This document shows, one piece after another, positions 1 to 64,000 of a DNA stretch of 64,000 nucleotides. Under the pieces are notes generated by a model. The model made no database searches. It saw only the letters and a list, made by a program, of their open reading frames with translations, and was not told the DNA's origin. Position 1 is the stretch's first letter. Each line of letters opens with the position of its first letter. The translations under genes and the position numbers were made by a program. This stretch comes from Bacteroidota bacterium (GTDB lineage: Bacteria; Bacteroidota; Bacteroidia; UKL13-3), in the NCBI GenBank assembly GCA_027488905.1, contig JAIYAT010000020.1:1-64000 (forward strand), given 5' to 3'.

Positions 1-3000
1 CTTGGAACACAAGAGCGTATCTTTATGAATGGTGAAGAAAGCGGAAGCGAAGGAAGAGCATTTGCACATATCCTAAGCGGAACAAATGCTGGCACAACTT
101 GGGAATTACCTTACTTAGGAAAATTCTCTTGGGAAAATTCAATCGCTTGCCCAGTTGAACAAAATAAAACCATTGTAGTTGGAACAGACGATGCAACTCC
201 TGGTCAGGTATATTTCTACATCGGTGCAAAAACTAATTCAGGTACTGAAATCGAAAAAGCAGGTTTAAACAATGGCCGTTTATACGGTGTTGCTGTTAAT
301 GGGTTAACTACTGAGGTAAGTGCAAGCTTTCCTGCAGCAAACACACCATTTTCATTAGTAGATTTAGGTATTGTAAAAGATTCTTCTGGTGCTGCCTTGA
401 ACACAAAGAGTAATACTTTAGGGGTAACAAACTTCCTACGTCCTGAAGATGGACATTGGGATCCAAGCAATCCAAGTGATTTTTACTTTGCTACCACAAA
501 TAGCTTCACAGCGCCAAGTCGTTTATGGAGATTACGCATGACAGATATTAAAAACCCAGAATTGGGTGGAACTATCACTGCGGTATTAGATGGAACTGAA
601 GGTCCAAAAATGATTGATAACCTTACCATAGACAATTATGGCCATGTACTATTACAAGAAGATGTAGGCGGACAAACACATTTAGGAAAAATATGGCAAT
701 ACACTATTGCAACTGACCAAGTAAGGTTAATTGCTACACATGATTCAAGCAGATTTATTGCAGGTTCACCTAATTTCTTAACTATTGATGAGGAAGCTTC
801 AGGTATTATTGATATGGAATCTATCTTAGGACCAGGTAAGTTTTTAATGGTAGACCAAGCACATTATAGCCTAGGTGGAGAATTAGTTGAAGGTGGACAA
901 ATTTTAAGTTTAGAAGTTCCTACAAACAACTTTACACTTCAAGTATTGCATGCTTCAGATATGGAATCAAGTATTGATGCCGTAATTGATGCTCCAAATT
1001 TTGCAGCTGTAATGGATAAACTTGAAAGTACGCATGCTAATACTGTTAAACTTGCGTCTGGGGATTGTTTTATTCCTAGTCCATTTTTATCTGCTGGTGA
1101 AGATGCAAGTATTACTACTCCTTTAAGAAACACGGCTTCAGCCTATTTCCCTGGAACTACTTCTGGATTACGCGCTGCCATTGGACGTGTAGATATTGCA
1201 ATGATGAACATCATGGGCTTCCAAGGTTCTGCTTTGGGTAACCATGAATTCGACTTGGGAACTCCTGAAGTAAATAGCATTATTGGTGTTGATATTCGTA
1301 ATAACGGTGCTGATAAACGTTGGGTAGGTGCTCAATTCCCTTATTTAAGTGCTAACCTTAATTTTAGCGCAGACGTTAATTTGGCTTACCTATACACTAA
1401 CAAACGTTTACCAGTTGATTCCTTTAAAACAGCAGCTAACATCACAGCTAACGCTCAAAAGAAAGGACTTGCTCCTTCTTCAATCATTATTGTGAATGGT
1501 GAAAAAATTGGTATAGTAGGTGCAACAACCCAAGTGCTTGCAAGCATTTCTTCTCCAGGTGCTACAACTGTGATTGGTTCAAACACAGACAATATGCCAG
1601 GTCTAGCTGCTATACTTCAACCAGTGATTGATAGTTTACGTTTTATTGAAGGAATCAATAAGATAATTGTAATGAGTCATTTACAACAATTAGCGAATGA
1701 GAAAGCCTTGGCTCCATTATTAAAAGGAGTTGACATTATCATCGCTGGTGGTTCTCATTCACTTTGTGCGGATGGAAACGATAGATTAAGAGCAGGAAAT
1801 GTGGCTGCCGATAAGTATCCAATTATGACACAAAACAACGATAAAGAGCCTTTAGCTATCTTAAATACTACTTCTGAATGGAAGTATGTTGGTCGTTTTG
1901 TGGCTAACTTTAACGATGCTGGAGTTTTAGTTACAAGTTTGTTAGACAGTACTATTAATGGTGCTTATGCAGCAGATACGGCAATGGTTACGCAATTATG
2001 GGGTAATTATGCTAATGCTTTTGTTGCTGGAAAACCTGCCGCTCATGTTCGCACCCTTTGCGCTGCTATAGGTAATGTAATTATCAATAAAGACGGAAAT
2101 AAATTTGGCAAATCAAATGTATTCTTGGAAGGAAGAAGAGACCAAGTTCGCACACAAGAAACCAATCTTGGAAACGTATCTTCAGATGCTAACTTATGGT
2201 TAGCAAAGAAATATGACCCAACAGTTAGAGTTTCAATTAAAAATGGTGGTGGCATTCGCTCTGCTATTGGACAAGTAGTTTCTGTAGGTAATGGTGTACA
2301 ATTATTAACAACCGCTGCAAACCCAAGTGCAGGTAAAAATGTTGGAGATATTAGCCAATTAGATATTGAAAACTCTTTACGTTTTAACAATAAACTTTCT
2401 ATTGTAACTGTAAATGCAGCTGGACTTAGAAGATTACTAGAACATGGTGTTTCAGCAACTAAGCCAGGCATCACTCCTGGACAGTTCCCACAAGTTGGTG
2501 GTGTATTGTTTAGCTATGACACTACTAAAGTTGCTGGTAGTAAAATTCAGTCAATGGTATTAGTAGATTCTATAGGAAACAGACTAGATACTATTGTTCG
2601 TTTCGGAAATCTTCATGGTGATACTTCAAGGTTAATCAAAGTTGTAACTTTAGATTTCCTTGCAGGTGGCGGAGATAGTTATCCTTTTGTTTCAAATGGT
2701 TTTAACCGAATTAACTTGGATACTGCATTTAAAGATTCATTGTATGCTAAATTCCAAGGAAATGGAACAGAACAAGATGCCTTTGCAGATTACATGTATG
2801 CCAAGCACACATCTTCTCCATTTGCTGTAAGAGATACTAATTTATTAGGAGATAACCGTATACAATTGTTAAATGCTAGACAGGATGGAATTTTCCAACC
2901 TATCAAACCTTTAATGACAATTGCTGCTGCACGTGCGCAAACTACAGATACTGTTAAAGTAAGAGGTATCATAACGAGAGCTTGGGGTAGATTCATCTAT

Positions 3001-4554
3001 ATCCAAGACCCAACCGGTGCCATTGGTGTTCGTCAATCTAGTGGCGCAATGGTTGATTCTATCTTGAGTGGTGGTTTAAAAGCTGGTGATAGTGTAGAGG
3101 TTATTGGCGGTAGAGGAGAATTTAACAACTACTCTCAAATAGCAATACTCACAGGTGCTTATAGAGGAAATAGTTGGATTACTAAAATTTCTTCGAATAA
3201 TCCATTACCACAAGTTCAAGTGTTAACTGTTAAGCAATTATTAGCTAGTCCAGAAGCTTACGAAAGCGAATTGATTCGCATTGTAAATTTAAGTACTTCT
3301 GCAACCGGTAGTTTTGCAGCTTCTACAAATTACAATGTTTGGGATGGCTCAACAACAGGTGACACCACAGTTTTGCGAGTTATTTCTGCTGCAGACACTG
3401 AAATTGAAGATGCACCAGCTTTAGCTATACCAACAGGTAAATTTACTTTTGAAGGTACCTTAATTCAATTCTGTTCATCTCCAACCAGTGGTTGTGTAAC
3501 AGGTTACCAATTACAAGGTGTTCGCAAAGCTGATATCATTGTTCAACCAACATTACTAGGTGCCTTTAATTTATTGGCTCCAACAAACAATGCAAGAGTT
3601 GAAGTTGAAGAAGGCAGTACAGCCTTGGTAAATGTAACTTGGAATAAATCTGCAAACGCAACTAGTTACAAATGGATGGCTACTTTACCTATTGGAAACT
3701 TTAACACACCTTTATTAACCTTGGCTTCAAACAATGCAGGTGTAGATACTGTGTTAACTTTAGGTTCTGGCGCTGTAGACGCATTATTAGCTTCCTTTGG
3801 ACTTAAGAAAGGTGATTCAATCGCTCTTAAATGGACTGTATTTTCTTACAAAGCCACTTCGGATTCTTTACAAGCTTCTCAAGAATTCACAATTACTTTG
3901 GTACGTAAGCGTAAATTACAAGCATTTAATTTGTCAACTCCTGCTAATAACAGCCGCTTAGAAGTAGACCAAAATGAAACCACACCAGTAGTAGTTACTT
4001 GGAATGGTTCAGCTACAGGTGCTACTTACAAATGGTTCTTAGATTTAGAAACAGGCAACTTCAGTAATCCTTGGGCTGTATTGAGCTCTGATAATTCAGG
4101 CGCTGCAACACAATTGAGTTTAACTTCTGGAGCAATTGACGCATTGTTAAACACTAAAGGTGTTATTGATGGTGACTCAGTGAATTTGAAATGGACAGTT
4201 CGTGCATACGAAACAAATGATTCATTGCAAGCCACTCAAACCTTTAATCTAAAAGCTGTACGTAAAAAAGCGATTGGTGTGTTAGAAAACGATTTCTTAA
4301 ATACCATTAACTTATATCCAAATCCAACCCAAAACAATAGCACTTTGGCATTTGAATTGAACCAAAGAGGTGTGTTACAAATCTCTGTATTAGATATTCA
4401 TGGCAGAGTGGTAACAAGTTTAGTTGATTTGAACCTTAACGCTGGCAAACATGAAGTGGAAATTCCATCTTCTACTTTGCAAAGTGGTATTTACTTTGTA
4501 CAATTAAGCGCGAATAACAAAACAACACTTATTAAATTGGTGGTAGCCCACTAA
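1..4554 (+). CDS. Secreted multidomain PhoX-like/5'-nucleotidase-type phosphoesterase with T9SS sorting domain (5' partial)
   Basis: The frame is open to the first base, so the start lies upstream; the first Met in the window is at 25. Numbering from it, residues 1-300 look like a PhoX/DUF839-type beta-propeller. Residues about 303-640 are a UshA-type metallophosphatase with the HASD, SGD, GNHEFD (about 406), SH and GGSHS metal-binding motifs. Residues about 680-960 are a 5'-nucleotidase C-terminal domain with NGGGIR. Then come an OB-fold/DUF5689-like part (about 970-1170), two mutually similar SusE-like domains (about 1178-1295 and 1298-1415, both AFNL..P.NN.R.EV...VTWN), and a T9SS type A sorting domain from about 1428 (YPNPT). 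The architecture suggests a cell-surface or released enzyme that takes phosphate from nucleotides or phosphoesters. Substrate is not determinable. A strong terminator follows. Confidence 0.85.
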   Translation, partial: LGTQERIFMNGEESGSEGRAFAHILSGTNAGTTWELPYLGKFSWENSIACPVEQNKTIVVGTDDATPGQVYFYIGAKTNSGTEIEKAGLNNGRLYGVAVNGLTTEVSASFPAANTPFSLVDLGIVKDSSGAALNTKSNTLGVTNFLRPEDGHWDPSNPSDFYFATTNSFTAPSRLWRLRMTDIKNPELGGTITAVLDGTEGPKMIDNLTIDNYGHVLLQEDVGGQTHLGKIWQYTIATDQVRLIATHDSSRFIAGSPNFLTIDEEASGIIDMESILGPGKFLMVDQAHYSLGGELVEGGQILSLEVPTNNFTLQVLHASDMESSIDAVIDAPNFAAVMDKLESTHANTVKLASGDCFIPSPFLSAGEDASITTPLRNTASAYFPGTTSGLRAAIGRVDIAMMNIMGFQGSALGNHEFDLGTPEVNSIIGVDIRNNGADKRWVGAQFPYLSANLNFSADVNLAYLYTNKRLPVDSFKTAANITANAQKKGLAPSSIIIVNGEKIGIVGATTQVLASISSPGATTVIGSNTDNMPGLAAILQPVIDSLRFIEGINKIIVMSHLQQLANEKALAPLLKGVDIIIAGGSHSLCADGNDRLRAGNVAADKYPIMTQNNDKEPLAILNTTSEWKYVGRFVANFNDAGVLVTSLLDSTINGAYAADTAMVTQLWGNYANAFVAGKPAAHVRTLCAAIGNVIINKDGNKFGKSNVFLEGRRDQVRTQETNLGNVSSDANLWLAKKYDPTVRVSIKNGGGIRSAIGQVVSVGNGVQLLTTAANPSAGKNVGDISQLDIENSLRFNNKLSIVTVNAAGLRRLLEHGVSATKPGITPGQFPQVGGVLFSYDTTKVAGSKIQSMVLVDSIGNRLDTIVRFGNLHGDTSRLIKVVTLDFLAGGGDSYPFVSNGFNRINLDTAFKDSLYAKFQGNGTEQDAFADYMYAKHTSSPFAVRDTNLLGDNRIQLLNARQDGIFQPIKPLMTIAAARAQTTDTVKVRGIITRAWGRFIYIQDPTGAIGVRQSSGAMVDSILSGGLKAGDSVEVIGGRGEFNNYSQIAILTGAYRGNSWITKISSNNPLPQVQVLTVKQLLASPEAYESELIRIVNLSTSATGSFAASTNYNVWDGSTTGDTTVLRVISAADTEIEDAPALAIPTGKFTFEGTLIQFCSSPTSGCVTGYQLQGVRKADIIVQPTLLGAFNLLAPTNNARVEVEEGSTALVNVTWNKSANATSYKWMATLPIGNFNTPLLTLASNNAGVDTVLTLGSGAVDALLASFGLKKGDSIALKWTVFSYKATSDSLQASQEFTITLVRKRKLQAFNLSTPANNSRLEVDQNETTPVVVTWNGSATGATYKWFLDLETGNFSNPWAVLSSDNSGAATQLSLTSGAIDALLNTKGVIDGDSVNLKWTVRAYETNDSLQATQTFNLKAVRKKAIGVLENDFLNTINLYPNPTQNNSTLAFELNQRGVLQISVLDIHGRVVTSLVDLNLNAGKHEVEIPSSTLQSGIYFVQLSANNKTTLIKLVVAH

Positions 4555-4572
4555 TCAAATAATTTTTTACTA

Positions 4573-4610
4573 AAAAGGGGGAAGCATATTTAATTATGCT
4601 TCCCCCTTTT
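4573..4610. terminator. Bidirectional Rho-independent terminator
   Basis: A perfect 15-bp stem (AAAAGGGGGAAGCAT at 4573-4587 with its complement at 4596-4610) encloses an 8-base loop. It has A/T tracts on both sides, so it can end the phosphoesterase transcript on + and the carbonic anhydrase operon on -. It sits between these convergent genes. Confidence 0.9.
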
Positions 4611-4707
4611 ATTTTACGTTAGTTGTTGCGCTGGTTCATTCTTTTGGGTTCGGTTTGAACCAAAAGTTTTACTCAATTGATTTAATTGGCGTTTGGTTCA
4701 GCCCATT

Positions 4708-5454
4708 CTAACTGTTCATATATTCAAGGTGGCTTTGTCTAACTTTTGTATTTAAGTCTAACACATCAAAGCGCCTAATTTCTGTAAATGAACCCATGTC
4801 GCTGTCACTGTTAATAAGAATTGCTCCAACAAGAATAACATACTTGCAATTATAATTTGTCTTGTCAACCAATTCGTTTATGCGCCTATCAATGGATTCA
4901 TACATTACTTCCGTTGCTTCAAACAAAGGTGTTATGGCACTGAGAACCCTATCTTTCTCATTGAACAAAATTTGCTCAATGGTATTCATTTGATAATCTA
5001 ATTCTGTGATGTTTCCTGCTGTGATTTGATTGTTGGATAATTTCCCTAAAGCTCCTTTTGCGGCACCACAACAGCCACTATTTTTGCTTTGTCCAATTCG
5101 ATGAATTTCACCAATTGTTCCATCTTTGGTTATTCCAATATGTGGTCCATAATAAATAAAAACGGCCCCTTCATCTGGAACATGGCTTGCAAATGCGCCC
5201 ATTCCTGTAAGTCCTGTAAAGGGAAAACCATCTAAGCCACCCATTTTAAAAGGGCCTAAAAATTCTTGTGCTCTTGCTGGATATTGAATGCTATTGACAT
5301 CATCACTACAAACACTATCCGCTAACATTACTTGTTTTGGTTCTAAATCCAATTCATATTCTACAAAATCAATGATTTTGTTTACACTGTCTATGGTAGT
5401 AACAGCTTTTGGATACCATTTATGAATGATGGCTAATCTTTCTCTTTTTTTCAT
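4708..5454 (-). CDS. LCIB/LciC-family (theta-type) carbonic anhydrase
   Basis: 248 aa, soluble, no signal peptide. It carries the hallmarks of the limiting-CO2-inducible protein B family. CSDDVN (C49, D51) is followed by R61, then a Gly-rich GFPFTGLTGMGAF stretch, HVPD (H91), YGPHIGI (H105) and SGCCGA (C128/C129). By family knowledge C49, H105 and C129 would bind the catalytic zinc, and D51-R61 would form the Asp-Arg pair of beta/theta carbonic anhydrases; all are present, so the enzyme should be active. It is the last gene of an apparent three-gene operon, 9 bp after the bestrophin gene. In algae LCIB proteins and bestrophin-like HCO3- channels both belong to the CO2-concentrating mechanism. 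A role in CO2/bicarbonate interconversion here is inferred. Assignment is by motif recall, not by search. Confidence 0.8.
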   Translation of the reverse strand: MKKRERLAIIHKWYPKAVTTIDSVNKIIDFVEYELDLEPKQVMLADSVCSDDVNSIQYPARAQEFLGPFKMGGLDGFPFTGLTGMGAFASHVPDEGAVFIYYGPHIGITKDGTIGEIHRIGQSKNSGCCGAAKGALGKLSNNQITAGNITELDYQMNTIEQILFNEKDRVLSAITPLFEATEVMYESIDRRINELVDKTNYNCKYVILVGAILINSDSDMGSFTEIRRFDVLDLNTKVRQSHLEYMNS

Positions 5455-5463
5455 TTTATTAAA

Positions 5464-6471
5464 TTAAAGAATAATGTTATTTTTAGGTTGCAGCGCTGGT
5501 GGCAAATCAGTTTCGCCAAGCATTTCTCTCATATCAATTTCAATGGTTCGGCTAATCTGAGAAATAGGAACGTCGTTTGCAGCGCCTTCAAATGGATTTT
5601 CTGTGCTTTCACCAACTTGTTCTAAAGAGGTATAAACCCAAGAAATTAAAACGCTAAACGGAATAACCAACCAAACCATATTGCCTTTCATAAAACCGTC
5701 TGTGCTTTCGTTGAGTTTGTCAAATTCTCTGAGCATTCCAAATGGTAAAAGGATACAAAATAGCTTTATAAAAAACGAGTTGATGGTAGCAAATTGCCTT
5801 GGATAGGGAAAGTTTTTAATTCGTTCACTTTTGCCTTGTTGATCATATAAATCCTTTACCATTCTTTGCATTTCAACAAATTGATAGGTATCTATTTCTT
5901 GGTCGGCTAAAAGTTGCTTGATAGTTTTAGATTGCAAACTTAATAGTTGAGCGGCTCTGTTTTTAGTAGTTAAAATATACTTGAGTTCTTCTGCAGATAT
6001 ATATTTTGCTAATTCAGTTTCTAAGGGAGTTTCTTTTTCTGGAATACTATAAAATGCTTTGTACTCTTCATTGTAGGCAAGACTTGAAGTTTCCCAAGCC
6101 CTGCTGTCTCTCATGGCATATCGCAATGCGGTAAGCCAGGCAAAATGACGATAGACTAGCTCTTTTGTTATGGAGGTATTGTTAAAAAAATCTCTACTCA
6201 TTGTGCCGAATGAACGACTACTGTTTACAATTGCTCCCCAAATTTGTCGTGCTTCCCAAGTTCTATTATAGGTTTGTGTATTTTTAAAACCGACAAGAAA
6301 AGCTGTTGCTGTTCCTAAAAGAGCAACAACCGTCCAAGGAATTGCAATCCATTTTAAACCTGCTATTTGGTATAGCACAACCGGGATAATACCAATTATG
6401 AATGTTTTATAAATGTTCCTTCTAGTCCATAAAAGAAACTCAGAAAATTTATAGGCCTTACCGCTGTGCAT
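5464..6471 (-). CDS. Bestrophin family anion channel
   Basis: 335 aa membrane protein of the bestrophin/UPF0187 family. The N-terminal signature FKNTQTYNRTWEARQIWG (residues 62-79) followed by VNSSR is the canonical bestrophin motif. Hydrophobic segments lie at about 23-39, 44-61, 232-250 and 265-282, matching the four-helix pentameric channel fold. Bacterial bestrophins conduct ions (KpBest is cation-permeable), eukaryotic ones Cl- and HCO3-, and algal thylakoid homologues are implicated in HCO3- uptake. The selectivity of this protein cannot be read from sequence. It lies 61 bp after the K+-channel-like gene and 9 bp before the LCIB-type carbonic anhydrase, which makes bicarbonate a plausible substrate. 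Confidence 0.9.
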   Translation of the reverse strand: MHSGKAYKFSEFLLWTRRNIYKTFIIGIIPVVLYQIAGLKWIAIPWTVVALLGTATAFLVGFKNTQTYNRTWEARQIWGAIVNSSRSFGTMSRDFFNNTSITKELVYRHFAWLTALRYAMRDSRAWETSSLAYNEEYKAFYSIPEKETPLETELAKYISAEELKYILTTKNRAAQLLSLQSKTIKQLLADQEIDTYQFVEMQRMVKDLYDQQGKSERIKNFPYPRQFATINSFFIKLFCILLPFGMLREFDKLNESTDGFMKGNMVWLVIPFSVLISWVYTSLEQVGESTENPFEGAANDVPISQISRTIEIDMREMLGETDLPPALQPKNNIIL

Positions 6472-6532
6472 ACTTGTTGATTGTTACTAAAAATAACATT
6501 TTTTAAAATATTTCATTCATTTATTTCATCCC

Positions 6533-7204
6533 TCAACTCTCAATTTTATTGCTGAATTTACTAATTAAAATACCTACCAAGACTACGGAGTAAAATTGCC
6601 CCACAATGCCAAAAAACGAGGTGATTAGTTTGGTATAATGTGTATTTGGGGTAATGTCCCCAAAGCCAATACTGGTTAGCGTAATTGAACTAAAATAAAC
6701 CAAATCCATATAAGTAGCGGCTGGATTTATCAAATCAATTCCTTTGAAAGATTGGGGATCATGATATACAAAAAACTGTAAAAGGAAAGTGCATATTTCT
6801 ATTAATAAAAGGTAGCCACAGGCAGAAGCCGAGATAATATCTGTGTTGATATAACTTGGTTTAATTAAATATTTAAGTACCTCCCAGAAAATAAAGAGAA
6901 AAAAAATAACATAACATATGATCAAAAAAATGAAATAATAATTATTCTGACCCCAAAATGTTAAACCAATAGGCAAGCCTAAAACAAGTGCAAAAAGTAT
7001 TTTTTGAATAATATTTTTCCAATGACCTTTTTCTATAAAAACACCCACACTTGCAATGCCTAAAACAAGCATATTAAGTGGCCAAATTACTTTTGTGTAA
7101 AACACTAAATCAGTTAAAAATATACCTATAAAAAGGTGCTGAATTAAGGCTATAAGCAATAATTCATATTTTCTTTTGTGAAGGTAATTTATCATTCTAT
7201 GCAT
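6533..7204 (-). CDS. Ion channel protein with K+ channel selectivity filter
   Basis: 223 aa membrane protein. Five hydrophobic helices (about 14-31, 38-56, 68-84, 88-110, 124-146) are followed by a pore helix and the filter TSIGFGD (177-183), then a last helix (about 193-215). TxGFGD is the K+ channel filter with Ile in place of the usual Val. There is no voltage-sensor arginine ladder and no cytosolic ligand-binding (RCK) domain. It is the first gene of the operon with bestrophin and carbonic anhydrase, so it may balance charge moved by the bestrophin (inference). An in-frame Met at residue 4 is an alternative start. Confidence 0.8.
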   Translation of the reverse strand: MHRMINYLHKRKYELLLIALIQHLFIGIFLTDLVFYTKVIWPLNMLVLGIASVGVFIEKGHWKNIIQKILFALVLGLPIGLTFWGQNNYYFIFLIICYVIFFLFIFWEVLKYLIKPSYINTDIISASACGYLLLIEICTFLLQFFVYHDPQSFKGIDLINPAATYMDLVYFSSITLTSIGFGDITPNTHYTKLITSFFGIVGQFYSVVLVGILISKFSNKIES

Positions 7205-7225
7205 TTACGAGCCTGTTCAATAGCC

Positions 7226-7238
7226 ATACAAATTGTAT
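7226..7238 (-). promoter_or_regulatory. 13-bp palindrome in front of channel/bestrophin/LCIB operon
   Basis: ATACAA-A-TTGTAT is a perfect 6-bp inverted repeat with a 1-bp spacer, 22 bp upstream of the channel start codon. The position suits an operator, or it overlaps the promoter -7 region. No matching regulator was identified. Confidence 0.35.
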
Positions 7239-7517
7239 AAAGGAGTTTGCTGTAATCTAGTTTAAAATACCTTTTTAATTAATAAGCCCACTTAAAACCA
7301 CCGCTCTTATTAAACAACGTTGAGCGTCTTACAGACAAATATATTGATTGAATAGTTAAATGCAAATTTCATTTTGAGGGTCAAACTCTGCTTCAGGTTT
7401 TGAGGTCGCAGGAGGAAAAAGAGGCATAAATTATCAAGAAGTATTTACCTATCTAAAAAACTCATGGATCCAAGTTTGCATGTTTTCCAGCTTAACCCAA
7501 AACTAAGTTAGTGGCAG
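7239..7517. other. Intergenic region, no gene seen
   Basis: About 280 bp between the TfoX-N gene and the channel operon. No ORF, RNA shape or clear terminator was recognised. Composition is somewhat richer in G than its neighbours around 7380-7420. Confidence 0.4.
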
Positions 7518-7844
7518 TTACTTTTTCTTTTTTTTGGGTTTCGGTTCGGGTAGGTTGTCTACTGTAATGCTTACCAAGTCGCTTAACCATTTACTATCCT
7601 CAATTTTGTCTTCAATTAAAAAACTGGGTTTTGCCCCTTCATAGGCTGGTAATTCGGTAGGTTTTCCAATAAACTCTCGTCCCTTATTTGTTGGTTTGAT
7701 AAATAACTTATTGTCGCAGATTACCCCGAAAAGTTTGCTGTCACAGTAAATACCATACTCTCCAAACATTTTCTTGGCAGAAATTGTCCCTATGTTTTGA
7801 ATTTGCTCAATTACAAAATCAACAAAGTTTTGGTCTGAAGCCAT
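7518..7844 (-). CDS. TfoX N-terminal domain protein
   Basis: 108 aa. Residues 1-95 match the TfoX/Sxy N-terminal domain, with the typical KKMFGEYGIYCDSKLFGVI core and the KPTN/EFIG stretch. The C-terminal Lys-rich tail (PKPKKKKK) is common in Bacteroidota homologues. These single-domain proteins lack the TfoX C-terminal domain, so a competence role is not established. It is transcribed alone, divergent from the CrtA-like gene. Confidence 0.8.
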   Translation of the reverse strand: MASDQNFVDFVIEQIQNIGTISAKKMFGEYGIYCDSKLFGVICDNKLFIKPTNKGREFIGKPTELPAYEGAKPSFLIEDKIEDSKWLSDLVSITVDNLPEPKPKKKKK

Positions 7845-8067
7845 ATTGGTTAATTATTAGGTTTAAAGGTTGGATTGTAAATAAGCCAAATTAGGTTGCC
7901 AATAAAGTCTTTTTATTTTGAAGTTAATGTTAATCTTTTCCATTTTGTCAATTGTTGCTTAGTCTGTTACGGCTTAAAGAATTTAGTGTTCCTTGAAAAA
8001 CCGCAAAAGATAAACTACCCATAATAATAATAAAAGTGATTGAATTAATTGACTAACTTTAAAAAAA

Positions 8068-8784
8068 ATGATTTCAATTACCACGCTCACCTTTTTTCGA
8101 TTTCCAAACTTAAAATCCAAACTGTGGGCTTTTGGTCAAATGCAATACGCACATTTTTTCCTTGCAAAAAGCAAAGGGCTCAATTTTTACAAATTAATGG
8201 GCAGTGGCAGGGACATTGGTTTCAGTTTATTTCCAGATTGGGGTGTATACGCTTTACTTGGAGTTTGGGAAAGTGAACAAGCAGCCAATATTTTTTTTAA
8301 CCATTCAGCAATTTACAAACACTTTCAAAAAATATCTTCTGAGCAATGGACCATTTTTATGAAACCCATTCAAACCAAAGGTCTTTGGTCTGGGGGAAAT
8401 CCATTTACACCTTCCTTAGCGTTGGATGCAAGTAATCCATTGATTGCTGTAATAACACGTGCCACCATTAAGACAAATAAATTATTGAAATTTTGGCGTT
8501 TTGTGCCAATATCTCAAATGCCTATTCAACGTGGTTGCGAAGGGCTTATTTATACCAAAGGTGTTGGTGAGGTGCCAATTGTTCAAATGGCTACTTTTAG
8601 TGTTTGGGAAAACTTGGCCGCGTTGAAAAAATATGCTTATAACAGTTTAGAACATCGCGAGGCTATAAAAAAAACACACCAAATAGATTGGTACAAAGAA
8701 GAAATGTTTACAAGGTTTCAACCCTTCAAAACCATGGGTAATTGGGAAGGTAAAGACGTATTGGCTCAATATTTAAAAAGCTAA
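8068..8784 (+). CDS. Spheroidene monooxygenase (CrtA)-like haem protein
   Basis: 238 aa, no signal peptide. Conserved blocks of the CrtA family are present in order: TLTFFRF near the N-terminus, WAFGQMQYAHFFL, FYKLMGSG, the VYALLGVWES block, W.GGNPF, a VITRATI block, a GVGEVP..QMATFSVW block, and the C-terminal WYKEEMFTRF motif. CrtA of phototrophs is a haem monooxygenase that makes the 2-keto group of spheroidene. Bacteroidota carry homologues without the spheroidene pathway, and no crt genes are in this window. The substrate here may be another carotenoid or unrelated. A longer overlapping frame from 8049 is not the gene. Confidence 0.72.
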   Translation: MISITTLTFFRFPNLKSKLWAFGQMQYAHFFLAKSKGLNFYKLMGSGRDIGFSLFPDWGVYALLGVWESEQAANIFFNHSAIYKHFQKISSEQWTIFMKPIQTKGLWSGGNPFTPSLALDASNPLIAVITRATIKTNKLLKFWRFVPISQMPIQRGCEGLIYTKGVGEVPIVQMATFSVWENLAALKKYAYNSLEHREAIKKTHQIDWYKEEMFTRFQPFKTMGNWEGKDVLAQYLKS

Positions 8785-8849
8785 TTGAACTAAAATTTAG
8801 CTTTCCATAATTTTATCATTGAAATAGTTTTTTGCTTTTTTACGGGCTT

Positions 8850-8954
8850 GGTGAAGTTAACAGCTTTCATCTCAATTAAAATTACAGTGAAGCAATTTTC
8901 TATTAAACTCAGATATTTCTGGAGAACACTGAACCGCCTATTATGTTAAACGCC
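8850..8954 (-). repeat. Cassette-boundary repeat A1 (attC-like)
   Basis: Directly downstream of the chlorite dismutase stop. It shares the family A core (GAAGTTAACAGCTTTC, then the GTGAA.CAAATTT-like part) and the right-arm block CTGAACCGCCTATT. The right end carries GTTAAAC, which fits the integron R-box consensus GTTRRRY. The left arm is poorly preserved. It marks the left edge of the accessory array. Confidence 0.5.
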
Positions 8955-8977
8955 TTTTATGCGCTGTGCTATTGTTT

Positions 8978-9526
8978 TCAAGCTTTCACAAGCCGTATGT
9001 CTATTTCTCTATCTACATATTTCCATTCTTCAGTTTCCCTAAGAGATTTAACAAGTTCTTCAAATTTGTCTTTATCATCCTTTGTGTATTCAAACCAAGT
9101 CAAAAAGTCAAATGGTTGTCCAATGTCTCTGCAATGATAAAGTTTACGAGCAATAGCGGGTAAATACTTTAATCCAGTTTCGGTATGATGTGATTTGGCT
9201 TCAAATATCTTTCTTCTTTCGTCTTGAGCCATTGCCCACCAAGATTCTGTTTTACGAATTGGAATTAATGCTGCATAGTTTGCCTGAGGTCGACCTAAGT
9301 CGGAATGAACAGCAATAAGTTTTTCTCGCTCGTCTTTTTCAGCATAACGAACATTGCTAGTAAAGCCTGTCAACGTCCAAACGCCTTTATTTAGGTTATT
9401 TGTCAAATTTGGAAGGATGTCAATGTATTTTACGTTTTCTATTGGAAGCCCGGAGACGGAATCCATACTAATAACTTTCCATGCTCCAATGTCTCCTCCA
9501 ATAAAGTCAAATGTATTTGTCGTCAT
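8978..9526 (-). CDS. cld: Chlorite dismutase, clade 2 (dimeric type)
   Basis: 182 aa, the length of the Nitrobacter-type clade 2 enzymes, which it resembles throughout. The recognisable blocks are FIGGDIGAWKV, the ALIPIRKTESWW region, QDERR.IFE.KSHHT, LKYLPAIARKLYHCRDIG and PFDFLTWFEY. H114 is the expected proximal haem ligand and R127 the distal catalytic arginine, both at the family positions, so chlorite-to-chloride-plus-O2 activity is likely. No signal peptide: cytoplasmic. It has no perchlorate or chlorate reductase neighbours and lies between two cassette-type repeats, which suggests acquisition by transfer. Its role may be protection from chlorite or other oxidants. Confidence 0.92.
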   Translation of the reverse strand: MTTNTFDFIGGDIGAWKVISMDSVSGLPIENVKYIDILPNLTNNLNKGVWTLTGFTSNVRYAEKDEREKLIAVHSDLGRPQANYAALIPIRKTESWWAMAQDERRKIFEAKSHHTETGLKYLPAIARKLYHCRDIGQPFDFLTWFEYTKDDKDKFEELVKSLRETEEWKYVDREIDIRLVKA

Positions 9527-9561
9527 ATAATTTTATCTTTTTGATTTGTTGTTATTATGTA

Positions 9562-9732
9562 GCATATAACTTTTTGGTTCAGGATAAAAATCTCGCTAAT
9601 TGTTTTGCCACTGTAAGTTGGTATTATTCAACACAAATATAGATGCGGATTTCGCCAGCAGGCGGATGTTAAACTACAAATAGATCTGCTGAGCATATAA
9701 CCGACAATTTTGCCCTACCCGTATTATTTGCC
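9562..9732 (-). repeat. Cassette-boundary repeat A2 (attC-like)
   Basis: Lies between the PHM-like gene and cld. The left arm (CATATAAC, then AAAAATCTCGCTAATTG) is shared with copies A3, A5 and A6. The right arm contains ACCGACAATTTTG near 9700. A GC-richer insert (9645-9665) interrupts the core. The end nearest cld reads GTTATATGC on the minus strand, about 30 bp before the cld start. Confidence 0.55.
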
Positions 9733-9736
9733 AATT

Positions 9737-11296
9737 TTATTGTCGCACTATCTTTTTATAAATTACTTCGTTATCCTTTGTCCTTATTTGTAAATAGTAA
9801 ATTCCGATAGTAAGATGTTGAATATTTAATGGTTCATTAGTTTCATTTGTCTTTGTAAATACAATCTTGCCTTCACTATTGTAAATTGTAGCTAAATAGG
9901 CTGTTTTTATTCCTTCAAGTCTAATTAAACCAGATGTTGGGTTTGGATAAATAATTACATTCAATCGATTGTAATCATTTGTTCCCGTTGTTTGAAAACA
10001 AGATGCGTCATGCGGGAAATGGCTCAAGGTGTCAATGATTATATTAGTATCACCCGGCAAATAAGTAGATAAATTCATGTATATTAAAAACATTTCGTCT
10101 TCAGTTCCCTCTCCAACACTTACGTCCTGAGGTGGATTGTTTGGATTATGTGGATTATTCGTTGTGTTATCATAAGTGGCTTGTCCGTATATTACACTAC
10201 CTGCTGGCAATAAAATTGGTTTTTGAAACTGATAAAAATATTGCCAGTGAAAATCCCATTCGGGAATATCTATTAAGTGAATTGTATCATTTGTTGCCGT
10301 TACACAATAAGCTTTTATCGACCTTCCAATTAAATGCATATGAGGCATAATGCCTGTTAGCGTTCTATTGACTGTATTACTTACCTGATTATTGAAGGTT
10401 CTGACCGTATTTGCAGGTATAAACAATGGTCCGTTTGTAAGGGTTGAACCATGATTTAGTGCAGCAACTGTTGTCACATTGCGAAGTGAAGATGAGCCAT
10501 ATTTTAGTCTTACCATCGTGCTATCAACTTGTCCGCTAACCCCACCGGGATAATGCATCTGTATTACAATATATGAGTTAGGTAACATTATAGCACCAAA
10601 TCCTGGGGCAAAGTTAAAAGCACCTTGTCCGGGTGTATAAACAGCTAAAAGTTTCGATGTAGGTGAGCCTGTCCCACCAAATGCAGAATAACCGGGTAAA
10701 GGGTCGTTCTGATCTAATGTAAAAGGAATTAAAGAGGTGTCCTGAAATACTAATGCATGGTGAACGATTTCTCTGTTTCCAGGGTAAACTTCAATGCTTT
10801 GGATTGTTTGCTGAGTTGAATTGTTTGCTGGAATGACAAACATTCTGTAAACATCATTATTTGAGGTAACAGTATAGGTCGGAATTTTCCCAACAAAGTC
10901 TGGATTTGCAATTTGATAACCTGATGAGTAAGTAGGTGGTGTGGGGATATTATTGGCATTGCCCAAAGGAGCAAAATTGTTAACCCAATCAACGATTTCG
11001 TCTATCTCATGGTCACTTAATGTGTTTGCATGTGCATACTTTCTTTTATCCTGTTTTGCAGGAAAAGGCGGCATGCTTCTCGCTTGCAATGATGAAGCAA
11101 TTGAAAAACGATTTTGAAACACATCATTGTATGTCATTAAAGAAAAAGGTGCTATTCCATTCTGATTATGACAACTCGTGCAATGTGTGTAAACAATACA
11201 AGCAATGCTATCTGTCCAAGTAGGATTATGAGCTTTTGCAGAATTTTCTACCAGTACTAATGTTGTCAGGGTGATGAGTAAATTTTTTAGTTTCAT
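9737..11296 (-). CDS. Secreted cytochrome c - copper monooxygenase-like (PHM fold) protein with T9SS sorting domain
   Basis: 519 aa. A signal peptide (about 1-22) is followed by a c-type haem motif CTSCH (39-43) in a short cytochrome-like domain. Two PHM-like domains follow (about 130-430). Their histidines match the copper type II ascorbate-dependent monooxygenase layout: H179-H180 and H248 for one copper, H319-x-H321 for the other. A T9SS type A sorting domain begins about residue 445 (YPNPTSG). The haem domain could deliver electrons to the copper centre in place of ascorbate (inference). Substrate unknown. It has its own flanking repeats on both sides, so it behaves as a cassette of unusual length. 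Confidence 0.78.
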   Translation of the reverse strand: MKLKNLLITLTTLVLVENSAKAHNPTWTDSIACIVYTHCTSCHNQNGIAPFSLMTYNDVFQNRFSIASSLQARSMPPFPAKQDKRKYAHANTLSDHEIDEIVDWVNNFAPLGNANNIPTPPTYSSGYQIANPDFVGKIPTYTVTSNNDVYRMFVIPANNSTQQTIQSIEVYPGNREIVHHALVFQDTSLIPFTLDQNDPLPGYSAFGGTGSPTSKLLAVYTPGQGAFNFAPGFGAIMLPNSYIVIQMHYPGGVSGQVDSTMVRLKYGSSSLRNVTTVAALNHGSTLTNGPLFIPANTVRTFNNQVSNTVNRTLTGIMPHMHLIGRSIKAYCVTATNDTIHLIDIPEWDFHWQYFYQFQKPILLPAGSVIYGQATYDNTTNNPHNPNNPPQDVSVGEGTEDEMFLIYMNLSTYLPGDTNIIIDTLSHFPHDASCFQTTGTNDYNRLNVIIYPNPTSGLIRLEGIKTAYLATIYNSEGKIVFTKTNETNEPLNIQHLTIGIYYLQIRTKDNEVIYKKIVRQ

Positions 11297-11347
11297 TTTA
11301 TTCTATTTAAAATGTTAGACTAATTTATAGTCATTTGGTTTAATATG

Positions 11348-11503
11348 GCTCATAACTTAAACAGTAACGATAAAAAATCCCACTAATCCTTTTGTAAATG
11401 CAAGTTAGCAGCTTTCACCTCAAATATAGTTGCTGTGAACCAAATTTCCATCAACCACAAATGTGTCTAGGTTGCACTAAACCAACACTTTTGTTAAACG
11501 CCC
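11348..11503 (-). repeat. Cassette-boundary repeat A3 (attC-like)
   Basis: Left arm CTCATAACTTAAACAGTAAC, core AAGTTAGCAGCTTTC then CTGTGAACCAAATTTCC, and AACCACAAATGTGTC. It ends in TGTTAAACGCC, identical to the end of A1. Read on the minus strand it opens with GTTTAAC (R-box RYYYAAC) and closes with GTTATGAG, about 50 bp before the PHM-like gene start. Confidence 0.6.
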
Positions 11504-11601
11504 TTTTTTGTGTCGTCGTGCTTCATTTCGGTCGTTGGTTGTCTGAAAAAAAATGTGGTTTTGTTATTTATATTTTCAAAATTCATTGTTTGTTCAATTG
11601 T

Positions 11602-12456
11602 TTAAAAATTTTGTAATCCCCAAAAATTTGTCCCATGAACAATAACCGAAGGCAAAATGCTTTTAGTTCGGTGTGTTAAGTAACTCCACATTAGTCCGAT
11701 TGGGATAATTCTTATTGAACCTAAAACCGCCTCAGTCATATTAAGGTCTTCCGAGTACCATTTTGGGGCATGCATAAATGCCCATATGAATACAGTTAAA
11801 AACCATCCAAGTCCAAAATTTTTAAGGTATGCACCTAATCTTGTTTGTCCTATTGCTTTGAAAAATTCTTCTGACAAACCAGCAACTATAATTCCTGTTA
11901 ATAATGTTTCTAAAATACCGCCTGTTTCTGCAACTAAAACGTCATATGTCAAACTTTGAGGAGATACAATTCTATTTACCAAAGCAGAAATTAATATAAT
12001 TGGTATGATTAGAATGAGCCCATTTAAGCGAAACCCCAAGTCGCGCAGTTTATATTTTAAAAGTAACATAATGATTGCCAAACCAATTGGGAAAACAAAG
12101 AGAATCAAGGGCATTAAAGCAAGTCTAACTACTTTATTAAGCTGTTGCCAATCTATGGATGGGGAAAAACGGAAGAATAAAAAAACTAAGCCTAATGTAA
12201 AACATGCTAAAAAATAAAAGGATTCACGTTTCGGTTGTCGTACTATAAAAGTATCTTTTGTAGGCCTTAAAAGGGCATAGAGGTCAATTATGAAAGAAAA
12301 AAACCACATAAGAAAAAGATAGGTTAAACTCTCCTTTAGCGTTTCATGTAGAAGGCCAATGTAAATAGTTACCATTGCAGTTGTCAAAATGAGAAGGAAG
12401 GTCAATAAATTCTCTTTGATTTTTGCTATTTGAAATAAAAATGTTGCTTTTATCAT
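11602..12456 (-). CDS. CPBP/CAAX-type intramembrane protease-like membrane protein
   Basis: 284 aa, about eight hydrophobic helices. The C-terminal third has the CPBP-family motif order: SEEFFKAIGQTR (Glu-Glu motif), FIWAFMH (the H motif) and VIVHGTNF (H..N). The motifs deviate from the strict EExxxR/FxxxH/HxxxN pattern, so protease activity is uncertain. Such proteins occur as bacteriocin self-immunity or prenyl-protease homologues. Followed downstream by repeat A3. Confidence 0.6.
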   Translation of the reverse strand: MIKATFLFQIAKIKENLLTFLLILTTAMVTIYIGLLHETLKESLTYLFLMWFFSFIIDLYALLRPTKDTFIVRQPKRESFYFLACFTLGLVFLFFRFSPSIDWQQLNKVVRLALMPLILFVFPIGLAIIMLLLKYKLRDLGFRLNGLILIIPIILISALVNRIVSPQSLTYDVLVAETGGILETLLTGIIVAGLSEEFFKAIGQTRLGAYLKNFGLGWFLTVFIWAFMHAPKWYSEDLNMTEAVLGSIRIIPIGLMWSYLTHRTKSILPSVIVHGTNFWGLQNF

Positions 12457-12564
12457 GTCCTATTAAATTATCTTTTGTTTAAGTCTTTTTTTGATATGTC
12501 TTCACAAGTCAATCCAGCAATTTTTTCTGGGCAAATTATTTTTTATCAATAAAATTTATCTTCT

Positions 12565-13125
12565 TCAATTGTCTAGATTTAATGTTGGGATTAATGCGCT
12601 TCCTGCACCACCTACTTCTGCCTTTGTTTTGTCCAACCACTCCAAAGCATTTTCTCCTAAATACGCTGTGTAATTGTAACTCCCCATTTGGTGCTTATGC
12701 TTTTTGAGTTTGCGTCTAACCGTCTTAACAATATTGTCAGCCCAGTTTACAAAGTCATCTGATTTTTTAACCCATTGCATATTTTCAACGAATTGAGGTT
12801 GAAAATACAGTCGTCCACTATATATGATATTGTCACGAAAAACACTCCTATCGAAATGAAGAACTGGCAAAGTATTGTCGTCAACCAACCAATAATTAAA
12901 TTTCTCAATGTGTCTAATTTTGATTTGTTTAAAGTCTTCAGGTCTGACTAAATAAATTCTTGAACCTTCTTTTTTTAGGTCCCTAATCATCGTGTCTTCA
13001 ACCGTTGAAATTTTATTGTCAAAATGATAATAGGGAAGCTGAATAACGTCACCAAAAGACTTTAGAAGTTTATCAAAATCGTCATGGTCTTCAGGATGGA
13101 GAAAAAAGTTTATTTGTCTGCCCAT
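12565..13125 (-). CDS. Hypothetical protein
   Basis: 186 aa, soluble, no signal peptide, family not recognised. It begins MGRQINFFLHPED and is rich in charged and aromatic residues, with a basic helix (VRRKLKKHKHQ) near 140-150 and a Gly-rich end. No catalytic motif stands out. No clear repeat separates it from the CPBP gene, so the two may form one two-gene cassette. A role in an immunity or stress system would be guesswork. Confidence 0.7.
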   Translation of the reverse strand: MGRQINFFLHPEDHDDFDKLLKSFGDVIQLPYYHFDNKISTVEDTMIRDLKKEGSRIYLVRPEDFKQIKIRHIEKFNYWLVDDNTLPVLHFDRSVFRDNIIYSGRLYFQPQFVENMQWVKKSDDFVNWADNIVKTVRRKLKKHKHQMGSYNYTAYLGENALEWLDKTKAEVGGAGSALIPTLNLDN

Positions 13126-13253
13126 AAATTTGATTTTGAATGAGATGGAGACTCTTTTTTCATTTTAAATCCTTAGTCACCTCAACTATAGCTTGGCCGA
13201 GACTACGGATAGTAGGAATGAAACCAACATAATGACTTCAGTTCAATTGCTTG

Positions 13254-13547
13254 TTACTCGCTTTTTTCAAAAATAAATCTGTTATTTTCTTCTGAGACCA
13301 ATGAATATCCATTAGCCGAAACTCGGTTAATTTCCTTGGCAATGACTGCTGTGAAATCAGGATAAGTAAACTTTATCTTATCTACAATTTCTTTCTTCTC
13401 AATCACTCCATTTTCGTCAATAGTAAATATAAAAGGTCTTGCAAACTCAAGTATCAAATATTTTTTGGGTTGTTGAACCTGTTTAAATGAAAACATCAAT
13501 AATACCCCAATTACTAAAATCAGTGAAGGTAATAACATTTTTTTCAT
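13254..13547 (-). CDS. Hypothetical membrane-anchored or secreted protein
   Basis: 97 aa from the Met of MKKMLLPSLILVIG; a start 24 bp upstream is possible but adds a non-hydrophobic leader. Residues 4-20 form a signal peptide or single membrane anchor without a lipobox Cys. The rest (about 75 aa) contains a short domain (YLILEFARPFIFTIDENG) ending in a segment (ANGYSLVSEENNRFIFEK) resembling DUF4177-type small domains. Function unknown. Confidence 0.65.
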   Translation of the reverse strand: MKKMLLPSLILVIGVLLMFSFKQVQQPKKYLILEFARPFIFTIDENGVIEKKEIVDKIKFTYPDFTAVIAKEINRVSANGYSLVSEENNRFIFEKSE

Positions 13548-13726
13548 AGTTTGTTTGTTTAAGAAATGCAAGTTAACTGATTTCCATTAAGAATAAAAAA
13601 AGGTCGGGTTTTGATAAAGAACAGTAAATGAATAGGATTAAGCCTCCACAAGAGTCGTATATTTCCAATGTCCCGAGTACAATTACCCAAAATCCCACAA
13701 AGGTAAAAAAGACTAGTTTTTAGCCC

Positions 13727-13749
13727 TTGTTGGTGCTCTTCACCAACAA
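13727..13749. repeat. Perfect 9-bp-stem hairpin in cassette spacer
   Basis: TTGTTGGTG and CACCAACAA flank a 5-base loop. No T-tract follows on either strand, so it is not a standard terminator. It lies within the 13.57-13.82 kb spacer, whose right end (GTTAGTC near 13814) abuts the next gene's stop, as do the other boundary repeats. Confidence 0.45.
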
Positions 13750-13821
13750 CACAATCCAACAATTATTGATTGTAATGCTAGACTACCGTTTTACTTGTAA
13801 TATGAATGTTGGTCGTTAGTC

Positions 13822-14829
13822 TCATAATATCTCTAATTTGAGAATTACATTTTTACTTCCGTTGTCAAAGTATCCTATTCTAACTTTAAGTCCTTGTTTG
13901 ATGGCTCCACCGAGTGATGCTGCATTATTATAACCATAGTCACCTGCATCGAAATCTGAAAACTCAAATTCAATTCCATTAACTGTAAATCTTTCGGAGT
14001 CGTGTCCGCTTGCTGGCATTGGGTGGTAATTTTCAACTACTCCTTCAGTTGTTTGATATAGATTATTGTCGTAAACACTTTTTGTTTTAAAGTATTCTCC
14101 TAAAATTGAGGGAACGGAAACGACTGAGAAAAGTGCAGCAAAGGAAGAGAAGACTATTCCGAATACCATTCCATATGATCGTTTGAATCCTAAAGTTGAA
14201 TTTGAATTGTTAACAACATATTTCTTATTGTAGATATAAATGCCAAAACCAATTACAACAAACAATAAAGGCACAAGCATAAAACCAAATCTTGGAAAAC
14301 GGTCTGCAAAGTCGTAAACAAGCTGACTATTGGGTGAATATTCAAATTTTTTAACAGGAATACTCGTTTTCCACATCATGATTTCACCAACGATTCCACC
14401 AACAATAAGGAGTATCCAAAAAAGTTTTACAGTGTTTTTGTTGAGAGGGTTAGAATTACCAGGCATGCCATTATTGAAGAAGCCTGGGTGCTTAACTAAA
14501 AACTCGGCACCGTTATTTAAGAAAATCCAGTAACTACCGACAATCCAAAGCACTATTATGGCAGCGTGAAATAGCAATACAATCGGATTAAATTGCGCAG
14601 GACTGAGAAAATCAAAAATGCTTTTTGTTTGTCCGGTTAAATCTCCAATGGCAACAATTATCCAAATGATGTTTCCGTAAATCAGAAAATTTTTAAAGAG
14701 TTTGTCATAACCATCTTTGAGTTCCGGGTTTAGTTCAATATACGGATTAACCCTTCTCCGCATTATAAAAGCATTTATAAAGTTAACCACTATGAAAAGT
14801 ACCCAAGCATATTTGAAAATCATGTCCAT
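13822..14829 (-). CDS. Hypothetical polytopic membrane protein
   Basis: 335 aa. About six transmembrane helices (near 7-25, 46-63, 85-105, 133-152, 180-205 and 222-245) are followed by a soluble C-terminal domain of about 85 residues. That domain (TTEGVVENYHPMP, then FEFSDFDAGDYG and LKVRIGYF) resembles the small beta domains of DUF3592-type membrane proteins. Family not firmly recognised. A single gene between boundary spacers, on the same strand as its neighbours. Confidence 0.65.
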   Translation of the reverse strand: MDMIFKYAWVLFIVVNFINAFIMRRRVNPYIELNPELKDGYDKLFKNFLIYGNIIWIIVAIGDLTGQTKSIFDFLSPAQFNPIVLLFHAAIIVLWIVGSYWIFLNNGAEFLVKHPGFFNNGMPGNSNPLNKNTVKLFWILLIVGGIVGEIMMWKTSIPVKKFEYSPNSQLVYDFADRFPRFGFMLVPLLFVVIGFGIYIYNKKYVVNNSNSTLGFKRSYGMVFGIVFSSFAALFSVVSVPSILGEYFKTKSVYDNNLYQTTEGVVENYHPMPASGHDSERFTVNGIEFEFSDFDAGDYGYNNAASLGGAIKQGLKVRIGYFDNGSKNVILKLEIL

Positions 14830-14836
14830 TGTTTTC

Positions 14837-14978
14837 TGTTAATTTCTTGCAGTTAGTTTGAATTTAAAATTGGGCGGGCTTTTCAACGCAAATGTTTGTT
14901 CGGAAAACTGAACTTTCGGCTACCTCAAAACTACCAAGTGGAGATTGAACCCCGCCTATTGCAAATATGCTGTTAGCA
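14837..14978 (-). repeat. Cassette-boundary repeat A7 (diverged, attC-like)
   Basis: The right arm TTGAACCCCGCCTATTGCAA and terminal GCTGTTAGCAG match other family A right arms (GAACCGCC...TTGC...GTTA). The left and middle parts are diverged. It sits immediately after the stop of the immunity-like gene. Confidence 0.4.
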
Positions 14979-14987
14979 GTAGCAATT

Positions 14988-15632
14988 CTATATTTTAATT
15001 TCGGGTGCATCTTCAAATGTTAGTCCTTTTATATTATTTTTTTCAAGTTCGTCTTTAAGTCTTTTTGTTACATAAGTTGAGTTCGCAAACGGTAAAAAGA
15101 CAAACAAGTCAAGTGTTCTGTCGAACATACTATTAACATATATTTCATCAAGCTTAACCCCAAACATTGCTTTTTTGTCTAGAGACTTTAATTCGGTGTA
15201 ATGGTCATAGGAATTAATTCGGATATTGTCAACTCGTGAGGTCCACTTTGTTTCATAGAAAACAGACTTGTCATAGTCGAGTAGTCTTGACAAGTCTGGG
15301 TCACAAGGATGAAAATAATTGAAAGCTATTACTTCTCTAGTTTTTGGAATAATTATTTTGGCGTCATAAAACTTATGCTTCACTAAATTAAATTTCGACA
15401 AAATATCTTTCATTTTATCATTCATTAAAAGACCAAAACCAGAAATAGCAGCACTAGATAGAACATCTGTAAGTTTCGCTGTCTTGTATAACTCAAATTC
15501 AAGTCTTGGAATAAAAGACGGAAATTCCCATGCACTTAATTGATGAGCATAAATTTGTGTCAGGCAATGAAGTTGCGGAAAGTCTCGCCCAATTTCCTTG
15601 CCAGTCGAATATGTCATTCTAAAATATTCCAT
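14988..15632 (-). CDS. Imm11/Imm43-like (DUF1629-type) putative immunity protein
   Basis: 214 aa, soluble. The layout matches the DUF1629/Imm11-Imm43 group: a GFGLLMNDKMKDIL segment, LVKHKFYDAKI, a central acidic SVFYETKW region, and a C-terminal VTKRLKDELEKNNIKGLTF ending. Members typically neutralise polymorphic toxins. No toxin gene is adjacent, so it would be an orphan immunity gene, a common cargo of cassette arrays. Assignment is by pattern, without a search. Confidence 0.5.
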   Translation of the reverse strand: MEYFRMTYSTGKEIGRDFPQLHCLTQIYAHQLSAWEFPSFIPRLEFELYKTAKLTDVLSSAAISGFGLLMNDKMKDILSKFNLVKHKFYDAKIIIPKTREVIAFNYFHPCDPDLSRLLDYDKSVFYETKWTSRVDNIRINSYDHYTELKSLDKKAMFGVKLDEIYVNSMFDRTLDLFVFLPFANSTYVTKRLKDELEKNNIKGLTFEDAPEIKI

Positions 15633-15663
15633 GGTTTCTTGGTAGATTTAGTCTTTATAATGG

Positions 15664-15786
15664 ACATAAGGTTTGGGGGCATTGCGCAGTAAAGGAATGC
15701 TTAGCACTTTACTCCAAAAATAAACTTTTTGCATTTTCTTTTCCCTTTTATTCTAATGCCCTTATTGCCGCCAAATGTGTGTTATG
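15664..15786 (-). repeat. Cassette-boundary repeat B1 (attC-like, second family)
   Basis: Shares a near-identical stretch with B2 at 19.2 kb: GCACTTTA.TCCAAAAATAAA, then TTTTCTTTTCCC and AATGCCCTTATTG, ending in GTGTTATGCCC. The two outer arms are imperfectly complementary (GCGCAGTAAAGGAATG with AATGCCCTTATTGCCGCC), giving a long hairpin with bulges, as in attC sites. Confidence 0.55.
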
Positions 15787-15797
15787 CCCTTCCCATT

Positions 15798-16286
15798 TTA
15801 GTTATCGAGGTATGTCACTGGACTACATTGAGAAAATTTTTTGTCTGCAGTTATATTTATTTTATGTGTCATAATATATTCTGCAAATAACAATTTGAAC
15901 TGTTCTTCTTTTGCTTTTTCAATTTGACTTTTGAAATTGTAAATGTAATAGTCAACAGACCCATCTTTGTCAAAGTATAACCTATTCCAACATTTTGTTT
16001 CTTGTCCCCACGTGAAATCATGTTGTTTTAAAAACATTCCAAAGTCTTTTAGAAATGTTGAGTAGGCTTCAAACATTTTTTGTTGGTCAGCATCCGTTTT
16101 AAAAACAGCTAATGATGTGTCTACATTAACTGCACTTTGATAGATACTGTCAAGTTGTTTAATTTTTTTGTCAGCATTTTCACTTGGCGAAATAATCTTA
16201 GATGTGTCAATGGTTTCTTTTTTTATTGGCCCGCCACAAGAAGTTAAAGCGTAAATGATTAAAGTCGAAATGAATAATTTTGTCAT
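15798..16286 (-). CDS. Hypothetical lipoprotein
   Basis: 162 aa with a type II signal peptide and lipobox (ALTSC, Cys 17). The mature part is Lys-rich with a possible helical repeat (residues 40-90) and an acidic patch KDGSVDYYIYNF. No family recognised. Predicted to be anchored to the inner or outer membrane. It lies between repeats B1 and A4 as a single-gene cassette. Confidence 0.7.
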   Translation of the reverse strand: MTKLFISTLIIYALTSCGGPIKKETIDTSKIISPSENADKKIKQLDSIYQSAVNVDTSLAVFKTDADQQKMFEAYSTFLKDFGMFLKQHDFTWGQETKCWNRLYFDKDGSVDYYIYNFKSQIEKAKEEQFKLLFAEYIMTHKINITADKKFSQCSPVTYLDN

Positions 16287-16307
16287 AGTTTTAATTTATT
16301 TGGGTTG

Positions 16308-16446
16308 TGCATAGAATATCGTTTTGTGGCTACAAGAAGTTGACGCCTTTCAGCACAAATATAGTTGCGGGTAACCAAATATAGATTAACCACAAATGTG
16401 TCAGCAGAAAGCTGAACCGCCAGTTTCTTGCAGGTGCTTTTATGGG
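16308..16446 (-). repeat. Cassette-boundary repeat A4 (attC-like)
   Basis: Core GAAGTTGACGCCTTTC, AACCACAAATGTGTC, and right arm CTGAACCGCCAGTTTCTTGC match the other family A copies. The outer ends (ATAGAATATC, TTTTATGGG) are more decayed. Confidence 0.6.
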
Positions 16447-16468
16447 ATGTATTATTTAGGCAAATTTT

Positions 16469-16975
16469 CTATTTACAGAAGATTAAAATTGATGTATCAG
16501 CTTCCTTTATTCCAAGATTTTTTGCAGATAAAAGGTCTTCACAACCATTCTTAATTAAATTTGATTGTATTTTCAATAATCCCCTGTTATTAAATGCTTC
16601 ACCATTTTGGGGATTTATTTCTATTGCCTTTGAATAATCATTAATTGCACCTTCAATGTCATTAATGCTTCTCTTTGCAACACCCCTAAAATAGTATGCT
16701 TCGTCATTCTTATTGTCGAGCTCAATTGTTTTTGTGTAGTCGAAAATTGCATTCTCATATTTAAGAAATCTATGATTAGCATAAGCTCTTAAATAATATG
16801 CATCCTTATTTAATGTGTCAAGATTAATAGCCTTGGAAAGAGTGATAATAGCCATTGAGTCATTCTCCGAATCATAAAATGATTGTCCTTTTAAAAATAA
16901 TTCATGAGATGTTTCTTTTTGTCCACAAGCAGTAACTATGAATGTTACTACCAAAATTTTTGTGATTATTTTCAT
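16469..16975 (-). CDS. Tetratricopeptide-repeat lipoprotein
   Basis: 168 aa. Signal peptide with lipobox (IVTAC, Cys 17). Three to four TPR units follow from about residue 26: FLKGQSFYDSENDSMAI, AYYLRAYANHRFLKYENAI, AYYFRGVAKRSINDIEGAI and AFNNRGLLKIQSNLIKNG. A scaffold for protein contacts at the cell envelope is likely; partner unknown. Flanked by repeats A4 and A5, about 24 and 55 bp away. Confidence 0.82.
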   Translation of the reverse strand: MKIITKILVVTFIVTACGQKETSHELFLKGQSFYDSENDSMAIITLSKAINLDTLNKDAYYLRAYANHRFLKYENAIFDYTKTIELDNKNDEAYYFRGVAKRSINDIEGAINDYSKAIEINPQNGEAFNNRGLLKIQSNLIKNGCEDLLSAKNLGIKEADTSILIFCK

Positions 16976-17029
16976 TTTGTCCGTTATTAATGTTTGTTTT
17001 TATTTTGACCGCTATGCCAGTTAATATAT

Positions 17030-17190
17030 CCCATAACTTAAACACCAACAATAAGAAATCTCGCTAATCGGTTTGCAACTACAAGTTAGCCGCTTTCTTA
17101 TCAAATATACTTGCTGTGAACCAAATTTTGGTTAACCCCAAATGTATCTTCAAAGCAATGAACCGACAATTTCTTGCTGGTGTTGTTACC
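17030..17190 (-). repeat. Cassette-boundary repeat A5 (best-preserved attC-like copy)
   Basis: Left arm CATAACTTAAACACCAACAA, core AAGTTAGCCGCTTTC then CTGTGAACCAAATTTTGG, right arm GAACCGACAATTTCTTGC then TGGTGTTGTTACC. The outer about 40 bp on each side are complementary with bulges (ACACCAACA..AGAAAT against ATTTCTTGCTGGTGT), the geometry of an attC hairpin. Confidence 0.65.
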
Positions 17191-17408
17191 AGCTTGCGTT
17201 CTGTCTGTTGAGTAGTTGTAGTCCGTGTCTGCCGTGTGTTTCTTTTTCTTTTTTGTCGGTAGCTTGAGCGTCTGGTGTTATAATTTTTTATTTAAAGCGT
17301 TGAAAAAAATTGAAATTCTTTCTTGGGTTGGCTTTGCAAGTTCTTTTAAAAACTTTGGTCGTTCGGTTTTTTGTGCGGTTCTTAAATGTGCTTACAAATA
17401 GGGTTGAT

Positions 17409-18408
17409 TTATTCGCTGTCTAAAATTTCCTTTACTTTATCTTCTAATACTTTTCTGTCGGGTAGATAGAGTTGATATTTAGAAACAAAAATCTTGTTTG
17501 AAATCCCACCTATAGCATATTTTACCAAAAATTCGTGTTTATCTGCGGCTATAATTATTCCAATTGGTTCATTGTCTCCCTCTGTATTTTCCTCTTCTTT
17601 AAAATAATTCAGGTAAAGGTTCATTTGCCCAATGTCTTGGTGCTTTACCTTTTTTGTTTTAAGGTCTATAAGCACGAAGCATTTTAAAATACGATGATAA
17701 AATACTAAATCAATAAATAGGTGTTCATTATCAACAGTAATCTTGAATTGTCTTGCTACAAAAGAAAAGCCTTTTCCAAGTTCAAGTAAAAAAAGCTGTA
17801 AATTGTCAATGAGTTTTTTGCAATCCTCTTTCCTTAATCATAGCGTCTTTTGATAAGTTTAGGAATTCAAAAACATAAGGGTCTTTAATTATACTCGAAG
17901 CGCTTATTATTTGTCCCTTTTCAGCTAATTTTAAAACTCCTTTTTTGTCCTTACTTAACGCTAAGCGTTCATATAGAGCAGAATCCATTTGTCGTTTCAT
18001 TTCTCTGAAAGTCCAGCTTTCACTAATCGATTGCTTTTCATAAAAACTTCTCGCCAAGTCATCTGAAACGGTCAGTAATTCAGCATAGTGACTCCAACTC
18101 AATTTTCCAGACACTGTCTGGAATTTTTGGTATTTGATATAAAACTGTCGGCATAGGTAAATATTGCTTTTACTAAAACCCTTTCCAAATCTTGTTTTCA
18201 GATCTTTTGCAAGGCTTGTAAGTAATGAACTTCCATAGTCAGCTTTTTCCTTACAGTGTTGCTCAAACTCAACTATATGTCTGCCAATTTCCCAGTTGGC
18301 TTTAACCAATTCGGTATTAACTGCTTTAATTGCATTCTCTCTTGCTTTTTGCAATGTAGAACCAATATTGTCAAGTAGTTCGCTATATTTATTTTTACTT
18401 GGTTTCAT
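17409..18408 (-). pseudogene. yhcG: YhcG/DUF1016 PDDEXK nuclease, frameshifted
   Basis: Two frames together encode about 333 aa of the YhcG family. The N-terminal DUF1016 part is 18408-17806, from MKPSKNKYSELL through the FGKGFS.SN and SWSHYAELL regions. The C-terminal PDDEXK part starts near 17813 and includes FLLELGKGFSFVARQ, IDLVFYHR and LIDLKTKK. The frames join at an A6 run (T6 on + at 17814-17819): removing one A restores GLQ-K-LIDNLQ without a stop. This is either a real inactivating insertion or an assembly error; the codon phase does not fit a classical -1 slippery heptamer. YhcG proteins are found near restriction systems and in accessory islands. The last 89 residues could be re-initiated at 17675. 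Confidence 0.75.
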
Positions 18409-18611
18409 TTTATGTGGTCAAAATTAGCATTTATAAGATATTCCTGTTCTAGCCCCTTTTTATGTCTATGAATAGTTTTGATTAAAGCTATTAAACTCTC
18501 ATCATTTACCTTGCTAATATGGGGTTCTTTATAGACTTGAGTGTCATAATTATCTGAATTACCTTTTTTTGATATGAAGTACAAAGCTTCATTTAACCAC
18601 AAAACCGCCAA
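18405..18611 (-). CDS. Possible small ORF coupled to yhcG
   Basis: 68 codons whose stop overlaps the yhcG start (ATGA, 18408-18405), suggesting translational coupling. The first about 12 codons fall in the repeat remnant A8, so the true start may be further in or the gene may be a fragment. No family recognised. Confidence 0.3.
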   Translation of the reverse strand: MAVLWLNEALYFISKKGNSDNYDTQVYKEPHISKVNDESLIALIKTIHRHKKGLEQEYLINANFDHIK

Positions 18612-18633
18612 TTTCTTGTAAGAGCTGTTATAG
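18575..18633 (-). repeat. Cassette-boundary repeat A8 (right arm only)
   Basis: AACCACAAAACCGCCAATTT, TCTTGTAAGAGCTGTTATAG matches the family A right arm. The left half is missing or overlaps the small ORF. It lies about 35 bp after the stop of the next gene upstream. Confidence 0.45.
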
Positions 18634-18668
18634 ACTGTTATTTTTCGTTAAATAAATTGGTCTCGTTA

Positions 18669-19181
18669 CTAAATATAATGTACTGATATTCCTTTTGCAC
18701 TAGATAATTGTCTTAAAATTGCATAAAGTTTGTTTTTCTCAAAATCATTGTGCAGATAGATATTCATTTGGTAAGTTTCATTTTTAGAATCAATTATTGA
18801 AATCACATTCTTTCTGCCGCTATTATAAGCACCAAGAACTGATTGAGTGGAATTATTTTCACCAAAGCAACCATCAAAGTGAAAGATTATTTGTTTTGGT
18901 TTTATTGTTTTTTTTGTAAGTGTTATTGTTTCAATTTCAATTTCATCACTATAAAGATTAATCTGTCCAGTTTTATGTTTGTCCTGAAAAAAAAATCTTA
19001 AAATACTATGTAATACTATACAAAGAACAATCAATGGGCCTAAAACGTAAAAATATTTTTTATCCAAATTTCCATATGAGGATAATAAGATAAGGCTAAT
19101 ACAAAAAAAAACAATACTAAAAGACCAAATGTTATACTTTAGGTCTTTAGGATTTACAATGTCAAATGATGCTTTATACAT
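18669..19181 (-). CDS. Hypothetical two-helix membrane protein
   Basis: 170 aa. Two adjacent transmembrane helices (about 17-36 and 43-63) are followed by a cytoplasmic beta-rich domain of about 105 residues (INLYSDEIEIETITL...IIFHFDGCFGEN), reminiscent of PH-like domains of small membrane proteins. Family not recognised. Its start codon is only about 6 bp from the edge of repeat B2, so its promoter would have to lie inside the repeat or upstream of it. Confidence 0.65.
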   Translation of the reverse strand: MYKASFDIVNPKDLKYNIWSFSIVFFCISLILLSSYGNLDKKYFYVLGPLIVLCIVLHSILRFFFQDKHKTGQINLYSDEIEIETITLTKKTIKPKQIIFHFDGCFGENNSTQSVLGAYNSGRKNVISIIDSKNETYQMNIYLHNDFEKNKLYAILRQLSSAKGISVHYI

Positions 19182-19185
19182 AATA

Positions 19186-19328
19186 GCCTATAACGTTTTT
19201 GTAGCCCGCAATAGTAAGGGAATTGTTATCACTTTTTTGCCTCAGCACTTTATTCCAAAAATAAACTTTTTTGCCTTTTCTTTTCCCTATTATTCCAATG
19301 CCCTTATTGGCGCCAAACATGTGTTATA
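19186..19328 (-). repeat. Cassette-boundary repeat B2 (attC-like)
   Basis: Opens with CCTATAACG and ends with GTGTTATAGCC. The arms GCAATAGTAAGGGAATTG and CAATGCCCTTATTGGCGCC are complementary with bulges. The middle (CCAAAAATAAACTTTTTTGC) is shared with B1 about 3.5 kb away. Confidence 0.6.
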
Positions 19329-19386
19329 GCCAGTGGTTCCCGTCTATTGTTAGTATGCATTAGTCTTTTCAATATTTTTAAAATTA

Positions 19387-20088
19387 CTAAAAGTTATACC
19401 TATAACCAAAATTTATAGCAATTAGACCATCATTTATAAACGGATATCCATTAACAAAAGCAACTGCACTTCCATTATCGTCAGGACCATTATTTGGATA
19501 TGGATTACCACTTGATAAGCCTGGATAACCTTCAGGGAAAATGAATCTGTTGTAATAATTACCGATTAGAATTCCACCGATCAATCCCTCAAAGTATAAA
19601 TCACCTTGTCCAATTCTCAATCTACTTCCTATTGCTAAAGTGCTGCCCAGTCCGTGAGCTTGGGATTTATTTTTGAATGAGGGAAATCCATCGAATTGTA
19701 TGATAGCACTTGATTTATCCAAATGGTATCCTAGCCCAAGTTCTAAGTATAGTCCAGCTTTAGTTTTATCTATCTTCCCGATTAAATACTTGGTTATAAC
19801 TCCTTCAAAAATGCAATACAAGCTAGGTCGTTCATTTATATAATAATTCGTTGCTGTATAGTCATAATATTGATTGTTATAGAGAAGGGTTTTAAATCCG
19901 AAACTTGTTTTATCGTTTTTAGCAAATTCATATTTTAAACTTCCTCCATAATTCTTATTACCGTCCTTTAGCGAAAGGCCGACATTAAGGATATGTTGCC
20001 TAGTCTTCAAAGAATCGTTGTTCTGTGCATCTAATGCAACATTGAATTGGGTAATCGCAACAATCAAGAGTATTAGTAGTTTCTTCAT
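19387..20088 (-). CDS. Hypothetical outer-membrane protein
   Basis: 233 aa with a signal peptide (about 1-21, cleaved near ALDAQ). The mature part alternates beta-strand-like stretches (HILNVGLSLKDGNKNYGGSL, then TSFGFKTLLYNN) and ends in FGYRYNF with a C-terminal Phe, as in BAM-assembled barrels. No functional family recognised. Between repeats B2 and A6. Confidence 0.7.
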   Translation of the reverse strand: MKKLLILLIVAITQFNVALDAQNNDSLKTRQHILNVGLSLKDGNKNYGGSLKYEFAKNDKTSFGFKTLLYNNQYYDYTATNYYINERPSLYCIFEGVITKYLIGKIDKTKAGLYLELGLGYHLDKSSAIIQFDGFPSFKNKSQAHGLGSTLAIGSRLRIGQGDLYFEGLIGGILIGNYYNRFIFPEGYPGLSSGNPYPNNGPDDNGSAVAFVNGYPFINDGLIAINFGYRYNF

Positions 20089-20160
20089 AAGTTAGTTTTT
20101 CATTTAGTCTGGATTAAATGGGCTGTTTCAATTCTAAAGTTGAGTGTCATCAAGTCATTG

Positions 20161-20279
20161 GCTATAACTTAAACAAAAACGATAAAAAATCTCGCTAATC
20201 ATTTTGCAACCGAAAGTTAGAAACTTTAGTATCAAATGTAATTACTGCTAAACAAATTTCAAATAACCAAAAATGCGAT
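20161..20279 (-). repeat. Cassette-boundary repeat A6, terminal copy
   Basis: Left arm CTATAACTTAAACAAAAACG and AAAAAATCTCGCTAATC, plus a decayed core (GAAAGTTAGAAACTTTAG). The right arm is missing and the sequence runs into the minisatellite. It marks the right edge of the array. Confidence 0.55.
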
Positions 20280-20323
20280 TGCTACACTCTTTCTCTTCAC
20301 TCTTCCTCTAAACTTCTTATGGA

Positions 20324-20499
20324 GTAGCTTCCCACCATTTGGGTAGTAGCTTCCCACCTCTTGTATAGTAGCTTCGCACCTCTTATAGAGTAGCTTCCCA
20401 CCATTTGGGTAGTAGCTTCGCACCTCTTGTATAGTAGCTTCGCACCTCTTATAGAGTAGCTCCTCACCTCTTATAGAGTAGCTCCTCACCATTTGACAA
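20324..20499. repeat. 22-bp minisatellite, eight units
   Basis: Eight contiguous units of the form GTAGCTTCsCACCnnTTnnnnA. Units 1-3 and 4-6 repeat as a 66-bp higher-order block (TTTGGGTA, TTGTATA and TTATAGA variants in that order), and units 7-8 have a CTCCTCACC variant. There are no spacers, so this is not CRISPR. Because 66 bp is a whole number of codons, the minus strand reads as a spurious 22-residue peptide repeat. Confidence 0.9.
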
Positions 20500-20573
20500 A
20501 ATGCTAACCACCAGTCGCCAAAAACCATCCACCATAGTTGCAAAAAAAAAGCCTCCAAAAGGAAGCTTATTTG

Positions 20574-20646
20574 TGATCCGGCTGGGACTCGAACCCAGGA
20601 CCCCTACATTAAAAGTGTAATGCTCTACCAGCTGAGCTACCGAATC
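20574..20646 (-). tRNA. tRNA-Lys (UUU anticodon)
   Basis: A 73-nt cloverleaf. The acceptor stem pairs GATTCGG with CCGGATC (one T-G pair), the D-arm contains AGCTCAGCTGGTAGAGC, the anticodon loop is CTTTTAA with anticodon TTT, and the T-arm is GGGTTCGAGTCCC. Discriminator A; CCA is not encoded. It sits beside the minisatellite and the end of the accessory array, a usual integration neighbourhood. Confidence 0.95.
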
Positions 20647-20740
20647 TTGCTACTGTTATTACCTGTAACGGGGTGCAAATATATTTATTAATTAAGTTTT
20701 CACAAGCGTTTTAGGATTTTTTTTGCTTAATCTAATTAAC

Positions 20741-21508
20741 CTACTGAAAACCAAAGTTTCTTATTTTTACCCCTTCTTTAATTTCAACTTTCTCCCCAAA
20801 ATAATCTGCTATTTCTTCTAATGTAAAGGCATTTTTCAAGTCGTATTCCCCTATTTTAGTTCGCTGCAAACTCCCTAAATAAGCACCGCTGCCTAAGATT
20901 CTACCAAAATCGCGGGCAATCGACCTAATATAAGTGCCCTTGCTGCACTTAATTTCAAAGTGAACTACATTTCCTTCTACCTTTACTATTTCGAAGGCGT
21001 GTATGGTTACTTTTCTCAATTTTAAGGCTGGCTCCTCTCCCGCCCTTGCATGCACATAAGCGCGCCTACCTTCAATTTTTATTGCCGAAAAGGCTGGGGG
21101 TAACTGCTCTATTTCTCCTGTAAGTGCTTTTGCTGCCTCAACTATTGCCTCTGCTGTAATATGCGCAGTTTCATACTTTTGGTCCACTTCTGTTTCTCTA
21201 TCAAAACTAGGTGTGGTGGCCCCAAGTACAAAAGTGCCGGTATACGTTTTATCCTGACCCATATAGGTCTCTATATTCTTAGTTTCTTTGCCCACACACA
21301 CAATGAGAAGTCCAGTAGCCAAGGGGTCTAAAGTTCCTGCATGTCCTACTTTAACCTTTTTCTTTTTGGCTTGCGCCTCAGGCAAGAACTTTCGCCAGCG
21401 CCGTTGCAAAAAGCGCTTAATTTTATACGTAACATCAAAACTTGTTAGCCCCAAGGGTTTATGCACCAAAATTACGGTTCCCGGGTCTTCATTGATTTCT
21501 AATAGCAA
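20741..21508 (-). CDS. truB: tRNA pseudouridine-55 synthase TruB
   Basis: 255 aa. Makes pseudouridine 55 in the T-loop of tRNAs. The catalytic block VGHAGTLDPLATGLL (catalytic Asp in TLDP) and the N-terminal HKPLGLTSFDV motif are intact, as is the downstream FECSKGTYIRS-type block. It is the last gene of the ftsX-DUF3098-uppP-truB series, 10 bp after uppP, an order common in Bacteroidota. Confidence 0.96.
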   Translation of the reverse strand: MLLEINEDPGTVILVHKPLGLTSFDVTYKIKRFLQRRWRKFLPEAQAKKKKVKVGHAGTLDPLATGLLIVCVGKETKNIETYMGQDKTYTGTFVLGATTPSFDRETEVDQKYETAHITAEAIVEAAKALTGEIEQLPPAFSAIKIEGRRAYVHARAGEEPALKLRKVTIHAFEIVKVEGNVVHFEIKCSKGTYIRSIARDFGRILGSGAYLGSLQRTKIGEYDLKNAFTLEEIADYFGEKVEIKEGVKIRNFGFQ

Positions 21509-21518
21509 AGGAAATACA

Positions 21519-22307
21519 TTACATGATTTGTAATTCGTAGCCTAAAGCATACAGCAATAAGATGGCAGCTCCTAATACGATACGGTACCAACCAAATATT
21601 TTAAAGCCATGTTTGCTCAAATAACTGATAAATCCCTTAATGGCAACCATCGCAACAATGAATGCTACCACATTTCCTACCAATAAAACTGGTAAATTCT
21701 CTGCAGTAAAGCCAAAATCTAGGTGATACTTTAACATTTTATAGCCAGTAGCAGCGGCCATCGTAGGAACAGCAAGGAAGAATGAAAACTCTGCTGCAGC
21801 CTTGCGATTTAAATGTTGGCTCAAACCGCCAATAATGGTTGCTGCCGACCGAGAAACACCTGGTATCATGGCAATTACTTGAAAACAACCTATGATAAAT
21901 GATTTCAAATATGTTAATTCTTGGGTATCTTTTTCTTCCTGTTTGAACCAAGTATCGACAAAAAGTAGAATGATTCCACCAATCATGAGGCTGGCTGCAA
22001 CTACAATGACATTTTCGAGCATGGCATCAATATAATCATTGAGTAAAAAGCCCAAAATTGCTGCAGGAAGAAATCCTACAAATAGTTTAAAGTAAAAGTC
22101 TAAGCTTTGAAAAAAGCGCTTCCAATACAACACAACTACCGAGAGAATGGCCCCAAACTGAATGGCTACGGTGAAGAGCTTCACAAACTCATCCGCTTGA
22201 ATTCCCATAATGGAAGAAGCGATAATCATGTGACCCGTTGAGCTAACAGGCAAATATTCTGTTAACCCTTCTACAATGGCAAGGATAATTGCCTCAAAAT
22301 AATTCAT
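21519..22307 (-). CDS. uppP: Undecaprenyl-diphosphate phosphatase UppP (BacA)
   Basis: 262 aa integral membrane enzyme recycling undecaprenyl pyrophosphate for cell-wall and polysaccharide synthesis. The active-site motifs are present: [15 protein letters not shown] near the N-terminus and the second [10 protein letters not shown] block, with about eight hydrophobic helices. Second-last gene of the ftsX operon. Confers low-level bacitracin tolerance when abundant (family knowledge). Confidence 0.96.
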
Positions 22308-22336
22308 ATGTATTTAGCCTTAGCAGTTAAAAATGG

Positions 22337-22567
22337 CTATTTTTTCATGATTGCGTAGATTTCGATAATGAAACCTACCAATACCAAAATGGGAGCTAAG
22401 GTTAATTTCTGAAAATTAAAGATATCTTCTGAACCAACCATTAAAGCGAAACCTGCAATAATTACAAGGATTCCGGCGATCATCAGCATATAATTTTGTT
22501 TACCAAATACAAAGTTTGGCTCTCCAGCCACTTCAATTTTCTTTGCGCTCAATTTTTCTTTACTCAT
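22337..22567 (-). CDS. DUF3098 small membrane protein
   Basis: 76 aa with two hydrophobic helices (about 27-44 and 57-73) after a short charged N-terminus; PNFVFGKQNYMLM is the typical DUF3098 entry. Function unknown, but it is regularly found between ftsX and uppP in Bacteroidota, as here, which hints at a cell-envelope role. Confidence 0.88.
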   Translation of the reverse strand: MSKEKLSAKKIEVAGEPNFVFGKQNYMLMIAGILVIIAGFALMVGSEDIFNFQKLTLAPILVLVGFIIEIYAIMKK

Positions 22568-22601
22568 GGGTGCAATATCTAAATTTTTAATGATTTTACA
22601 A

Positions 22602-23465
22602 TTAATACAAATCGTCTAAACGGGTATTTAAGAATTTTCTTGTGCTCAAAAAACTGCTTGTCAAACTAATAAGTATGCCAACAAGCAACAATCCGCCAAG
22701 CAAACCTATATTTAATAGTCCGTTGAAAAAGTTCTCCCAAGCTGGAATCCAAATAGGCAAGCCACTTTGAATAAGCCAAAGCAATAGCACTGCAAGGAGC
22801 CAACCCCAAAGGCCATTTAATAGGCCTCGAACCAAAAATGGTCGAATGATAAACCCAGAAGTGGCCCCAACCAATTGCATACTTTTTATGGTAAACCTAC
22901 GGGCATACAAGTTCAATCGCACAGTATTGTGAATTAATACCACCGCAATAATTCCAAAAATAACCGAAAGTCCTATGAACAATAATCCAACCCGCTTAAT
23001 ATTGTCTTGGGCATTTCCATAAGCCGCCTTAGGATAGTTTACATCGGTAATACCCGTGAATTTTTTAAGCTCTGCTTCAATTTGAACAAGTTGCTCGTTT
23101 TGGTTAAAACCTTCATTAAGCTTAATTTGAAAACTGCCCATTAGTGGATTGAACCCTAAAAAACTGGTGAAGTCTTGCCCTAATTCATTGCTAAATTCTA
23201 TGGCAGCCCTTTCTTTACTAATGTATACTACTGAAGCCGCAAAAGGCTCCGATTTTAACTTGCTTTCATATTCTGTGATTAAAGAATCTGATAAATTTGG
23301 GTCAAGGTAAACCTGCACAATTAAATTTTCTCTAATGTATTTCTCTGCAGCTTGACTGCCAATATACAAAAAGCCGAACAGGCCAAGCATCAACAAAACC
23401 ATTGAAATACTAAGGATTGCAGAGAAGTAGCTAAACCTCCTTCTTTTTTTTACGGTAGCAGTCAA
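22602..23465 (-). CDS. ftsX: Cell division protein FtsX
   Basis: 287 aa. Four transmembrane helices (about 16-34, 166-186, 208-230, 252-273) with a large extracytoplasmic loop after the first, the FtsX/MacB permease layout. With the FtsE ATPase (not in the window) it activates septal peptidoglycan hydrolases. First gene of the operon. It diverges from leuS across a 125-bp intergenic region. Confidence 0.92.
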   Translation of the reverse strand: MTATVKKRRRFSYFSAILSISMVLLMLGLFGFLYIGSQAAEKYIRENLIVQVYLDPNLSDSLITEYESKLKSEPFAASVVYISKERAAIEFSNELGQDFTSFLGFNPLMGSFQIKLNEGFNQNEQLVQIEAELKKFTGITDVNYPKAAYGNAQDNIKRVGLLFIGLSVIFGIIAVVLIHNTVRLNLYARRFTIKSMQLVGATSGFIIRPFLVRGLLNGLWGWLLAVLLLWLIQSGLPIWIPAWENFFNGLLNIGLLGGLLLVGILISLTSSFLSTRKFLNTRLDDLY

Positions 23466-23533
23466 AATCTTCTAAATTAGGTTCAACAAAAATATAAATC
23501 AAATTGGGCCCACAAAGATTATTTAACCCACAC

Positions 23534-23565
23534 TTTGGAAAAGGAGCCGACTCCGTCTATTTTTG
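23534..23565 (+). promoter_or_regulatory. leuS promoter
   Basis: TTTG (23534-23537), 20 bp spacer, TATTTTTG (23558-23565) fits the Bacteroidota sigma-A consensus TTTG-N19-21-TAnnTTTG. It places the transcript start near 23571 and rules out the in-frame Met at 23504 as the leuS start. Confidence 0.75.
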
Positions 23566-23590
23566 CAGACTTTTAAACAGTACCCTGCAC

Positions 23591-26491
23591 ATGAGTAATG
23601 AATATAAACCTAGCGAAATTGAGGCTAAATGGCAATCTTATTGGAAAAATGAAAAGATTTACCAAGTAACAGAAGATACCCAAAAACCAAAATTTTATGT
23701 GCTAGACATGTTTCCCTACCCAAGTGGTGCAGGCCTGCATGTGGGTCATCCTTTGGGATACATTGCCACTGATATTTTTAGTCGGTACAAGAGGCTAAAA
23801 GGCTTTAATGTGCTGCACCCAATGGGTTATGATGCCTTTGGGTTGCCTGCCGAGCAATATGCCATTCAAACTGGGCAGCACCCTGCCGTTACCACTGAGA
23901 ATAATATCAAAAGATATAGAGAACAACTAGACCAATTGGGCTTTTGTTATGATTGGGATAGAGAAGTGAGAACTTCAAACCCTGATTATTATAAATGGAC
24001 ACAATGGATTTTTATTCAACTCTTCAACAGTTGGTTCAACCCGAACACACATAAAGCTGAACCCATCTCAACTTTGTTGGAAAAGTTTGAAACCCTTGGC
24101 TTTCATGGTAGTGATGATAGCATTTTAACTGGTGGTATTGAGTTTGATTACCCAGCTTTCACCAGCGAACAATGGAAAAAGTTTGATGAAAAAACCAAAC
24201 AAAAGATACTTTTAGGCTTTCGTTTGGCATATTTGAGCGAAGCTTATGTGAATTGGTGCCCAGAACTTGGAACTGTATTGAGCAACGATGAAGTAAAAGA
24301 TGGTGTGAGCGAAAGAGGAGGATATCCAGTTGAACGTAAACTCATGAATCAATGGAGCCTCAGAATTACAGTTTATGCAGAGCGATTGCTAAATGGTTTA
24401 GACGACATCAATTGGTCGGATAGCATTAAAGAAAGCCAAAGAAATTGGATTGGAAAATCTCAAGGAGCTAGTGTGCTTTTTGATGTGCAAGACCATAAAT
24501 TTTCTGTAGAAGTTTTCACCACAAGGCCTGATACTATTTTTGGCGTGAGCTTTATTGCCATTGCACCAGAGCATGAAATGCTTGATCAATTGGTTGAATC
24601 AAGCCATTTGGATGAAGTTTTAGAATATGTTACTGCTGCCAAAAACAGAAGTGAGAGAGAAAGACAAAGTGATGTTAAAAGAATCAGTGGTGTATTTACA
24701 GGTACTTATGCGATACATCCATTTACCCAAAAAGAAGTTCCAATTTGGGTAGCAGATTATGTTTTAGGGGGATACGGAACTGGCGCTGTAATGGGCGTAC
24801 CAGCGCATGATACAAGAGATTTTGCATTTGCTAAACACTTTAACTTGCCTATTCTCCAAGTAATTGAAGGACCTCAACCGCATGATTACAATGAAGGAAG
24901 TTATGATGGCAAAGAAGGTAATTGCATTAATTCTGCTTTTTTAAATGGTTTAGGAGTTAAAAAGGCTATCAAAAAAGCCATCCAAGAAATTGAGGATCGC
25001 GCAATTGGTAAAGGGAAAACAAATTATAGGTTAAGAGATGCCATTTTTGGGCGTCAAAGGTATTGGGGTGAACCCATTCCAATTTATTACAAAGAAGGAA
25101 TGCCTTATCCTGTTGCAGAAGAAGACTTGCCCGTGATTTTGCCAGAAGTAGACAAGTTTTTGCCTACCGAAACAGGCGAGCCTCCGCTTGGTAGAGCTGA
25201 AAATTGGAAGTACCAAGGCATGTATGATTACGAGTTGAGCACCATGCCCGGTTGGGCTGGCAGCAGTTGGTACTTTTTAAGGTACATGGACAATAAAAAC
25301 CAACAAGGTTTTGTATCTAAAGAAGCCGTGAATTATTGGGAGCAAGTTGACCTATATTTAGGCGGTAGCGAACACGCAACCGGCCATTTGTTGTATGTTA
25401 GGTTTTGGACCAAGTTCTTGTTTGATTTAGGTTTGATACCAAAAGAAGAACCAGCCAAAAAACTCATCAACCAAGGGATGATTCAGGGTAGAAGTAATTT
25501 TGTGTTTAGAATAGATTGCTTTTTGGGAGATAAAAAAGAATTGAGCTTTTTTGCCTCAAAAGGTTATATAGATGAAGTTGGGAACATAAAAAACATTCCA
25601 ATTTTATTCGAACAATTCAATAGGCAGAACAATCAAAACAGTAGAATAGACTTTACCAAGATAATGGTGGTAAAGCTAAATGTAGATGTAAACATTGTGA
25701 AGGATGATGTATTAGACATAATTGCCTTCAAACAATGGCGTGCTGATTTTAATGATGCCTTATTTGTATTAGAAGATCAACAATATCATTGTACCTGGGA
25801 AGTTGAAAAAATGAGTAAAAACAAATGGAATGTGGTTACACCAGATGCCATTGTTTCTCAATATGGTGCTGATACATTGCGCTTGTATGAAATGTTTCTT
25901 GGTCCAATAGAACAAAGCAAACCCTGGAATACCCAAGGCATTGAAGGCGTTCATAGGTTCTTAAAAAAGCTTTGGCGTTTGTTTTATGATAAAGACGGAA
26001 AGCTAATTATTACAAATGAAGAACCTACAAAACCTGAATTAAAAGCTTTACATAAAACCATCAAGAAGGTAAGTGAAGACATTGAAAACTTCTCCTTTAA
26101 TACCTCGGTAAGTACCTTTATGATTTGTGTAAATGAATTAGGAGAATTAAAATGTAATAAGAAAAGCATACTTAAAGACTTGTTGATTTGCTTAAGTTCT
26201 TATGCGCCACATATTGCAGAAGAATTATGGCATGCCATTGGTTATTCAGACAGCATTGTAACAACTAGCTTTCCAGAATTTAAACCTGAATATTTAGTGG
26301 AAGACAGTTTTAGTTATCCAATTTCTATCAATGGAAAACACCGCACCAATATTGAATTTTCTTTGGCCAGCTCCCAAGAAGAAATAAGCAAAGCTGTTTT
26401 AGCAGATGAAATTGTTATAAAATGGTTGGAAGGAAATACCCCTAAAAAGGTAGTTTATGTGAAAGGCAAAATTGTAAATATTGTGATTTAA
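23591..26491 (+). CDS. leuS: Leucyl-tRNA synthetase
   Basis: 966 aa class I synthetase. The HIGH-type motif appears as [12 protein letters not shown] (about residues 40-51). The editing (CP1) domain includes TTRPDTIFG. The KMSKS loop is KMSKN at about 738-742 followed by KWNVV, a variant tolerated in this family. A Bacteroidota-type insertion follows the Rossmann half. Start chosen at [11 protein letters not shown] because the promoter lies just upstream. The stop overlaps the convergent AI-2E-family gene in a shared TTAA. Confidence 0.96.
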
Positions 26492-27549
26492 TTAGGCTTA
26501 GGAGTGGCATTTTCTTCTATCCACTTTTGACCCAACTTATATCCAATACTTAGTACGATTGCGCCTGCAAACATGCCAATAAATCCGGATAGTAGGAACC
26601 CGCCTATTACCCCAATGAAAATAACAAGCATGGGTACTTCTGCACCTTTGCCCAATAAAAAGGGTTTCATTAAGTTATCAGAAAAAGAAACCAAAACAAA
26701 GTAAGCTGTCCATAAAGAAGCAAAAAGCACGCTTTCATTTAAAAACAAATACACTGCAGCGCCTGCCATTACAATGGATGGACCAATTTGTATGATAGAG
26801 AAAAACAAGGCAACCAAAGCCCAAATAGGTGCGTGCGGTATGCCAGATAAAGTTAATCCCAAACCAGCCAAAAGCGCTTGAATTACGGCAACGCCAATCA
26901 CGCCTTTTACCACACTTCTAATGGTTCTTGCACTTAGTTCTGCATACATGTATCCTTCTGCACCAATCACCCTGTTAAAGAGTTTGTCTGCCCAATCTTC
27001 CAATTCCTCATAAGCCAATAAAAATCCTGCTATCAAAATCGCTAATACTAGCAATACTATATTTATACCTGTATCCAATAATAAACTAGCAAAATTTCTG
27101 AGTACTGTTAATATTTCTGATTGATAATCGATTAATAACTGCTTTAAATTCTCATGCAAATTTCCAAAAAACTTGGTTATTGTTTCGCCAATTATGGGCA
27201 GGCTTTTAATCTCTTCAGGCAATTCTGGAATGACCAAGGTTCCTGCTTCAAAATTGGCTTTGGTTTCTAAAATGAGTTCGGTAACGGTTGCAAAAAACCC
27301 ATATGCTGGTATTAAAAGCCCAAGTATCAACAAAGCACAAATTAGGGTTGAAACCAACCTTCGGTTCAAACCGAATTTTTGAACCAACCATTGGTGAGAT
27401 GGTTGCAGCGCCACTGCAATTACGATGCCCCAAATAAAGGGTTCAACAAAGGGTTTAATGATGAGAAAGCACCAAAAAAATAAGCCCATTAATAGCCCAA
27501 TTCTTATGATTAAATCTACAGTCTTTCGTGTTTGGTTGGCATCATTCAT
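26488..27549 (-). CDS. AI-2E family transporter
   Basis: 353 aa, about seven hydrophobic helices, the TqsA/PerM-like AI-2E transporter fold. Family features include the N-terminal [14 protein letters not shown] region and the [25 protein letters not shown] stretch near residue 235. Proteins of this family export autoinducer-2 or act as Na+/H+ antiporters; the substrate here is unknown. Monocistronic, 26 bp from the outer-membrane protein gene upstream. Confidence 0.88.
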
Positions 27550-27575
27550 AAGCGCAAGTTTAGTATTTTTATAAA

Positions 27576-30500
27576 TTAAAACAGGTATCGTGCTTCCATC
27601 TTGCCAACATGAATAATTGGGATTTCCCCACTTTTTCTGCCTTCATAATTAAAGTTTATTTGAAGGTTTTGACCTATTCTTTGCTGCAAGTTAAAAGTCC
27701 ATATTTGATTGTTACCTACACTCAATCCTTGCAGCATGTCGTAGGCTAAAGGACTGTTTAAGCTTCCATCATAATTTACTTCATAGAAATTATAGTTTAT
27801 AGTTAACACCCCAAACTTGGGTTTGGAAAACCGCCATTCTGTGCCAACCTGATTTACCAAAGCCTGCTCCCCTCCTAATTCGGGTAAATTGTTGGCTTGT
27901 GAGTGCATATAATTTATGCTGATACGCCAAGTTTGATTTAACTGATACGTTAACTTTGGCTTGGTTTCTAAAAAGCGATACTGGAAATTATTCTCGGAAA
28001 AGAAATCAGAATTCAATCTCTTAAATCCTTGGTTCAAACCATTGTTAAAGGTCCAACTTTGATTGATGTTAAACCTAAAATTGAGTCCATATTCCTCTTT
28101 GGATCTTAACTCGTATCCATTGGTAAGCAATGATTTGGAGGATTGATTACTCCAATTAATATCCATGCCCCAAATGGCAGAACTTCTGTTAAAAAACAAG
28201 GTATTTCGCAATACAGAATTTAAAGTGATTAGGTTAGAATCATTTGGGTTGAACCGAGTGAAGCGACTTAAATTTAGACTTTCTGCTGCACCCGTTTTCT
28301 TTTCATACCTTACCCCAGATTGATTGCTAAATCGCTTGACAAAATTTTTAAAATTTCTTTGCTGACTAGAAGGCGAACCAAAATTAATGTTTAAGGTTTG
28401 ACTGATTTGCGTGGTATAAGTGCTAATAAGAGAAGTAGTAGGCAAAAACACTTTGATATAATCTGCCAAATTTTTGTCAGCAAAAGAGGCCAATTGAAAC
28501 TCGTTTAATTGCTGTATGCCGTCTTCATTAAAATCTTTCCAAACGTATAAACCCTGCCCCACTGGAACCTGAAAGTATTGAAAATCTCGGCGTAATTCAT
28601 TTCCTGAACCCAACTGCAAATAAGAATTTGCCGTAACCTTCCTTTTAAAAAAACCATAATCATACGTTATTCTGCTTAGGAAGGTTAATTCTGGTTTAAG
28701 GCCTGCAAAAGCTGTATCCAACACTTTAAAATCACGCAAGGCTAGGTCGGTACTTAACCTGTTAAAGTTCTTTTGAACCAAGCTAATTCCAGCCTTATAA
28801 TCATTCGCAACCGTATGCTGTTTAAAACCATTTTCAGTTGGCAATTGGTCTACCCTATTTTTATATTCCAAATAATAGGAATACTTGGTTGAATCTTTAG
28901 GTTGAAGCGCAAACCCATATTCTGTATAAGCATATGAACCACTCAATAAGCTATCCTTTGCAGTTAGAAACCTGCTTTCGTCTAATAAAATTCGAGCACT
29001 TAACAATTGCCCAAATAGGTTTCGGGTGTATTGACCTTGCATCACTTTTACATTATTGCCAAATCCATCTAAAAATGCAAAAGGTTTCTGCTTTCCTTGC
29101 ACTATTTCAGCGCTTAAATCAAAGCTGTTTAATTCATCCTTGTAACGCAAACCTGCTTGATGTCTGTAACCTAAATACGTGGCAACACCCCTGTTATAAT
29201 AACCCAACTGATATTGCAGCAACCATTTGTTCTTGTTCACAAAAGCTATTCTCCAATTAACAATATGCTCTTGATTGCCCGTGTCTTGGTTAGCCGTATT
29301 TTGCAATTGCCTGTTCCATATCCTATCAAACTCTACCGACCTATACCTTTCTATATTTCTAAAAGTTTTGGTTACTACTTCATAAAACAACTGACTCTCA
29401 AACCTAAAATTAGTATCCGCTAGATAATACTTATGAAAGGATTCCATCTTTAAACCATATCCTAAATTATCACCTTTATCTTTCTCGCTAAACAAGTTTT
29501 TATTGTTATCACTCATGGCAAGTTCAACTTTTACCAGATGGTTTTTATGCATTTGCAAAATTGTTCCAGCACTTAACAATTGCTTTCTATTAGGAGCAAC
29601 CAAATAAGTTACAGGTTCAAAATCTCCTTGCGCAATACCATTTACAGGACTTACCCAACTAAAAACCCTACCATTGCTTGCAGAAGCTGCTTGTTTATAA
29701 TTTCCTTTATTTGGACCTACGTAAGTAAACCGCAACTCGTAATAAACAGTTTCACTGGTGGCTGCGGGAACATGCACATAAACATTATTGAAACCAAGAC
29801 TATCAATTTTTCTGTATAATATTCGTTTTGGGTCAAACGGAAAAACAGCAACAGCACTTTCAGTAAACGCTTGCGAAAGTTGGTCACCCACATTTGCTAA
29901 GATCAATTTGTTGCTGTCGGAAAGTAGTTGTTGAAAGGGCTGATTTTTATTGTCTGTTTCGGTAAAATAGTTAAAATAAGTTTTAAACTTTGCCCCTTGC
30001 CATTGCACATGTGTGCCTAAAGCAGTTCTCGCATAATACCTATCTGCATATTGAAACTCTACCACAATTCTTGCATAACCAGTGATTAAACGTTTTGGCA
30101 TAAAAGTGATTTCCCCTGTGTTATAATCAATGATATAATCGTTTTGCTCACCTCTGGTTAACCTTTCTCCATCTAAATAAACTACCTCAGTACCCGATAC
30201 AATGATGATAAACAATTCGCCATTAGGTCCGCTCAATCTATACGGCCCTTGATTTCCTTCTACCCCCGGAATGGTATTTCTAACAAACCTTCCACGCGAT
30301 AATGCTGCTTCAGCTTCAACGGTTAAAGTTTGCTTGTTTTTAAAGGTTTGGGTTGAACCAACCTGAATACCTCTGAGTTTTTTTTGATAGTTTAGAAAGT
30401 AGGAATCTTTAGGGCGGTTAAGCAAATAATCGCCAACCACCACCCGATTACTGCCTTTACTTAGTTGCACAAATACCTGGTCAAAATCTTGGATGTCTTG

Positions 30501-31070
30501 GGTATTTCCTTCGGGCTGAATGGGATTATTATCATCACTAATGGCAGCCAAAATATCTACTTCATTGTTAATTCTTCCACTCAATTGTAAGTTTAAATTA
30601 GCATTCACAATAGCATTCTGATTGTTCCCTAAACTCAATCCACGCATAATGCTTCCATTTACCAATACACCATCCTTTTCTAGGCCTAAATCAAATTGCT
30701 TATTGCCTGGCACATATTGAAAAGGGTTTGAACTTGCCTTAATATCAGGCAGCAACATTTTTACATCTTTCTTTTGATAAACCTTTAAAAGCCCAGTGTT
30801 AATGGGTTGATAAGAAACGTATAAACTGCTTCCTAATGGAATTTTCTTATTTACAAAAGTGCTGGAATAGTAGTTAAACTCATAGTCCACTTGTTCTTTA
30901 TACCCATTTACCAAAAGGCTTCCCTTTACTACTAAAAATGAATCTAATTGTAGCGTATCTGATTGTAATAGGACAAATTTATTTTGCCTCGGTAATTGGT
31001 ATTGAGCGCTTGTTTCCTTGGCAGAAAACAGCAGCGTTAAGCATACACATAGGCAAAGGGCGAATTTCAT
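27576..31070 (-). CDS. Large outer-membrane beta-barrel protein, function unknown
   Basis: 1164 aa with a signal peptide (about 1-22, ending SAKETSAQ). The sequence is beta-rich with alternating aromatic residues and ends in ...RYLF with C-terminal Phe, the outer-membrane barrel signature. A segment EQNDYIIDYNTGEITFMPK near residue 310 resembles passages of the T9SS translocon protein SprA, but the protein is half the size and is not SprA. The start overlaps the stop of the histidine kinase gene by 4 bp, so the two are translationally coupled and probably functionally linked. Confidence 0.75.
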   Translation of the reverse strand: MKFALCLCVCLTLLFSAKETSAQYQLPRQNKFVLLQSDTLQLDSFLVVKGSLLVNGYKEQVDYEFNYYSSTFVNKKIPLGSSLYVSYQPINTGLLKVYQKKDVKMLLPDIKASSNPFQYVPGNKQFDLGLEKDGVLVNGSIMRGLSLGNNQNAIVNANLNLQLSGRINNEVDILAAISDDNNPIQPEGNTQDIQDFDQVFVQLSKGSNRVVVGDYLLNRPKDSYFLNYQKKLRGIQVGSTQTFKNKQTLTVEAEAALSRGRFVRNTIPGVEGNQGPYRLSGPNGELFIIIVSGTEVVYLDGERLTRGEQNDYIIDYNTGEITFMPKRLITGYARIVVEFQYADRYYARTALGTHVQWQGAKFKTYFNYFTETDNKNQPFQQLLSDSNKLILANVGDQLSQAFTESAVAVFPFDPKRILYRKIDSLGFNNVYVHVPAATSETVYYELRFTYVGPNKGNYKQAASASNGRVFSWVSPVNGIAQGDFEPVTYLVAPNRKQLLSAGTILQMHKNHLVKVELAMSDNNKNLFSEKDKGDNLGYGLKMESFHKYYLADTNFRFESQLFYEVVTKTFRNIERYRSVEFDRIWNRQLQNTANQDTGNQEHIVNWRIAFVNKNKWLLQYQLGYYNRGVATYLGYRHQAGLRYKDELNSFDLSAEIVQGKQKPFAFLDGFGNNVKVMQGQYTRNLFGQLLSARILLDESRFLTAKDSLLSGSYAYTEYGFALQPKDSTKYSYYLEYKNRVDQLPTENGFKQHTVANDYKAGISLVQKNFNRLSTDLALRDFKVLDTAFAGLKPELTFLSRITYDYGFFKRKVTANSYLQLGSGNELRRDFQYFQVPVGQGLYVWKDFNEDGIQQLNEFQLASFADKNLADYIKVFLPTTSLISTYTTQISQTLNINFGSPSSQQRNFKNFVKRFSNQSGVRYEKKTGAAESLNLSRFTRFNPNDSNLITLNSVLRNTLFFNRSSAIWGMDINWSNQSSKSLLTNGYELRSKEEYGLNFRFNINQSWTFNNGLNQGFKRLNSDFFSENNFQYRFLETKPKLTYQLNQTWRISINYMHSQANNLPELGGEQALVNQVGTEWRFSKPKFGVLTINYNFYEVNYDGSLNSPLAYDMLQGLSVGNNQIWTFNLQQRIGQNLQINFNYEGRKSGEIPIIHVGKMEARYLF

Positions 31071-34000
31071 TCTTCCCTAGTTAACGGCAATAAAATATGG
31101 AATGTTGTACCAATATTCTCCTCGGTTTCAAACCAAATTTCACCACCCCCACTTTCAATCATGCTCTTCACAATTGGCAAGCCAAGGCCCATTCCAATTA
31201 CTTTGGTACTAAAATAAGGCAAGAAGATTTTCTCTTGCTGTGCTTTCGGAATGCCGGTTCCATTGTCTATCACCTTAAGATGCAGTTGGTTCTTTTCATT
31301 CATGATTGCCACAATTTCAATCACTCCTTCCCTGTCTTCTGGAATAGCTTGAATGGCATTCTTAACCAAATTGGTAAGTGTTCTGTTAAGATAACCTTTA
31401 TCAAAATATAAGGTAATCTCCTCGTCTAAATTAAATAAAAGCTTTCCTTCAAAAGTCTGACCTTGCAAATGAATAACCTGTTCAATCATTTCATTTAACA
31501 AAATGGCCTCATATTCTGGTGCAGGCATTTTTGCAAAACTGCTAAACTCTGTTGCCAATTCACTTAAAATATCTATTTGTGCAATGAGTGTTTTTGTAAC
31601 TTTTTTAAAGGTTTCTGGTAACTTAGGAGATTGATCATTCCAGGCTCTCTCCAAATGCTGCACACTTAACTTCATTGGCGTAAGTGGGTTTTTAATTTCA
31701 TGTGCAATCTGTCTTGCAATGTCTCGCCAAGCCCCTTCTCTTTCGCTTCTACCCAGTTTTTCTGCACTTTCTTGCAATTGGTCAATCATGTTATTATAGG
31801 CCTTTACCAATTCACCAATTTCATCATTCCGGTTCCAATCAATAGGTTCATTTTTCTTTCCTATGGTGGTTTGTGCTAACTGCTTTTGGATCAACCTAAG
31901 CGGATAAGAAATATTTCTAGAAACCAACCAAGCCATAGCACCAATCACAAAAAACATTAAAGCATATAAATTGATAAAACCAACCATGATGGAAGAAATC
32001 TCTGCATTCAAATCAGAGGTTTGGTAAAAATCTGGCAACTGCACAAAACCCAATAATTCTTTGTTCCTTGAGAATACTGGCGCATACGCTCCTGTATAAG
32101 AAAAAGTAGCAATAGCTTCCTTTTGAATGTACTGAGACTCTCGTAAATTATTCAAGTGAAAAAACGCCTCAGGATTCATCAAAGGCGCAATGATATCTGC
32201 CTCGTAAACTTTCTTAATGGTAGAAGCAATTAAATTTCCACTCGGATTAAAAAAACTAATGTCGGTATTATAAAAATCTGCAATTTGGTTAAGACTCGCC
32301 TCAGCATCTCCAACTCTTCCTTTAAAATTCACTTCCTGACTTTCATTCTCAAGGGCATTGGTTACACTTCTTAACTTTCTAACCAACTTGTCATTTTGCT
32401 TGAGTAAGTTTTGATTTGTTATGAATTCAATAGTAAAATAAGCCGTTATGGCAAGGGTTAAAAATACAATCAAAATAATCCCTAATTGTATTTGGGTTCG
32501 AATAAACTTTAAATCCCCTTCCTTAAAAAATAGCAGTTTATTAATCAAGGCTTGTAATTTTTGCAAGTATGGTTTCGGTTTGAACCAACTGTTTTTAACC
32601 CAATTGTTATTAAACAAAATATACGATCCAATTAAACCAATTAACAAGATATTAAAGAAGGTAAAAGACAATGAAAACAAACCAAAAGGATCATACCAAT
32701 TGGGTGACTTTTCACTTACAACCACCAATAACTGTTCATTCTCTTTAAACACCAAATGTTGGTATCCATTCTCTTCAATTAAATCTGATTTGTTCTTGAT
32801 GGCATTCCAAGTATAAGTAGTGCGGTAGGCATAATGACCACTCTGACTTAAGAGTTGTAAATCTTTGTAGATGGCATAAGAATACTCAGTAGTTTTGTTT
32901 TTAGAATTTTTAAATCCATCTATTAACAATTCATCAAAGCGCGTAATGTCTTGTTGTAATTTAGGTTGAAGGTGAATATAAACACAACCCAAAAATTTAC
33001 CTTGGCTACGAATGTTAAACTTACCCAAATATCCTTTTAAATAGGCATTGTTTTTTAAGAACCTAAAATATCTATTTAAGGTAGGCGAACCAAGTTGTTT
33101 ATAGATAAAATCTACCTGACGATAAGAATAGGGATTGCGTGAATGATAATGGTTAAAAGACGAATCAAAATCATAAATAGAAACACTGTACTTACTTAAA
33201 TAACCTGAAAAATAGAGCTGCTGCAAGTGCTTTACCAATTGCGATTTTAAAGAAATTGGATTAAAATAATAAGATTTTATAACAGTGCTTTTAGCAATAT
33301 TATCTTCTATATCCTTTAAAAAATATTCTGCATTCACATCATTTTGAGAAACAATATTTCCAGCAAACGTGATGCGGTTTTCGTGCTCTTTGTCTTTACT
33401 AAAATAGTACAAAGACATGGAGGTAAAAACAGAAATGAGCAGTACTAAAACAAAATACCCTTGAAACCTATTTAATTTTGGTTTGATCCAATGCAAAAAC
33501 ACAAAAAAGCTAAGTAATAAAGCACTACTTACATTAACATAATTAATGGGTCTTTCAAACAAATGCTTAACCAAATAAGGTTCTATAAAAAAGAAAACCA
33601 AGCCAATAATAATGGCCTTTTCAAAGGCATTGATGCTTCCTACAATAATTAATCGGTAGAGCCTTAAGAAAATTTGATAACAACTTAGCAGAATTATGAA
33701 AGCTAACAATAAGGCCAAAAAAGTAAAGATGTCCAATACATAAATATTCTTTACGTCAAATAAAATTTGCGAATCAAAAACAATACTTTTAATAGCATCA
33801 AACGCGCCATCCGCCAATACCATCGAAATAAGGGAGGCAAATATCAAATGTAAATAGTAGAAGCTCCTGGTTTTAGAAACCTGCAACTCTGTTTCCCTAA
33901 TTAACAAAAGGTACCAAAGCAATAAAAATGCTGCAATTAAAAAATCACCTAAAGAAGGATTAAAGGTTGAAGAAGCATAAACCACTGGGTTAAAAAGCGG

Positions 34001-34789
34001 ATTTGCATACACAAAAATCGGAATCTTGTACTTTAAAAATAACCAGCGCGCGGTTTGGGTCAAACCCACAAAAAACATAGTGCCAACACTAAAATTCCAT
34101 TGAATCAGTTTACTACTAACCTGGTGAAAAAACCATGCTATCAGTAAGGTGCAAATTACAAAAGCCAATTGCAGCCAATAAGGTGTAGTTTTGGTTGATC
34201 CAAAAAGTTGAATGGAGCAAATATAATTGCCTCTTCTATCCTTTAAATCAACAAAATCTTTGATTGGAGAAGGACTAAACAAGGCTGAACCAATGAATTT
34301 TAACTCTTCATTGATATGATTTTTGATGTATTGATTCTGAAATTTATAATTGGTCTTAAGTTGATAGAAAACAGCAATTTTATAATTCCCTTTACTTAAA
34401 GCCGAAACCCAATAAGCACCATTATTGGTGTTGATATAGTTAAACCCATCCTTAATTCCACTTACCAGCTTACCTGAGTTTATCAATTGGTCTGACCAGC
34501 CAATTAAGGTATCATTTCTAAAAACACTTAAAACAAAGTGTTGATTTCTTGCTCGCTCAAGGTAATCTAACCAATGCCTGTTTAAGTTGGAAGTATCTTG
34601 TAAAACTGCATAAATAAGGTCTTTGCTTTCGGCTTCTTTCTCATTCATCAAAAACTGAACTTCGTCCAGGTGCTGAATTTCTTGCTGTTTAGTGTTTTTA
34701 AGAATACCAATTTCAGTTGCAAATAAAAGCACCAAGAGCAACAAGGTGCTCAAAAGGCCTAAAAGATATTTAACTGGTTTTGAAAGCAA
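31067..34789 (-). CDS. NtrY-like membrane sensor histidine kinase
   Basis: 1240 aa, very large. The N-terminal half holds about nine to ten transmembrane helices (first at 6-26, a cluster between about 210 and 473). Periplasmic segments follow, with further helices near 730-750, 795-815 and 970-990, then a HAMP domain (about 990-1045) and a kinase core with H-box HEIKNPLTPMKL, N-box NLVKNAIQAI, DNGTGIP and GMGLGLPIVK. The core resembles NtrY. No response regulator is adjacent. It lies between hldD (5 bp) and the outer-membrane protein gene (4-bp overlap), pointing to envelope sensing. The partner regulator must be elsewhere. Confidence 0.9.
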   Translation of the reverse strand: MLSKPVKYLLGLLSTLLLLVLLFATEIGILKNTKQQEIQHLDEVQFLMNEKEAESKDLIYAVLQDTSNLNRHWLDYLERARNQHFVLSVFRNDTLIGWSDQLINSGKLVSGIKDGFNYINTNNGAYWVSALSKGNYKIAVFYQLKTNYKFQNQYIKNHINEELKFIGSALFSPSPIKDFVDLKDRRGNYICSIQLFGSTKTTPYWLQLAFVICTLLIAWFFHQVSSKLIQWNFSVGTMFFVGLTQTARWLFLKYKIPIFVYANPLFNPVVYASSTFNPSLGDFLIAAFLLLWYLLLIRETELQVSKTRSFYYLHLIFASLISMVLADGAFDAIKSIVFDSQILFDVKNIYVLDIFTFLALLLAFIILLSCYQIFLRLYRLIIVGSINAFEKAIIIGLVFFFIEPYLVKHLFERPINYVNVSSALLLSFFVFLHWIKPKLNRFQGYFVLVLLISVFTSMSLYYFSKDKEHENRITFAGNIVSQNDVNAEYFLKDIEDNIAKSTVIKSYYFNPISLKSQLVKHLQQLYFSGYLSKYSVSIYDFDSSFNHYHSRNPYSYRQVDFIYKQLGSPTLNRYFRFLKNNAYLKGYLGKFNIRSQGKFLGCVYIHLQPKLQQDITRFDELLIDGFKNSKNKTTEYSYAIYKDLQLLSQSGHYAYRTTYTWNAIKNKSDLIEENGYQHLVFKENEQLLVVVSEKSPNWYDPFGLFSLSFTFFNILLIGLIGSYILFNNNWVKNSWFKPKPYLQKLQALINKLLFFKEGDLKFIRTQIQLGIILIVFLTLAITAYFTIEFITNQNLLKQNDKLVRKLRSVTNALENESQEVNFKGRVGDAEASLNQIADFYNTDISFFNPSGNLIASTIKKVYEADIIAPLMNPEAFFHLNNLRESQYIQKEAIATFSYTGAYAPVFSRNKELLGFVQLPDFYQTSDLNAEISSIMVGFINLYALMFFVIGAMAWLVSRNISYPLRLIQKQLAQTTIGKKNEPIDWNRNDEIGELVKAYNNMIDQLQESAEKLGRSEREGAWRDIARQIAHEIKNPLTPMKLSVQHLERAWNDQSPKLPETFKKVTKTLIAQIDILSELATEFSSFAKMPAPEYEAILLNEMIEQVIHLQGQTFEGKLLFNLDEEITLYFDKGYLNRTLTNLVKNAIQAIPEDREGVIEIVAIMNEKNQLHLKVIDNGTGIPKAQQEKIFLPYFSTKVIGMGLGLPIVKSMIESGGGEIWFETEENIGTTFHILLPLTREE

Positions 34790-34794
34790 TTGTA

Positions 34795-35763
34795 TTAATA
34801 ATATTTCCCTGTTTCTAGGTATTGAACCACATATTCTTTTACGCCCTCTTCAATAGAAGTAAAAGGTTTATCGTAACCAATTTGCTTTAGCTTTTCCATA
34901 TTTGCTTCCGTAAAATATTGATAAGTATTTCTAATGTCTTCTGGAATGGGAATATAATTGATTTTGGTTTCCATGCCTAATGCACTGAAAATTGCCCCTG
35001 CTAGGTCGTTCCAAGTTCTAGCCTTTCCAGTTCCAAGATTGTATAAACCAGAGTTTTTGCGTGTTTTCATCAAGAAAAGGCAAACTTCACAAAGGTCTTT
35101 TACATAAATAAAATCGCGCATTTGCTCTCCATGGTTATAATCAGGGCGGTGACTTTCAAACAAATTTACACTGCCCGTATCTTTAATTTGATGGTAAGCA
35201 TGAAGAATTACACTGGCCATTCTTCCTTTGTGATACTCGTTAGGGCCGTATACATTAAAAAATTTAAGTCCGGCCCAGAAATAAGGTGTTTCGGTTTGAA
35301 CCAAAGCCCATTTATCAAAATCATTTTTGGAGCGACCATACGGATTCATAGGCTGCAATTGGTCTAAATAATCTTCACGGTCCTCATATCCAAACTCTCC
35401 ATTTCCATAGGTAGCAGCGCTGCTAGCGTATACCATTGGAATGCCTTCTTTGGCGCAGATATTAAAAAGTGCCTTTGAATAATCTAAGTTTAAGGTTTTA
35501 AAAATAGCTTCATCTTTCTCGGTGGTGTCGGTTCTAGCCCCAATATGAAAGACAAATTGCACCAAATTGGCATTGGTAGCAAGCCACTCTATAAAATTTG
35601 TTCGTTCTACCTTTAGGGTGAATTTTTTATTTAAAAGATTTTTTTCTCGGCCTTCAACATGGCCAAAATCATCTACTAACACCAAATCATTGTAATGAAA
35701 ATGGTTTAAATGGGCTACCAAACAGCTTCCAATAAATCCTTCTGCACCAGTTATTACTATCAT
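34795..35763 (-). CDS. hldD: ADP-L-glycero-D-manno-heptose-6-epimerase
   Basis: 322 aa short-chain dehydrogenase-fold epimerase of LPS heptose synthesis. NAD(P)-binding GAEGFIGS is at the N-terminus, then SSAATYG and the YGRSK catalytic Tyr-Lys pair. The FNVYGPNEYHKGRMAS stretch is diagnostic of HldD/RfaD. Start set at MIVITGAEG; a Met six codons upstream is possible. Head of an operon with the NtrY-like kinase. Divergent from the QueD-like gene. Confidence 0.94.
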   Translation of the reverse strand: MIVITGAEGFIGSCLVAHLNHFHYNDLVLVDDFGHVEGREKNLLNKKFTLKVERTNFIEWLATNANLVQFVFHIGARTDTTEKDEAIFKTLNLDYSKALFNICAKEGIPMVYASSAATYGNGEFGYEDREDYLDQLQPMNPYGRSKNDFDKWALVQTETPYFWAGLKFFNVYGPNEYHKGRMASVILHAYHQIKDTGSVNLFESHRPDYNHGEQMRDFIYVKDLCEVCLFLMKTRKNSGLYNLGTGKARTWNDLAGAIFSALGMETKINYIPIPEDIRNTYQYFTEANMEKLKQIGYDKPFTSIEEGVKEYVVQYLETGKYY

Positions 35764-35811
35764 AAGTTTTGACAATTGCACGAAAGTATGAATATTTGTG
35801 GCCTGATTTCA

Positions 35812-36237
35812 ATGGCAACAAAAGAAAAAATAGTTTATATCACCCGTCGAGAACGTTTTAACGCGGCGCACAAGCTTTACAATCCAAAATGGACAGAAGC
35901 AGAAAATGAGGCCTTTTTTGGCAAATGTTCAAATAAATATTACCACGGGCACAATTTTGAGTTATTGGTAACCATCAAAGGCATAGCCAACCCAGAAACG
36001 GGAATGGTGATGGATTTGAAGAAGCTTAAGAAGATTATTCAGGAATTAATCACCGAAAAATTAGACCACCGCAACCTCAACGAAGATGTAGACTTTCTAA
36101 AAGGCATGATGCCTTCCATAGAAAACATTGTAGTTGCCATTTGGGATATTTTAGCCACACACATCGAAAATGGAAACCTACATTGCATTAAACTCATCGA
36201 AACCGAGAATAACTACGTGGAGTATTTTGGGGAGTAG
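35812..36237 (+). CDS. 6-carboxytetrahydropterin synthase / 6-pyruvoyl-tetrahydropterin synthase family protein
   Basis: 141 aa from MATKEKIVY; a Met 12 codons upstream overlaps the hldD start and is less likely. Zinc-binding histidines are in FNAAHKL and YYHGHNF, the catalytic Cys in FGKCSNKYYHGH, and LDHRNLN plus a C-terminal Glu complete the active site. The family includes QueD (queuosine) and PTPS (biopterin); the length of the C-to-HGH stretch does not settle which. Single gene. Confidence 0.88.
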   Translation: MATKEKIVYITRRERFNAAHKLYNPKWTEAENEAFFGKCSNKYYHGHNFELLVTIKGIANPETGMVMDLKKLKKIIQELITEKLDHRNLNEDVDFLKGMMPSIENIVVAIWDILATHIENGNLHCIKLIETENNYVEYFGE

Positions 36238-36353
36238 AAGGTTTTTGAAACATAAGGTCTTTTCGTTAACTTCTTAATTACCCGATTTTTAATTTATCGA
36301 ATCAAAACTAAAATTTGTTAGAACAATTATTTTTTTAGTAAATTGCTTTTGTA

Positions 36354-36605
36354 ATGCCTGAATTAATCATAAAATATAAAAACAAAAAGACCTTAGAGGT
36401 TTTAAAGGATTTAGCGAAGTATTTCAATTTTTCTGTTGAAATGCCTCAAATTAGTTCAAAAACTGAAAATAGAACTGAAATTAATGGAGTAACTATTTTG
36501 CCTTTTGATGGTACAATAGATACATCAGAACTTGAATCAATATTTTCAGGGAAAAGCATTAACTCAAAGAAACTTCGAAGTGACGCATGGCTAAGAAACA
36601 GTTAG
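36354..36605 (+). CDS. Putative antitoxin of a PIN-domain toxin pair
   Basis: 83 aa, charged and soluble. The N-terminal half contains YKNKKTLEVLKDLAKYFNF; the C-terminal half is acidic then basic (TIDTSELESIFSGK...LRSDAWLRN), like the toxin-wrapping tail of VapB-type antitoxins. No known DNA-binding family recognised. It overlaps the toxin gene by 19 bp, typical of a toxin-antitoxin operon. Confidence 0.6.
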   Translation: MPELIIKYKNKKTLEVLKDLAKYFNFSVEMPQISSKTENRTEINGVTILPFDGTIDTSELESIFSGKSINSKKLRSDAWLRNS

Positions 36606-36991
36606 TTTGTGATACGGATGTAATGATAGATTACTGGGACACAAAAAGTAAAAGACATTTTCAAACAAAAGAAATACTAGAAAAAAGAATTGGTTTAGAT
36701 AATATTTTTATTTCCGCAATAACTAAAATGGAGTTACTAATTGGTGCAGGAAATAAAGAGATTGAATCTAAAATTAAATATAGACTGCAAAGATTTAATA
36801 TTGCCTTGATCAATAATAATATTTCTGAAGAGGCCATAGAATTGATAGAAAAATACCGTCTTAGTCACGGATTAGCAATTCCAGATGCAATTATAGCCGC
36901 TACCACTAAAATTATTGAGTTAGAATTGTTCACCTATAATATTAAAGATTATAGGTTTATTGACAAACTTAAATTATACAATTATAATTAA
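36587..36991 (+). CDS. PIN-domain VapC-like toxin
   Basis: 134 aa PIN-domain ribonuclease. Acidic catalytic residues are visible: VCDTDVMID (first Asp), an SAITKMELLIG Glu, and IPDAIIAATT (the conserved Asp of PDAIIAA). VapC proteins cleave tRNA or rRNA. It starts inside the end of the upstream antitoxin-like gene. The pair is isolated between the QueD-like gene and the convergent substrate-binding protein gene. Confidence 0.82.
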   Translation: MAKKQLVCDTDVMIDYWDTKSKRHFQTKEILEKRIGLDNIFISAITKMELLIGAGNKEIESKIKYRLQRFNIALINNNISEEAIELIEKYRLSHGLAIPDAIIAATTKIIELELFTYNIKDYRFIDKLKLYNYN

Positions 36992-37020
36992 GGAGGTTTC
37001 AATAAATGCGAACCCCACCG

Positions 37021-37902
37021 CTACACATTCTCCAACAAATTCGGTTCAAAACAAATCTTTTCTAAACTTGGCAATTCATTGATAATTCCTAATGATTTTA
37101 ATTCATTGAGGATTCCCATCATTTGAATTTCATCAATTTCTTCTGAGTAATTATATTCTAATTCGCTAAACCATTGCTTGGCATCTGCAAGCTTTAGGTT
37201 ATAGCGCCAAGCCACCATTTGAATGGCCTCTTGTTCGTGGTACTTTAAGTTATAACAGGCTGCATTTACAATTTCTAGCACCTGCTTTAAAAGTTCCTTG
37301 TCTTTTTCTATCAATTCATCGGTGGCTACCACTGCAAAACATGGCCAAGGGGTGCTGCATTCTCCTAAAAATCTAAATTCACCGGCATCTACCAAAGGTT
37401 TGGTCATAAATTTCTCCCACATAAACACGTCTGTTTCTAGGGCTGCCAAAGATTTGCGGGCGCCTTCCATATTTCCTACAACCGCAAAATCTGTATCGGC
37501 GTTAATGGAAAATCCCAAGTTTCGGGCATTCACAAAAGACATCAAATGCGATCCCGACTTATACCTGCTTATTGCATATTTCTTGCCTTCAATTTCTTGC
37601 AAGGTTTGAATAGGATTCTTTACTGAGGTATAAATTCCCCAACGCAAAGGGGAGTTCACGTAAAACTGTACAATTTTAGCCGGATTGCCCACAATGATAT
37701 CTGCAATGATTCCTTCTGTTAATGTAACAGCAATGTCCAGTTCTCCAGCGCGCAAGGCAGCACACATGGCTCCTGTTCCGCCTGGAACATCTTTCCATAC
37801 AATTTCAATTCCCTTTTCTGTAAATAACCCATTCTCATTGGCTAAATGCCAAGCAAGGTTAAAGTGCTCTGGAACTCCGCCCACACGCACTATTTTTTTC
37901 AT
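37021..37902 (-). CDS. Substrate-binding protein (NMT1/ThiY-like fold) without signal peptide
   Basis: 293 aa from MKKIVRVGGVPEHFN; a Met nine codons upstream is an alternative. Resembles periplasmic binding proteins of the NMT1/SsuA group: VGGVPEHFNLAWHLA, then the EKGIEIVWKDVPGGTGAM stretch and ALRAGELDIAVTL. There is no export signal and no ABC permease or ATPase nearby, so it probably binds its ligand in the cytoplasm, perhaps a thiamine-precursor-like or regulatory molecule (inference). Confidence 0.72.
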   Translation of the reverse strand: MKKIVRVGGVPEHFNLAWHLANENGLFTEKGIEIVWKDVPGGTGAMCAALRAGELDIAVTLTEGIIADIIVGNPAKIVQFYVNSPLRWGIYTSVKNPIQTLQEIEGKKYAISRYKSGSHLMSFVNARNLGFSINADTDFAVVGNMEGARKSLAALETDVFMWEKFMTKPLVDAGEFRFLGECSTPWPCFAVVATDELIEKDKELLKQVLEIVNAACYNLKYHEQEAIQMVAWRYNLKLADAKQWFSELEYNYSEEIDEIQMMGILNELKSLGIINELPSLEKICFEPNLLENV

Positions 37903-37971
37903 ACTTTGTTGTTCTAACATGGCTTTCAAAATTACTTAACATACAACAACAAAAAATGATTTTAAACAGCC

Positions 37972-38970
37972 TTACTTATTGCTTAATTCTTCTTCGGAGG
38001 TAGCCTCTTTAATGTAGATAATTTTATTCTCCTTTTTCCGCGACCTTGCATTCTTCTTGGCTTGGTTTATGGCTTGGTCAACGGCTACATTCAAATCAAA
38101 ACCCATCAATAAAATAAAGGTATTGATATAAATTAACATCATGATTACAATTAAAGCTCCAATAGACCCATAAACTTTATTATAAGAGTTGAAATTGTTA
38201 ACATACTGCGAGAACCCATAAGTCGTAATTAAAATAATAATCGTGGCCGAAAGTGAACCCGTTGATAGAAAATTCCAATTGGGCCTTTTAGCGGGGGCGA
38301 TGTAGTAGATAGCACTAACTATTCCCATCACAATTAATCCTACAATGAATATGTTAAAACCTGAAATCAAAAATGGAATAATCCCTGAAGGAAAATACTT
38401 TACCTTTTCTAGGTAAGAAATTAAAATAGTTCCAGTGGTTACCATTAATACTGAAACGATAATTAAAATGGATATGAAAAAAGCGAGTCCAATGGCTACC
38501 AATCTTTGTTTCCAAAAGGGCCTGCTTTCTTGGATATGACTATACTTATTCAATAAATTCATTAAGGTATGAAACCCATTGGTAGAAAAATACATGGCTG
38601 ATACAAAACCCACGGATAACAATCCACTTCGCTGATTTTTCAGAATATCTTTTAGAGTTTCTTGAATGGTTTCATAAACATTCTTAGGGATTGATTCTGC
38701 AATAAAAAACAGAATTTCATCGTGGGTATAGCTTAAAGGCAAATAAGCGATTAAGGTAAAAAAGAAAATTACGGTTGGAAACAAAGCCAAGAAAAAAGTA
38801 AAAGACAAGGCAGAGGCCCTCAGGTTTAAATCACTTTTAAAAATATTCCTGATAAAAAATTCTAACACTGCAAATACAGAAACTTCCCTATTTCCAGGCA
38901 TACTCATGGCAGTGGTCTTTTTTACCACCCACTTTACCGGTCGCATCAATAGGTATTTATCTGTTTTCAT
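37972..38970 (-). CDS. YihY/virulence factor BrkB family membrane protein
   Basis: 332 aa, about six transmembrane helices. The family start-region DLNLRASALSFTFFLALFPTVIF is clear, and the GALIVIMMLIYINTFILLMGFDLN block near the C-terminus is typical. Once thought to be RNase BN; function now considered unknown. It overlaps the upstream thioesterase gene by 4 bp in a thioesterase-YihY pair. Confidence 0.9.
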   Translation of the reverse strand: MKTDKYLLMRPVKWVVKKTTAMSMPGNREVSVFAVLEFFIRNIFKSDLNLRASALSFTFFLALFPTVIFFFTLIAYLPLSYTHDEILFFIAESIPKNVYETIQETLKDILKNQRSGLLSVGFVSAMYFSTNGFHTLMNLLNKYSHIQESRPFWKQRLVAIGLAFFISILIIVSVLMVTTGTILISYLEKVKYFPSGIIPFLISGFNIFIVGLIVMGIVSAIYYIAPAKRPNWNFLSTGSLSATIIILITTYGFSQYVNNFNSYNKVYGSIGALIVIMMLIYINTFILLMGFDLNVAVDQAINQAKKNARSRKKENKIIYIKEATSEEELSNK

Positions 38971-39377
38971 GAATTAAAAAAAGGACGCAATTTGCTTGCC
39001 AAAATTTCTGGACAAAGAACAGGTCTACCCGATTTCATATCAATACACACCAAAGTTGTTTCGCCTTCGTGCAACAATACCCTTGCTTCGTTATACACTT
39101 CATAATAGAAAAAAATCCTTGTGCTTGGCATTTCTCTTATAGTGGTTTTAATAGTTAGCAAATCATCATATTTTGCTGGCTTTTTATACTTGCAATTCAA
39201 TTGAACCACTGGCATCATGGTACCACTTTCTTCAAACATCTTATAAGTTAAGCCAACTTGCCTTAAGGCTTCTACCCTTGCTACCTCAAAGTAGGTAGCA
39301 TAATTACCATAATAAACATAACCCATTTGGTCTGTTTCTGCGTAACGCACGCGTATTTGACATTCTGATACAAACAT
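38967..39377 (-). CDS. Acyl-CoA thioesterase, YbgC/4HBT family
   Basis: 136 aa hotdog-fold enzyme. RVRYAETDQMGYVYYGNYATYFE contains the catalytic Asp of 4-hydroxybenzoyl-CoA-type thioesterases, and EVARVEALRQVGL follows as expected. Hydrolyses short-chain or aromatic acyl-CoA. Two bp from the lhgO stop, four bp into yihY: one operon with both. Confidence 0.92.
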   Translation of the reverse strand: MFVSECQIRVRYAETDQMGYVYYGNYATYFEVARVEALRQVGLTYKMFEESGTMMPVVQLNCKYKKPAKYDDLLTIKTTIREMPSTRIFFYYEVYNEARVLLHEGETTLVCIDMKSGRPVLCPEILASKLRPFFNS

Positions 39378-39379
39378 AG

Positions 39380-40576
39380 TTAGGTATTTAAAGCCATATT
39401 GGCTATGGTTGAACCAATGCTTAAGCTAGAAGTAGCGGCTGGAGAAGGTGCATTTAAAATATGAATGGCTTGTCTTTCATGAATAATTTTAAAATCATCC
39501 AATAAACCACCAAACTTATCACAAGCTTGCGCGCGAACGCCTGCTTCGGCTGGTACCAAATCATCTTCCTGAATTTCTGGCACCAATTTTTGTAAAGCGC
39601 GTGTAAATGCTGGCTTTGAAAAAGAACGGTAAAACTCCCCTAAGCCAGTTTTATAATATTTTGCCATTACCTTCCTAAACCCAGGCCATGCTAGCGATTC
39701 AAACATTTCTGTTAAATCAACATCCCACATGTGGTAGCCTTCGCGTTTAAAGGCAAATACAGCATTCGGACCAGCCTCTATTCCACCACCAATCATTCTC
39801 GTAAAGTGAACACCCAAGAAAGGGAAATTTGGGTCAGGTACCGGATAAACTAAATGTTTTACCAAATAACGTTTCTCTGGTTTTAACATAAAATACTCCC
39901 CTCTAAACGGAATGATTTTAGTATCCATTTCCTTTTGGGTAAGCCCTGCAATTTTATCGCTGTACAAACCTGCGCAGTTAATGTATTTTTCTGTTTCAAA
40001 GGTACCTTGAGCAGTAACTATGCTCACCTCATTTGAACCTAAAACAATGTCCTCTACTTTATGGCCTAGGAAAATTTCTCCACCTAAACCTTCAACCAAT
40101 TCGCCGAGTTTCAAGCAAACTTCAGTATAATCAATAATACCAGTATAAGGAACCTTAATGCCTTTTACTACTTTAAGATGTGGTTCAATTTCATTGGCTT
40201 CCGCTTGCGAGATAATACTGATTTGGTTCAAACCGTTTTCTAAACCCCTACTGTACAATTTGTCTAATTCTGGAATTTCTTGCTCGCTGGTGGCAACTAT
40301 TAACTTACCACACAATTCATACGGAACCTCATAAGTATTGCAAAAATCTAGTAACATATTGTACCCATTGATACAATTTTTAGCCTTTAAACTACCTGGC
40401 TTGTAATAAATCCCGCTATGAATTACACCACTGTTATGCCCAGTTTGATGCGCTGCTAGTTCATGCTCCTTTTCGATGATGGCAAGCTTAAGGTTTGGCT
40501 TGCTTTTTAACATTTGCCAAGCTGTAGCTAAGCCAACTACTCCGCCACCAATAATAATAAAATCGTATTTAGCCAT
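39380..40576 (-). CDS. lhgO: L-2-hydroxyglutarate oxidase
   Basis: 398 aa FAD-dependent enzyme oxidising L-2-hydroxyglutarate to 2-oxoglutarate. FAD-binding GGGVVGLATAWQ is at the N-terminus, then EKEHELAAHQTGHNSGVIHSGIYY, the LhgO signature with the flavin-contacting His. FRGEYFML and a C-terminal GGLLDDF region fit the family. First gene of lhgO-thioesterase-yihY. Confidence 0.92.
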   Translation of the reverse strand: MAKYDFIIIGGGVVGLATAWQMLKSKPNLKLAIIEKEHELAAHQTGHNSGVIHSGIYYKPGSLKAKNCINGYNMLLDFCNTYEVPYELCGKLIVATSEQEIPELDKLYSRGLENGLNQISIISQAEANEIEPHLKVVKGIKVPYTGIIDYTEVCLKLGELVEGLGGEIFLGHKVEDIVLGSNEVSIVTAQGTFETEKYINCAGLYSDKIAGLTQKEMDTKIIPFRGEYFMLKPEKRYLVKHLVYPVPDPNFPFLGVHFTRMIGGGIEAGPNAVFAFKREGYHMWDVDLTEMFESLAWPGFRKVMAKYYKTGLGEFYRSFSKPAFTRALQKLVPEIQEDDLVPAEAGVRAQACDKFGGLLDDFKIIHERQAIHILNAPSPAATSSLSIGSTIANMALNT

Positions 40577-40615
40577 ATCTGTTTAAAATTGCCTCTTAAG
40601 GCGTTGCTAATATAA

Positions 40616-42031
40616 TTAAGATTCATGCTTTTTTAGACCCAATCTTGCCCCAATTTCTGCCATCAAATTTGTAGCTTCGGTTAGATTATTCTGAATTTTA
40701 CCATCCAAAATCGCTTCCCTAATTTCTAGTTTAATCATTCCTACGATTCTATCTGGGGACAAATTAAAATAGGCCATTATATCCTCTCCAGAAATGGGAG
40801 GCTGCCAATTGCGCAAGGCATCTCGCTCCTCTACTTCCTTTACCAGTTGTTGTACTTTATTTAAGTTGGCCCTAAACAAGGCAATTTTTTCTGGAAACCT
40901 GCTGGTCATGTCTGCTCTGCACAAGGTAAACAAATCGTCCAAATCTTCTCCTGCATCTACAATTAACCTTCGGATAGCCGCATCTGTAACACCTTCCTCT
41001 GCCAAAACTTTTGGCCGGTGGTGCAAAGAAACCAACTTCTCTACATACTTCATTTTCTCATTCAGTGGCAACTTAAGGTTTCTAAATATCCTTGAAACCA
41101 TTCTTGCCCCTTTATCTTCATGCCCGTGAAAGGTCCAACCACCTTGTTCAGGAATGTACCTTTTGGTGATAGGTTTTCCAATATCATGCAACAAAGTAGC
41201 CCAACGTAACCAAAGATTATCGGTTTCTTTGCAAACATTATCTACCACTTTTAAGGTATGAATAAAGTTATCCTTGTGGGCTTTCTTATTTACAATTTCA
41301 ATCCCAGCCATTGCTTCTAATTCAGGAAAAAACAATTTCAGCAAACCCGTCTCATGTAGCATTTGCAGTCCAATAGAAGGCTTTTTACTGGCCAAAATTT
41401 TATTAAACTCATCAATGATGCGTTCTTGAGAAACTATGCTTAATCGTTCAGAAAACTCATATAAAGCCTCATACGTTTGCATATGGATGCTAAACTGCAA
41501 TTGGGTTGCAAATCTAATGGCACGCATCATGCGCAAAGGGTCGTCATCAAAGGTTTCTCCTGGAATTAATGGGGTTCGCAATAATTTATTTTGCAAATCT
41601 TCTACGCCATTAAAGGGGTCAATTAATTCAAATAAATTCTCCTGATTTAAGGAAATTGCTAAAGCATTTATGGTAAAGTCCCGCCTCAATTGATCATCAG
41701 ATAAAGTGCCAGGCAATACATCAGGTTTTCTGCTCTCTTTTACGTAACTTTCTTTTCGGGCACCCACAAATTCTATTTCCCATTCTGGGGTTTTAACCAT
41801 CGCAGTGCCATAGGTTTTAAACACTGCAAAGTCGGTTTTTTGCGGAAGTGAATTTGCAAATTCTTGGGCAAAATCAACGCCATCGCCTATTACCACAATG
41901 TCTATGTCTTTTGAGGCTCGGTTCAGCAATAAATCCCTAACAAAACCACCTACTACATAAGCTTTTATGTTTTTGGTACTGGCTAAGTTTGATAACTTCT
42001 GAAAAATAGGGTCTTTTAATTCAACTAACAC
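40616..42031 (-). CDS. cca: CCA tRNA nucleotidyltransferase with HD domain
   Basis: 471 aa. The class II polymerase beta fold shows GGFVRDLLLNRASKDIDIVV with the two catalytic Asp residues, and RRDFTINALAI follows. The RNA-binding half is followed by an HD domain (LLHDIGKP). Adds or repairs the CCA end of tRNAs, consistent with the tRNA-Lys here lacking an encoded CCA. Confidence 0.93.
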   Translation of the reverse strand: MLVELKDPIFQKLSNLASTKNIKAYVVGGFVRDLLLNRASKDIDIVVIGDGVDFAQEFANSLPQKTDFAVFKTYGTAMVKTPEWEIEFVGARKESYVKESRKPDVLPGTLSDDQLRRDFTINALAISLNQENLFELIDPFNGVEDLQNKLLRTPLIPGETFDDDPLRMMRAIRFATQLQFSIHMQTYEALYEFSERLSIVSQERIIDEFNKILASKKPSIGLQMLHETGLLKLFFPELEAMAGIEIVNKKAHKDNFIHTLKVVDNVCKETDNLWLRWATLLHDIGKPITKRYIPEQGGWTFHGHEDKGARMVSRIFRNLKLPLNEKMKYVEKLVSLHHRPKVLAEEGVTDAAIRRLIVDAGEDLDDLFTLCRADMTSRFPEKIALFRANLNKVQQLVKEVEERDALRNWQPPISGEDIMAYFNLSPDRIVGMIKLEIREAILDGKIQNNLTEATNLMAEIGARLGLKKHES

Positions 42032-42058
42032 TGTGCAAAGTTAAGAGATTAATGGCAT

Positions 42059-43177
42059 TTAGAGCGACTCATACATAGAAAGTAATCGCCCAGCTAATTT
42101 CTTTCCATTAAATTTTTCAACTTGTTCAGGCATCTTCTGCTTAAGTTCGTTTCTAGTGGTTTCGGTTTGAACCAACTCCGATAATGCAGATTTGATTTCA
42201 GCTAAATTTATAGGGTCAACCAAAAGTGCTGCATTTCCTGCCACCTCTGGCATAGAAGAAACATTTGAACAAAGTGTGGGAATACCCGCTTTCATGGCTT
42301 CTAGCACTGGAATTCCAAAACCCTCGATTTCACTAATATAAACAAAAACAGCGGCAGACGAATACAGCACTTGAAGCTTATGCAAATCAATGCCTTCAAT
42401 GATTTTTATATACCTTTCAAGTTGGTGTTGCGTTATATAGGCATCAATTTCTAGTGCTGCATCTGCTCTCTTACCAACTAGAATTAATTGGTGAGTATAT
42501 AACTTATTTTCATGATAGGCCTTGATCAATCTTAATTGATTTTTCCTTTTTTCAAGTGTTCCTACACTTAAGAGGTAAGGCATTGAAATACCTAATTGTT
42601 TTAGCACCAATTCCTTTTCTTGTGCAGAAAAATTTTGTGCAAACCCATCATGGCAATCTTGATATAACACCTCAACCTTCTCCTCCTTGATTTTAAAATG
42701 CTTTAAAATATCTCTTTTAGTAGCTTCACTAGTGGCCAAAACAAGGTTTGCTCTTTTGCAGGCTTGTTCAAACTTGTGTTTATAAATTAGTCGATCAGCT
42801 GCTGCATATAACTCAGGTCTTTCCAGAAAAATTAAATCATGGATAGTTACTACAGACGGAATCTTATATTTTTCTAGACCCAGCGGCAATTCATTGCTCA
42901 AACCGTGAAAAACGTTAACACCTAAAAAATTTGCCTCCTTTGCCAATTGATAACTTCGCCAAATGCTACCAAAATGTTTAAATCCTGCTTTGGGCAAAAC
43001 CCGCTTCACGCCTTGCTGATGTAAAAGAAAATCGTGTTCAAGCGAAACCTTTGGTGTAAACAATGCCATTTGTGGCGGCGATTGAAGGGCATGCAAATCT
43101 CTTAGCAAGATTCTGCTATAATTACCCAAACCCGTGCGGTTGTTAAAAACCCTCTTTGCGTCGAAGCCAATAAACAT
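42059..43177 (-). CDS. Glycosyltransferase family 4 (GT-B)
   Basis: 372 aa. N-terminal GFDAKRVFNNRTGLGNYSRIL, a GTLEKRKNQLRLIKAY donor-domain start and EGFGIPVLEAMKAGIP near residue 290 are canonical GT4 features (E..7..E type). Transfers an unknown sugar to surface polysaccharide or LPS. Divergent from the ArsR gene; the two 5' ends almost touch, so its promoter must overlap the ArsR upstream region. Confidence 0.93.
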   Translation of the reverse strand: MFIGFDAKRVFNNRTGLGNYSRILLRDLHALQSPPQMALFTPKVSLEHDFLLHQQGVKRVLPKAGFKHFGSIWRSYQLAKEANFLGVNVFHGLSNELPLGLEKYKIPSVVTIHDLIFLERPELYAAADRLIYKHKFEQACKRANLVLATSEATKRDILKHFKIKEEKVEVLYQDCHDGFAQNFSAQEKELVLKQLGISMPYLLSVGTLEKRKNQLRLIKAYHENKLYTHQLILVGKRADAALEIDAYITQHQLERYIKIIEGIDLHKLQVLYSSAAVFVYISEIEGFGIPVLEAMKAGIPTLCSNVSSMPEVAGNAALLVDPINLAEIKSALSELVQTETTRNELKQKMPEQVEKFNGKKLAGRLLSMYESL

Positions 43178-43218
43178 TTGCGCAAAGGTGCAGTTAGAAG
43201 AGAAATAAAAAAAATAAC

Positions 43219-43248
43219 TTGCAATATGAATATATGTTCATATATTTG
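43219..43248 (+). promoter_or_regulatory. arsR-type promoter with operator in its spacer
   Basis: TTG (43219-43221), 19-bp spacer, TATATTTG (43241-43248) is a Bacteroidota sigma-A promoter. The spacer holds an ArsR/SmtB-like imperfect palindrome ATGAA-N6-TTCAT (43226-43241), extendable to 22 bp at 43223-43244 with one mismatched pair. A repressor bound there would block both promoter elements: autorepression. Confidence 0.7.
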
Positions 43249-43258
43249 TAGACGAAAA

Positions 43259-43552
43259 ATGAGACCTGATAAACACAAACTAGAAAAGGCAGCTTTTATA
43301 CTCAAGACCATTGCCCACCCTACCCGCTTGGCAGTGATTGGAGAGTTACAATTGCACCCAGAACTCACGGTAAATGAGCTGATGGAAAAAACAGGTTGTG
43401 AACAATCTTTGCTATCACATCATTTAATTAATATGAAGATTAAGGGATTATTGGAAGTAAGAAAGGTTGGAACCTCGGCATATTACAAGCTAAAGGAAAC
43501 CAATTTAGGCTCGGTGCTAGATTGTATAGAAAAATGTAATTGTCAGATGTAA
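43259..43552 (+). CDS. ArsR/SmtB-family transcriptional repressor
   Basis: 97 aa from MRPDKHKLEKAA, chosen because the promoter lies at 43219-43248 and upstream in-frame ATGs overlap it. Winged-helix ArsR fold: the ILKTIAHPTRLAVIGEL helix pair, recognition helix CEQSLLSHHL, wing ending VRKVGTSAYYKL. Cysteines at 47, 89, 93 and 95. One Cys before the recognition helix and one in the last helix recall the persulfide sensors BigR/SqrR, while the ELxCxC metal motif is absent. It likely represses itself and the downstream redox genes. Confidence 0.85.
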   Translation: MRPDKHKLEKAAFILKTIAHPTRLAVIGELQLHPELTVNELMEKTGCEQSLLSHHLINMKIKGLLEVRKVGTSAYYKLKETNLGSVLDCIEKCNCQM

Positions 43553-43568
43553 TTTTTTTTAGGATTCA

Positions 43569-43590
43569 AATATGTATAAATGTTCATGTT
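43569..43590 (+). promoter_or_regulatory. Second ArsR-type operator
   Basis: 19 of 22 positions match the palindrome in front of the ArsR gene (both contain ATGTTCAT). It lies 20 bp upstream of the DUF6132 gene, where repression of the four-gene operon would be expected. Confidence 0.7.
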
Positions 43591-43609
43591 TTAATATAAA
43601 GACAAAGAA

Positions 43610-43825
43610 ATGAATAAACGAATTATTTTTATAACAACAGGTGTAGCCATTGGTGCGGCAGCCGGATATGCCTATTACTATTTTGTGGGCTGTGCAAGCG
43701 GCACCTGTGCAATTACTTCCAACCCAGTTAACAGCACCTTGTATGGGATATTTATGGGCGGCTTATTAGGAGATACGGCAAGAGATATTGCCACAAAGAA
43801 AACGGAGAAAGAAACTAAATTATAA
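43610..43825 (+). CDS. DUF6132 small membrane protein
   Basis: 71 aa with two hydrophobic stretches (about 5-27 and 44-58). The family pattern YYYFVGCASGTCAITSNP carries two cysteines (C28, C33) at the membrane face, then STLYGIFMGGLLGD. Cys pair and neighbourhood (thioredoxin, rhodanese) suggest a thiol or sulfur role. Function unknown. Confidence 0.75.
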   Translation: MNKRIIFITTGVAIGAAAGYAYYYFVGCASGTCAITSNPVNSTLYGIFMGGLLGDTARDIATKKTEKETKL

Positions 43826-43829
43826 AACG

Positions 43830-44132
43830 ATGAATAACTTCAATGAATTGATTAATGGTGACACGCCAGTATTGGTAGATTTTAGTGCAGAATGGTGTGG
43901 GCCATGCAAAATGATGGCACCTATTTTAAAAGAAACGGCAGCAGAATTGGGAGAGTCGGTTAAAATTCTAAAAGTTGATGTAGATAGAAATCCGCAGGCA
44001 GCAGCTTTTTACCAAATTCAAGGTGTGCCAACCTTAATGTTATTTAAGAAAGGACAAACGCTTTGGCGTCAATCGGGTGTAGTGCCAACAGGGCAATTGG
44101 TAAGTATTATCAAATCGGCCACAGGAAACTAA
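43830..44132 (+). CDS. trxA: Thioredoxin
   Basis: 100 aa, classical thioredoxin. Active site AEWCGPCKMMAP, cis-Pro in QGVPTLMLF, cytoplasmic. Reduces disulfides or persulfides. Start chosen at MNNFNELI, 4 bp after the DUF6132 stop; a longer upstream frame overlaps that gene. Second gene of the putative ArsR-controlled operon. Confidence 0.95.
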   Translation: MNNFNELINGDTPVLVDFSAEWCGPCKMMAPILKETAAELGESVKILKVDVDRNPQAAAFYQIQGVPTLMLFKKGQTLWRQSGVVPTGQLVSIIKSATGN

Positions 44133-44156
44133 TTATTTCACAATAAAAAAAATAAA

Positions 44157-44459
44157 ATGATGGACTTTTTAAAAAACCTTTTTGGGGGTAAATCCAATGA
44201 AGAAATGAAAACAGCTTTGGCAAATGGCGCTGTTATTATTGATGTGCGCAGTGAAGGAGAATTTGCAGGCGGACATGTAAAAGGCTCAAAAAATATTCCC
44301 TTGAATAAACTTTCGGGTCAACTTAATGCCATAAAAAAGCTTAATAAAGAAGTGGTTTGTGTGTGTGCAAGCGGCATGAGAAGTTCTCAAGGAACAAATT
44401 TCTTAAACCAAAATGGTGTTAAGGCATACAATGGTGGTAGCTGGCACAGTTTAAACTAA
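44157..44459 (+). CDS. Rhodanese-like sulfurtransferase
   Basis: 100 aa single rhodanese domain. VIIDVRSEGEFAGGHVKGSKNIPL precedes the active-site loop CASGMRS with its persulfide-forming Cys (preceded by a second Cys, VCVCAS). The N-terminal about 20 residues (MMDFLKNLFGG) may bind the membrane. Transfers sulfane sulfur, probably to thioredoxin or OsmC-partner thiols (inference). Confidence 0.93.
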   Translation: MMDFLKNLFGGKSNEEMKTALANGAVIIDVRSEGEFAGGHVKGSKNIPLNKLSGQLNAIKKLNKEVVCVCASGMRSSQGTNFLNQNGVKAYNGGSWHSLN

Positions 44460-44469
44460 ATATTTTTTT

Positions 44470-44892
44470 ATGTCGACCTTACATCAAGCAGCAACCCGTT
44501 TTACAGCGGGGATGCAGTTTGTGAGCCAAATTAATGGCGCACACGAGATAACCATAGACACCACAGAAGCAGGCGGTGGTATTAATTCTGGACCTAGTCC
44601 AAAACCTTTATTACTAACCTCTTTAGGTGGTTGTACCGGCATGGATGTGGTATCTTTATTGAATAAAATGCATGTAAACTTTAGCAACTTTAGCGTAGAC
44701 GTTGAAGCCGATTTAAGAGACGAGCACCCGCGTATTTATACTGAGATAAGAATGGTTTATAAGATAAAAATTGCAGAGGCAGATAAAGACAAAATGGAGA
44801 AGGCAGTAAATTTATCTAAAGACAAATATTGCGGTGTAAGTGCCATGTTGGCAATGGTTTGCCCGATTGTTTCGAGTATTGAGTATTTGTAG
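44470..44892 (+). CDS. OsmC family protein
   Basis: 140 aa OsmC/Ohr-fold protein. The two reactive cysteines are in LGGCTGMDVV and KYCGVSAML. Reduces organic hydroperoxides in Ohr-type members. The operon with rhodanese and thioredoxin suggests a YhfA-like thiol/sulfur-stress role (inference). Last gene of the operon; convergent with the XRE gene 6 bp away. Confidence 0.9.
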   Translation: MSTLHQAATRFTAGMQFVSQINGAHEITIDTTEAGGGINSGPSPKPLLLTSLGGCTGMDVVSLLNKMHVNFSNFSVDVEADLRDEHPRIYTEIRMVYKIKIAEADKDKMEKAVNLSKDKYCGVSAMLAMVCPIVSSIEYL

Positions 44893-44898
44893 TAATAC

Positions 44899-45108
44899 TT
44901 AAAAAGTTTCATTCTCAGTATCTATTAAAAATGTAATTGAAACATTCAAGGCATTTGCAATTTTAATTAATGTTTCATACGTAGATTTATGCGCATTTCT
45001 TTCAATTTGGCCGTAAGCAGAAGCACTTATTCCACAAATAAATGCTGCATCTTCTTGTGTAAGGTTTTGGGTCTCTCTAATTTTTCTGATTCGATTAGCT
45101 AGGAACAT
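44899..45108 (-). CDS. XRE-family helix-turn-helix protein
   Basis: 69 aa, almost entirely a lambda-repressor-like HTH: IRETQNLTQEDAAFICGISASAYGQIER followed by TLIKIANALNVSI. No second domain. Probably a small DNA-binding regulator; no toxin partner is adjacent. Confidence 0.9.
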   Translation of the reverse strand: MFLANRIRKIRETQNLTQEDAAFICGISASAYGQIERNAHKSTYETLIKIANALNVSITFLIDTENETF

Positions 45109-45604
45109 AATTGTTGACTTAAAGTAGTGTTAAACAAATATTTTTGTCTTTCCTATTTCAAATATAATGACACGAAAAGTTTAGCATTATTGACTTATGC
45201 AAACACCTTTTGACTTATTTGCAAAAAATGCAAATTGGATGTATCCATTTCTTTCTTGAAGCCGAAATACTTAAAAAATGCAAATAATTTTATGCGATTA
45301 GTAGGATTACCAAAATTTTAACCCTGGTATTTGGAATTTATGCTGTTAATTTTTGGTAATTACAATCTGTAAAAATCAAAATCCTAAATACTTAAAGGAA
45401 ATAAAATCAAAAGTCGCTTACTTTTTTATACAGCGATATATACAAATTTAGACAACTGAAATAATAAGTATATAATATAACCTAGTTATTCTTATTAGGA
45501 CTTTAACAGATACATTAGGGTTAAAAGTAAAGTATATATTTTTTAAGTTGCCTAGGTTCAAACCGAACCATAACAAAAATTTAATACCCACAAAAGCTCG
45601 ATGG
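45109..45604. other. AT-rich intergenic region, no gene seen
   Basis: About 495 bp between the XRE gene and ppk1. No ORF or RNA gene recognised. It holds one copy of the iterated 10-mer (45555-45564) and the upstream flank of the ppk1 promoter. Confidence 0.4.
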
Positions 45605-45606
45605 GG

Positions 45607-45636
45607 TTGAAAAAGTGCTTAATAAGCTTAGTTTTG
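45607..45636 (+). promoter_or_regulatory. ppk1 promoter, possibly giving a leaderless mRNA
   Basis: TTG (45607-45609), 19-bp spacer, TAGTTTTG (45629-45636). The expected transcript start (about 5-7 bp on) falls at or beside the ATG at 45643. This excludes the in-frame Met at 45601. Confidence 0.55.
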
Positions 45637-45642
45637 TGTAAG

Positions 45643-47721
45643 ATGATTAAAGACCGAAAAGGACATTTATTTAAAGATAGAGAAATAAGTTGGCTAAGTT
45701 TTAACGAACGCGTTTTACAAGAAGCCGAAAATCCTAGTAATCCTTTGATGGAAAGAATTAAGTTTCTTGCCATTTTCTCCTCTAACCTCGACGAATTCTT
45801 TAGGGTTCGTGTTGCCCAAATCAGACGTCTACAGCGTGTAAATGGGAACAAAGCAATTTCGGAATATCAAAACTCCCCTGATGAAGTATTGTCTGAAATC
45901 CAGAGAAATGTGATGGTACTTCAAAACAAGTTCAATGAAATTTATGACCAAATTCTATTGCCTGAACTGAATAGAAATGGCATTTTTTTAATGAATGAAG
46001 CACAAGTAACTGAAACCGAAAGAGACCTTATCAGGGAATATTTTAAATCAACTGTGTTAAATCAACTTTTCCCAGTTGTAATTGATGATCTTAAACACAT
46101 TCCTCACCTAAAGGATAGAAGTATTTATTTGGCTGTGAGGATGAAACAAAGTTCGAGTGGCATTGCACCTAAACATGCTATTATCGAGGTTCCTACGCAT
46201 ATTATTAGCAGGTTTTATTCTTTGCCGCTTACCCAAAATGACATCCATATTGTATTGCTAGAAGATGTAATTAGGTTGAACCTAAAAAGGATTTTCTCTA
46301 TTTTTGATTATTCTTCTTTTGAAGGATATATCGTCAAAATTACGAGGGATGCGGAATATGAAATAAGCAGAGATGACAACGACTATCAGGTTAATCTTTT
46401 GGATAAGCTTCAAAAAAGTCTAAAGCAACGCTCGAAAGGAATTCCAACGCGATTTGTGTATGACGAAGCCATGCCTAAAGATATGCTTGAGCTACTTATC
46501 AAAAAACTAGACCTCAGAAATGTAAACCTAATTCCTGGCAGTAGATATCACAATTTCAAGGATTTTATGGATTTCCCTAAAATCTCAAAACCTGAATTCT
46601 ATTATAAATCTCTTACACAAATTCCAGTTAAGGCATTTGAAAGTACGCAACTTACTTTTGATGCGATTACCCAAAAGGATATTTTGTTGCACATGCCTTA
46701 TCAAAGCTTTGATTATTTGATTCGATTCTTGAGAGAGGCGGCAATTGACCCAAAAGTTACCACTATTTTCATTACACTCTATAGGGTTGCAAAACATAGT
46801 AATGTAGTAAATGCGCTTATCAATGCTGTAAAAAACAACAAAAAGGTAATTGTATTGATGGAGCTTCAGGCTAGGTTTGATGAAGAATCGAATATTTATT
46901 GGACCAACCAATTACAAGAAGCTGGTGCACAAGTTCATTTTGGGAAACCGGGGCAGAAGGTACATGCTAAAATGTGTTTGATTTACCGCAAAGAAGATGG
47001 AAAAACAGTAAGGTATGCGCATTTGTCGACGGGGAATTACAATGGCATGACTTCCAAAATTTACAGCGATTTTTGCCTATTTACTAAGGATAGTCGATTA
47101 ACTGAAGAAGTTGATTGGCTTGCTGATTTCCTATTTGCAAACATAAGAAAAGGCCCTTACCAGCATTTGCTAATAGCGCCGGAGTTTATGAAAAAACAGT
47201 TTCTGGGCTTAATTGACAAAGAAATTGCGTTTGCTAAGCAAGGTAAATCTGCCTGGATAACCGCAAAAATGAATTCATTGGTTGATGTGGATGTAATATT
47301 AAAACTTTATGAAGCAAGTAATGCTGGTGTTCAAATTAAGCTTATTATTAGAGGAATTTGTTGCTTAGTTCCTGGCATCAAAAACAGCAGTGAGAACATT
47401 CAAGTTATTAGTATCATTGATAGATTTCTAGAACATGCACGTGTGTATGTTTTTGGAAATAACGGCAATGAAAAAGTGTATTTAGCTTCTGCAGATTGGA
47501 TGACACGAAACCTCACCAACCGCGTGGAATGTGCCTTTCCAATTTATGATAAAGAGGCTAGGCAAACTATTTTAGATATATTGAATTTGCAATTAAAGGA
47601 TGTAGCAAAGGCAAGAAAATTAGATGGAATAAATGATACTTTGTTTATCAATGATCATGCTGGACCTTCGTCTCAAGGCTCACAACAGGCCTCATATGAT
47701 TATTTAGTAAACAAAGACTAA
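45643..47721 (+). CDS. ppk1: Polyphosphate kinase 1
   Basis: 692 aa. Makes inorganic polyphosphate from ATP. N-terminal DREISWLSFNERVLQEA and SSNLDEFFRVRV are PPK1 signatures, and the PLD-like catalytic domains include HAKMCLIYR with catalytic His and AHLSTGNYNG. Full length for the family. Its stop overlaps the convergent KdsC-like gene by 3-4 bp. Start set by the promoter. Confidence 0.96.
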   Translation: MIKDRKGHLFKDREISWLSFNERVLQEAENPSNPLMERIKFLAIFSSNLDEFFRVRVAQIRRLQRVNGNKAISEYQNSPDEVLSEIQRNVMVLQNKFNEIYDQILLPELNRNGIFLMNEAQVTETERDLIREYFKSTVLNQLFPVVIDDLKHIPHLKDRSIYLAVRMKQSSSGIAPKHAIIEVPTHIISRFYSLPLTQNDIHIVLLEDVIRLNLKRIFSIFDYSSFEGYIVKITRDAEYEISRDDNDYQVNLLDKLQKSLKQRSKGIPTRFVYDEAMPKDMLELLIKKLDLRNVNLIPGSRYHNFKDFMDFPKISKPEFYYKSLTQIPVKAFESTQLTFDAITQKDILLHMPYQSFDYLIRFLREAAIDPKVTTIFITLYRVAKHSNVVNALINAVKNNKKVIVLMELQARFDEESNIYWTNQLQEAGAQVHFGKPGQKVHAKMCLIYRKEDGKTVRYAHLSTGNYNGMTSKIYSDFCLFTKDSRLTEEVDWLADFLFANIRKGPYQHLLIAPEFMKKQFLGLIDKEIAFAKQGKSAWITAKMNSLVDVDVILKLYEASNAGVQIKLIIRGICCLVPGIKNSSENIQVISIIDRFLEHARVYVFGNNGNEKVYLASADWMTRNLTNRVECAFPIYDKEARQTILDILNLQLKDVAKARKLDGINDTLFINDHAGPSSQGSQQASYDYLVNKD

Positions 47722-48425
47722 GGTCTTGCAACACTTTTAACATTTTCATTTTCAATGGTAAAAAATGAGGTGTTTAAGGCCTGTCTAAAATTTAAATAAT
47801 TACGGTAAATACTTGTAAAATCTTTGCGTTCATCTAGGCAACTATCATAGTTTTGGTTCAAGCCCATTAATAATTCTGAAACTTCTCTTACAGCAAAATT
47901 GCCACTTTCAGAAGCTGTTATATAATCTGCCAAGTTGTTTTTAACAAGGTAATTCTTAAACAATGGATTTGCTTTGCGGTTAATCATCAATCGAAGTCCG
48001 CAAACTGCAGCCACACTAAGATCTAGCACATCATCAAAGGTATAGCAAACCTCTTCCCTCTTCAAATTATGATGTTCACAAAAATGGTCTAGTGCAATAA
48101 TTTTATTAGGTACCTTGAAATAGCAAGCATCAAAATGCTCTCTTTCAGAAAAGTAAAAAGCAAATTCATTTTTCTCACCAGAAATAATAGCAGTTTTGGG
48201 AAGCTGCTGGTGTTTTAGGTAATGGCTGAACCGAAGCATATTGGTTCCCATGCTATCTGCTTCATTAAAATTACTACTTTTATTTTCGTTTTTAACGGCA
48301 TTGTTAAACACGCCGTCCCAATCATAGACAAAAGCTTTTATGCCTGCAAGGCGTTCTGACAATTGATTTATTGGCGTACAAAATTGGCCGCCAATACTTT
48401 CGAAAACAGATTTTATATCACTCAT
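47718..48425 (-). CDS. KdsC-like HAD phosphatase
   Basis: 235 aa, HAD superfamily. Motif I appears as YDWDGVFN (KdsC consensus DxDGV), motif II as AIISGE, an NKIIALD Lys and motif III as FDDVLDL. KdsC removes the phosphate from Kdo-8-phosphate; the motif changes make the exact substrate uncertain. Start at MSDIKSVFE, because the alternative Met eight codons upstream falls in the terminator hairpin. It belongs to the Kdo8N cluster by position. Confidence 0.78.
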   Translation of the reverse strand: MSDIKSVFESIGGQFCTPINQLSERLAGIKAFVYDWDGVFNNAVKNENKSSNFNEADSMGTNMLRFSHYLKHQQLPKTAIISGEKNEFAFYFSEREHFDACYFKVPNKIIALDHFCEHHNLKREEVCYTFDDVLDLSVAAVCGLRLMINRKANPLFKNYLVKNNLADYITASESGNFAVREVSELLMGLNQNYDSCLDERKDFTSIYRNYLNFRQALNTSFFTIENENVKSVARP

Positions 48426-48433
48426 AAGTAAGA

Positions 48434-48460
48434 ATAAAAAAAGCCGCACAAGGCGGCTTT
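48434..48460 (-). terminator. Rho-independent terminator after transaldolase-CBS gene
   Basis: On the minus strand AAAGCCGCC-TTGT-GCGGCTTT is followed by a T-rich tract. It sits between the transaldolase stop and the KdsC-like start, so the KdsC-like gene may depend on read-through or its own promoter. Confidence 0.8.
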
Positions 48461-48477
48461 CTTAAAATTATAAAGTT

Positions 48478-49488
48478 TTATGCTTCTAAATCTTGAATAT
48501 CTAACATCCCAATAGGTTTGCCATTTTCTGTAACCAAAAGTGTATCTACTTTAGTTGCTTTTAAGATTTGGGCAGCATCATTTAACAAAGAACCTGCTTC
48601 AATAGATTTCGCATCGCTGTAGGTAAAGTCTGACATCTTTTTGCTCAAAACATCTCTTCCATCTGTTTGAATTTTGCGACGTAAATCGCCATCAGTAAAC
48701 ACGCCTTTTAGGCTACCATCTGCATTTACAATTGTAATGGCACCAAAACCATACTCAGTCATTTTAATAATAGCATCTACCAAAGTGGTATCAGCACTTA
48801 CCAATGGGTTTACACCATTGATGGCTTCACGTACTTTAACAGTCATTAACCTAGTATCATGTATAAACTGTTCTGTTCCAACAGTCGTGAAATGATTTTC
48901 TGTCAATTGCTTTAAGATTTTTAAAGGAACAGTTATGGTGTGAACGCCCAAGTTTAAGGCATTTCTAACATGTTCTACATTTCTCACTGAAGAAAACATC
49001 ACTTTAGTATCATAACCATAATCATTAACGGCATCCACAATTTGAGCCACTAAGTCTAAGGCATCATGCCCTTGATCTTGCAAACGGCCAACCAACGGAC
49101 AAACATAAGTTGCACCAGCGTGCATAGCCATATAAGCTTGTTGTAAGGTATAAACCAAGTGAACATTAACCAATAAACCTTCGTTTCTCAACAAACGACA
49201 TGCTCTTACACCTTCTAATGAAACAGGTATTTTGAAAACAGTCTTTGTTGGGTCTAAACCTAAAGCCAATTGTCTTTTTGCTTCTGCTAAAACATCTTCG
49301 GCAGTATCTCCCAAAGCTTCAATCTGAAGCACAGGAACAATCTTTGATAATTTAACAATCATACCATCTACATCGGTAATACCCTCGCGTTGCATGAAGG
49401 TTGGCGTAGTGGTTAAACCATTAAGAATGCCTAATTTAAAGGCTTCTTCAATTTCTTTTAAGTTTGCTGAATCTAAATATAATTCCAT
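48478..49488 (-). CDS. Transaldolase-family protein fused to a CBS-domain pair
   Basis: 336 aa. Residues 1-215 form a small transaldolase/fructose-6-phosphate-aldolase barrel: LDSANLKEIEEAF, TTTPTFM, the Schiff-base Lys in TVFKIPVS, CPLVGRLQD. Residues about 220-335 are two CBS motifs with GVFTDGDLRRKI, the signature otherwise found at the C-terminus of KdsD/KpsF arabinose-5-phosphate isomerases, while the SIS isomerase domain is absent. Located in the Kdo8N cluster, it might supply or channel arabinose-5-phosphate (inference). The fusion is what stands out. Confidence 0.85.
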   Translation of the reverse strand: MELYLDSANLKEIEEAFKLGILNGLTTTPTFMQREGITDVDGMIVKLSKIVPVLQIEALGDTAEDVLAEAKRQLALGLDPTKTVFKIPVSLEGVRACRLLRNEGLLVNVHLVYTLQQAYMAMHAGATYVCPLVGRLQDQGHDALDLVAQIVDAVNDYGYDTKVMFSSVRNVEHVRNALNLGVHTITVPLKILKQLTENHFTTVGTEQFIHDTRLMTVKVREAINGVNPLVSADTTLVDAIIKMTEYGFGAITIVNADGSLKGVFTDGDLRRKIQTDGRDVLSKKMSDFTYSDAKSIEAGSLLNDAAQILKATKVDTLLVTENGKPIGMLDIQDLEA

Positions 49489-49556
49489 TTTTTTCTTTTA
49501 GTCGATTGATAGAATGAGCGCGAAAATAATCTTTTAGGTCGATTTTTCTACATTCC

Positions 49557-50225
49557 TTATTTTAGGCCCAAACCAAAATTGTAACTCACACCACAAATAA
49601 TGCCTGATGGTCCCATAACTTTGAAAGTAGTCTTTTGTAAATCACTGAAAGAAATCATTGGTGAAGGTCTTAAAACGCCATCAAACAGAACCTGGTCTTC
49701 AGAAAAAGAGGCCTCATGTTGATTAAGCGAAATACCAATCCCTAAATCTAGGGCAAAGCTACTTCCATTTCTAAACATGAATATTCTTTGAACCCCAGGG
49801 GTTAAAACATATGCTGCAGGTAAGTTAATTTTTGTGGTTACCTTCTTAACATTTAAATTATAAACCACCTCCACCTCAGTTTCAAAGTCACTGACACCAG
49901 AACCTCTTACAAATCCTAGCGTAGGTCGCCATTTTTTGTTGGAACCAGAATTAAAAACCATGTTAACTCCAGTTTTAAAGCCATATCCACCTAAGCCAAA
50001 GGTTAATTCACCTAAAGTGTTTTCTCCAATATACATTCCTACGCCTCCGCCAATCATACCATATTTGTATTGCAATCCAGAACCCAAACTCAAGTAAATA
50101 TTGGCTCTTTTAACATTATCGCTGCTTACTTCCCTAGGCCTTTCGTATTGCCCAAATGTGGTGTTGGTTTGAACCAGAAGTAAAGATAAAAAAAAGAAGA
50201 TGTAGGTAATAAATTTTGTTTTCAT
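49557..50225 (-). CDS. Outer-membrane beta-barrel protein, function unknown
   Basis: 222 aa, signal peptide (about 1-25, ...TTFGQ). Beta-rich mature part (IYLSLGSGLQYKYGMIGGGVGMYI and similar strands) ending GVSYNFGLGLK. Starts 1 bp after kdsA, inside the Kdo8N operon, so probably LPS-linked or co-regulated. Family not recognised. Confidence 0.75.
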   Translation of the reverse strand: MKTKFITYIFFFLSLLLVQTNTTFGQYERPREVSSDNVKRANIYLSLGSGLQYKYGMIGGGVGMYIGENTLGELTFGLGGYGFKTGVNMVFNSGSNKKWRPTLGFVRGSGVSDFETEVEVVYNLNVKKVTTKINLPAAYVLTPGVQRIFMFRNGSSFALDLGIGISLNQHEASFSEDQVLFDGVLRPSPMISFSDLQKTTFKVMGPSGIICGVSYNFGLGLK

Positions 50226-50226
50226 A

Positions 50227-51057
50227 TTAGTTGCGGTATTTTAATTCAATTTGATGCAATTCTATTAGGGGTTTTAAAAATTCTTCCAAATCATACACAC
50301 ACAATTGAGATGCGGCATCACACAAAGCTTTTGAAGGTTCTGGATGGGTTTCAATAAAAATACCATCAATACCTGAAGCTACGCCAGCTCTGCTTAACAC
50401 AGGCAAAAACTCACGTGCACCACCATTTGGATCGGCACTTGGGGTACCATATTTACGAACACAATGCGTAACGTCAAACACTACTGGATATCCAATATTT
50501 CTCAAATGGTAAAAACTTCTTGGATCAACAATTAAATCATTGTACCCAAAAGTATAACCACGCTCAGTTAAAATCACTTGGTCGTTTCCGCTTTCTACAC
50601 ATTTAGCAACTGGGTGCTTCATGTTATCTGGTGCCAAGAACTGTCCATGTTTAATGTTTACTACCTTATTTGTTTTTGCAGCTGCAACCAGCAAAGTACT
50701 TTGCATACACAAATAAGCTGGAATTTGAATTACATCCACCACTTCTCCGGCCGCAGTAGCTTGGTCTGGGTAATGCACGTCGGTTAAGATTGGGAAACCA
50801 AACTGTTCACGAATTTTTGCCAATAACTTAACGCCTGCAGCTAAGCCTGGTCCGTCATAGTATTTTAAACTACTTCGGTTATCTTTTTGAAACGATGATT
50901 TATAGATCAATTTGATGTTTAAGCGCTCTGAAACTTCTTTGAGTTTCTCAGCGGTTTTCATCATAATCATTTCATCTTCAATTACACATGGTCCAGAAAT
51001 TAAAAATAATTCATCCGAACCGCATTCAATATCTCCAACTTTTACAATTTTTGTCAT
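50227..51057 (-). CDS. kdsA: 3-deoxy-8-phosphooctulonate synthase (Kdo-8-P synthase)
   Basis: 276 aa. Condenses arabinose-5-phosphate with phosphoenolpyruvate. Diagnostic blocks: ISGPCVIE, YKSSFQKDNRSS, LTDVHYPDQA, QIPAYLCMQ, VNIKHGQFL and the DVTHCVR region. One bp from kdnB upstream and from the outer-membrane protein gene downstream. Confidence 0.96.
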   Translation of the reverse strand: MTKIVKVGDIECGSDELFLISGPCVIEDEMIMMKTAEKLKEVSERLNIKLIYKSSFQKDNRSSLKYYDGPGLAAGVKLLAKIREQFGFPILTDVHYPDQATAAGEVVDVIQIPAYLCMQSTLLVAAAKTNKVVNIKHGQFLAPDNMKHPVAKCVESGNDQVILTERGYTFGYNDLIVDPRSFYHLRNIGYPVVFDVTHCVRKYGTPSADPNGGAREFLPVLSRAGVASGIDGIFIETHPEPSKALCDAASQLCVYDLEEFLKPLIELHQIELKYRN

Positions 51058-51058
51058 T

Positions 51059-52141
51059 TTATAATCTTCTAAATAAATCTTTAATCGTATCTAAAGTAAT
51101 CTTTTCTTTCCAATCTGTGCCAATGGCGTGGTTCCACATATGCGGCAAATTATAAGCAACATTTGCCATTGCAGTAATTTCTTCTTCTGTCCACGACTTG
51201 CTTAATCCTTGCGGCAAAGTAACACCATGTTGGGTTAGCATCGTTATAAACTCCGCCACTCCTTCTGGGTAATAATCTCCCAAATGTTGAAATGCTAAAC
51301 AATTTGCATAACAATGTTTCTCTCCAAAAATCTTGCTTAATCCATAACTCAAAGCGTGGCAAACGCCCACTTCTGAATAGGTTAGGCTCAAACCACCCAT
51401 TAAAGAAGCCACCATTAATTTATCATCATTCTCTGGGCTTCTACCGGCATTTTCGCCAAGGTAAACCTCTCTACAAAGTTTGAGTGATTGCTCGCCATAT
51501 GCAAAACTATAGGCGTTATTGAGCATGCCATCTCTACTTTCTATGCAATGAATAAAAGTATCCATTCCTGTATAAAACCATTTATCGGTAGGAACACTTT
51601 CAGTTAACTCTGAGTCTAAGATAACTTGGTCGAATATGGTCCAATCGCACTTTAAACCTAACTTTTTCTCTGGTCCAGTGAGCACAGCAGTCATGCTACA
51701 TTCTGCGCCGGTACCAGAAATAGTAGGGACCCCAAGGTGATATACTCCCGGTTTTTTAATTAGGTTCAAACCTTGATATTGAACAGATGAACCTTCATTG
51801 GTAAGCATCAAGGCCAAGGCTTTTGCAATATCCATAATGCTGCCACCACCAATTCCAATTAAACCACTAGGTAGACCTTTTTCTGATAAAATCTTGTCAC
51901 GCAATTGGTCTATTTGTTCAGTGGTTGGCTCATGTGGATCAACATCTATAAAATAAATCAAATCCTCTGCCTTCTCCTGCAATTGGCTTTCAAGCGCTTT
52001 TCCTTTAAAATAATTATCTACAATATAAACAAAATACTGCTTATTTCTTTCTCTAATTGGAGCAACAATTTCTGATAATTGGGAAAAACTTCCTCTACCA
52101 AAAACTGTTTTTTCTATCGACTTAAAATTTTTGTGTGCCAT
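51059..52141 (-). CDS. kdnB: 3-deoxy-D-manno-octulosonate 8-oxidase KdnB
   Basis: 360 aa iron-dependent alcohol dehydrogenase family. NAD-binding GIGGGSIMDIAKALAL, and metal-binding histidines in VCHALSYGLSKIFGEKHCYAN and nearby. The N-terminus FKSIEKTVFGRGSFSQL matches KdnB. Oxidises C8 of Kdo as the first step to 8-amino-Kdo. Between kdnA (9 bp) and kdsA (1 bp). Confidence 0.9.
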   Translation of the reverse strand: MAHKNFKSIEKTVFGRGSFSQLSEIVAPIRERNKQYFVYIVDNYFKGKALESQLQEKAEDLIYFIDVDPHEPTTEQIDQLRDKILSEKGLPSGLIGIGGGSIMDIAKALALMLTNEGSSVQYQGLNLIKKPGVYHLGVPTISGTGAECSMTAVLTGPEKKLGLKCDWTIFDQVILDSELTESVPTDKWFYTGMDTFIHCIESRDGMLNNAYSFAYGEQSLKLCREVYLGENAGRSPENDDKLMVASLMGGLSLTYSEVGVCHALSYGLSKIFGEKHCYANCLAFQHLGDYYPEGVAEFITMLTQHGVTLPQGLSKSWTEEEITAMANVAYNLPHMWNHAIGTDWKEKITLDTIKDLFRRL

Positions 52142-52150
52142 ATTAATTAA

Positions 52151-53356
52151 TTAGGCTGTTTGAGACATTGCTTGGTTAATGCTTGTTGTCATTTTCGCCA
52201 CAAGTTCTTTAAGTTCTTGCTCTGTCCAGCTGGCGCGAATACCAAAAGAGATTAACCTTCCAATCGTTTCTTGGGTTTTTGGCAGATTTAAGTTATTATA
52301 ATCTTGCGGTGCACCTAATAACTGAACATTAGTTCTTGCAGCAACTTTTCCTTCTTTGATATGGTTCCATTGGTTAATAAAATGGTACATGTTTGTAAAC
52401 CAATAATTAAAACCACCTACTCCATTTGCATTAAAAGAATCAACCACTTTTTGTGCTGCATTAGTATCAGGCAAAAGCATATTTAAAAAAGTAGCAGAAT
52501 CACCATTTTCATCTGGAATGCTTGCAAAAGAAACACCTGAAATTTTTCCAAGTTCTTGCATCATGAACTTCTTATGTAGGTTATTCTTCTCTCTAATCAT
52601 AGGCACACGGCGGGTTTGAACCAAACCAATGGCAGCATGAAGCTCTGAGATTCTATAATTGAACCCAACAATTGGATGGTTTTCCATTCCTCGGTTTGAA
52701 CCAATATGGTCATGACCATGATCTGCAAAGTTATCAGCCAGTTTATAGGCCACTTCATCATTGGTAACCATTACACCACCTTCGCCTGCAGTAGCTATTT
52801 TAAAGAAATCAAAACTGTAGCAACCTGTTTTACCAAACAAACCAGTGCTAGTGCCTTTATAGCTGGCAGCCATGGCCTGACCGGCATCTTCTACCAAAAC
52901 AAGGTTATGCTCATTTACAACCTTCATAATTTCGTCCATGTTTGCCATTTGACCGCACATATGAACTAATAAAACCGCTTTTGTTTTGGGTGTAATTGCA
53001 TTTTTAATACCAGCTGCGCTAAGGCAAAGGGTTTCATCTATTTCTGCAAAAACAGGCAATGCTCCAGCAAAAATTACCGCTTCTACAGAGGCGATATAAG
53101 TAAATGGAGGCACTATTACCTCATCTCCAGCTCCAATACCAGCCGCGGCCAAAGCGCAAGAAACTGCTGTTGAACCGCTAGAAACGGCATGTGCATATTT
53201 TGCACCTACCAATTTTGCAACTTCTGCTTCAAATTCTTTTGCCTTCCAAATGTTATTACGTAGTTGGTCGTGATTATACCTAAAAAAGATGCCTGTTTCT
53301 AATACATCGTTGATTTCTTTGCGCTCTTCAGCGCCATAAAATTCTGTTCCTGCCAT
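52151..53356 (-). CDS. kdnA: 8-amino-3,8-dideoxy-D-manno-octulosonate transaminase KdnA
   Basis: 401 aa PLP enzyme of the DegT/DnrJ/EryC1 family. PLP-Lys in FDFFKIATAGEGG, EDAGQAMAA, and the FNYRISELHAAIGL region. Aminates the 8-oxo-Kdo from KdnB. Head of the Kdo8N operon. It contains two copies of the iterated 10-mer (52613, 52693) in different reading frames. Confidence 0.92.
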   Translation of the reverse strand: MAGTEFYGAEERKEINDVLETGIFFRYNHDQLRNNIWKAKEFEAEVAKLVGAKYAHAVSSGSTAVSCALAAAGIGAGDEVIVPPFTYIASVEAVIFAGALPVFAEIDETLCLSAAGIKNAITPKTKAVLLVHMCGQMANMDEIMKVVNEHNLVLVEDAGQAMAASYKGTSTGLFGKTGCYSFDFFKIATAGEGGVMVTNDEVAYKLADNFADHGHDHIGSNRGMENHPIVGFNYRISELHAAIGLVQTRRVPMIREKNNLHKKFMMQELGKISGVSFASIPDENGDSATFLNMLLPDTNAAQKVVDSFNANGVGGFNYWFTNMYHFINQWNHIKEGKVAARTNVQLLGAPQDYNNLNLPKTQETIGRLISFGIRASWTEQELKELVAKMTTSINQAMSQTA

Positions 53357-53375
53357 AATCTATAAATAAAGGTTA

Positions 53376-53383
53376 CAAAAATA
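53376..53383 (-). promoter_or_regulatory. kdnA promoter -7 element
   Basis: TATTTTTG on the minus strand, about 20 bp before the kdnA ATG, fits TAnnTTTG. A matching -33 TTTG at the right spacing is not clear. Confidence 0.45.
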
Positions 53384-53753
53384 CAATTTAGACAAGGATA
53401 ATAGAAACAGATTTTTATTCCTATTTTTTATCCTAAACATGTGTTTAAAAAATTGGTCTTTCCAATAAAAACAAGTTTAAAATCAAATTTCAATTTGACC
53501 TAATAATCAAAATGAATCTTATATTTGAATAGTATAAAGCAAAACAGGAAATAGGTTCAAAAAATAGATTAATTCAACTTCAGGCTAATCCTATTTTGAA
53601 AAAATTGAACCAAAATGAACCAAAATATTTTTTACTTAAAACAAATAAAACAACATAAACTATTGACCAGTAATATTTTAAACTATGACTTTAATTTAAA
53701 AAATTAATGGCACTAAGATTGAAAAGTAGTGGAAAACACCAAAAAACAAAAAC
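53384..53753. other. AT-rich divergent intergenic region
   Basis: About 370 bp between kdnA and the first lipoprotein gene. Poly-A/T tracts and short repeats of AACCAAAAT near 53605-53626. The block TAAACTATG near 53682 is shared with the spacer before the duplicated copy (near 55894) and may be part of both promoters. No gene seen. Confidence 0.45.
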
Positions 53754-54161
53754 ATGAAAAAACTAATGATTCTTTCCCTAATTGCAATTGTAGGTTTAAC
53801 CTCGTGCAAAAAGCAATTGACAGAAAAACAAGACAAACCGAACGACAACAAGGTAACTAAATTTTCTGAGTTAAAAACAAGTGAGTCGTTCGATTGGAAA
53901 ACAACTAATGAAATCACTTTCAAATATGTTGGCATTCCAACTATTGAGCCTGTAAAAACTACTTTAACAATTAGCAGCGAAGATGGTAAAAAAATCTTTT
54001 ATGCTGGAAACCAAGAAATGGCTAAAAGTTTTGAAATGAAATTAGCTGTTCCAACAAATATGAACAACCTAGTGGTAAAATATGGTGCAGTTAGCAAAAC
54101 TTTTAGCACTAGTCTTCCAATAATCTCATTCGATATTCTTCCTACTGTAACTAACGAATAA
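53754..54161 (+). CDS. LruC-partner lipoprotein, copy 1
   Basis: 135 aa. Signal peptide with lipobox LTSC (Cys 18) then KKQL. The mature part contains SFDWKTTNEITFKY, IPTIEPVKTTLTI and a Gly/Val-rich region, with about 65-70% identity to copy 2 by eye. A small surface- or periplasm-anchored beta domain. Function unknown. Placed 20 bp before an LruC-domain gene. Confidence 0.8.
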   Translation: MKKLMILSLIAIVGLTSCKKQLTEKQDKPNDNKVTKFSELKTSESFDWKTTNEITFKYVGIPTIEPVKTTLTISSEDGKKIFYAGNQEMAKSFEMKLAVPTNMNNLVVKYGAVSKTFSTSLPIISFDILPTVTNE

Positions 54162-54181
54162 TAAAACAACCATATAAAAAT

Positions 54182-55675
54182 ATGAAAAAGCTATTATTAT
54201 CAATTGTAAGCAGTTTACTATTTACAGCTTACCTTGGCGCTCAAACGGCACTTCCTGTATTAACAGCAGAATCTGGTGATAGAGCCGTAGAACAAGCAAA
54301 TTGTTGGGCATTTGGATCTGCTTCATACACAAGTAATGCAGCTCAATTAATTACAGGAAGTTATTCAATTCTAAGTAATTCTCCTTCAAATCCTTCAATT
54401 GGTGCATGTTGGGTAAAAACACCTTGGATCAAACCAGGATCAGGAAACATTACTTTAAAGTATAAAAATCAAGCGGCTACTGCTGGTTCAATAAGAAGAA
54501 TTATTTTATCATATATCCCTTATGATGCTGCAAACCCAAGTGTTTTTAAAGAAGGAGCTCTGGTAAGATTCGATTCAATTAGCTATTCTTCTCCTTTCCC
54601 AACCACCACTCAAAATCTATCATTTGCTATTCCAGCAGCAATTGCAAATTCAAGTGTTCCTCATAAAATAATGATTAGTTTAGTAGGTGTGGGTGGAAAC
54701 TCAGGCTCAAGATTAATAGTAGATGATATCTCTATCCCAGGAACTTACTTTGCAAACCCAGCAAACAGTTGTTTACCGCAAGCACAAATTTTAGACAAAG
54801 ATGGCGATGGTGTTGCAGATAACCAAGATGCATACCCAGAAGACAAAGAAAGAGCATATGACGTTCAAATTCCTAATGCGGGTGAATCTACCTTAATGTT
54901 TGAAGACCTATGGCCTGCAACTGGCGACTACGACTTTAACGATTTTGTTACTGCTTATGGCGCAATTGCAGTTACCAATGCAGATAATAAAGTAGTAGAA
55001 ATTAAAATTACTACTAATGTTTTAGCCATTGGCGCAAGTTACAATAATGCATTTGCTGTTCAATTTGATGGTTTAAAACCTGAGTTGATAACAGGTGTTA
55101 AAGGAAATGTGACCAATTTTACTGAGGTGTTTAAATTTAATGATAACGGCACGGAATCAGGACAAGAATATGCAAATGTTTTAATTTTCGATCAAGCCAG
55201 AAAGCAATTCCCAGGTGCTGGTGGATCAGGAGTTAATGTTAATCCAGAAGGACCATTTTATACCTCTGAAAAAGTTTCTGTAATTGTTTCTTTCAATGTT
55301 GCAAAGGAATCTGCTATTGAGGTAAAAGATCTTAAATTAAATCCATATATTGTTGTAAATCAAAACAGAGATATTGAAGTGCATTTGTCTGACAATATTC
55401 CAAGTAGTTTGGCAGATAAAAAAATCTTTGGCACAGAAAAAGACAATTCAAGTTTTGAAAAGGGAACTTACTATAAAACCAAAAACAACTTGCCTTTCGC
55501 AATTAAAGTTGAAGGTTTAATACCTCACATGGTAGAAAAGCAAGATATCTTAACTGGCTATCCAAAGTTGGCAGATTGGGCAATTAGTGAAGGTAAAGAA
55601 TATGAAAACTGGTACGATGCTGATAAAGGTTTTAGAGAAAACAAATTATTAATCTACCTAGAAGGTATAAAATAA
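54182..55675 (+). CDS. LruC-domain secreted protein, copy 1
   Basis: 497 aa, signal peptide (about 1-20, ...YLGAQ). Residues about 20-200 form a beta-sandwich with a PWIKPGSGNITLKY block. A calcium-loop-like DKDGDGVADNQDAYPED lies near 204-220, followed by the LruC domain (LMFEDLWPATGDYDFNDF and onward). No T9SS tail. Likely periplasmic or outer-membrane associated; biological role unknown. Confidence 0.85.
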   Translation: MKKLLLSIVSSLLFTAYLGAQTALPVLTAESGDRAVEQANCWAFGSASYTSNAAQLITGSYSILSNSPSNPSIGACWVKTPWIKPGSGNITLKYKNQAATAGSIRRIILSYIPYDAANPSVFKEGALVRFDSISYSSPFPTTTQNLSFAIPAAIANSSVPHKIMISLVGVGGNSGSRLIVDDISIPGTYFANPANSCLPQAQILDKDGDGVADNQDAYPEDKERAYDVQIPNAGESTLMFEDLWPATGDYDFNDFVTAYGAIAVTNADNKVVEIKITTNVLAIGASYNNAFAVQFDGLKPELITGVKGNVTNFTEVFKFNDNGTESGQEYANVLIFDQARKQFPGAGGSGVNVNPEGPFYTSEKVSVIVSFNVAKESAIEVKDLKLNPYIVVNQNRDIEVHLSDNIPSSLADKKIFGTEKDNSSFEKGTYYKTKNNLPFAIKVEGLIPHMVEKQDILTGYPKLADWAISEGKEYENWYDADKGFRENKLLIYLEGIK

Positions 55676-55693
55676 TCTAATCAAAATTTCAAG

Positions 55694-55726
55694 AAAGGCG
55701 GGAGTTAATCACTTCCGCCTTTTTTT
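55694..55726 (+). terminator. Terminator after LruC copy 1
   Basis: AAAGGCGGGAG-loop-CTTCCGCCTTTTTTT: a strong G/C stem (one G-T pair) and T7. Confidence 0.85.
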
Positions 55727-55947
55727 GTTTTGGGTTTGAACCAAACTTCTGAGCAAAAATTAGAATCAAAACGACACTACGAATCAAAAACGGAAATTAA
55801 ATTCAAAATGGAACGGACTTAGAGGACAGCTTTTTTCAAACATGAATACAAAATACTCATTTTCAATATATTATTCGAATAAAATTTTACTATAAACTAT
55901 GGCACTCATTTTGAAATAATAGAATAAATAAAAAAACAACAAACAAA

Positions 55948-56355
55948 ATGAAGAAGCTATTATTTCTTTCAATTCTTGCCTTAATTGGATTAACATCTTG
56001 CAAAAAGCAATTTAATGAGCATCAAGAATTGCCTAAAAATGTTTCATCTGCAAAAAAATTCTCTGAAATAAAAACCAGCGAAAATTTCGATTGGAAAACT
56101 ACAAATGAAATATCATTCAAATACAATGGTATTCCAACAATTGAACCAATCAAAACAACATTAAGTATCATCAGTGAAGATGGAAAGGTTGTTTTATACT
56201 CAGGAAATCAATTAATGTCTTCAAATTTTGAAACAAAACTGGCCATACCTACAAATGTGAAAAATATTGTGGTTAAATATGGCGCTGTTTCCAAAGCATT
56301 CAGCACAAGTCTGCCTATCATTGCATTTGACATTCTTCCAGCTTTAGAAAACTAA
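55948..56355 (+). CDS. LruC-partner lipoprotein, copy 2
   Basis: 135 aa, same length and layout as copy 1: lipobox LTSC (Cys 18), NFDWKTTNEISFKY, GIPTIEPIKTTLSI. A recent tandem duplicate diverging mainly in the linker after the lipid anchor. Confidence 0.8.
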   Translation: MKKLLFLSILALIGLTSCKKQFNEHQELPKNVSSAKKFSEIKTSENFDWKTTNEISFKYNGIPTIEPIKTTLSIISEDGKVVLYSGNQLMSSNFETKLAIPTNVKNIVVKYGAVSKAFSTSLPIIAFDILPALEN

Positions 56356-56372
56356 AAAACAAAATCCATAAA

Positions 56373-57890
56373 ATGAAAAAGCTTTTATTATCAATTGTAA
56401 CTGGTTTGTTGATTACAGCCAATACACAGGCACAAACAGCACTACCCGTTTTAAATTGCGAAACAAGTTCCTCTCCTATCAACAATGGAGGAAGCAGAGG
56501 CGCTACAGATAGAAGGAACTATGATATTGCAAATTGTTGGACATTTGGAGGCGTAACTTATACAGATATTGGCGCTATTTCTAATTTCTATTCTGCCCAA
56601 AGTGGCCAGGCAACAAGTTTATTGGTTACCTCTTTTTGGATAAAATCACCATGGATAAAACCTGGATCTGGAAACATCACCTTAAAAGCTAAACTATCTG
56701 CAAGTAATGGTACTGTTAGAAAAGTCCATATTGCATATTTGCCTTATGATGCAGTAAATGGCAATTCTGCTAAAGAAGGTACAAGAGTTGAATTTAATGT
56801 TTATGATTTTACAACTTTTAACACAACAGTTAATAATTTAAGTATCCCAATACCAGCTGCAATTGCAAATTCGTCAGTACCTTACAAAATAATGATAAGC
56901 CTAGCTGGAAGCGGCGGAAATTCTAGAATCATGGTAGATGATTTAATTATTCCAAGTACCTACTTTGCAGACCCAGCGAACAATTGTTTACCACAAGTTA
57001 TAATTGCAGACAAAGATGGTGATGGTGTAGCTGATAATGATGATGCCTATCCTGAGGATGAGTTAAAAGCTTATAACGTTCAAATACCAAATGCTACTCC
57101 TTCTACCTTAATGTTTGAAGACCTTTGGCCTGCAACAGGTGATTATGATTTTAATGATTTTGTAGCCATTTATCAAGCAAGAGCTGTAACAAATGCAGAG
57201 AACAAAGTTGTTGAAGTTATTATTAGCACTCAACTAAATGCAGTTGGAGCTAGCTTTGACAATGGATTCGCTGTTCAATTTGATGGTTTAAGTCCAATTA
57301 GGCTTAACATGGTAAATGGCAGTGTACTTGGCACTTCAAAGTGGATTGAACTAAATGAAGTAGGTTCGGAACAAAACCAGGATTTTGCCAATATTATTAT
57401 TTTTGATAAAACCTCTTCAGTACTTAAATCAGCTGGTGGAAGCGGAATCAATGTAAACCCAGAAGGTCCTTTTGTTAAGCCAGAAACCGTAGAAGTTACA
57501 GTTGAATTTAATACAGACAAAGAATTTGCTATTGAAGTTAAAGATTTAAAATTAAATCCTTATATCATTGTGAATGGTCAAAGAGAAGTTGAGGTGCATT
57601 TACCAGACTATGCACCTACAAATTTAGCTTCTAAAAAATTATTCGGAACAGGTGTAGATAACTCTAATCCTGAAAAAGGAACTTATTACAAAACCAAAAA
57701 CAATCTTCCATTTGCTTTAAAGGTTGAAGGTGTGCTTCCACACATGGTAGAAAAGCAAGACATCCTAACCGGCTATCCTAGATTAGCTGATTGGGCAAAA
57801 AGTGAAGGTAAAGAATATGAAAACTGGTACGATGCTGATAAAGGCTTTAGAGAAAACAAGTTTCTGATTTACTTAGAAGGTGTAAAATAA
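56373..57890 (+). CDS. LruC-domain secreted protein, copy 2
   Basis: 505 aa, signal peptide (about 1-20, ...TQAQ). Same architecture as copy 1: PWIKPGSGNITLKA, DKDGDGVADNDDAYPED, LMFEDLWPATGDYDFNDF. The C-terminal 90 residues (KGTYYKTKNNLPFA...YENWYDADKGFRENK) are nearly identical to copy 1, while the N-terminal domain differs strongly, including an extra Gly/Asn-rich loop. This suggests conserved attachment or secretion and a variable binding face (inference). Confidence 0.85.
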   Translation: MKKLLLSIVTGLLITANTQAQTALPVLNCETSSSPINNGGSRGATDRRNYDIANCWTFGGVTYTDIGAISNFYSAQSGQATSLLVTSFWIKSPWIKPGSGNITLKAKLSASNGTVRKVHIAYLPYDAVNGNSAKEGTRVEFNVYDFTTFNTTVNNLSIPIPAAIANSSVPYKIMISLAGSGGNSRIMVDDLIIPSTYFADPANNCLPQVIIADKDGDGVADNDDAYPEDELKAYNVQIPNATPSTLMFEDLWPATGDYDFNDFVAIYQARAVTNAENKVVEVIISTQLNAVGASFDNGFAVQFDGLSPIRLNMVNGSVLGTSKWIELNEVGSEQNQDFANIIIFDKTSSVLKSAGGSGINVNPEGPFVKPETVEVTVEFNTDKEFAIEVKDLKLNPYIIVNGQREVEVHLPDYAPTNLASKKLFGTGVDNSNPEKGTYYKTKNNLPFALKVEGVLPHMVEKQDILTGYPRLADWAKSEGKEYENWYDADKGFRENKFLIYLEGVK

Positions 57891-57908
57891 TCTAATTCAA
57901 TATTTGAG

Positions 57909-57940
57909 AAAGGCGGAAGTATTTAACTTCCGCCTTTTTT
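57909..57940. terminator. Terminator shared by LruC copy 2 and mnmH
   Basis: AAAGGCGGAAGT-loop-ACTTCCGCCTTT plus T-tract, a near copy of the terminator at 55694. It ends almost on the mnmH stop codon. Confidence 0.85.
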
Positions 57941-58901
57941 ATGCAACAAAATGACTCAAATTGGGACGTAAACTTAAGCTATATTTATACTGCTTATCAT
58001 AGTGCATAAGCATTACTACAGCCCAGTTTTCTATTTCGGTTTGAACCAAATAATCAATGGCTTTCCGGTTTTCTAAGTCTCCCATTCTTTTCCTTAATTT
58101 CTCTGTAACTTCTATCAATTGTTTAGGATCAAAACAACCATAATTCTCAATGATATTTTTAACCCTTTGCTCAAAGGGGACATTTAAAAAAGTGAAATCA
58201 CCTTTCCTAATAATCTCGAATAAATTCAGCGGTAAAACCAGTTTACCAATTTTTCTACTTTCATCCTCTGTCCATATTTCTTGGCTTGGGTCAAACCGAA
58301 ACAAGGTTTCAAATAAATTATTTTCAAAAAGTTCTTGGCTTGGCTGCTCTCCCATTCCCAGATAGCCAAATGCAGAACCTTTATGATTTGCAATGCGCTC
58401 AAGGTGCAAAACTTGCTTACCTTCCAATTCCATTTGTTCCAATTTCTCGCTTTTGCCAGACCCTGTATAGCCAGTTAGTACTTTAAAATGGAATTTAGTT
58501 TCAAAAAAGCTCAATACATGATTTCGATAAGCTTTGTATCCACCTTTTAATTGGTAAACATCATACCCGGCAGTAGAAAGTAAATCTCCCATGATTCTGC
58601 TTCTAAGTCCGCCCCGCCAGCAATGCACCACGATTTCTCCTTTAGGAAATTGCTGCCAGGCTTTTTCAATATATTGGTAAAATTTTGGACCCACCAATTT
58701 ATAACCTAAAAAAACGGCAGCATCATGGCCTTCTTTCTTGTAACAAGTCCCTACCAACTTTCTTTCTTCATTATTAAGCACCGGAAAAGAAACAGCATCA
58801 GGAATATGGCCCCAATCATACTCTCCTTCACTCCTTGCGTCTAAAATTGGTAGGTGTTTTTTTGTGTTGACCCAAGTATTTATTTCAATGCTTTTTAACA
58901 T
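57939..58901 (-). CDS. mnmH: tRNA 2-selenouridine(34) synthase MnmH/SelU
   Basis: 320 aa from MLKSIEINTW; an upstream Met is less likely. Residues about 15-135 are a rhodanese domain with catalytic Cys in VVHCWRGGLRS; then a P-loop GYTGSGKS (about 145). The enzyme replaces sulfur with selenium at the wobble base, via a geranylated intermediate. Selenophosphate synthetase (SelD) is not in the window, so true selenation is unproven. Confidence 0.93.
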   Translation of the reverse strand: MLKSIEINTWVNTKKHLPILDARSEGEYDWGHIPDAVSFPVLNNEERKLVGTCYKKEGHDAAVFLGYKLVGPKFYQYIEKAWQQFPKGEIVVHCWRGGLRSRIMGDLLSTAGYDVYQLKGGYKAYRNHVLSFFETKFHFKVLTGYTGSGKSEKLEQMELEGKQVLHLERIANHKGSAFGYLGMGEQPSQELFENNLFETLFRFDPSQEIWTEDESRKIGKLVLPLNLFEIIRKGDFTFLNVPFEQRVKNIIENYGCFDPKQLIEVTEKLRKRMGDLENRKAIDYLVQTEIENWAVVMLMHYDKQYKYSLSLRPNLSHFVA

Positions 58902-58958
58902 AATGGTAATGCAATCTAAATTTCTCCTAAAAATTATTGAAATTCGCACTTATAATTT

Positions 58959-60485
58959 ATGGAAGAAAAAGTTCTTATCCTTGATTTTGGGTCGCAATAT
59001 ACCCAATTGATCGCCCGTCGACTCAGAGAATTAAATGTTTACTCCGAGATTCACCCCTGCACGCACATACCAAATTTGGACGAAAGCACAAAAGCTGTCA
59101 TATTAAGCGGCAGCCCTTATAGTGTGAATGATGGACTCTTACCTAATGTAGATTTAAGTAAATACAGAGGTAAATTACCTTTATTAGGAGTTTGTTACGG
59201 CGCACAACTTTTGGCAAATCAAAATGGTGGATATGTAGTACCAAGTAAAATAAGGGAGTATGGCAGAGCTAGTTTAACAGATGTTTCTGCTAATCAACTT
59301 TTTGAAGGCATTTCCGTTGGCAGTCAAGTTTGGATGAGCCACGGAGACACCATACAAGATATCCCTGCTAATTTTGATATCATTGCCAGCACAGAGTCTG
59401 TAAAGGTTGCAGCTTTTAAAATTAGAGAAGAAGAAACTTATGCTATTCAATTTCATCCTGAGGTTACACATAGTATTGATGGAAAAACGCTACTACATAA
59501 CTTCATTTCTAAAATTGCAAAGCTAAAACAGAATTGGAATCCAGCACATTTTATTGAAAACACCAATAAAGAGCTAAAAGAAAAACTTGGAAACGATAAA
59601 GTGATCCTTGGGCTTTCTGGTGGCGTAGACTCTTCTGTTGCGGCAGTTTTGTTAAAAGAGGCGATTGGGTCAAACCTTACAGGAATATTTATAGACAATG
59701 GCTTATTAAGAAAAAACGAATTTGAGCAAGTATTGCATGCCTACGAAAACATGGGTTTAAATGTAATTGGGGTTGATGCTAAAGAACGTTTTATAAGTGC
59801 ATTAACTGGCGTTAGTGACCCAGAGCAAAAAAGGAAAATAATTGGTAGAGTATTCATTGAAGTATTTGATGAAGAAGCAAAAAAAGTTGGAGACGCAAAA
59901 TGGCTAGCGCAAGGCACAATTTATCCAGATGTTATAGAAAGCGTTAGTGTTAAAGGGCCATCAGCAACCATAAAATCTCATCACAATGTTGGGGGGTTAC
60001 CCGAGAAAATGAATCTTAAAATAGTTGAACCGCTTAGGATGTTGTTCAAAGATGAGGTTAGAAATGTTGGTGCAGCTTTAGGTATTGACCCAATTATTTT
60101 ACAGAGACATCCATTTCCAGGACCTGGCTTAGCAATTAGAATTTTAGGTGATATTACCCATGAAAAGATTAAAATTCTACAAGAAGCAGATTCAATTTTC
60201 ATTACAGAGCTAAAAGAAAAAGGTCAATATGGTAATGTTTGGCAAGCAGGTGCAATCTTCCTTCCTATTCAATCCGTTGGCGTTATGGGTGACGAAAGAA
60301 CCTATGAGCATGTAATTTGCTTAAGAGCAGTAACTTCTGTAGATGGGATGACAGCAGATTTTTGCCATTTGCCCCATGATTTCCTTGGACATGTTGCCAA
60401 TAGAATAATCAATGAGGTTAAAGGAATTAATAGAGTTGTTTATGATATTAGCAGTAAACCACCAGCCACCATTGAATGGGAATAA
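58959..60485 (+). CDS. guaA: GMP synthase (glutamine-hydrolysing)
   Basis: 508 aa. Class I amidotransferase with Cys in GVCYGAQL and His-Glu in FHPEVTHS, then an ATP-pyrophosphatase P-loop [11 protein letters not shown] and the C-terminal [12 protein letters not shown] dimerisation block. Converts XMP to GMP. Full length. Confidence 0.97.
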
Positions 60486-60489
60486 GCAA

Positions 60490-61644
60490 ATGAATAAGCT
60501 ATTATTATACTTAAGTTTACTGCTTTTAACAACACAAATCAAGGCACAAACAGATTCAAACTACATTGAAATAAGTCTGATTTTACCCTTTTCGGCAAAA
60601 AGTGTTTATGAAAATCCAAAGGACAAAAACGCAGGGGTAAGTGAAGCGTGCAGGCAGTATTTCGAAGGATTTACCTTAGCCATTGACAGTTTAGAGAAAG
60701 CAGGAATCCCAGTAAGTTTAAGCGTATATGATACCAGATTAGACACCTTTTTTTTCAAAAAGATTTTAGAAAAAAAAGAAGTTCAAAACAGCGATTTAGT
60801 TTTTGGTCCGGTTATGCCAAATGGCACACAAATGATGAAGGATTTTGCCCAGAAAAACCAAGTTTTTCACATTTCACCGCTTATGACCTTAACAAAAACC
60901 TCTATAAATGATTCCTTTCTTATATCGGCATACCCAGATTTAAGATATTATGCCAATTTCATTTTAGAAGCAATTAAAAAGCAGGATTCCATGCACGCAA
61001 ACATTGTTGTTTTGTCGGATAAAAAAACAAATGACATTATTTTTAGCAAACAGTTTTCGACGTTAAAAAGCAAATATAAATCCTTCACTATTAAAAATTT
61101 AGACATAGCGAAGTATTTAGATTATAGTTTGCACTATAAATTGGGAGCCCAAAATCATGTGGTGATTGCATGTGAAAACGAATTTTTGGTAAACAACGTG
61201 ATTAAGCACTTAGGTGATAGCACGCAATTTTTAAACATAAACTGTTGGACTACCAGAAAAATTCTAGAATTTAAAGCTATAAATCTGTCACAATGGGAAG
61301 CCATTCATTTAAACATTATTACTCCATTTTTTATAGATTATTCCGACACCCTTGTGAGGGCATTTTCGGAAAAATATAGAGAACGATATTATACTGAACC
61401 AAGCGAATTTGCTGTGAATGGGTTTGAACAGGCAGTTTACTTTATTAGCGCCTACCACGAATTACATGGTGATTTTAGTAAACTTAAAGAATTAAAACCA
61501 AGAAGAGCGCTTAGTAACTACTTTGAGGTTAAACCAAAAGAAGAACTTTTAAGTCAGCAAAATGTTGGATTGAACCAATTGATAATTGAGGGGCATGAGA
61601 TTAGGCAGCGACTAAAGAATAGTTCTGAACAACAAAAACAATAA
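60490..61644 (+). CDS. Periplasmic-binding-protein-type-I-fold protein
   Basis: 384 aa from MNKLLLYLSLLLL, 4 bp after guaA. Signal peptide to about residue 19 (TTQIKAQ). The LPFSAKSVYENP start, central GPVMPNGTQMMKDFAQKN and an EFAVNGFEQAVYF block match the type 1 periplasmic binding fold of amino-acid ABC or LysM-linked receptors. No transporter nearby; probably a periplasmic sensor or orphan receptor. It overlaps the convergent phosphate transporter gene by 33 bp at the 3' ends. Confidence 0.75.
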   Translation: MNKLLLYLSLLLLTTQIKAQTDSNYIEISLILPFSAKSVYENPKDKNAGVSEACRQYFEGFTLAIDSLEKAGIPVSLSVYDTRLDTFFFKKILEKKEVQNSDLVFGPVMPNGTQMMKDFAQKNQVFHISPLMTLTKTSINDSFLISAYPDLRYYANFILEAIKKQDSMHANIVVLSDKKTNDIIFSKQFSTLKSKYKSFTIKNLDIAKYLDYSLHYKLGAQNHVVIACENEFLVNNVIKHLGDSTQFLNINCWTTRKILEFKAINLSQWEAIHLNIITPFFIDYSDTLVRAFSEKYRERYYTEPSEFAVNGFEQAVYFISAYHELHGDFSKLKELKPRRALSNYFEVKPKEELLSQQNVGLNQLIIEGHEIRQRLKNSSEQQKQ

Positions 61645-63021
61645 TCCAGAAACTACTACACAAACGGGCAAAGTAAGTAGCCAAGCAATTGCAATATTCT
61701 TGATGGTTTTTGTTTGAAGATTTTTGATTCCTTTACTTGCCACCATACTTCCAGCAATACCAGAAGAAAGCACATGCGTTGTGCTCACAGGCAAACCTAA
61801 CCAGGTAGAGAAACCAATAGTAGATGCTGCAACAATTTCAGCACTAGCGCCTTGGGCGTAGGTTAAATGTTGTTTTCCAATTTTCTCTCCAATGGTTACA
61901 ACAATTCGTTTCCAACCAATCATTGTGCCTAATCCTAAACTAATTGAAATTAAGAATATCACCCAAATTGGGGCATAATCTGTAATAGATTTTAATGCTG
62001 CAACCTTCTTTTTAAGTTTAAGCTTATTAACTGCACTTAAGCTAAGATTTTTACTATCGAGTAAAACCTTAATAGACTTACCAAGCATTAGCATATCTTT
62101 TCTGATAGCCATTTTTTCTTGCGTAGAATACTCTGCTATGGGCAAATTTTTAGTAAGAACTGAATCAAAATCCTTCACAAATCCAATGGTTTGATTGTAT
62201 TCAAAACGCTCTTCTACAGTTAGTTCTTCAACGTTAACTTTATTTAAAATTGAAATTACTTCGGCAGACAACTCCTTGTATTCTTCGGAAGACTTTGAAA
62301 CATCAAGTGTAAAATACGCAGGAACAATAGCAATTAGGATCAACATAACCAATCCTACACCCTTTTGACCGTCGTTTGAACCATGTGAAAAACTCACCCC
62401 AGTGCAGGTAAGTAATAAAATAAGGCGAATCCAAAACGGCGGTGGCGCATTACTGGTTGGTTCTTTAAAGATTTGACGGTTCTTAATGACTTGCCTCATA
62501 ATATACATTAAAAGAATAGCCAAGCTAAAACCAAGCAAAGGAGAAAGTAGCAAAGACAAACCAATATCGGAGGCCTTACCCCAATTTACATAGCTGTGTG
62601 ATTTATCAACAGCGATAAAAGAGAAGGCCAAGCCAACTCCAATTATTGAACCAATAAGGGTATGTGAACTCGAGCAAGGTATTCCAAAATACCAAGTACC
62701 TAAATTCCAAAGGATTGCGGTAAGTAATAAGGCTAAAATGAGCGCAACGTTGTGGTAAATGTCTGTGTCTAATAATAGCTCTGGTGGCAACAATGTTGAA
62801 ATGCCCATAGCAACAGCTATTCCACCAGCAAAAACACCAATGGCATTCCAAACACCACTCCATATAACTGCAATCCAAGGCTTTAGTGAATTTGTGTAAA
62901 TAACAGTAGCTACTGCATTTGCTGTATCATGAAAGCCGTTAATAAATTCGAATGCCGCCGCAGCAAACAAACATAAAATAAGTAAGAGGGTAAGCGAAGT
63001 ATCGAGTCCGAATAATTGCAT
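61612..63021 (-). CDS. PiT-family inorganic phosphate transporter
   Basis: 469 aa. N-terminal signature GFHDTANAVATVIY and the repeated C-terminal half motif GLPVSTTHVLSSG. About ten transmembrane helices, with a central cytoplasmic loop (about 230-330) longer than in E. coli Pit and Leu/Lys-rich. Imports phosphate by cation symport. ppk1, 14 kb away, is a functional relative. Confidence 0.93.
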   Translation of the reverse strand: MQLFGLDTSLTLLLILCLFAAAAFEFINGFHDTANAVATVIYTNSLKPWIAVIWSGVWNAIGVFAGGIAVAMGISTLLPPELLLDTDIYHNVALILALLLTAILWNLGTWYFGIPCSSSHTLIGSIIGVGLAFSFIAVDKSHSYVNWGKASDIGLSLLLSPLLGFSLAILLMYIMRQVIKNRQIFKEPTSNAPPPFWIRLILLLTCTGVSFSHGSNDGQKGVGLVMLILIAIVPAYFTLDVSKSSEEYKELSAEVISILNKVNVEELTVEERFEYNQTIGFVKDFDSVLTKNLPIAEYSTQEKMAIRKDMLMLGKSIKVLLDSKNLSLSAVNKLKLKKKVAALKSITDYAPIWVIFLISISLGLGTMIGWKRIVVTIGEKIGKQHLTYAQGASAEIVAASTIGFSTWLGLPVSTTHVLSSGIAGSMVASKGIKNLQTKTIKNIAIAWLLTLPVCVVVSGLLFLLFRTIL

Positions 63022-63161
63022 TATTGCAAATTTAAGTTCAAGAAAGCCATTTCAATATTATGTATTTGTTAACATAAGGTTAACATGATTTTTGCCATTT
63101 ATCAAAAAAAAAGAATGAAACTAAAGCAAGATAAGTAGATTGCGGGCGCAATTTTTTATTT

Positions 63162-64000
63162 ATGAAGAAATATATTTATACATTAAGCACATTATTATTG
63201 CTATTGGCAAGCACAGCAAAAGCTGATGAAGGCATGTGGCTTCCTTTATTGCTCAAGAAATACAACTATGAGCAAATGAAAGCCAAGGGATTAAAATTAA
63301 CTCCAGAACAATTGTACGATGTTAACAATAGTTCATTAAAAGATGCGATTGTTTGGTTCAATGGCGGATGTACTGGAGAGATTATATCAAACCAAGGATT
63401 AATTTTAACTAATCACCACTGTGGTTATGATGCAATTGCCTCCAAGTCTGTAAAGGGAGATAATATCCTTGACAATGGTTTTTGGGCAAAAAATAATGGT
63501 GAAGAAAAGCCAATTCCAGGTATGTGGGTTTCGATTGTGGTTAGAATGGAAGACATGACAGACAGAGTACTTTCTGAAATTAAGGGCACTGCTGAAAAAG
63601 ACCGTCCAGCCAAACTTCAAGAAATATTCAAAAACATTACTGATGAAGCAAAAAAGGGAACTGGGTATGAAGCTCAAATGCGCGAAATGTTTAAAGGCAA
63701 TGCCTACTACCTTTTTGTATTCCAAAAATATACAGACATCCGTTTGGTTGGAACACCACCTCAAAGCGTAGGGAAATTTGGTGGAGATGCAGATAATTGG
63801 ATGTGGCCACGTCATACAGGTGACTTTTCAATGTTTAGAATATATGTAAATAAAAACAATGAAGCTGCTGCTTATTCTGCAGATAACGTTCCATTTAAAC
63901 CTAAACACCATTTACCAGTTAGCTTAAAAGGTGTTAAAGAAGGCGATTATGCAATGATTTATGGCTTTCCAGGCAGAACCAATAGATATGAATTCTCGCA
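63162..64000 (+). CDS. S46 family dipeptidyl-peptidase (DPP7/DPP11-like), 3' partial
   Basis: 279 codons in the window, truncated by its end. Signal peptide (about 1-21), then DEGMWLP. Catalytic His in LTNHHCGYD, and the Asp region GKFGGDADNWMWPRHTGDFS is typical of S46. The P1-specificity and catalytic Ser regions lie outside the window. Releases dipeptides in the periplasm. Common in asaccharolytic or peptide-using Bacteroidota. Confidence 0.93.
   Translation, partial: MKKYIYTLSTLLLLLASTAKADEGMWLPLLLKKYNYEQMKAKGLKLTPEQLYDVNNSSLKDAIVWFNGGCTGEIISNQGLILTNHHCGYDAIASKSVKGDNILDNGFWAKNNGEEKPIPGMWVSIVVRMEDMTDRVLSEIKGTAEKDRPAKLQEIFKNITDEAKKGTGYEAQMREMFKGNAYYLFVFQKYTDIRLVGTPPQSVGKFGGDADNWMWPRHTGDFSMFRIYVNKNNEAAAYSADNVPFKPKHHLPVSLKGVKEGDYAMIYGFPGRTNRYEFS

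Follow-up and report, generated by a model that had tools for sequence, protein, structure and literature searches.

A bestrophin gene beside an LCIB-class carbonic anhydrase gene in Bacteroidota suggests a bacterial bicarbonate pathway

The window, that is, the whole 64,000-nucleotide stretch of Bacteroidota DNA that was analysed, contains an apparent operon of three minus-strand genes, encoding in turn a K+-channel-like protein, a bestrophin (PF25539) and an LCIB-class beta-carbonic anhydrase (CA; PF18599). As can be seen in Table 1, the ORF coordinates bear out the gene arrangement and the two short gaps given in the initial annotation. The terminator that it placed after the last gene is also there, with the 16-pair stem confirmed within a hairpin whose 19-nt arms show 95% complementarity and whose T-run can be read on the minus strand as well. 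This terminator is probably common to the operon and a convergent plus-strand gene (ending at position 4554), since it sits between the two. The palindrome noted before the first gene exists, but it is weak and not conserved, having not been seen 5' of 14 homologous channel genes (up to 140 bp inspected for each). Its short arms and this absence led us to reject it as an operator, and it probably arose by chance.

Table 1. Positions in the window of the three genes, the gaps between them and the flanking elements.
Feature	Position	Strand	Basis
K+-channel-like protein, 223 aa, operon gene 1	6533..7204	-	ORF; Ion_trans_2 (PF07885) 5.7e-13
Intergenic gap, 61 bp, K+-channel-like gene to bestrophin gene	6472..6532	-	ORF coordinates
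Bestrophin, 335 aa, neck T54-F58-F62	5464..6471	-	PF25539 7.1e-44
Gap, 9 bp, bestrophin gene to LCIB gene	5455..5463	-	ORF coordinates
LCIB-class beta-carbonic anhydrase, 248 aa; C49, D51, H91, R119, C129	4708..5454	-	PF18599 2.6e-77
Terminator-like hairpin	4573..4610		16-pair stem and T-run found on + strand
Inverted repeat ATACAA/t/TTGTAT, arms 6 bp	7226..7238		Weak; 1 of 14 inverted repeats in AT-rich 331 bp

The product of the last gene belongs to the LCIB class. Its Pfam match to PF18599 (LCIB_C_CA) scores 259.5 bits (cut-off 25) over positions 2-222 of 223, and phmmer relates it to the structures 6kfs (2.2e-30) and PtLCIB4 5b5y (2.4e-25), with which it shares this domain, the conserved Cys, His and Asp residues and the Ser at the S47 position. 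PtLCIB4 differs in having an insert after the second Cys motif that is missing from the bacterial protein. The zinc and Asp-Arg residues expected of such an enzyme are all present, as stated in the initial annotation, R119 being from its conservation the putative catalytic Arg. The five residues in Table 1 are all kept in 91/91 sequences of at least 55% identity, and of 32 LCIB sequences that are more distant, 31 or 32 have them, a count that skipped 5 of 128 loci. In the alignment to PtLCIB4, S50 corresponds to the Ser altered in the S47R entry; H91 corresponds to H88 (numbered by counting from S47), altered in the H88A entry. Constitutive activity has been attributed to PtLCIB3 and PtLCIB4 (PMC9614477), and some family members are described as inactive once purified (PMC5876011). 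No signal peptide is apparent by eye, and the gene is the only one of its class in the genome. Records whose titles name several different families show 85-88% identity to the protein, which suggests that LCIB genes may have been transferred horizontally. A plasmid origin was rejected since LCIB had no match on 72,556 plasmid records; bestrophins occur on 113 of these records, and six of the best-matching plasmid bestrophin regions contain no CA (five by annotation and the unannotated H3 by profile search).

The second protein is a bestrophin of the Bestrophin_2 family (150.9 bits in Pfam), and its nearest solved homologue is the Klebsiella bestrophin KpBest (phmmer, 3.4e-21). Its predicted model (pLDDT 92.3) was the one used for structural comparison, with Foldseek and VIA-align. 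It shows the same fold as KpBest (4wd7, Z score 26.5), followed by plant VCCN1 (7ek2, 22.7) and animal BEST1/BEST2 (~22). In contrast to this shared fold, identity to KpBest is 23-26% and the neck is T-F-F rather than I-I-F; relative to the eukaryotic I-F-F neck, positions 2 and 3 match while position 1 (T, not I) differs. KpBest, described in the literature as a Na+ channel, is reported to shift its selectivity towards Cl- upon the I66F change, and human bestrophins are reported to conduct HCO3- (PMC8496536). LCIB partners only TFF or IFF bestrophins among the rows examined, that is, in 53/53 LCIB-linked rows representing 49 distinct sequences, four genes being present twice (L001/L111, L173/L185, L012/L183 and L181/L186); rows under about 200-220 aa were left out of the neck alignments. 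The middle F was nevertheless rejected as a mark of CA linkage, since it is shared by 31 unlinked bestrophins of the same subfamily and since canonical beta-CAs are paired with IIF, TIF and TVF bestrophins. CA linkage and an anion-type neck thus do not coincide, and 34/42 class-sample bestrophins with a middle-F neck have no CA within 400 bp.

The first protein displays six hydrophobic helices by eye and the selectivity filter TSIGFGD, which is kept as T[ST]IG[FY]GD in 15/15 aligned relatives, and phmmer matches it to KCNQ and K2P chains. Its predicted model was poor (pLDDT 49) and was not used. A K+-type channel is present in 14 of the 80 named LCIB loci. The charge-balance role proposed for it in the initial annotation is plausible because this channel subfamily is rare outside such a setting (above 100 bits in 3/149 genomes of the class sample, one of them the window) and because seven other LCIB loci of the 80 have a Na+/H+-antiporter-type gene (PF00999) within 3.5 kb.

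The pairing of LCIB with a bestrophin is not unique to this genome, uniqueness being an outcome that the initial annotation had named as refuting its idea. Gene adjacency was assessed in one bacterial class, the phylum sample and a few plasmids. The pairing recurs across Bacteroidota: a bestrophin lies on the same strand within 400 bp in 44/80 named LCIB loci, upstream in 38 and downstream in six, counting L078, in which it is split. The two genes are separated by a median of 16 bp over both gene orders, as measured from alignment ends with start codons unchecked, and they overlap by ~4 bp in L055, L186 and L187. Another 35/80 loci lack one out to 700 bp, with a broken remnant at one of these. 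Of the 26 genomes of this kind that were searched, representing 26 of the 35 loci, 25 have a PF25539 match somewhere. CA is beside none of the 30 best-ranking bestrophin loci from these genomes, one of which has a TFF neck. Distant LCIBs, consisting of ten in the class sample (31-43% identity) and 25 others, have no bestrophin in their ~1.4-kb flanks. Two named loci carry titles from outside Bacteroidota, L064 (Limnohabitans) and L074 (Chthonomonas), both from MAGs that may be misbinned.

Bestrophins also have a second kind of CA partner. With the window excluded, 10/131 bestrophins in the class sample (149 genomes) have a canonical beta-CA directly downstream within 400 bp, and 2/131 have an LCIB neighbor. 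About 0.05 beta-CA neighbors would be expected at 3,000 genes per genome, which corresponds to a Poisson probability of 4e-20 if the ten cases are independent, or of 2e-5 if they are counted as the three bestrophin clades in which they fall. The starred branches of the bestrophin tree force at least three beta-CA and at least six LCIB changes. This tree keeps one in six xLF/xMF rows, drops sequences shorter than 250 aa (280 among the named loci), and leaves out L078 (split gene), L294 and L009 (broken gene). Among class-sample rows, the fragmentary PF25539 matches G449:C26 and G495:C165 were left out, three pairs of matches, each pair representing fragments of a single broken gene, were taken as one stretch per pair, and three short rows with no readable neck were placed in "other"; L294 is counted there as G467:C14 (TFF, no CA). 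Because bestrophins pair with ordinary beta-CAs as well, a link between bestrophins and carbonic anhydrase is likely. Among the papers listed by full-text searches of open-access literature, none describes a bacterial bestrophin-carbonic anhydrase operon in its title or the start of its abstract, with most subscription journals and preprints outside this scope.

We give roughly even chances to the operon encoding a carbonic anhydrase-fed bicarbonate channel module. The neck residues point to anion selectivity, the partner genes to HCO3- as the conducted ion, and electrochemistry to export and a role in pH. The LCIB-class enzyme would hydrate CO2 from respiration, yielding HCO3- and H+ in the cytosol, and the bestrophin would pass HCO3- outward, down the inside-negative potential, with charge balanced by K+ exit through the partner channel or, in other lineages, by Na+/H+ exchange. 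On balance, CO2 would leave the cell as KHCO3 and H+ would stay inside, which might serve against cytoplasmic alkalinization or for holding a CO2/HCO3- pool. The polarity would be that of the Chlamydomonas LCIB and BST1-3 model (stroma to lumen), with no RuBisCO. Counting against this module are the LCIB loci that lack a nearby bestrophin, the absence of CA from the plasmid bestrophin regions and from the bestrophin loci of genomes whose LCIB stands alone, and the mismatch between CA linkage and an anion-type neck, whose first position here is T.

Of the two uses put forward in the initial annotation, pH control fits better than CO2 capture. The organism's own genome (99.9% complete) has no match to PF00016 (RuBisCO, the sink of a CO2-concentrating mechanism), nor to PF10070, the DabA of a DAB CO2 pump. 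Other bicarbonate-type transporters are encoded outside the operon, namely a protein of the SbtA family and a SulP-betaCA fusion. Moreover, anions should be exported by a passive channel where the membrane is inside-negative. On all these counts CO2 capture, in which the module would supply carboxylases with inorganic carbon by raising HCO3- in the cytosol when CO2 is low, is weakly supported and unlikely, since such a channel could hardly accumulate HCO3- against the potential, even though the algal homologues serve a CO2-concentrating mechanism and a divergent SbtA-family (Na+/bicarbonate transporter) gene adjoins 3/25 distant LCIB loci (L086-L110). A still less probable explanation, consistent with the fold match to VCCN1 and the K+-type channel in the same operon, is a Cl- channel tuning membrane potential, as VCCN1 does in plant thylakoids, with the CA merely co-regulated; it leaves unexplained why neighbors from two CA classes recur in separate clades. 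The presence of an anion-type and a K+-type channel in one operon could also mean emergency release of K+ and HCO3- on osmotic downshift with the help of the CA, which we regard as very improbable, as the three proteins gave no match to a sensor or regulator domain and the CA link is not accounted for. Least probable by a little is a Na+-selective channel unrelated to the CA, as suggested by KpBest, for F occupies the neck position at which I66F is reported to reverse KpBest selectivity, and CA partners are recurrent.

The carbonic anhydrase-fed bicarbonate channel resembles several known systems. In Chlamydomonas, BST1 and BST3 are reported as interaction partners of LCIB/LCIC, with a proposed direction (PMC6708349), while BST4 is reported to give no currents in oocytes (PMC11638005), which we count against the bicarbonate-channel model. 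The same two protein families are involved, at the level of family comparison, and in both settings the enzyme is on the negative side of an energized membrane that holds the bestrophin. However, the system described here is a bacterial operon with one LCIB gene, no RuBisCO match and an added K+-type channel, and the bacterial bestrophin partner elsewhere can be a canonical beta-CA. A SulP-beta-CA fusion likewise ties carbonic anhydrase to an anion transporter, but this is a secondary transporter fused to the CA, as opposed to a channel in an operon. The DAB (DabA/DabB) pump is reported to couple a carbonic anhydrase-like enzyme to a membrane partner (PMC13144422), but links hydration to proton flux. 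A broader and rather doubtful possibility is that carbonic anhydrases and bestrophins form an ancient bacterial machine, the enzyme being docked at the channel's cytosolic vestibule and supplying it with HCO3-. The enzyme class (LCIB or canonical beta-CA) would have been exchanged several times, and the algal LCIB-BST pair would be a redeployed bacterial device for pH control and CO2 export, not an algal invention.

To our knowledge, there is no agreed physiological role for bacterial bestrophins. Their repeated genetic link to two CA classes provides a candidate one, that of a bicarbonate channel, and the adjacency of LCIB and bestrophin genes suggests a bacterial bicarbonate pathway. The operon is an experimentally simple version of a pair whose mechanism in algae is still modeled. 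Many non-photosynthetic bacteria have, side by side, a probable CO2-hydrating enzyme and an ion channel from the two families thought to be paired in algal photosynthesis.

The gene calls agree with the initial annotation on a set of three minus-strand genes, separated by 61 and 9 bp and running from a K+-channel-like gene through a bestrophin to an LCIB-class carbonic anhydrase (CA). PF18599 (LCIB) and PF25539 (bestrophin) have one match each in this genome, both inside this operon. The next gene upstream on the same strand, encoding a TfoX_N protein, ends 313 bp away. The terminator reported behind the operon corresponds to a strong terminator-like hairpin, located between the operon and a convergent plus-strand gene ending at 4554, while the palindrome reported before the first gene is present, with 6-bp arms, but absent upstream of 14 relatives. 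The window also encodes a spheroidene monooxygenase (CrtA)-like protein and a chlorite-dismutase-family protein of 182 aa.

Coordinates of the operon, of its surroundings, and of features in other loci (L) and in the own genome (G000)
Feature	Position	Strand	Profile match
Operon	4708-7204	minus	
K+-channel-like gene	6533-7204	minus	PF07885 5.7e-13
Bestrophin gene	5464-6471	minus	PF25539 7.1e-44
LCIB-class CA gene	4708-5454	minus	PF18599 2.6e-77
Terminator-like hairpin	4573-4610		
TfoX_N protein gene	7518-7844	minus	
CrtA-like protein	8068-8784		NF045923 221 bits, under its cut-off of 300
Chlorite-dismutase-family protein	8978-9526		PF06778 7.5e-12, profile positions 66-183 of 189
Broken bestrophin	L009:7622-7951		
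Beta-CA and Gly-substituted LCIB	L196:615-2181		
Bestrophin and acetoacetate decarboxylase	L258:4001-6898		
SulP-type transporter fused to beta-CA	G000:C6:219776-220231		

The LCIB-bestrophin pair on which the annotation had built a bicarbonate module recurs well beyond this genome. In a one-genome-per-species scan, from which the best 80 of 102 LCIB relatives were taken, 44 of the 80 loci have a same-strand bestrophin within 400 bp, upstream of LCIB in 38 and downstream in 6, with a median gap of 16 bp, and one further locus among the 80 (L076) has it at 676 bp. Linked loci in this set of the best 80 of 102, counted at 700 bp, occur in Flavobacteriaceae (6/18), Sphingobacteriaceae (6/11), Spirosomataceae (7/9), Weeksellaceae (4/5), Cyclobacteriaceae (4/4), Chitinophagaceae (1/4), and other families. 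PF18599 itself is uncommon, being found in 35/395 genomes of the phylum sample and 17/395 of the class sample. Bestrophin adjoins LCIB in 5 of these 17 class-sample cases, all five among the seven with at least 55% identity to the LCIB of the window, and in 0 of the 10 distant ones. In two loci (L048 and L051), ~5 kb separates LCIB from a same-strand bestrophin with the neck residues TFF, and the interval contains a Na+/H+-antiporter-type gene.

This link is part of a broader pairing, since carbonic anhydrases and bestrophins are genetically linked also outside the LCIB class. PF25539 matches occur in 73 of the 149 genomes of the class sample searched, and we opened 132 bestrophin loci, the window included, leaving out two fragmentary hits. 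Of the 132, 10 have a same-strand beta-CA no more than 400 bp away, always downstream, and 3 have a linked LCIB, the window among them. All ten beta-CAs match PF00484 above cut-off, that of L168 being also scanned directly, and four further loci (L232, L233, L243, and L250) have a beta-CA 466 to 1,881 bp from the bestrophin. Given 177 PF00484 matches in the 149 genomes, and assuming 3,000 genes per genome, ~0.05 directly downstream beta-CA neighbors would be expected by chance versus ten observed. Because relatedness inflates this contrast, we also counted clades: the beta-CA-linked bestrophins form three separate starred clades in a 126-row tree built by a quick method with long-branch warnings, and the Poisson probability of three chance pairings is 2e-5. 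The starred branches of this tree imply that LCIB linkage changed six times or more, gain and loss being indistinguishable. This adjacency evidence is drawn from one bacterial class, a phylum sample, and a few plasmids. Behind a TFF bestrophin encoded by a Burkholderia plasmid comes, 318 bp on, the gene for an acetoacetate decarboxylase, a CO2-producing enzyme. Like the SulP-fused beta-CA of the own genome, the beta-CA matches of G502 and G474 sit in long frames, of 746 and 751 aa.

The nearest solved chains to the LCIB of the window belong to the LCIB family (6kfs, 2.2e-30; PtLCIB4, 2.4e-25). LCIB matches at 128 loci yielded 123 clean proteins. The zinc and Asp-Arg residues expected by the annotation (C49, D51, H91, R119, and C129) are retained in 91/91 near relatives, and each of them is kept by 31 or 32 of the 32 distant ones. 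Judging by its conservation, R119 is probably the catalytic Arg. In the alignment with PtLCIB4, S50 and H91 fall on the positions altered in its S47R and H88A entries (H88 by counting). According to a review, some LCIB homologues are inactive once purified (PMC5876011), whereas another describes PtLCIB3 and PtLCIB4 as constitutively active (PMC9614477); the window's enzyme may therefore be active or not. In one locus (L196), an intact beta-CA gene is followed at a distance of 212 bp by an LCIB gene with Gly at the first zinc Cys, possibly encoding a pseudo-enzyme partner, and a partial Na+/H+ antiporter (PF03553) is found nearby.

The predicted model of the bestrophin is confident (pLDDT 92.3) and resembles KpBest (Z 26.5, rmsd 1.8, 267 aligned residues), plant VCCN1 (Z 22.7), and animal BEST1/BEST2 (Z about 22). 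Its neck consists of T54, F58, and F62, the corresponding residues being I62, I66, and F70 in KpBest and I76, F80, and F84 in animal bestrophins, as given in a review that also describes KpBest as a Na+ channel, its I66F mutation as moving selectivity towards Cl-, and the HCO3- permeability of human bestrophins as 0.44-0.69 of that of Cl- (PMC8496536). The neck reads TFF or IFF in all 53 rows of LCIB-linked bestrophins (49 distinct sequences) and likewise in 31 unlinked ones, which makes it a subfamily trait. Across the 132 loci, window included, CA linkage is 0/63 for xLF/xMF necks, 8/42 for xFF, 4/23 for xIF, and 1/4 for others (0/63 versus 12/67 for the rest, Fisher p 3e-4, window excluded and computed before locus L294 joined). 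Neck type is not equivalent to clade, as two IIF bestrophins with a beta-CA group within the xLF/xMF clade.

Of the best 80 of 102 LCIB loci, 14 have the K+ channel upstream at a distance of up to 2.5 kb, and seven others have a Na+/H+-antiporter-type gene within 3.5 kb (one representative scanned, PF00999 5.2e-57). The filter T[ST]IG[FY]GD is kept in 15/15 K+-channel relatives; matches above 100 bits occur in 3/149 class genomes, namely the window's own, another that is 38% identical, and a fragmentary one. Three of 25 distant LCIB loci (L096, L099, and L106, among L086-L110) have a divergent gene for an SbtA-family bicarbonate transporter 125-178 bp away (representative PF05982). These neighbors all concern bicarbonate, protons, or balancing monovalent cations; many others have no such link, including a short-chain dehydrogenase, an AraC regulator, and an RNA helicase. 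In L026, L062, L064, and L073, a hydrophobic protein of 165-194 aa is encoded upstream of the bestrophin-LCIB pair; the L062 copy, the sole one scanned, has no Pfam match.

Several observations speak against the proposed bicarbonate module. No bestrophin is found within 700 bp in 35 of the best 80 of 102 LCIB loci. A CA within 400 bp is absent at 34/42 middle-F bestrophins of the class sample, none was found in six plasmid bestrophin regions, and none lies beside 30 bestrophin loci opened from genomes with a lone LCIB. The first neck residue of the window's bestrophin is Thr, in contrast to the Ile of KpBest and animal bestrophins. One of the 35 bestrophin-less loci (L009) has a bestrophin remnant between K+ channel and LCIB: an internal deletion and a change of frame disrupt it, and the genes on either side look intact.

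The own genome has no RuBisCO match and no DabA match; outside the operon, it encodes a protein of the SbtA family and a fusion of a SulP-type transporter with a beta-CA. Across an inside-negative membrane, a passive anion channel would let HCO3- exit, not enter. The same polarity is proposed in Chlamydomonas: LCIB/LCIC are believed to generate stromal HCO3-, BST1-3 are the proposed route for its passage to the lumen, and an interaction of LCIB/C with BST1 and BST3 has been reported (PMC6708349). Bicarbonate conductance cannot be taken for granted in all algal relatives, since Chlamydomonas BST4 is reported to have yielded no current in oocytes (PMC11638005). We found no description of a bacterial bestrophin-CA operon by title or abstract opening in the open-access full-text literature, a scope outside which most subscription journals and preprints fall. 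In the simplest reading, for which we infer ion, direction, and physiological role, the cytosolic LCIB enzyme would hydrate respired CO2, HCO3- would exit together with K+, and H+ would be retained inside the cell, which may serve to guard against an alkaline cytoplasm or to control the CO2/HCO3- pool.
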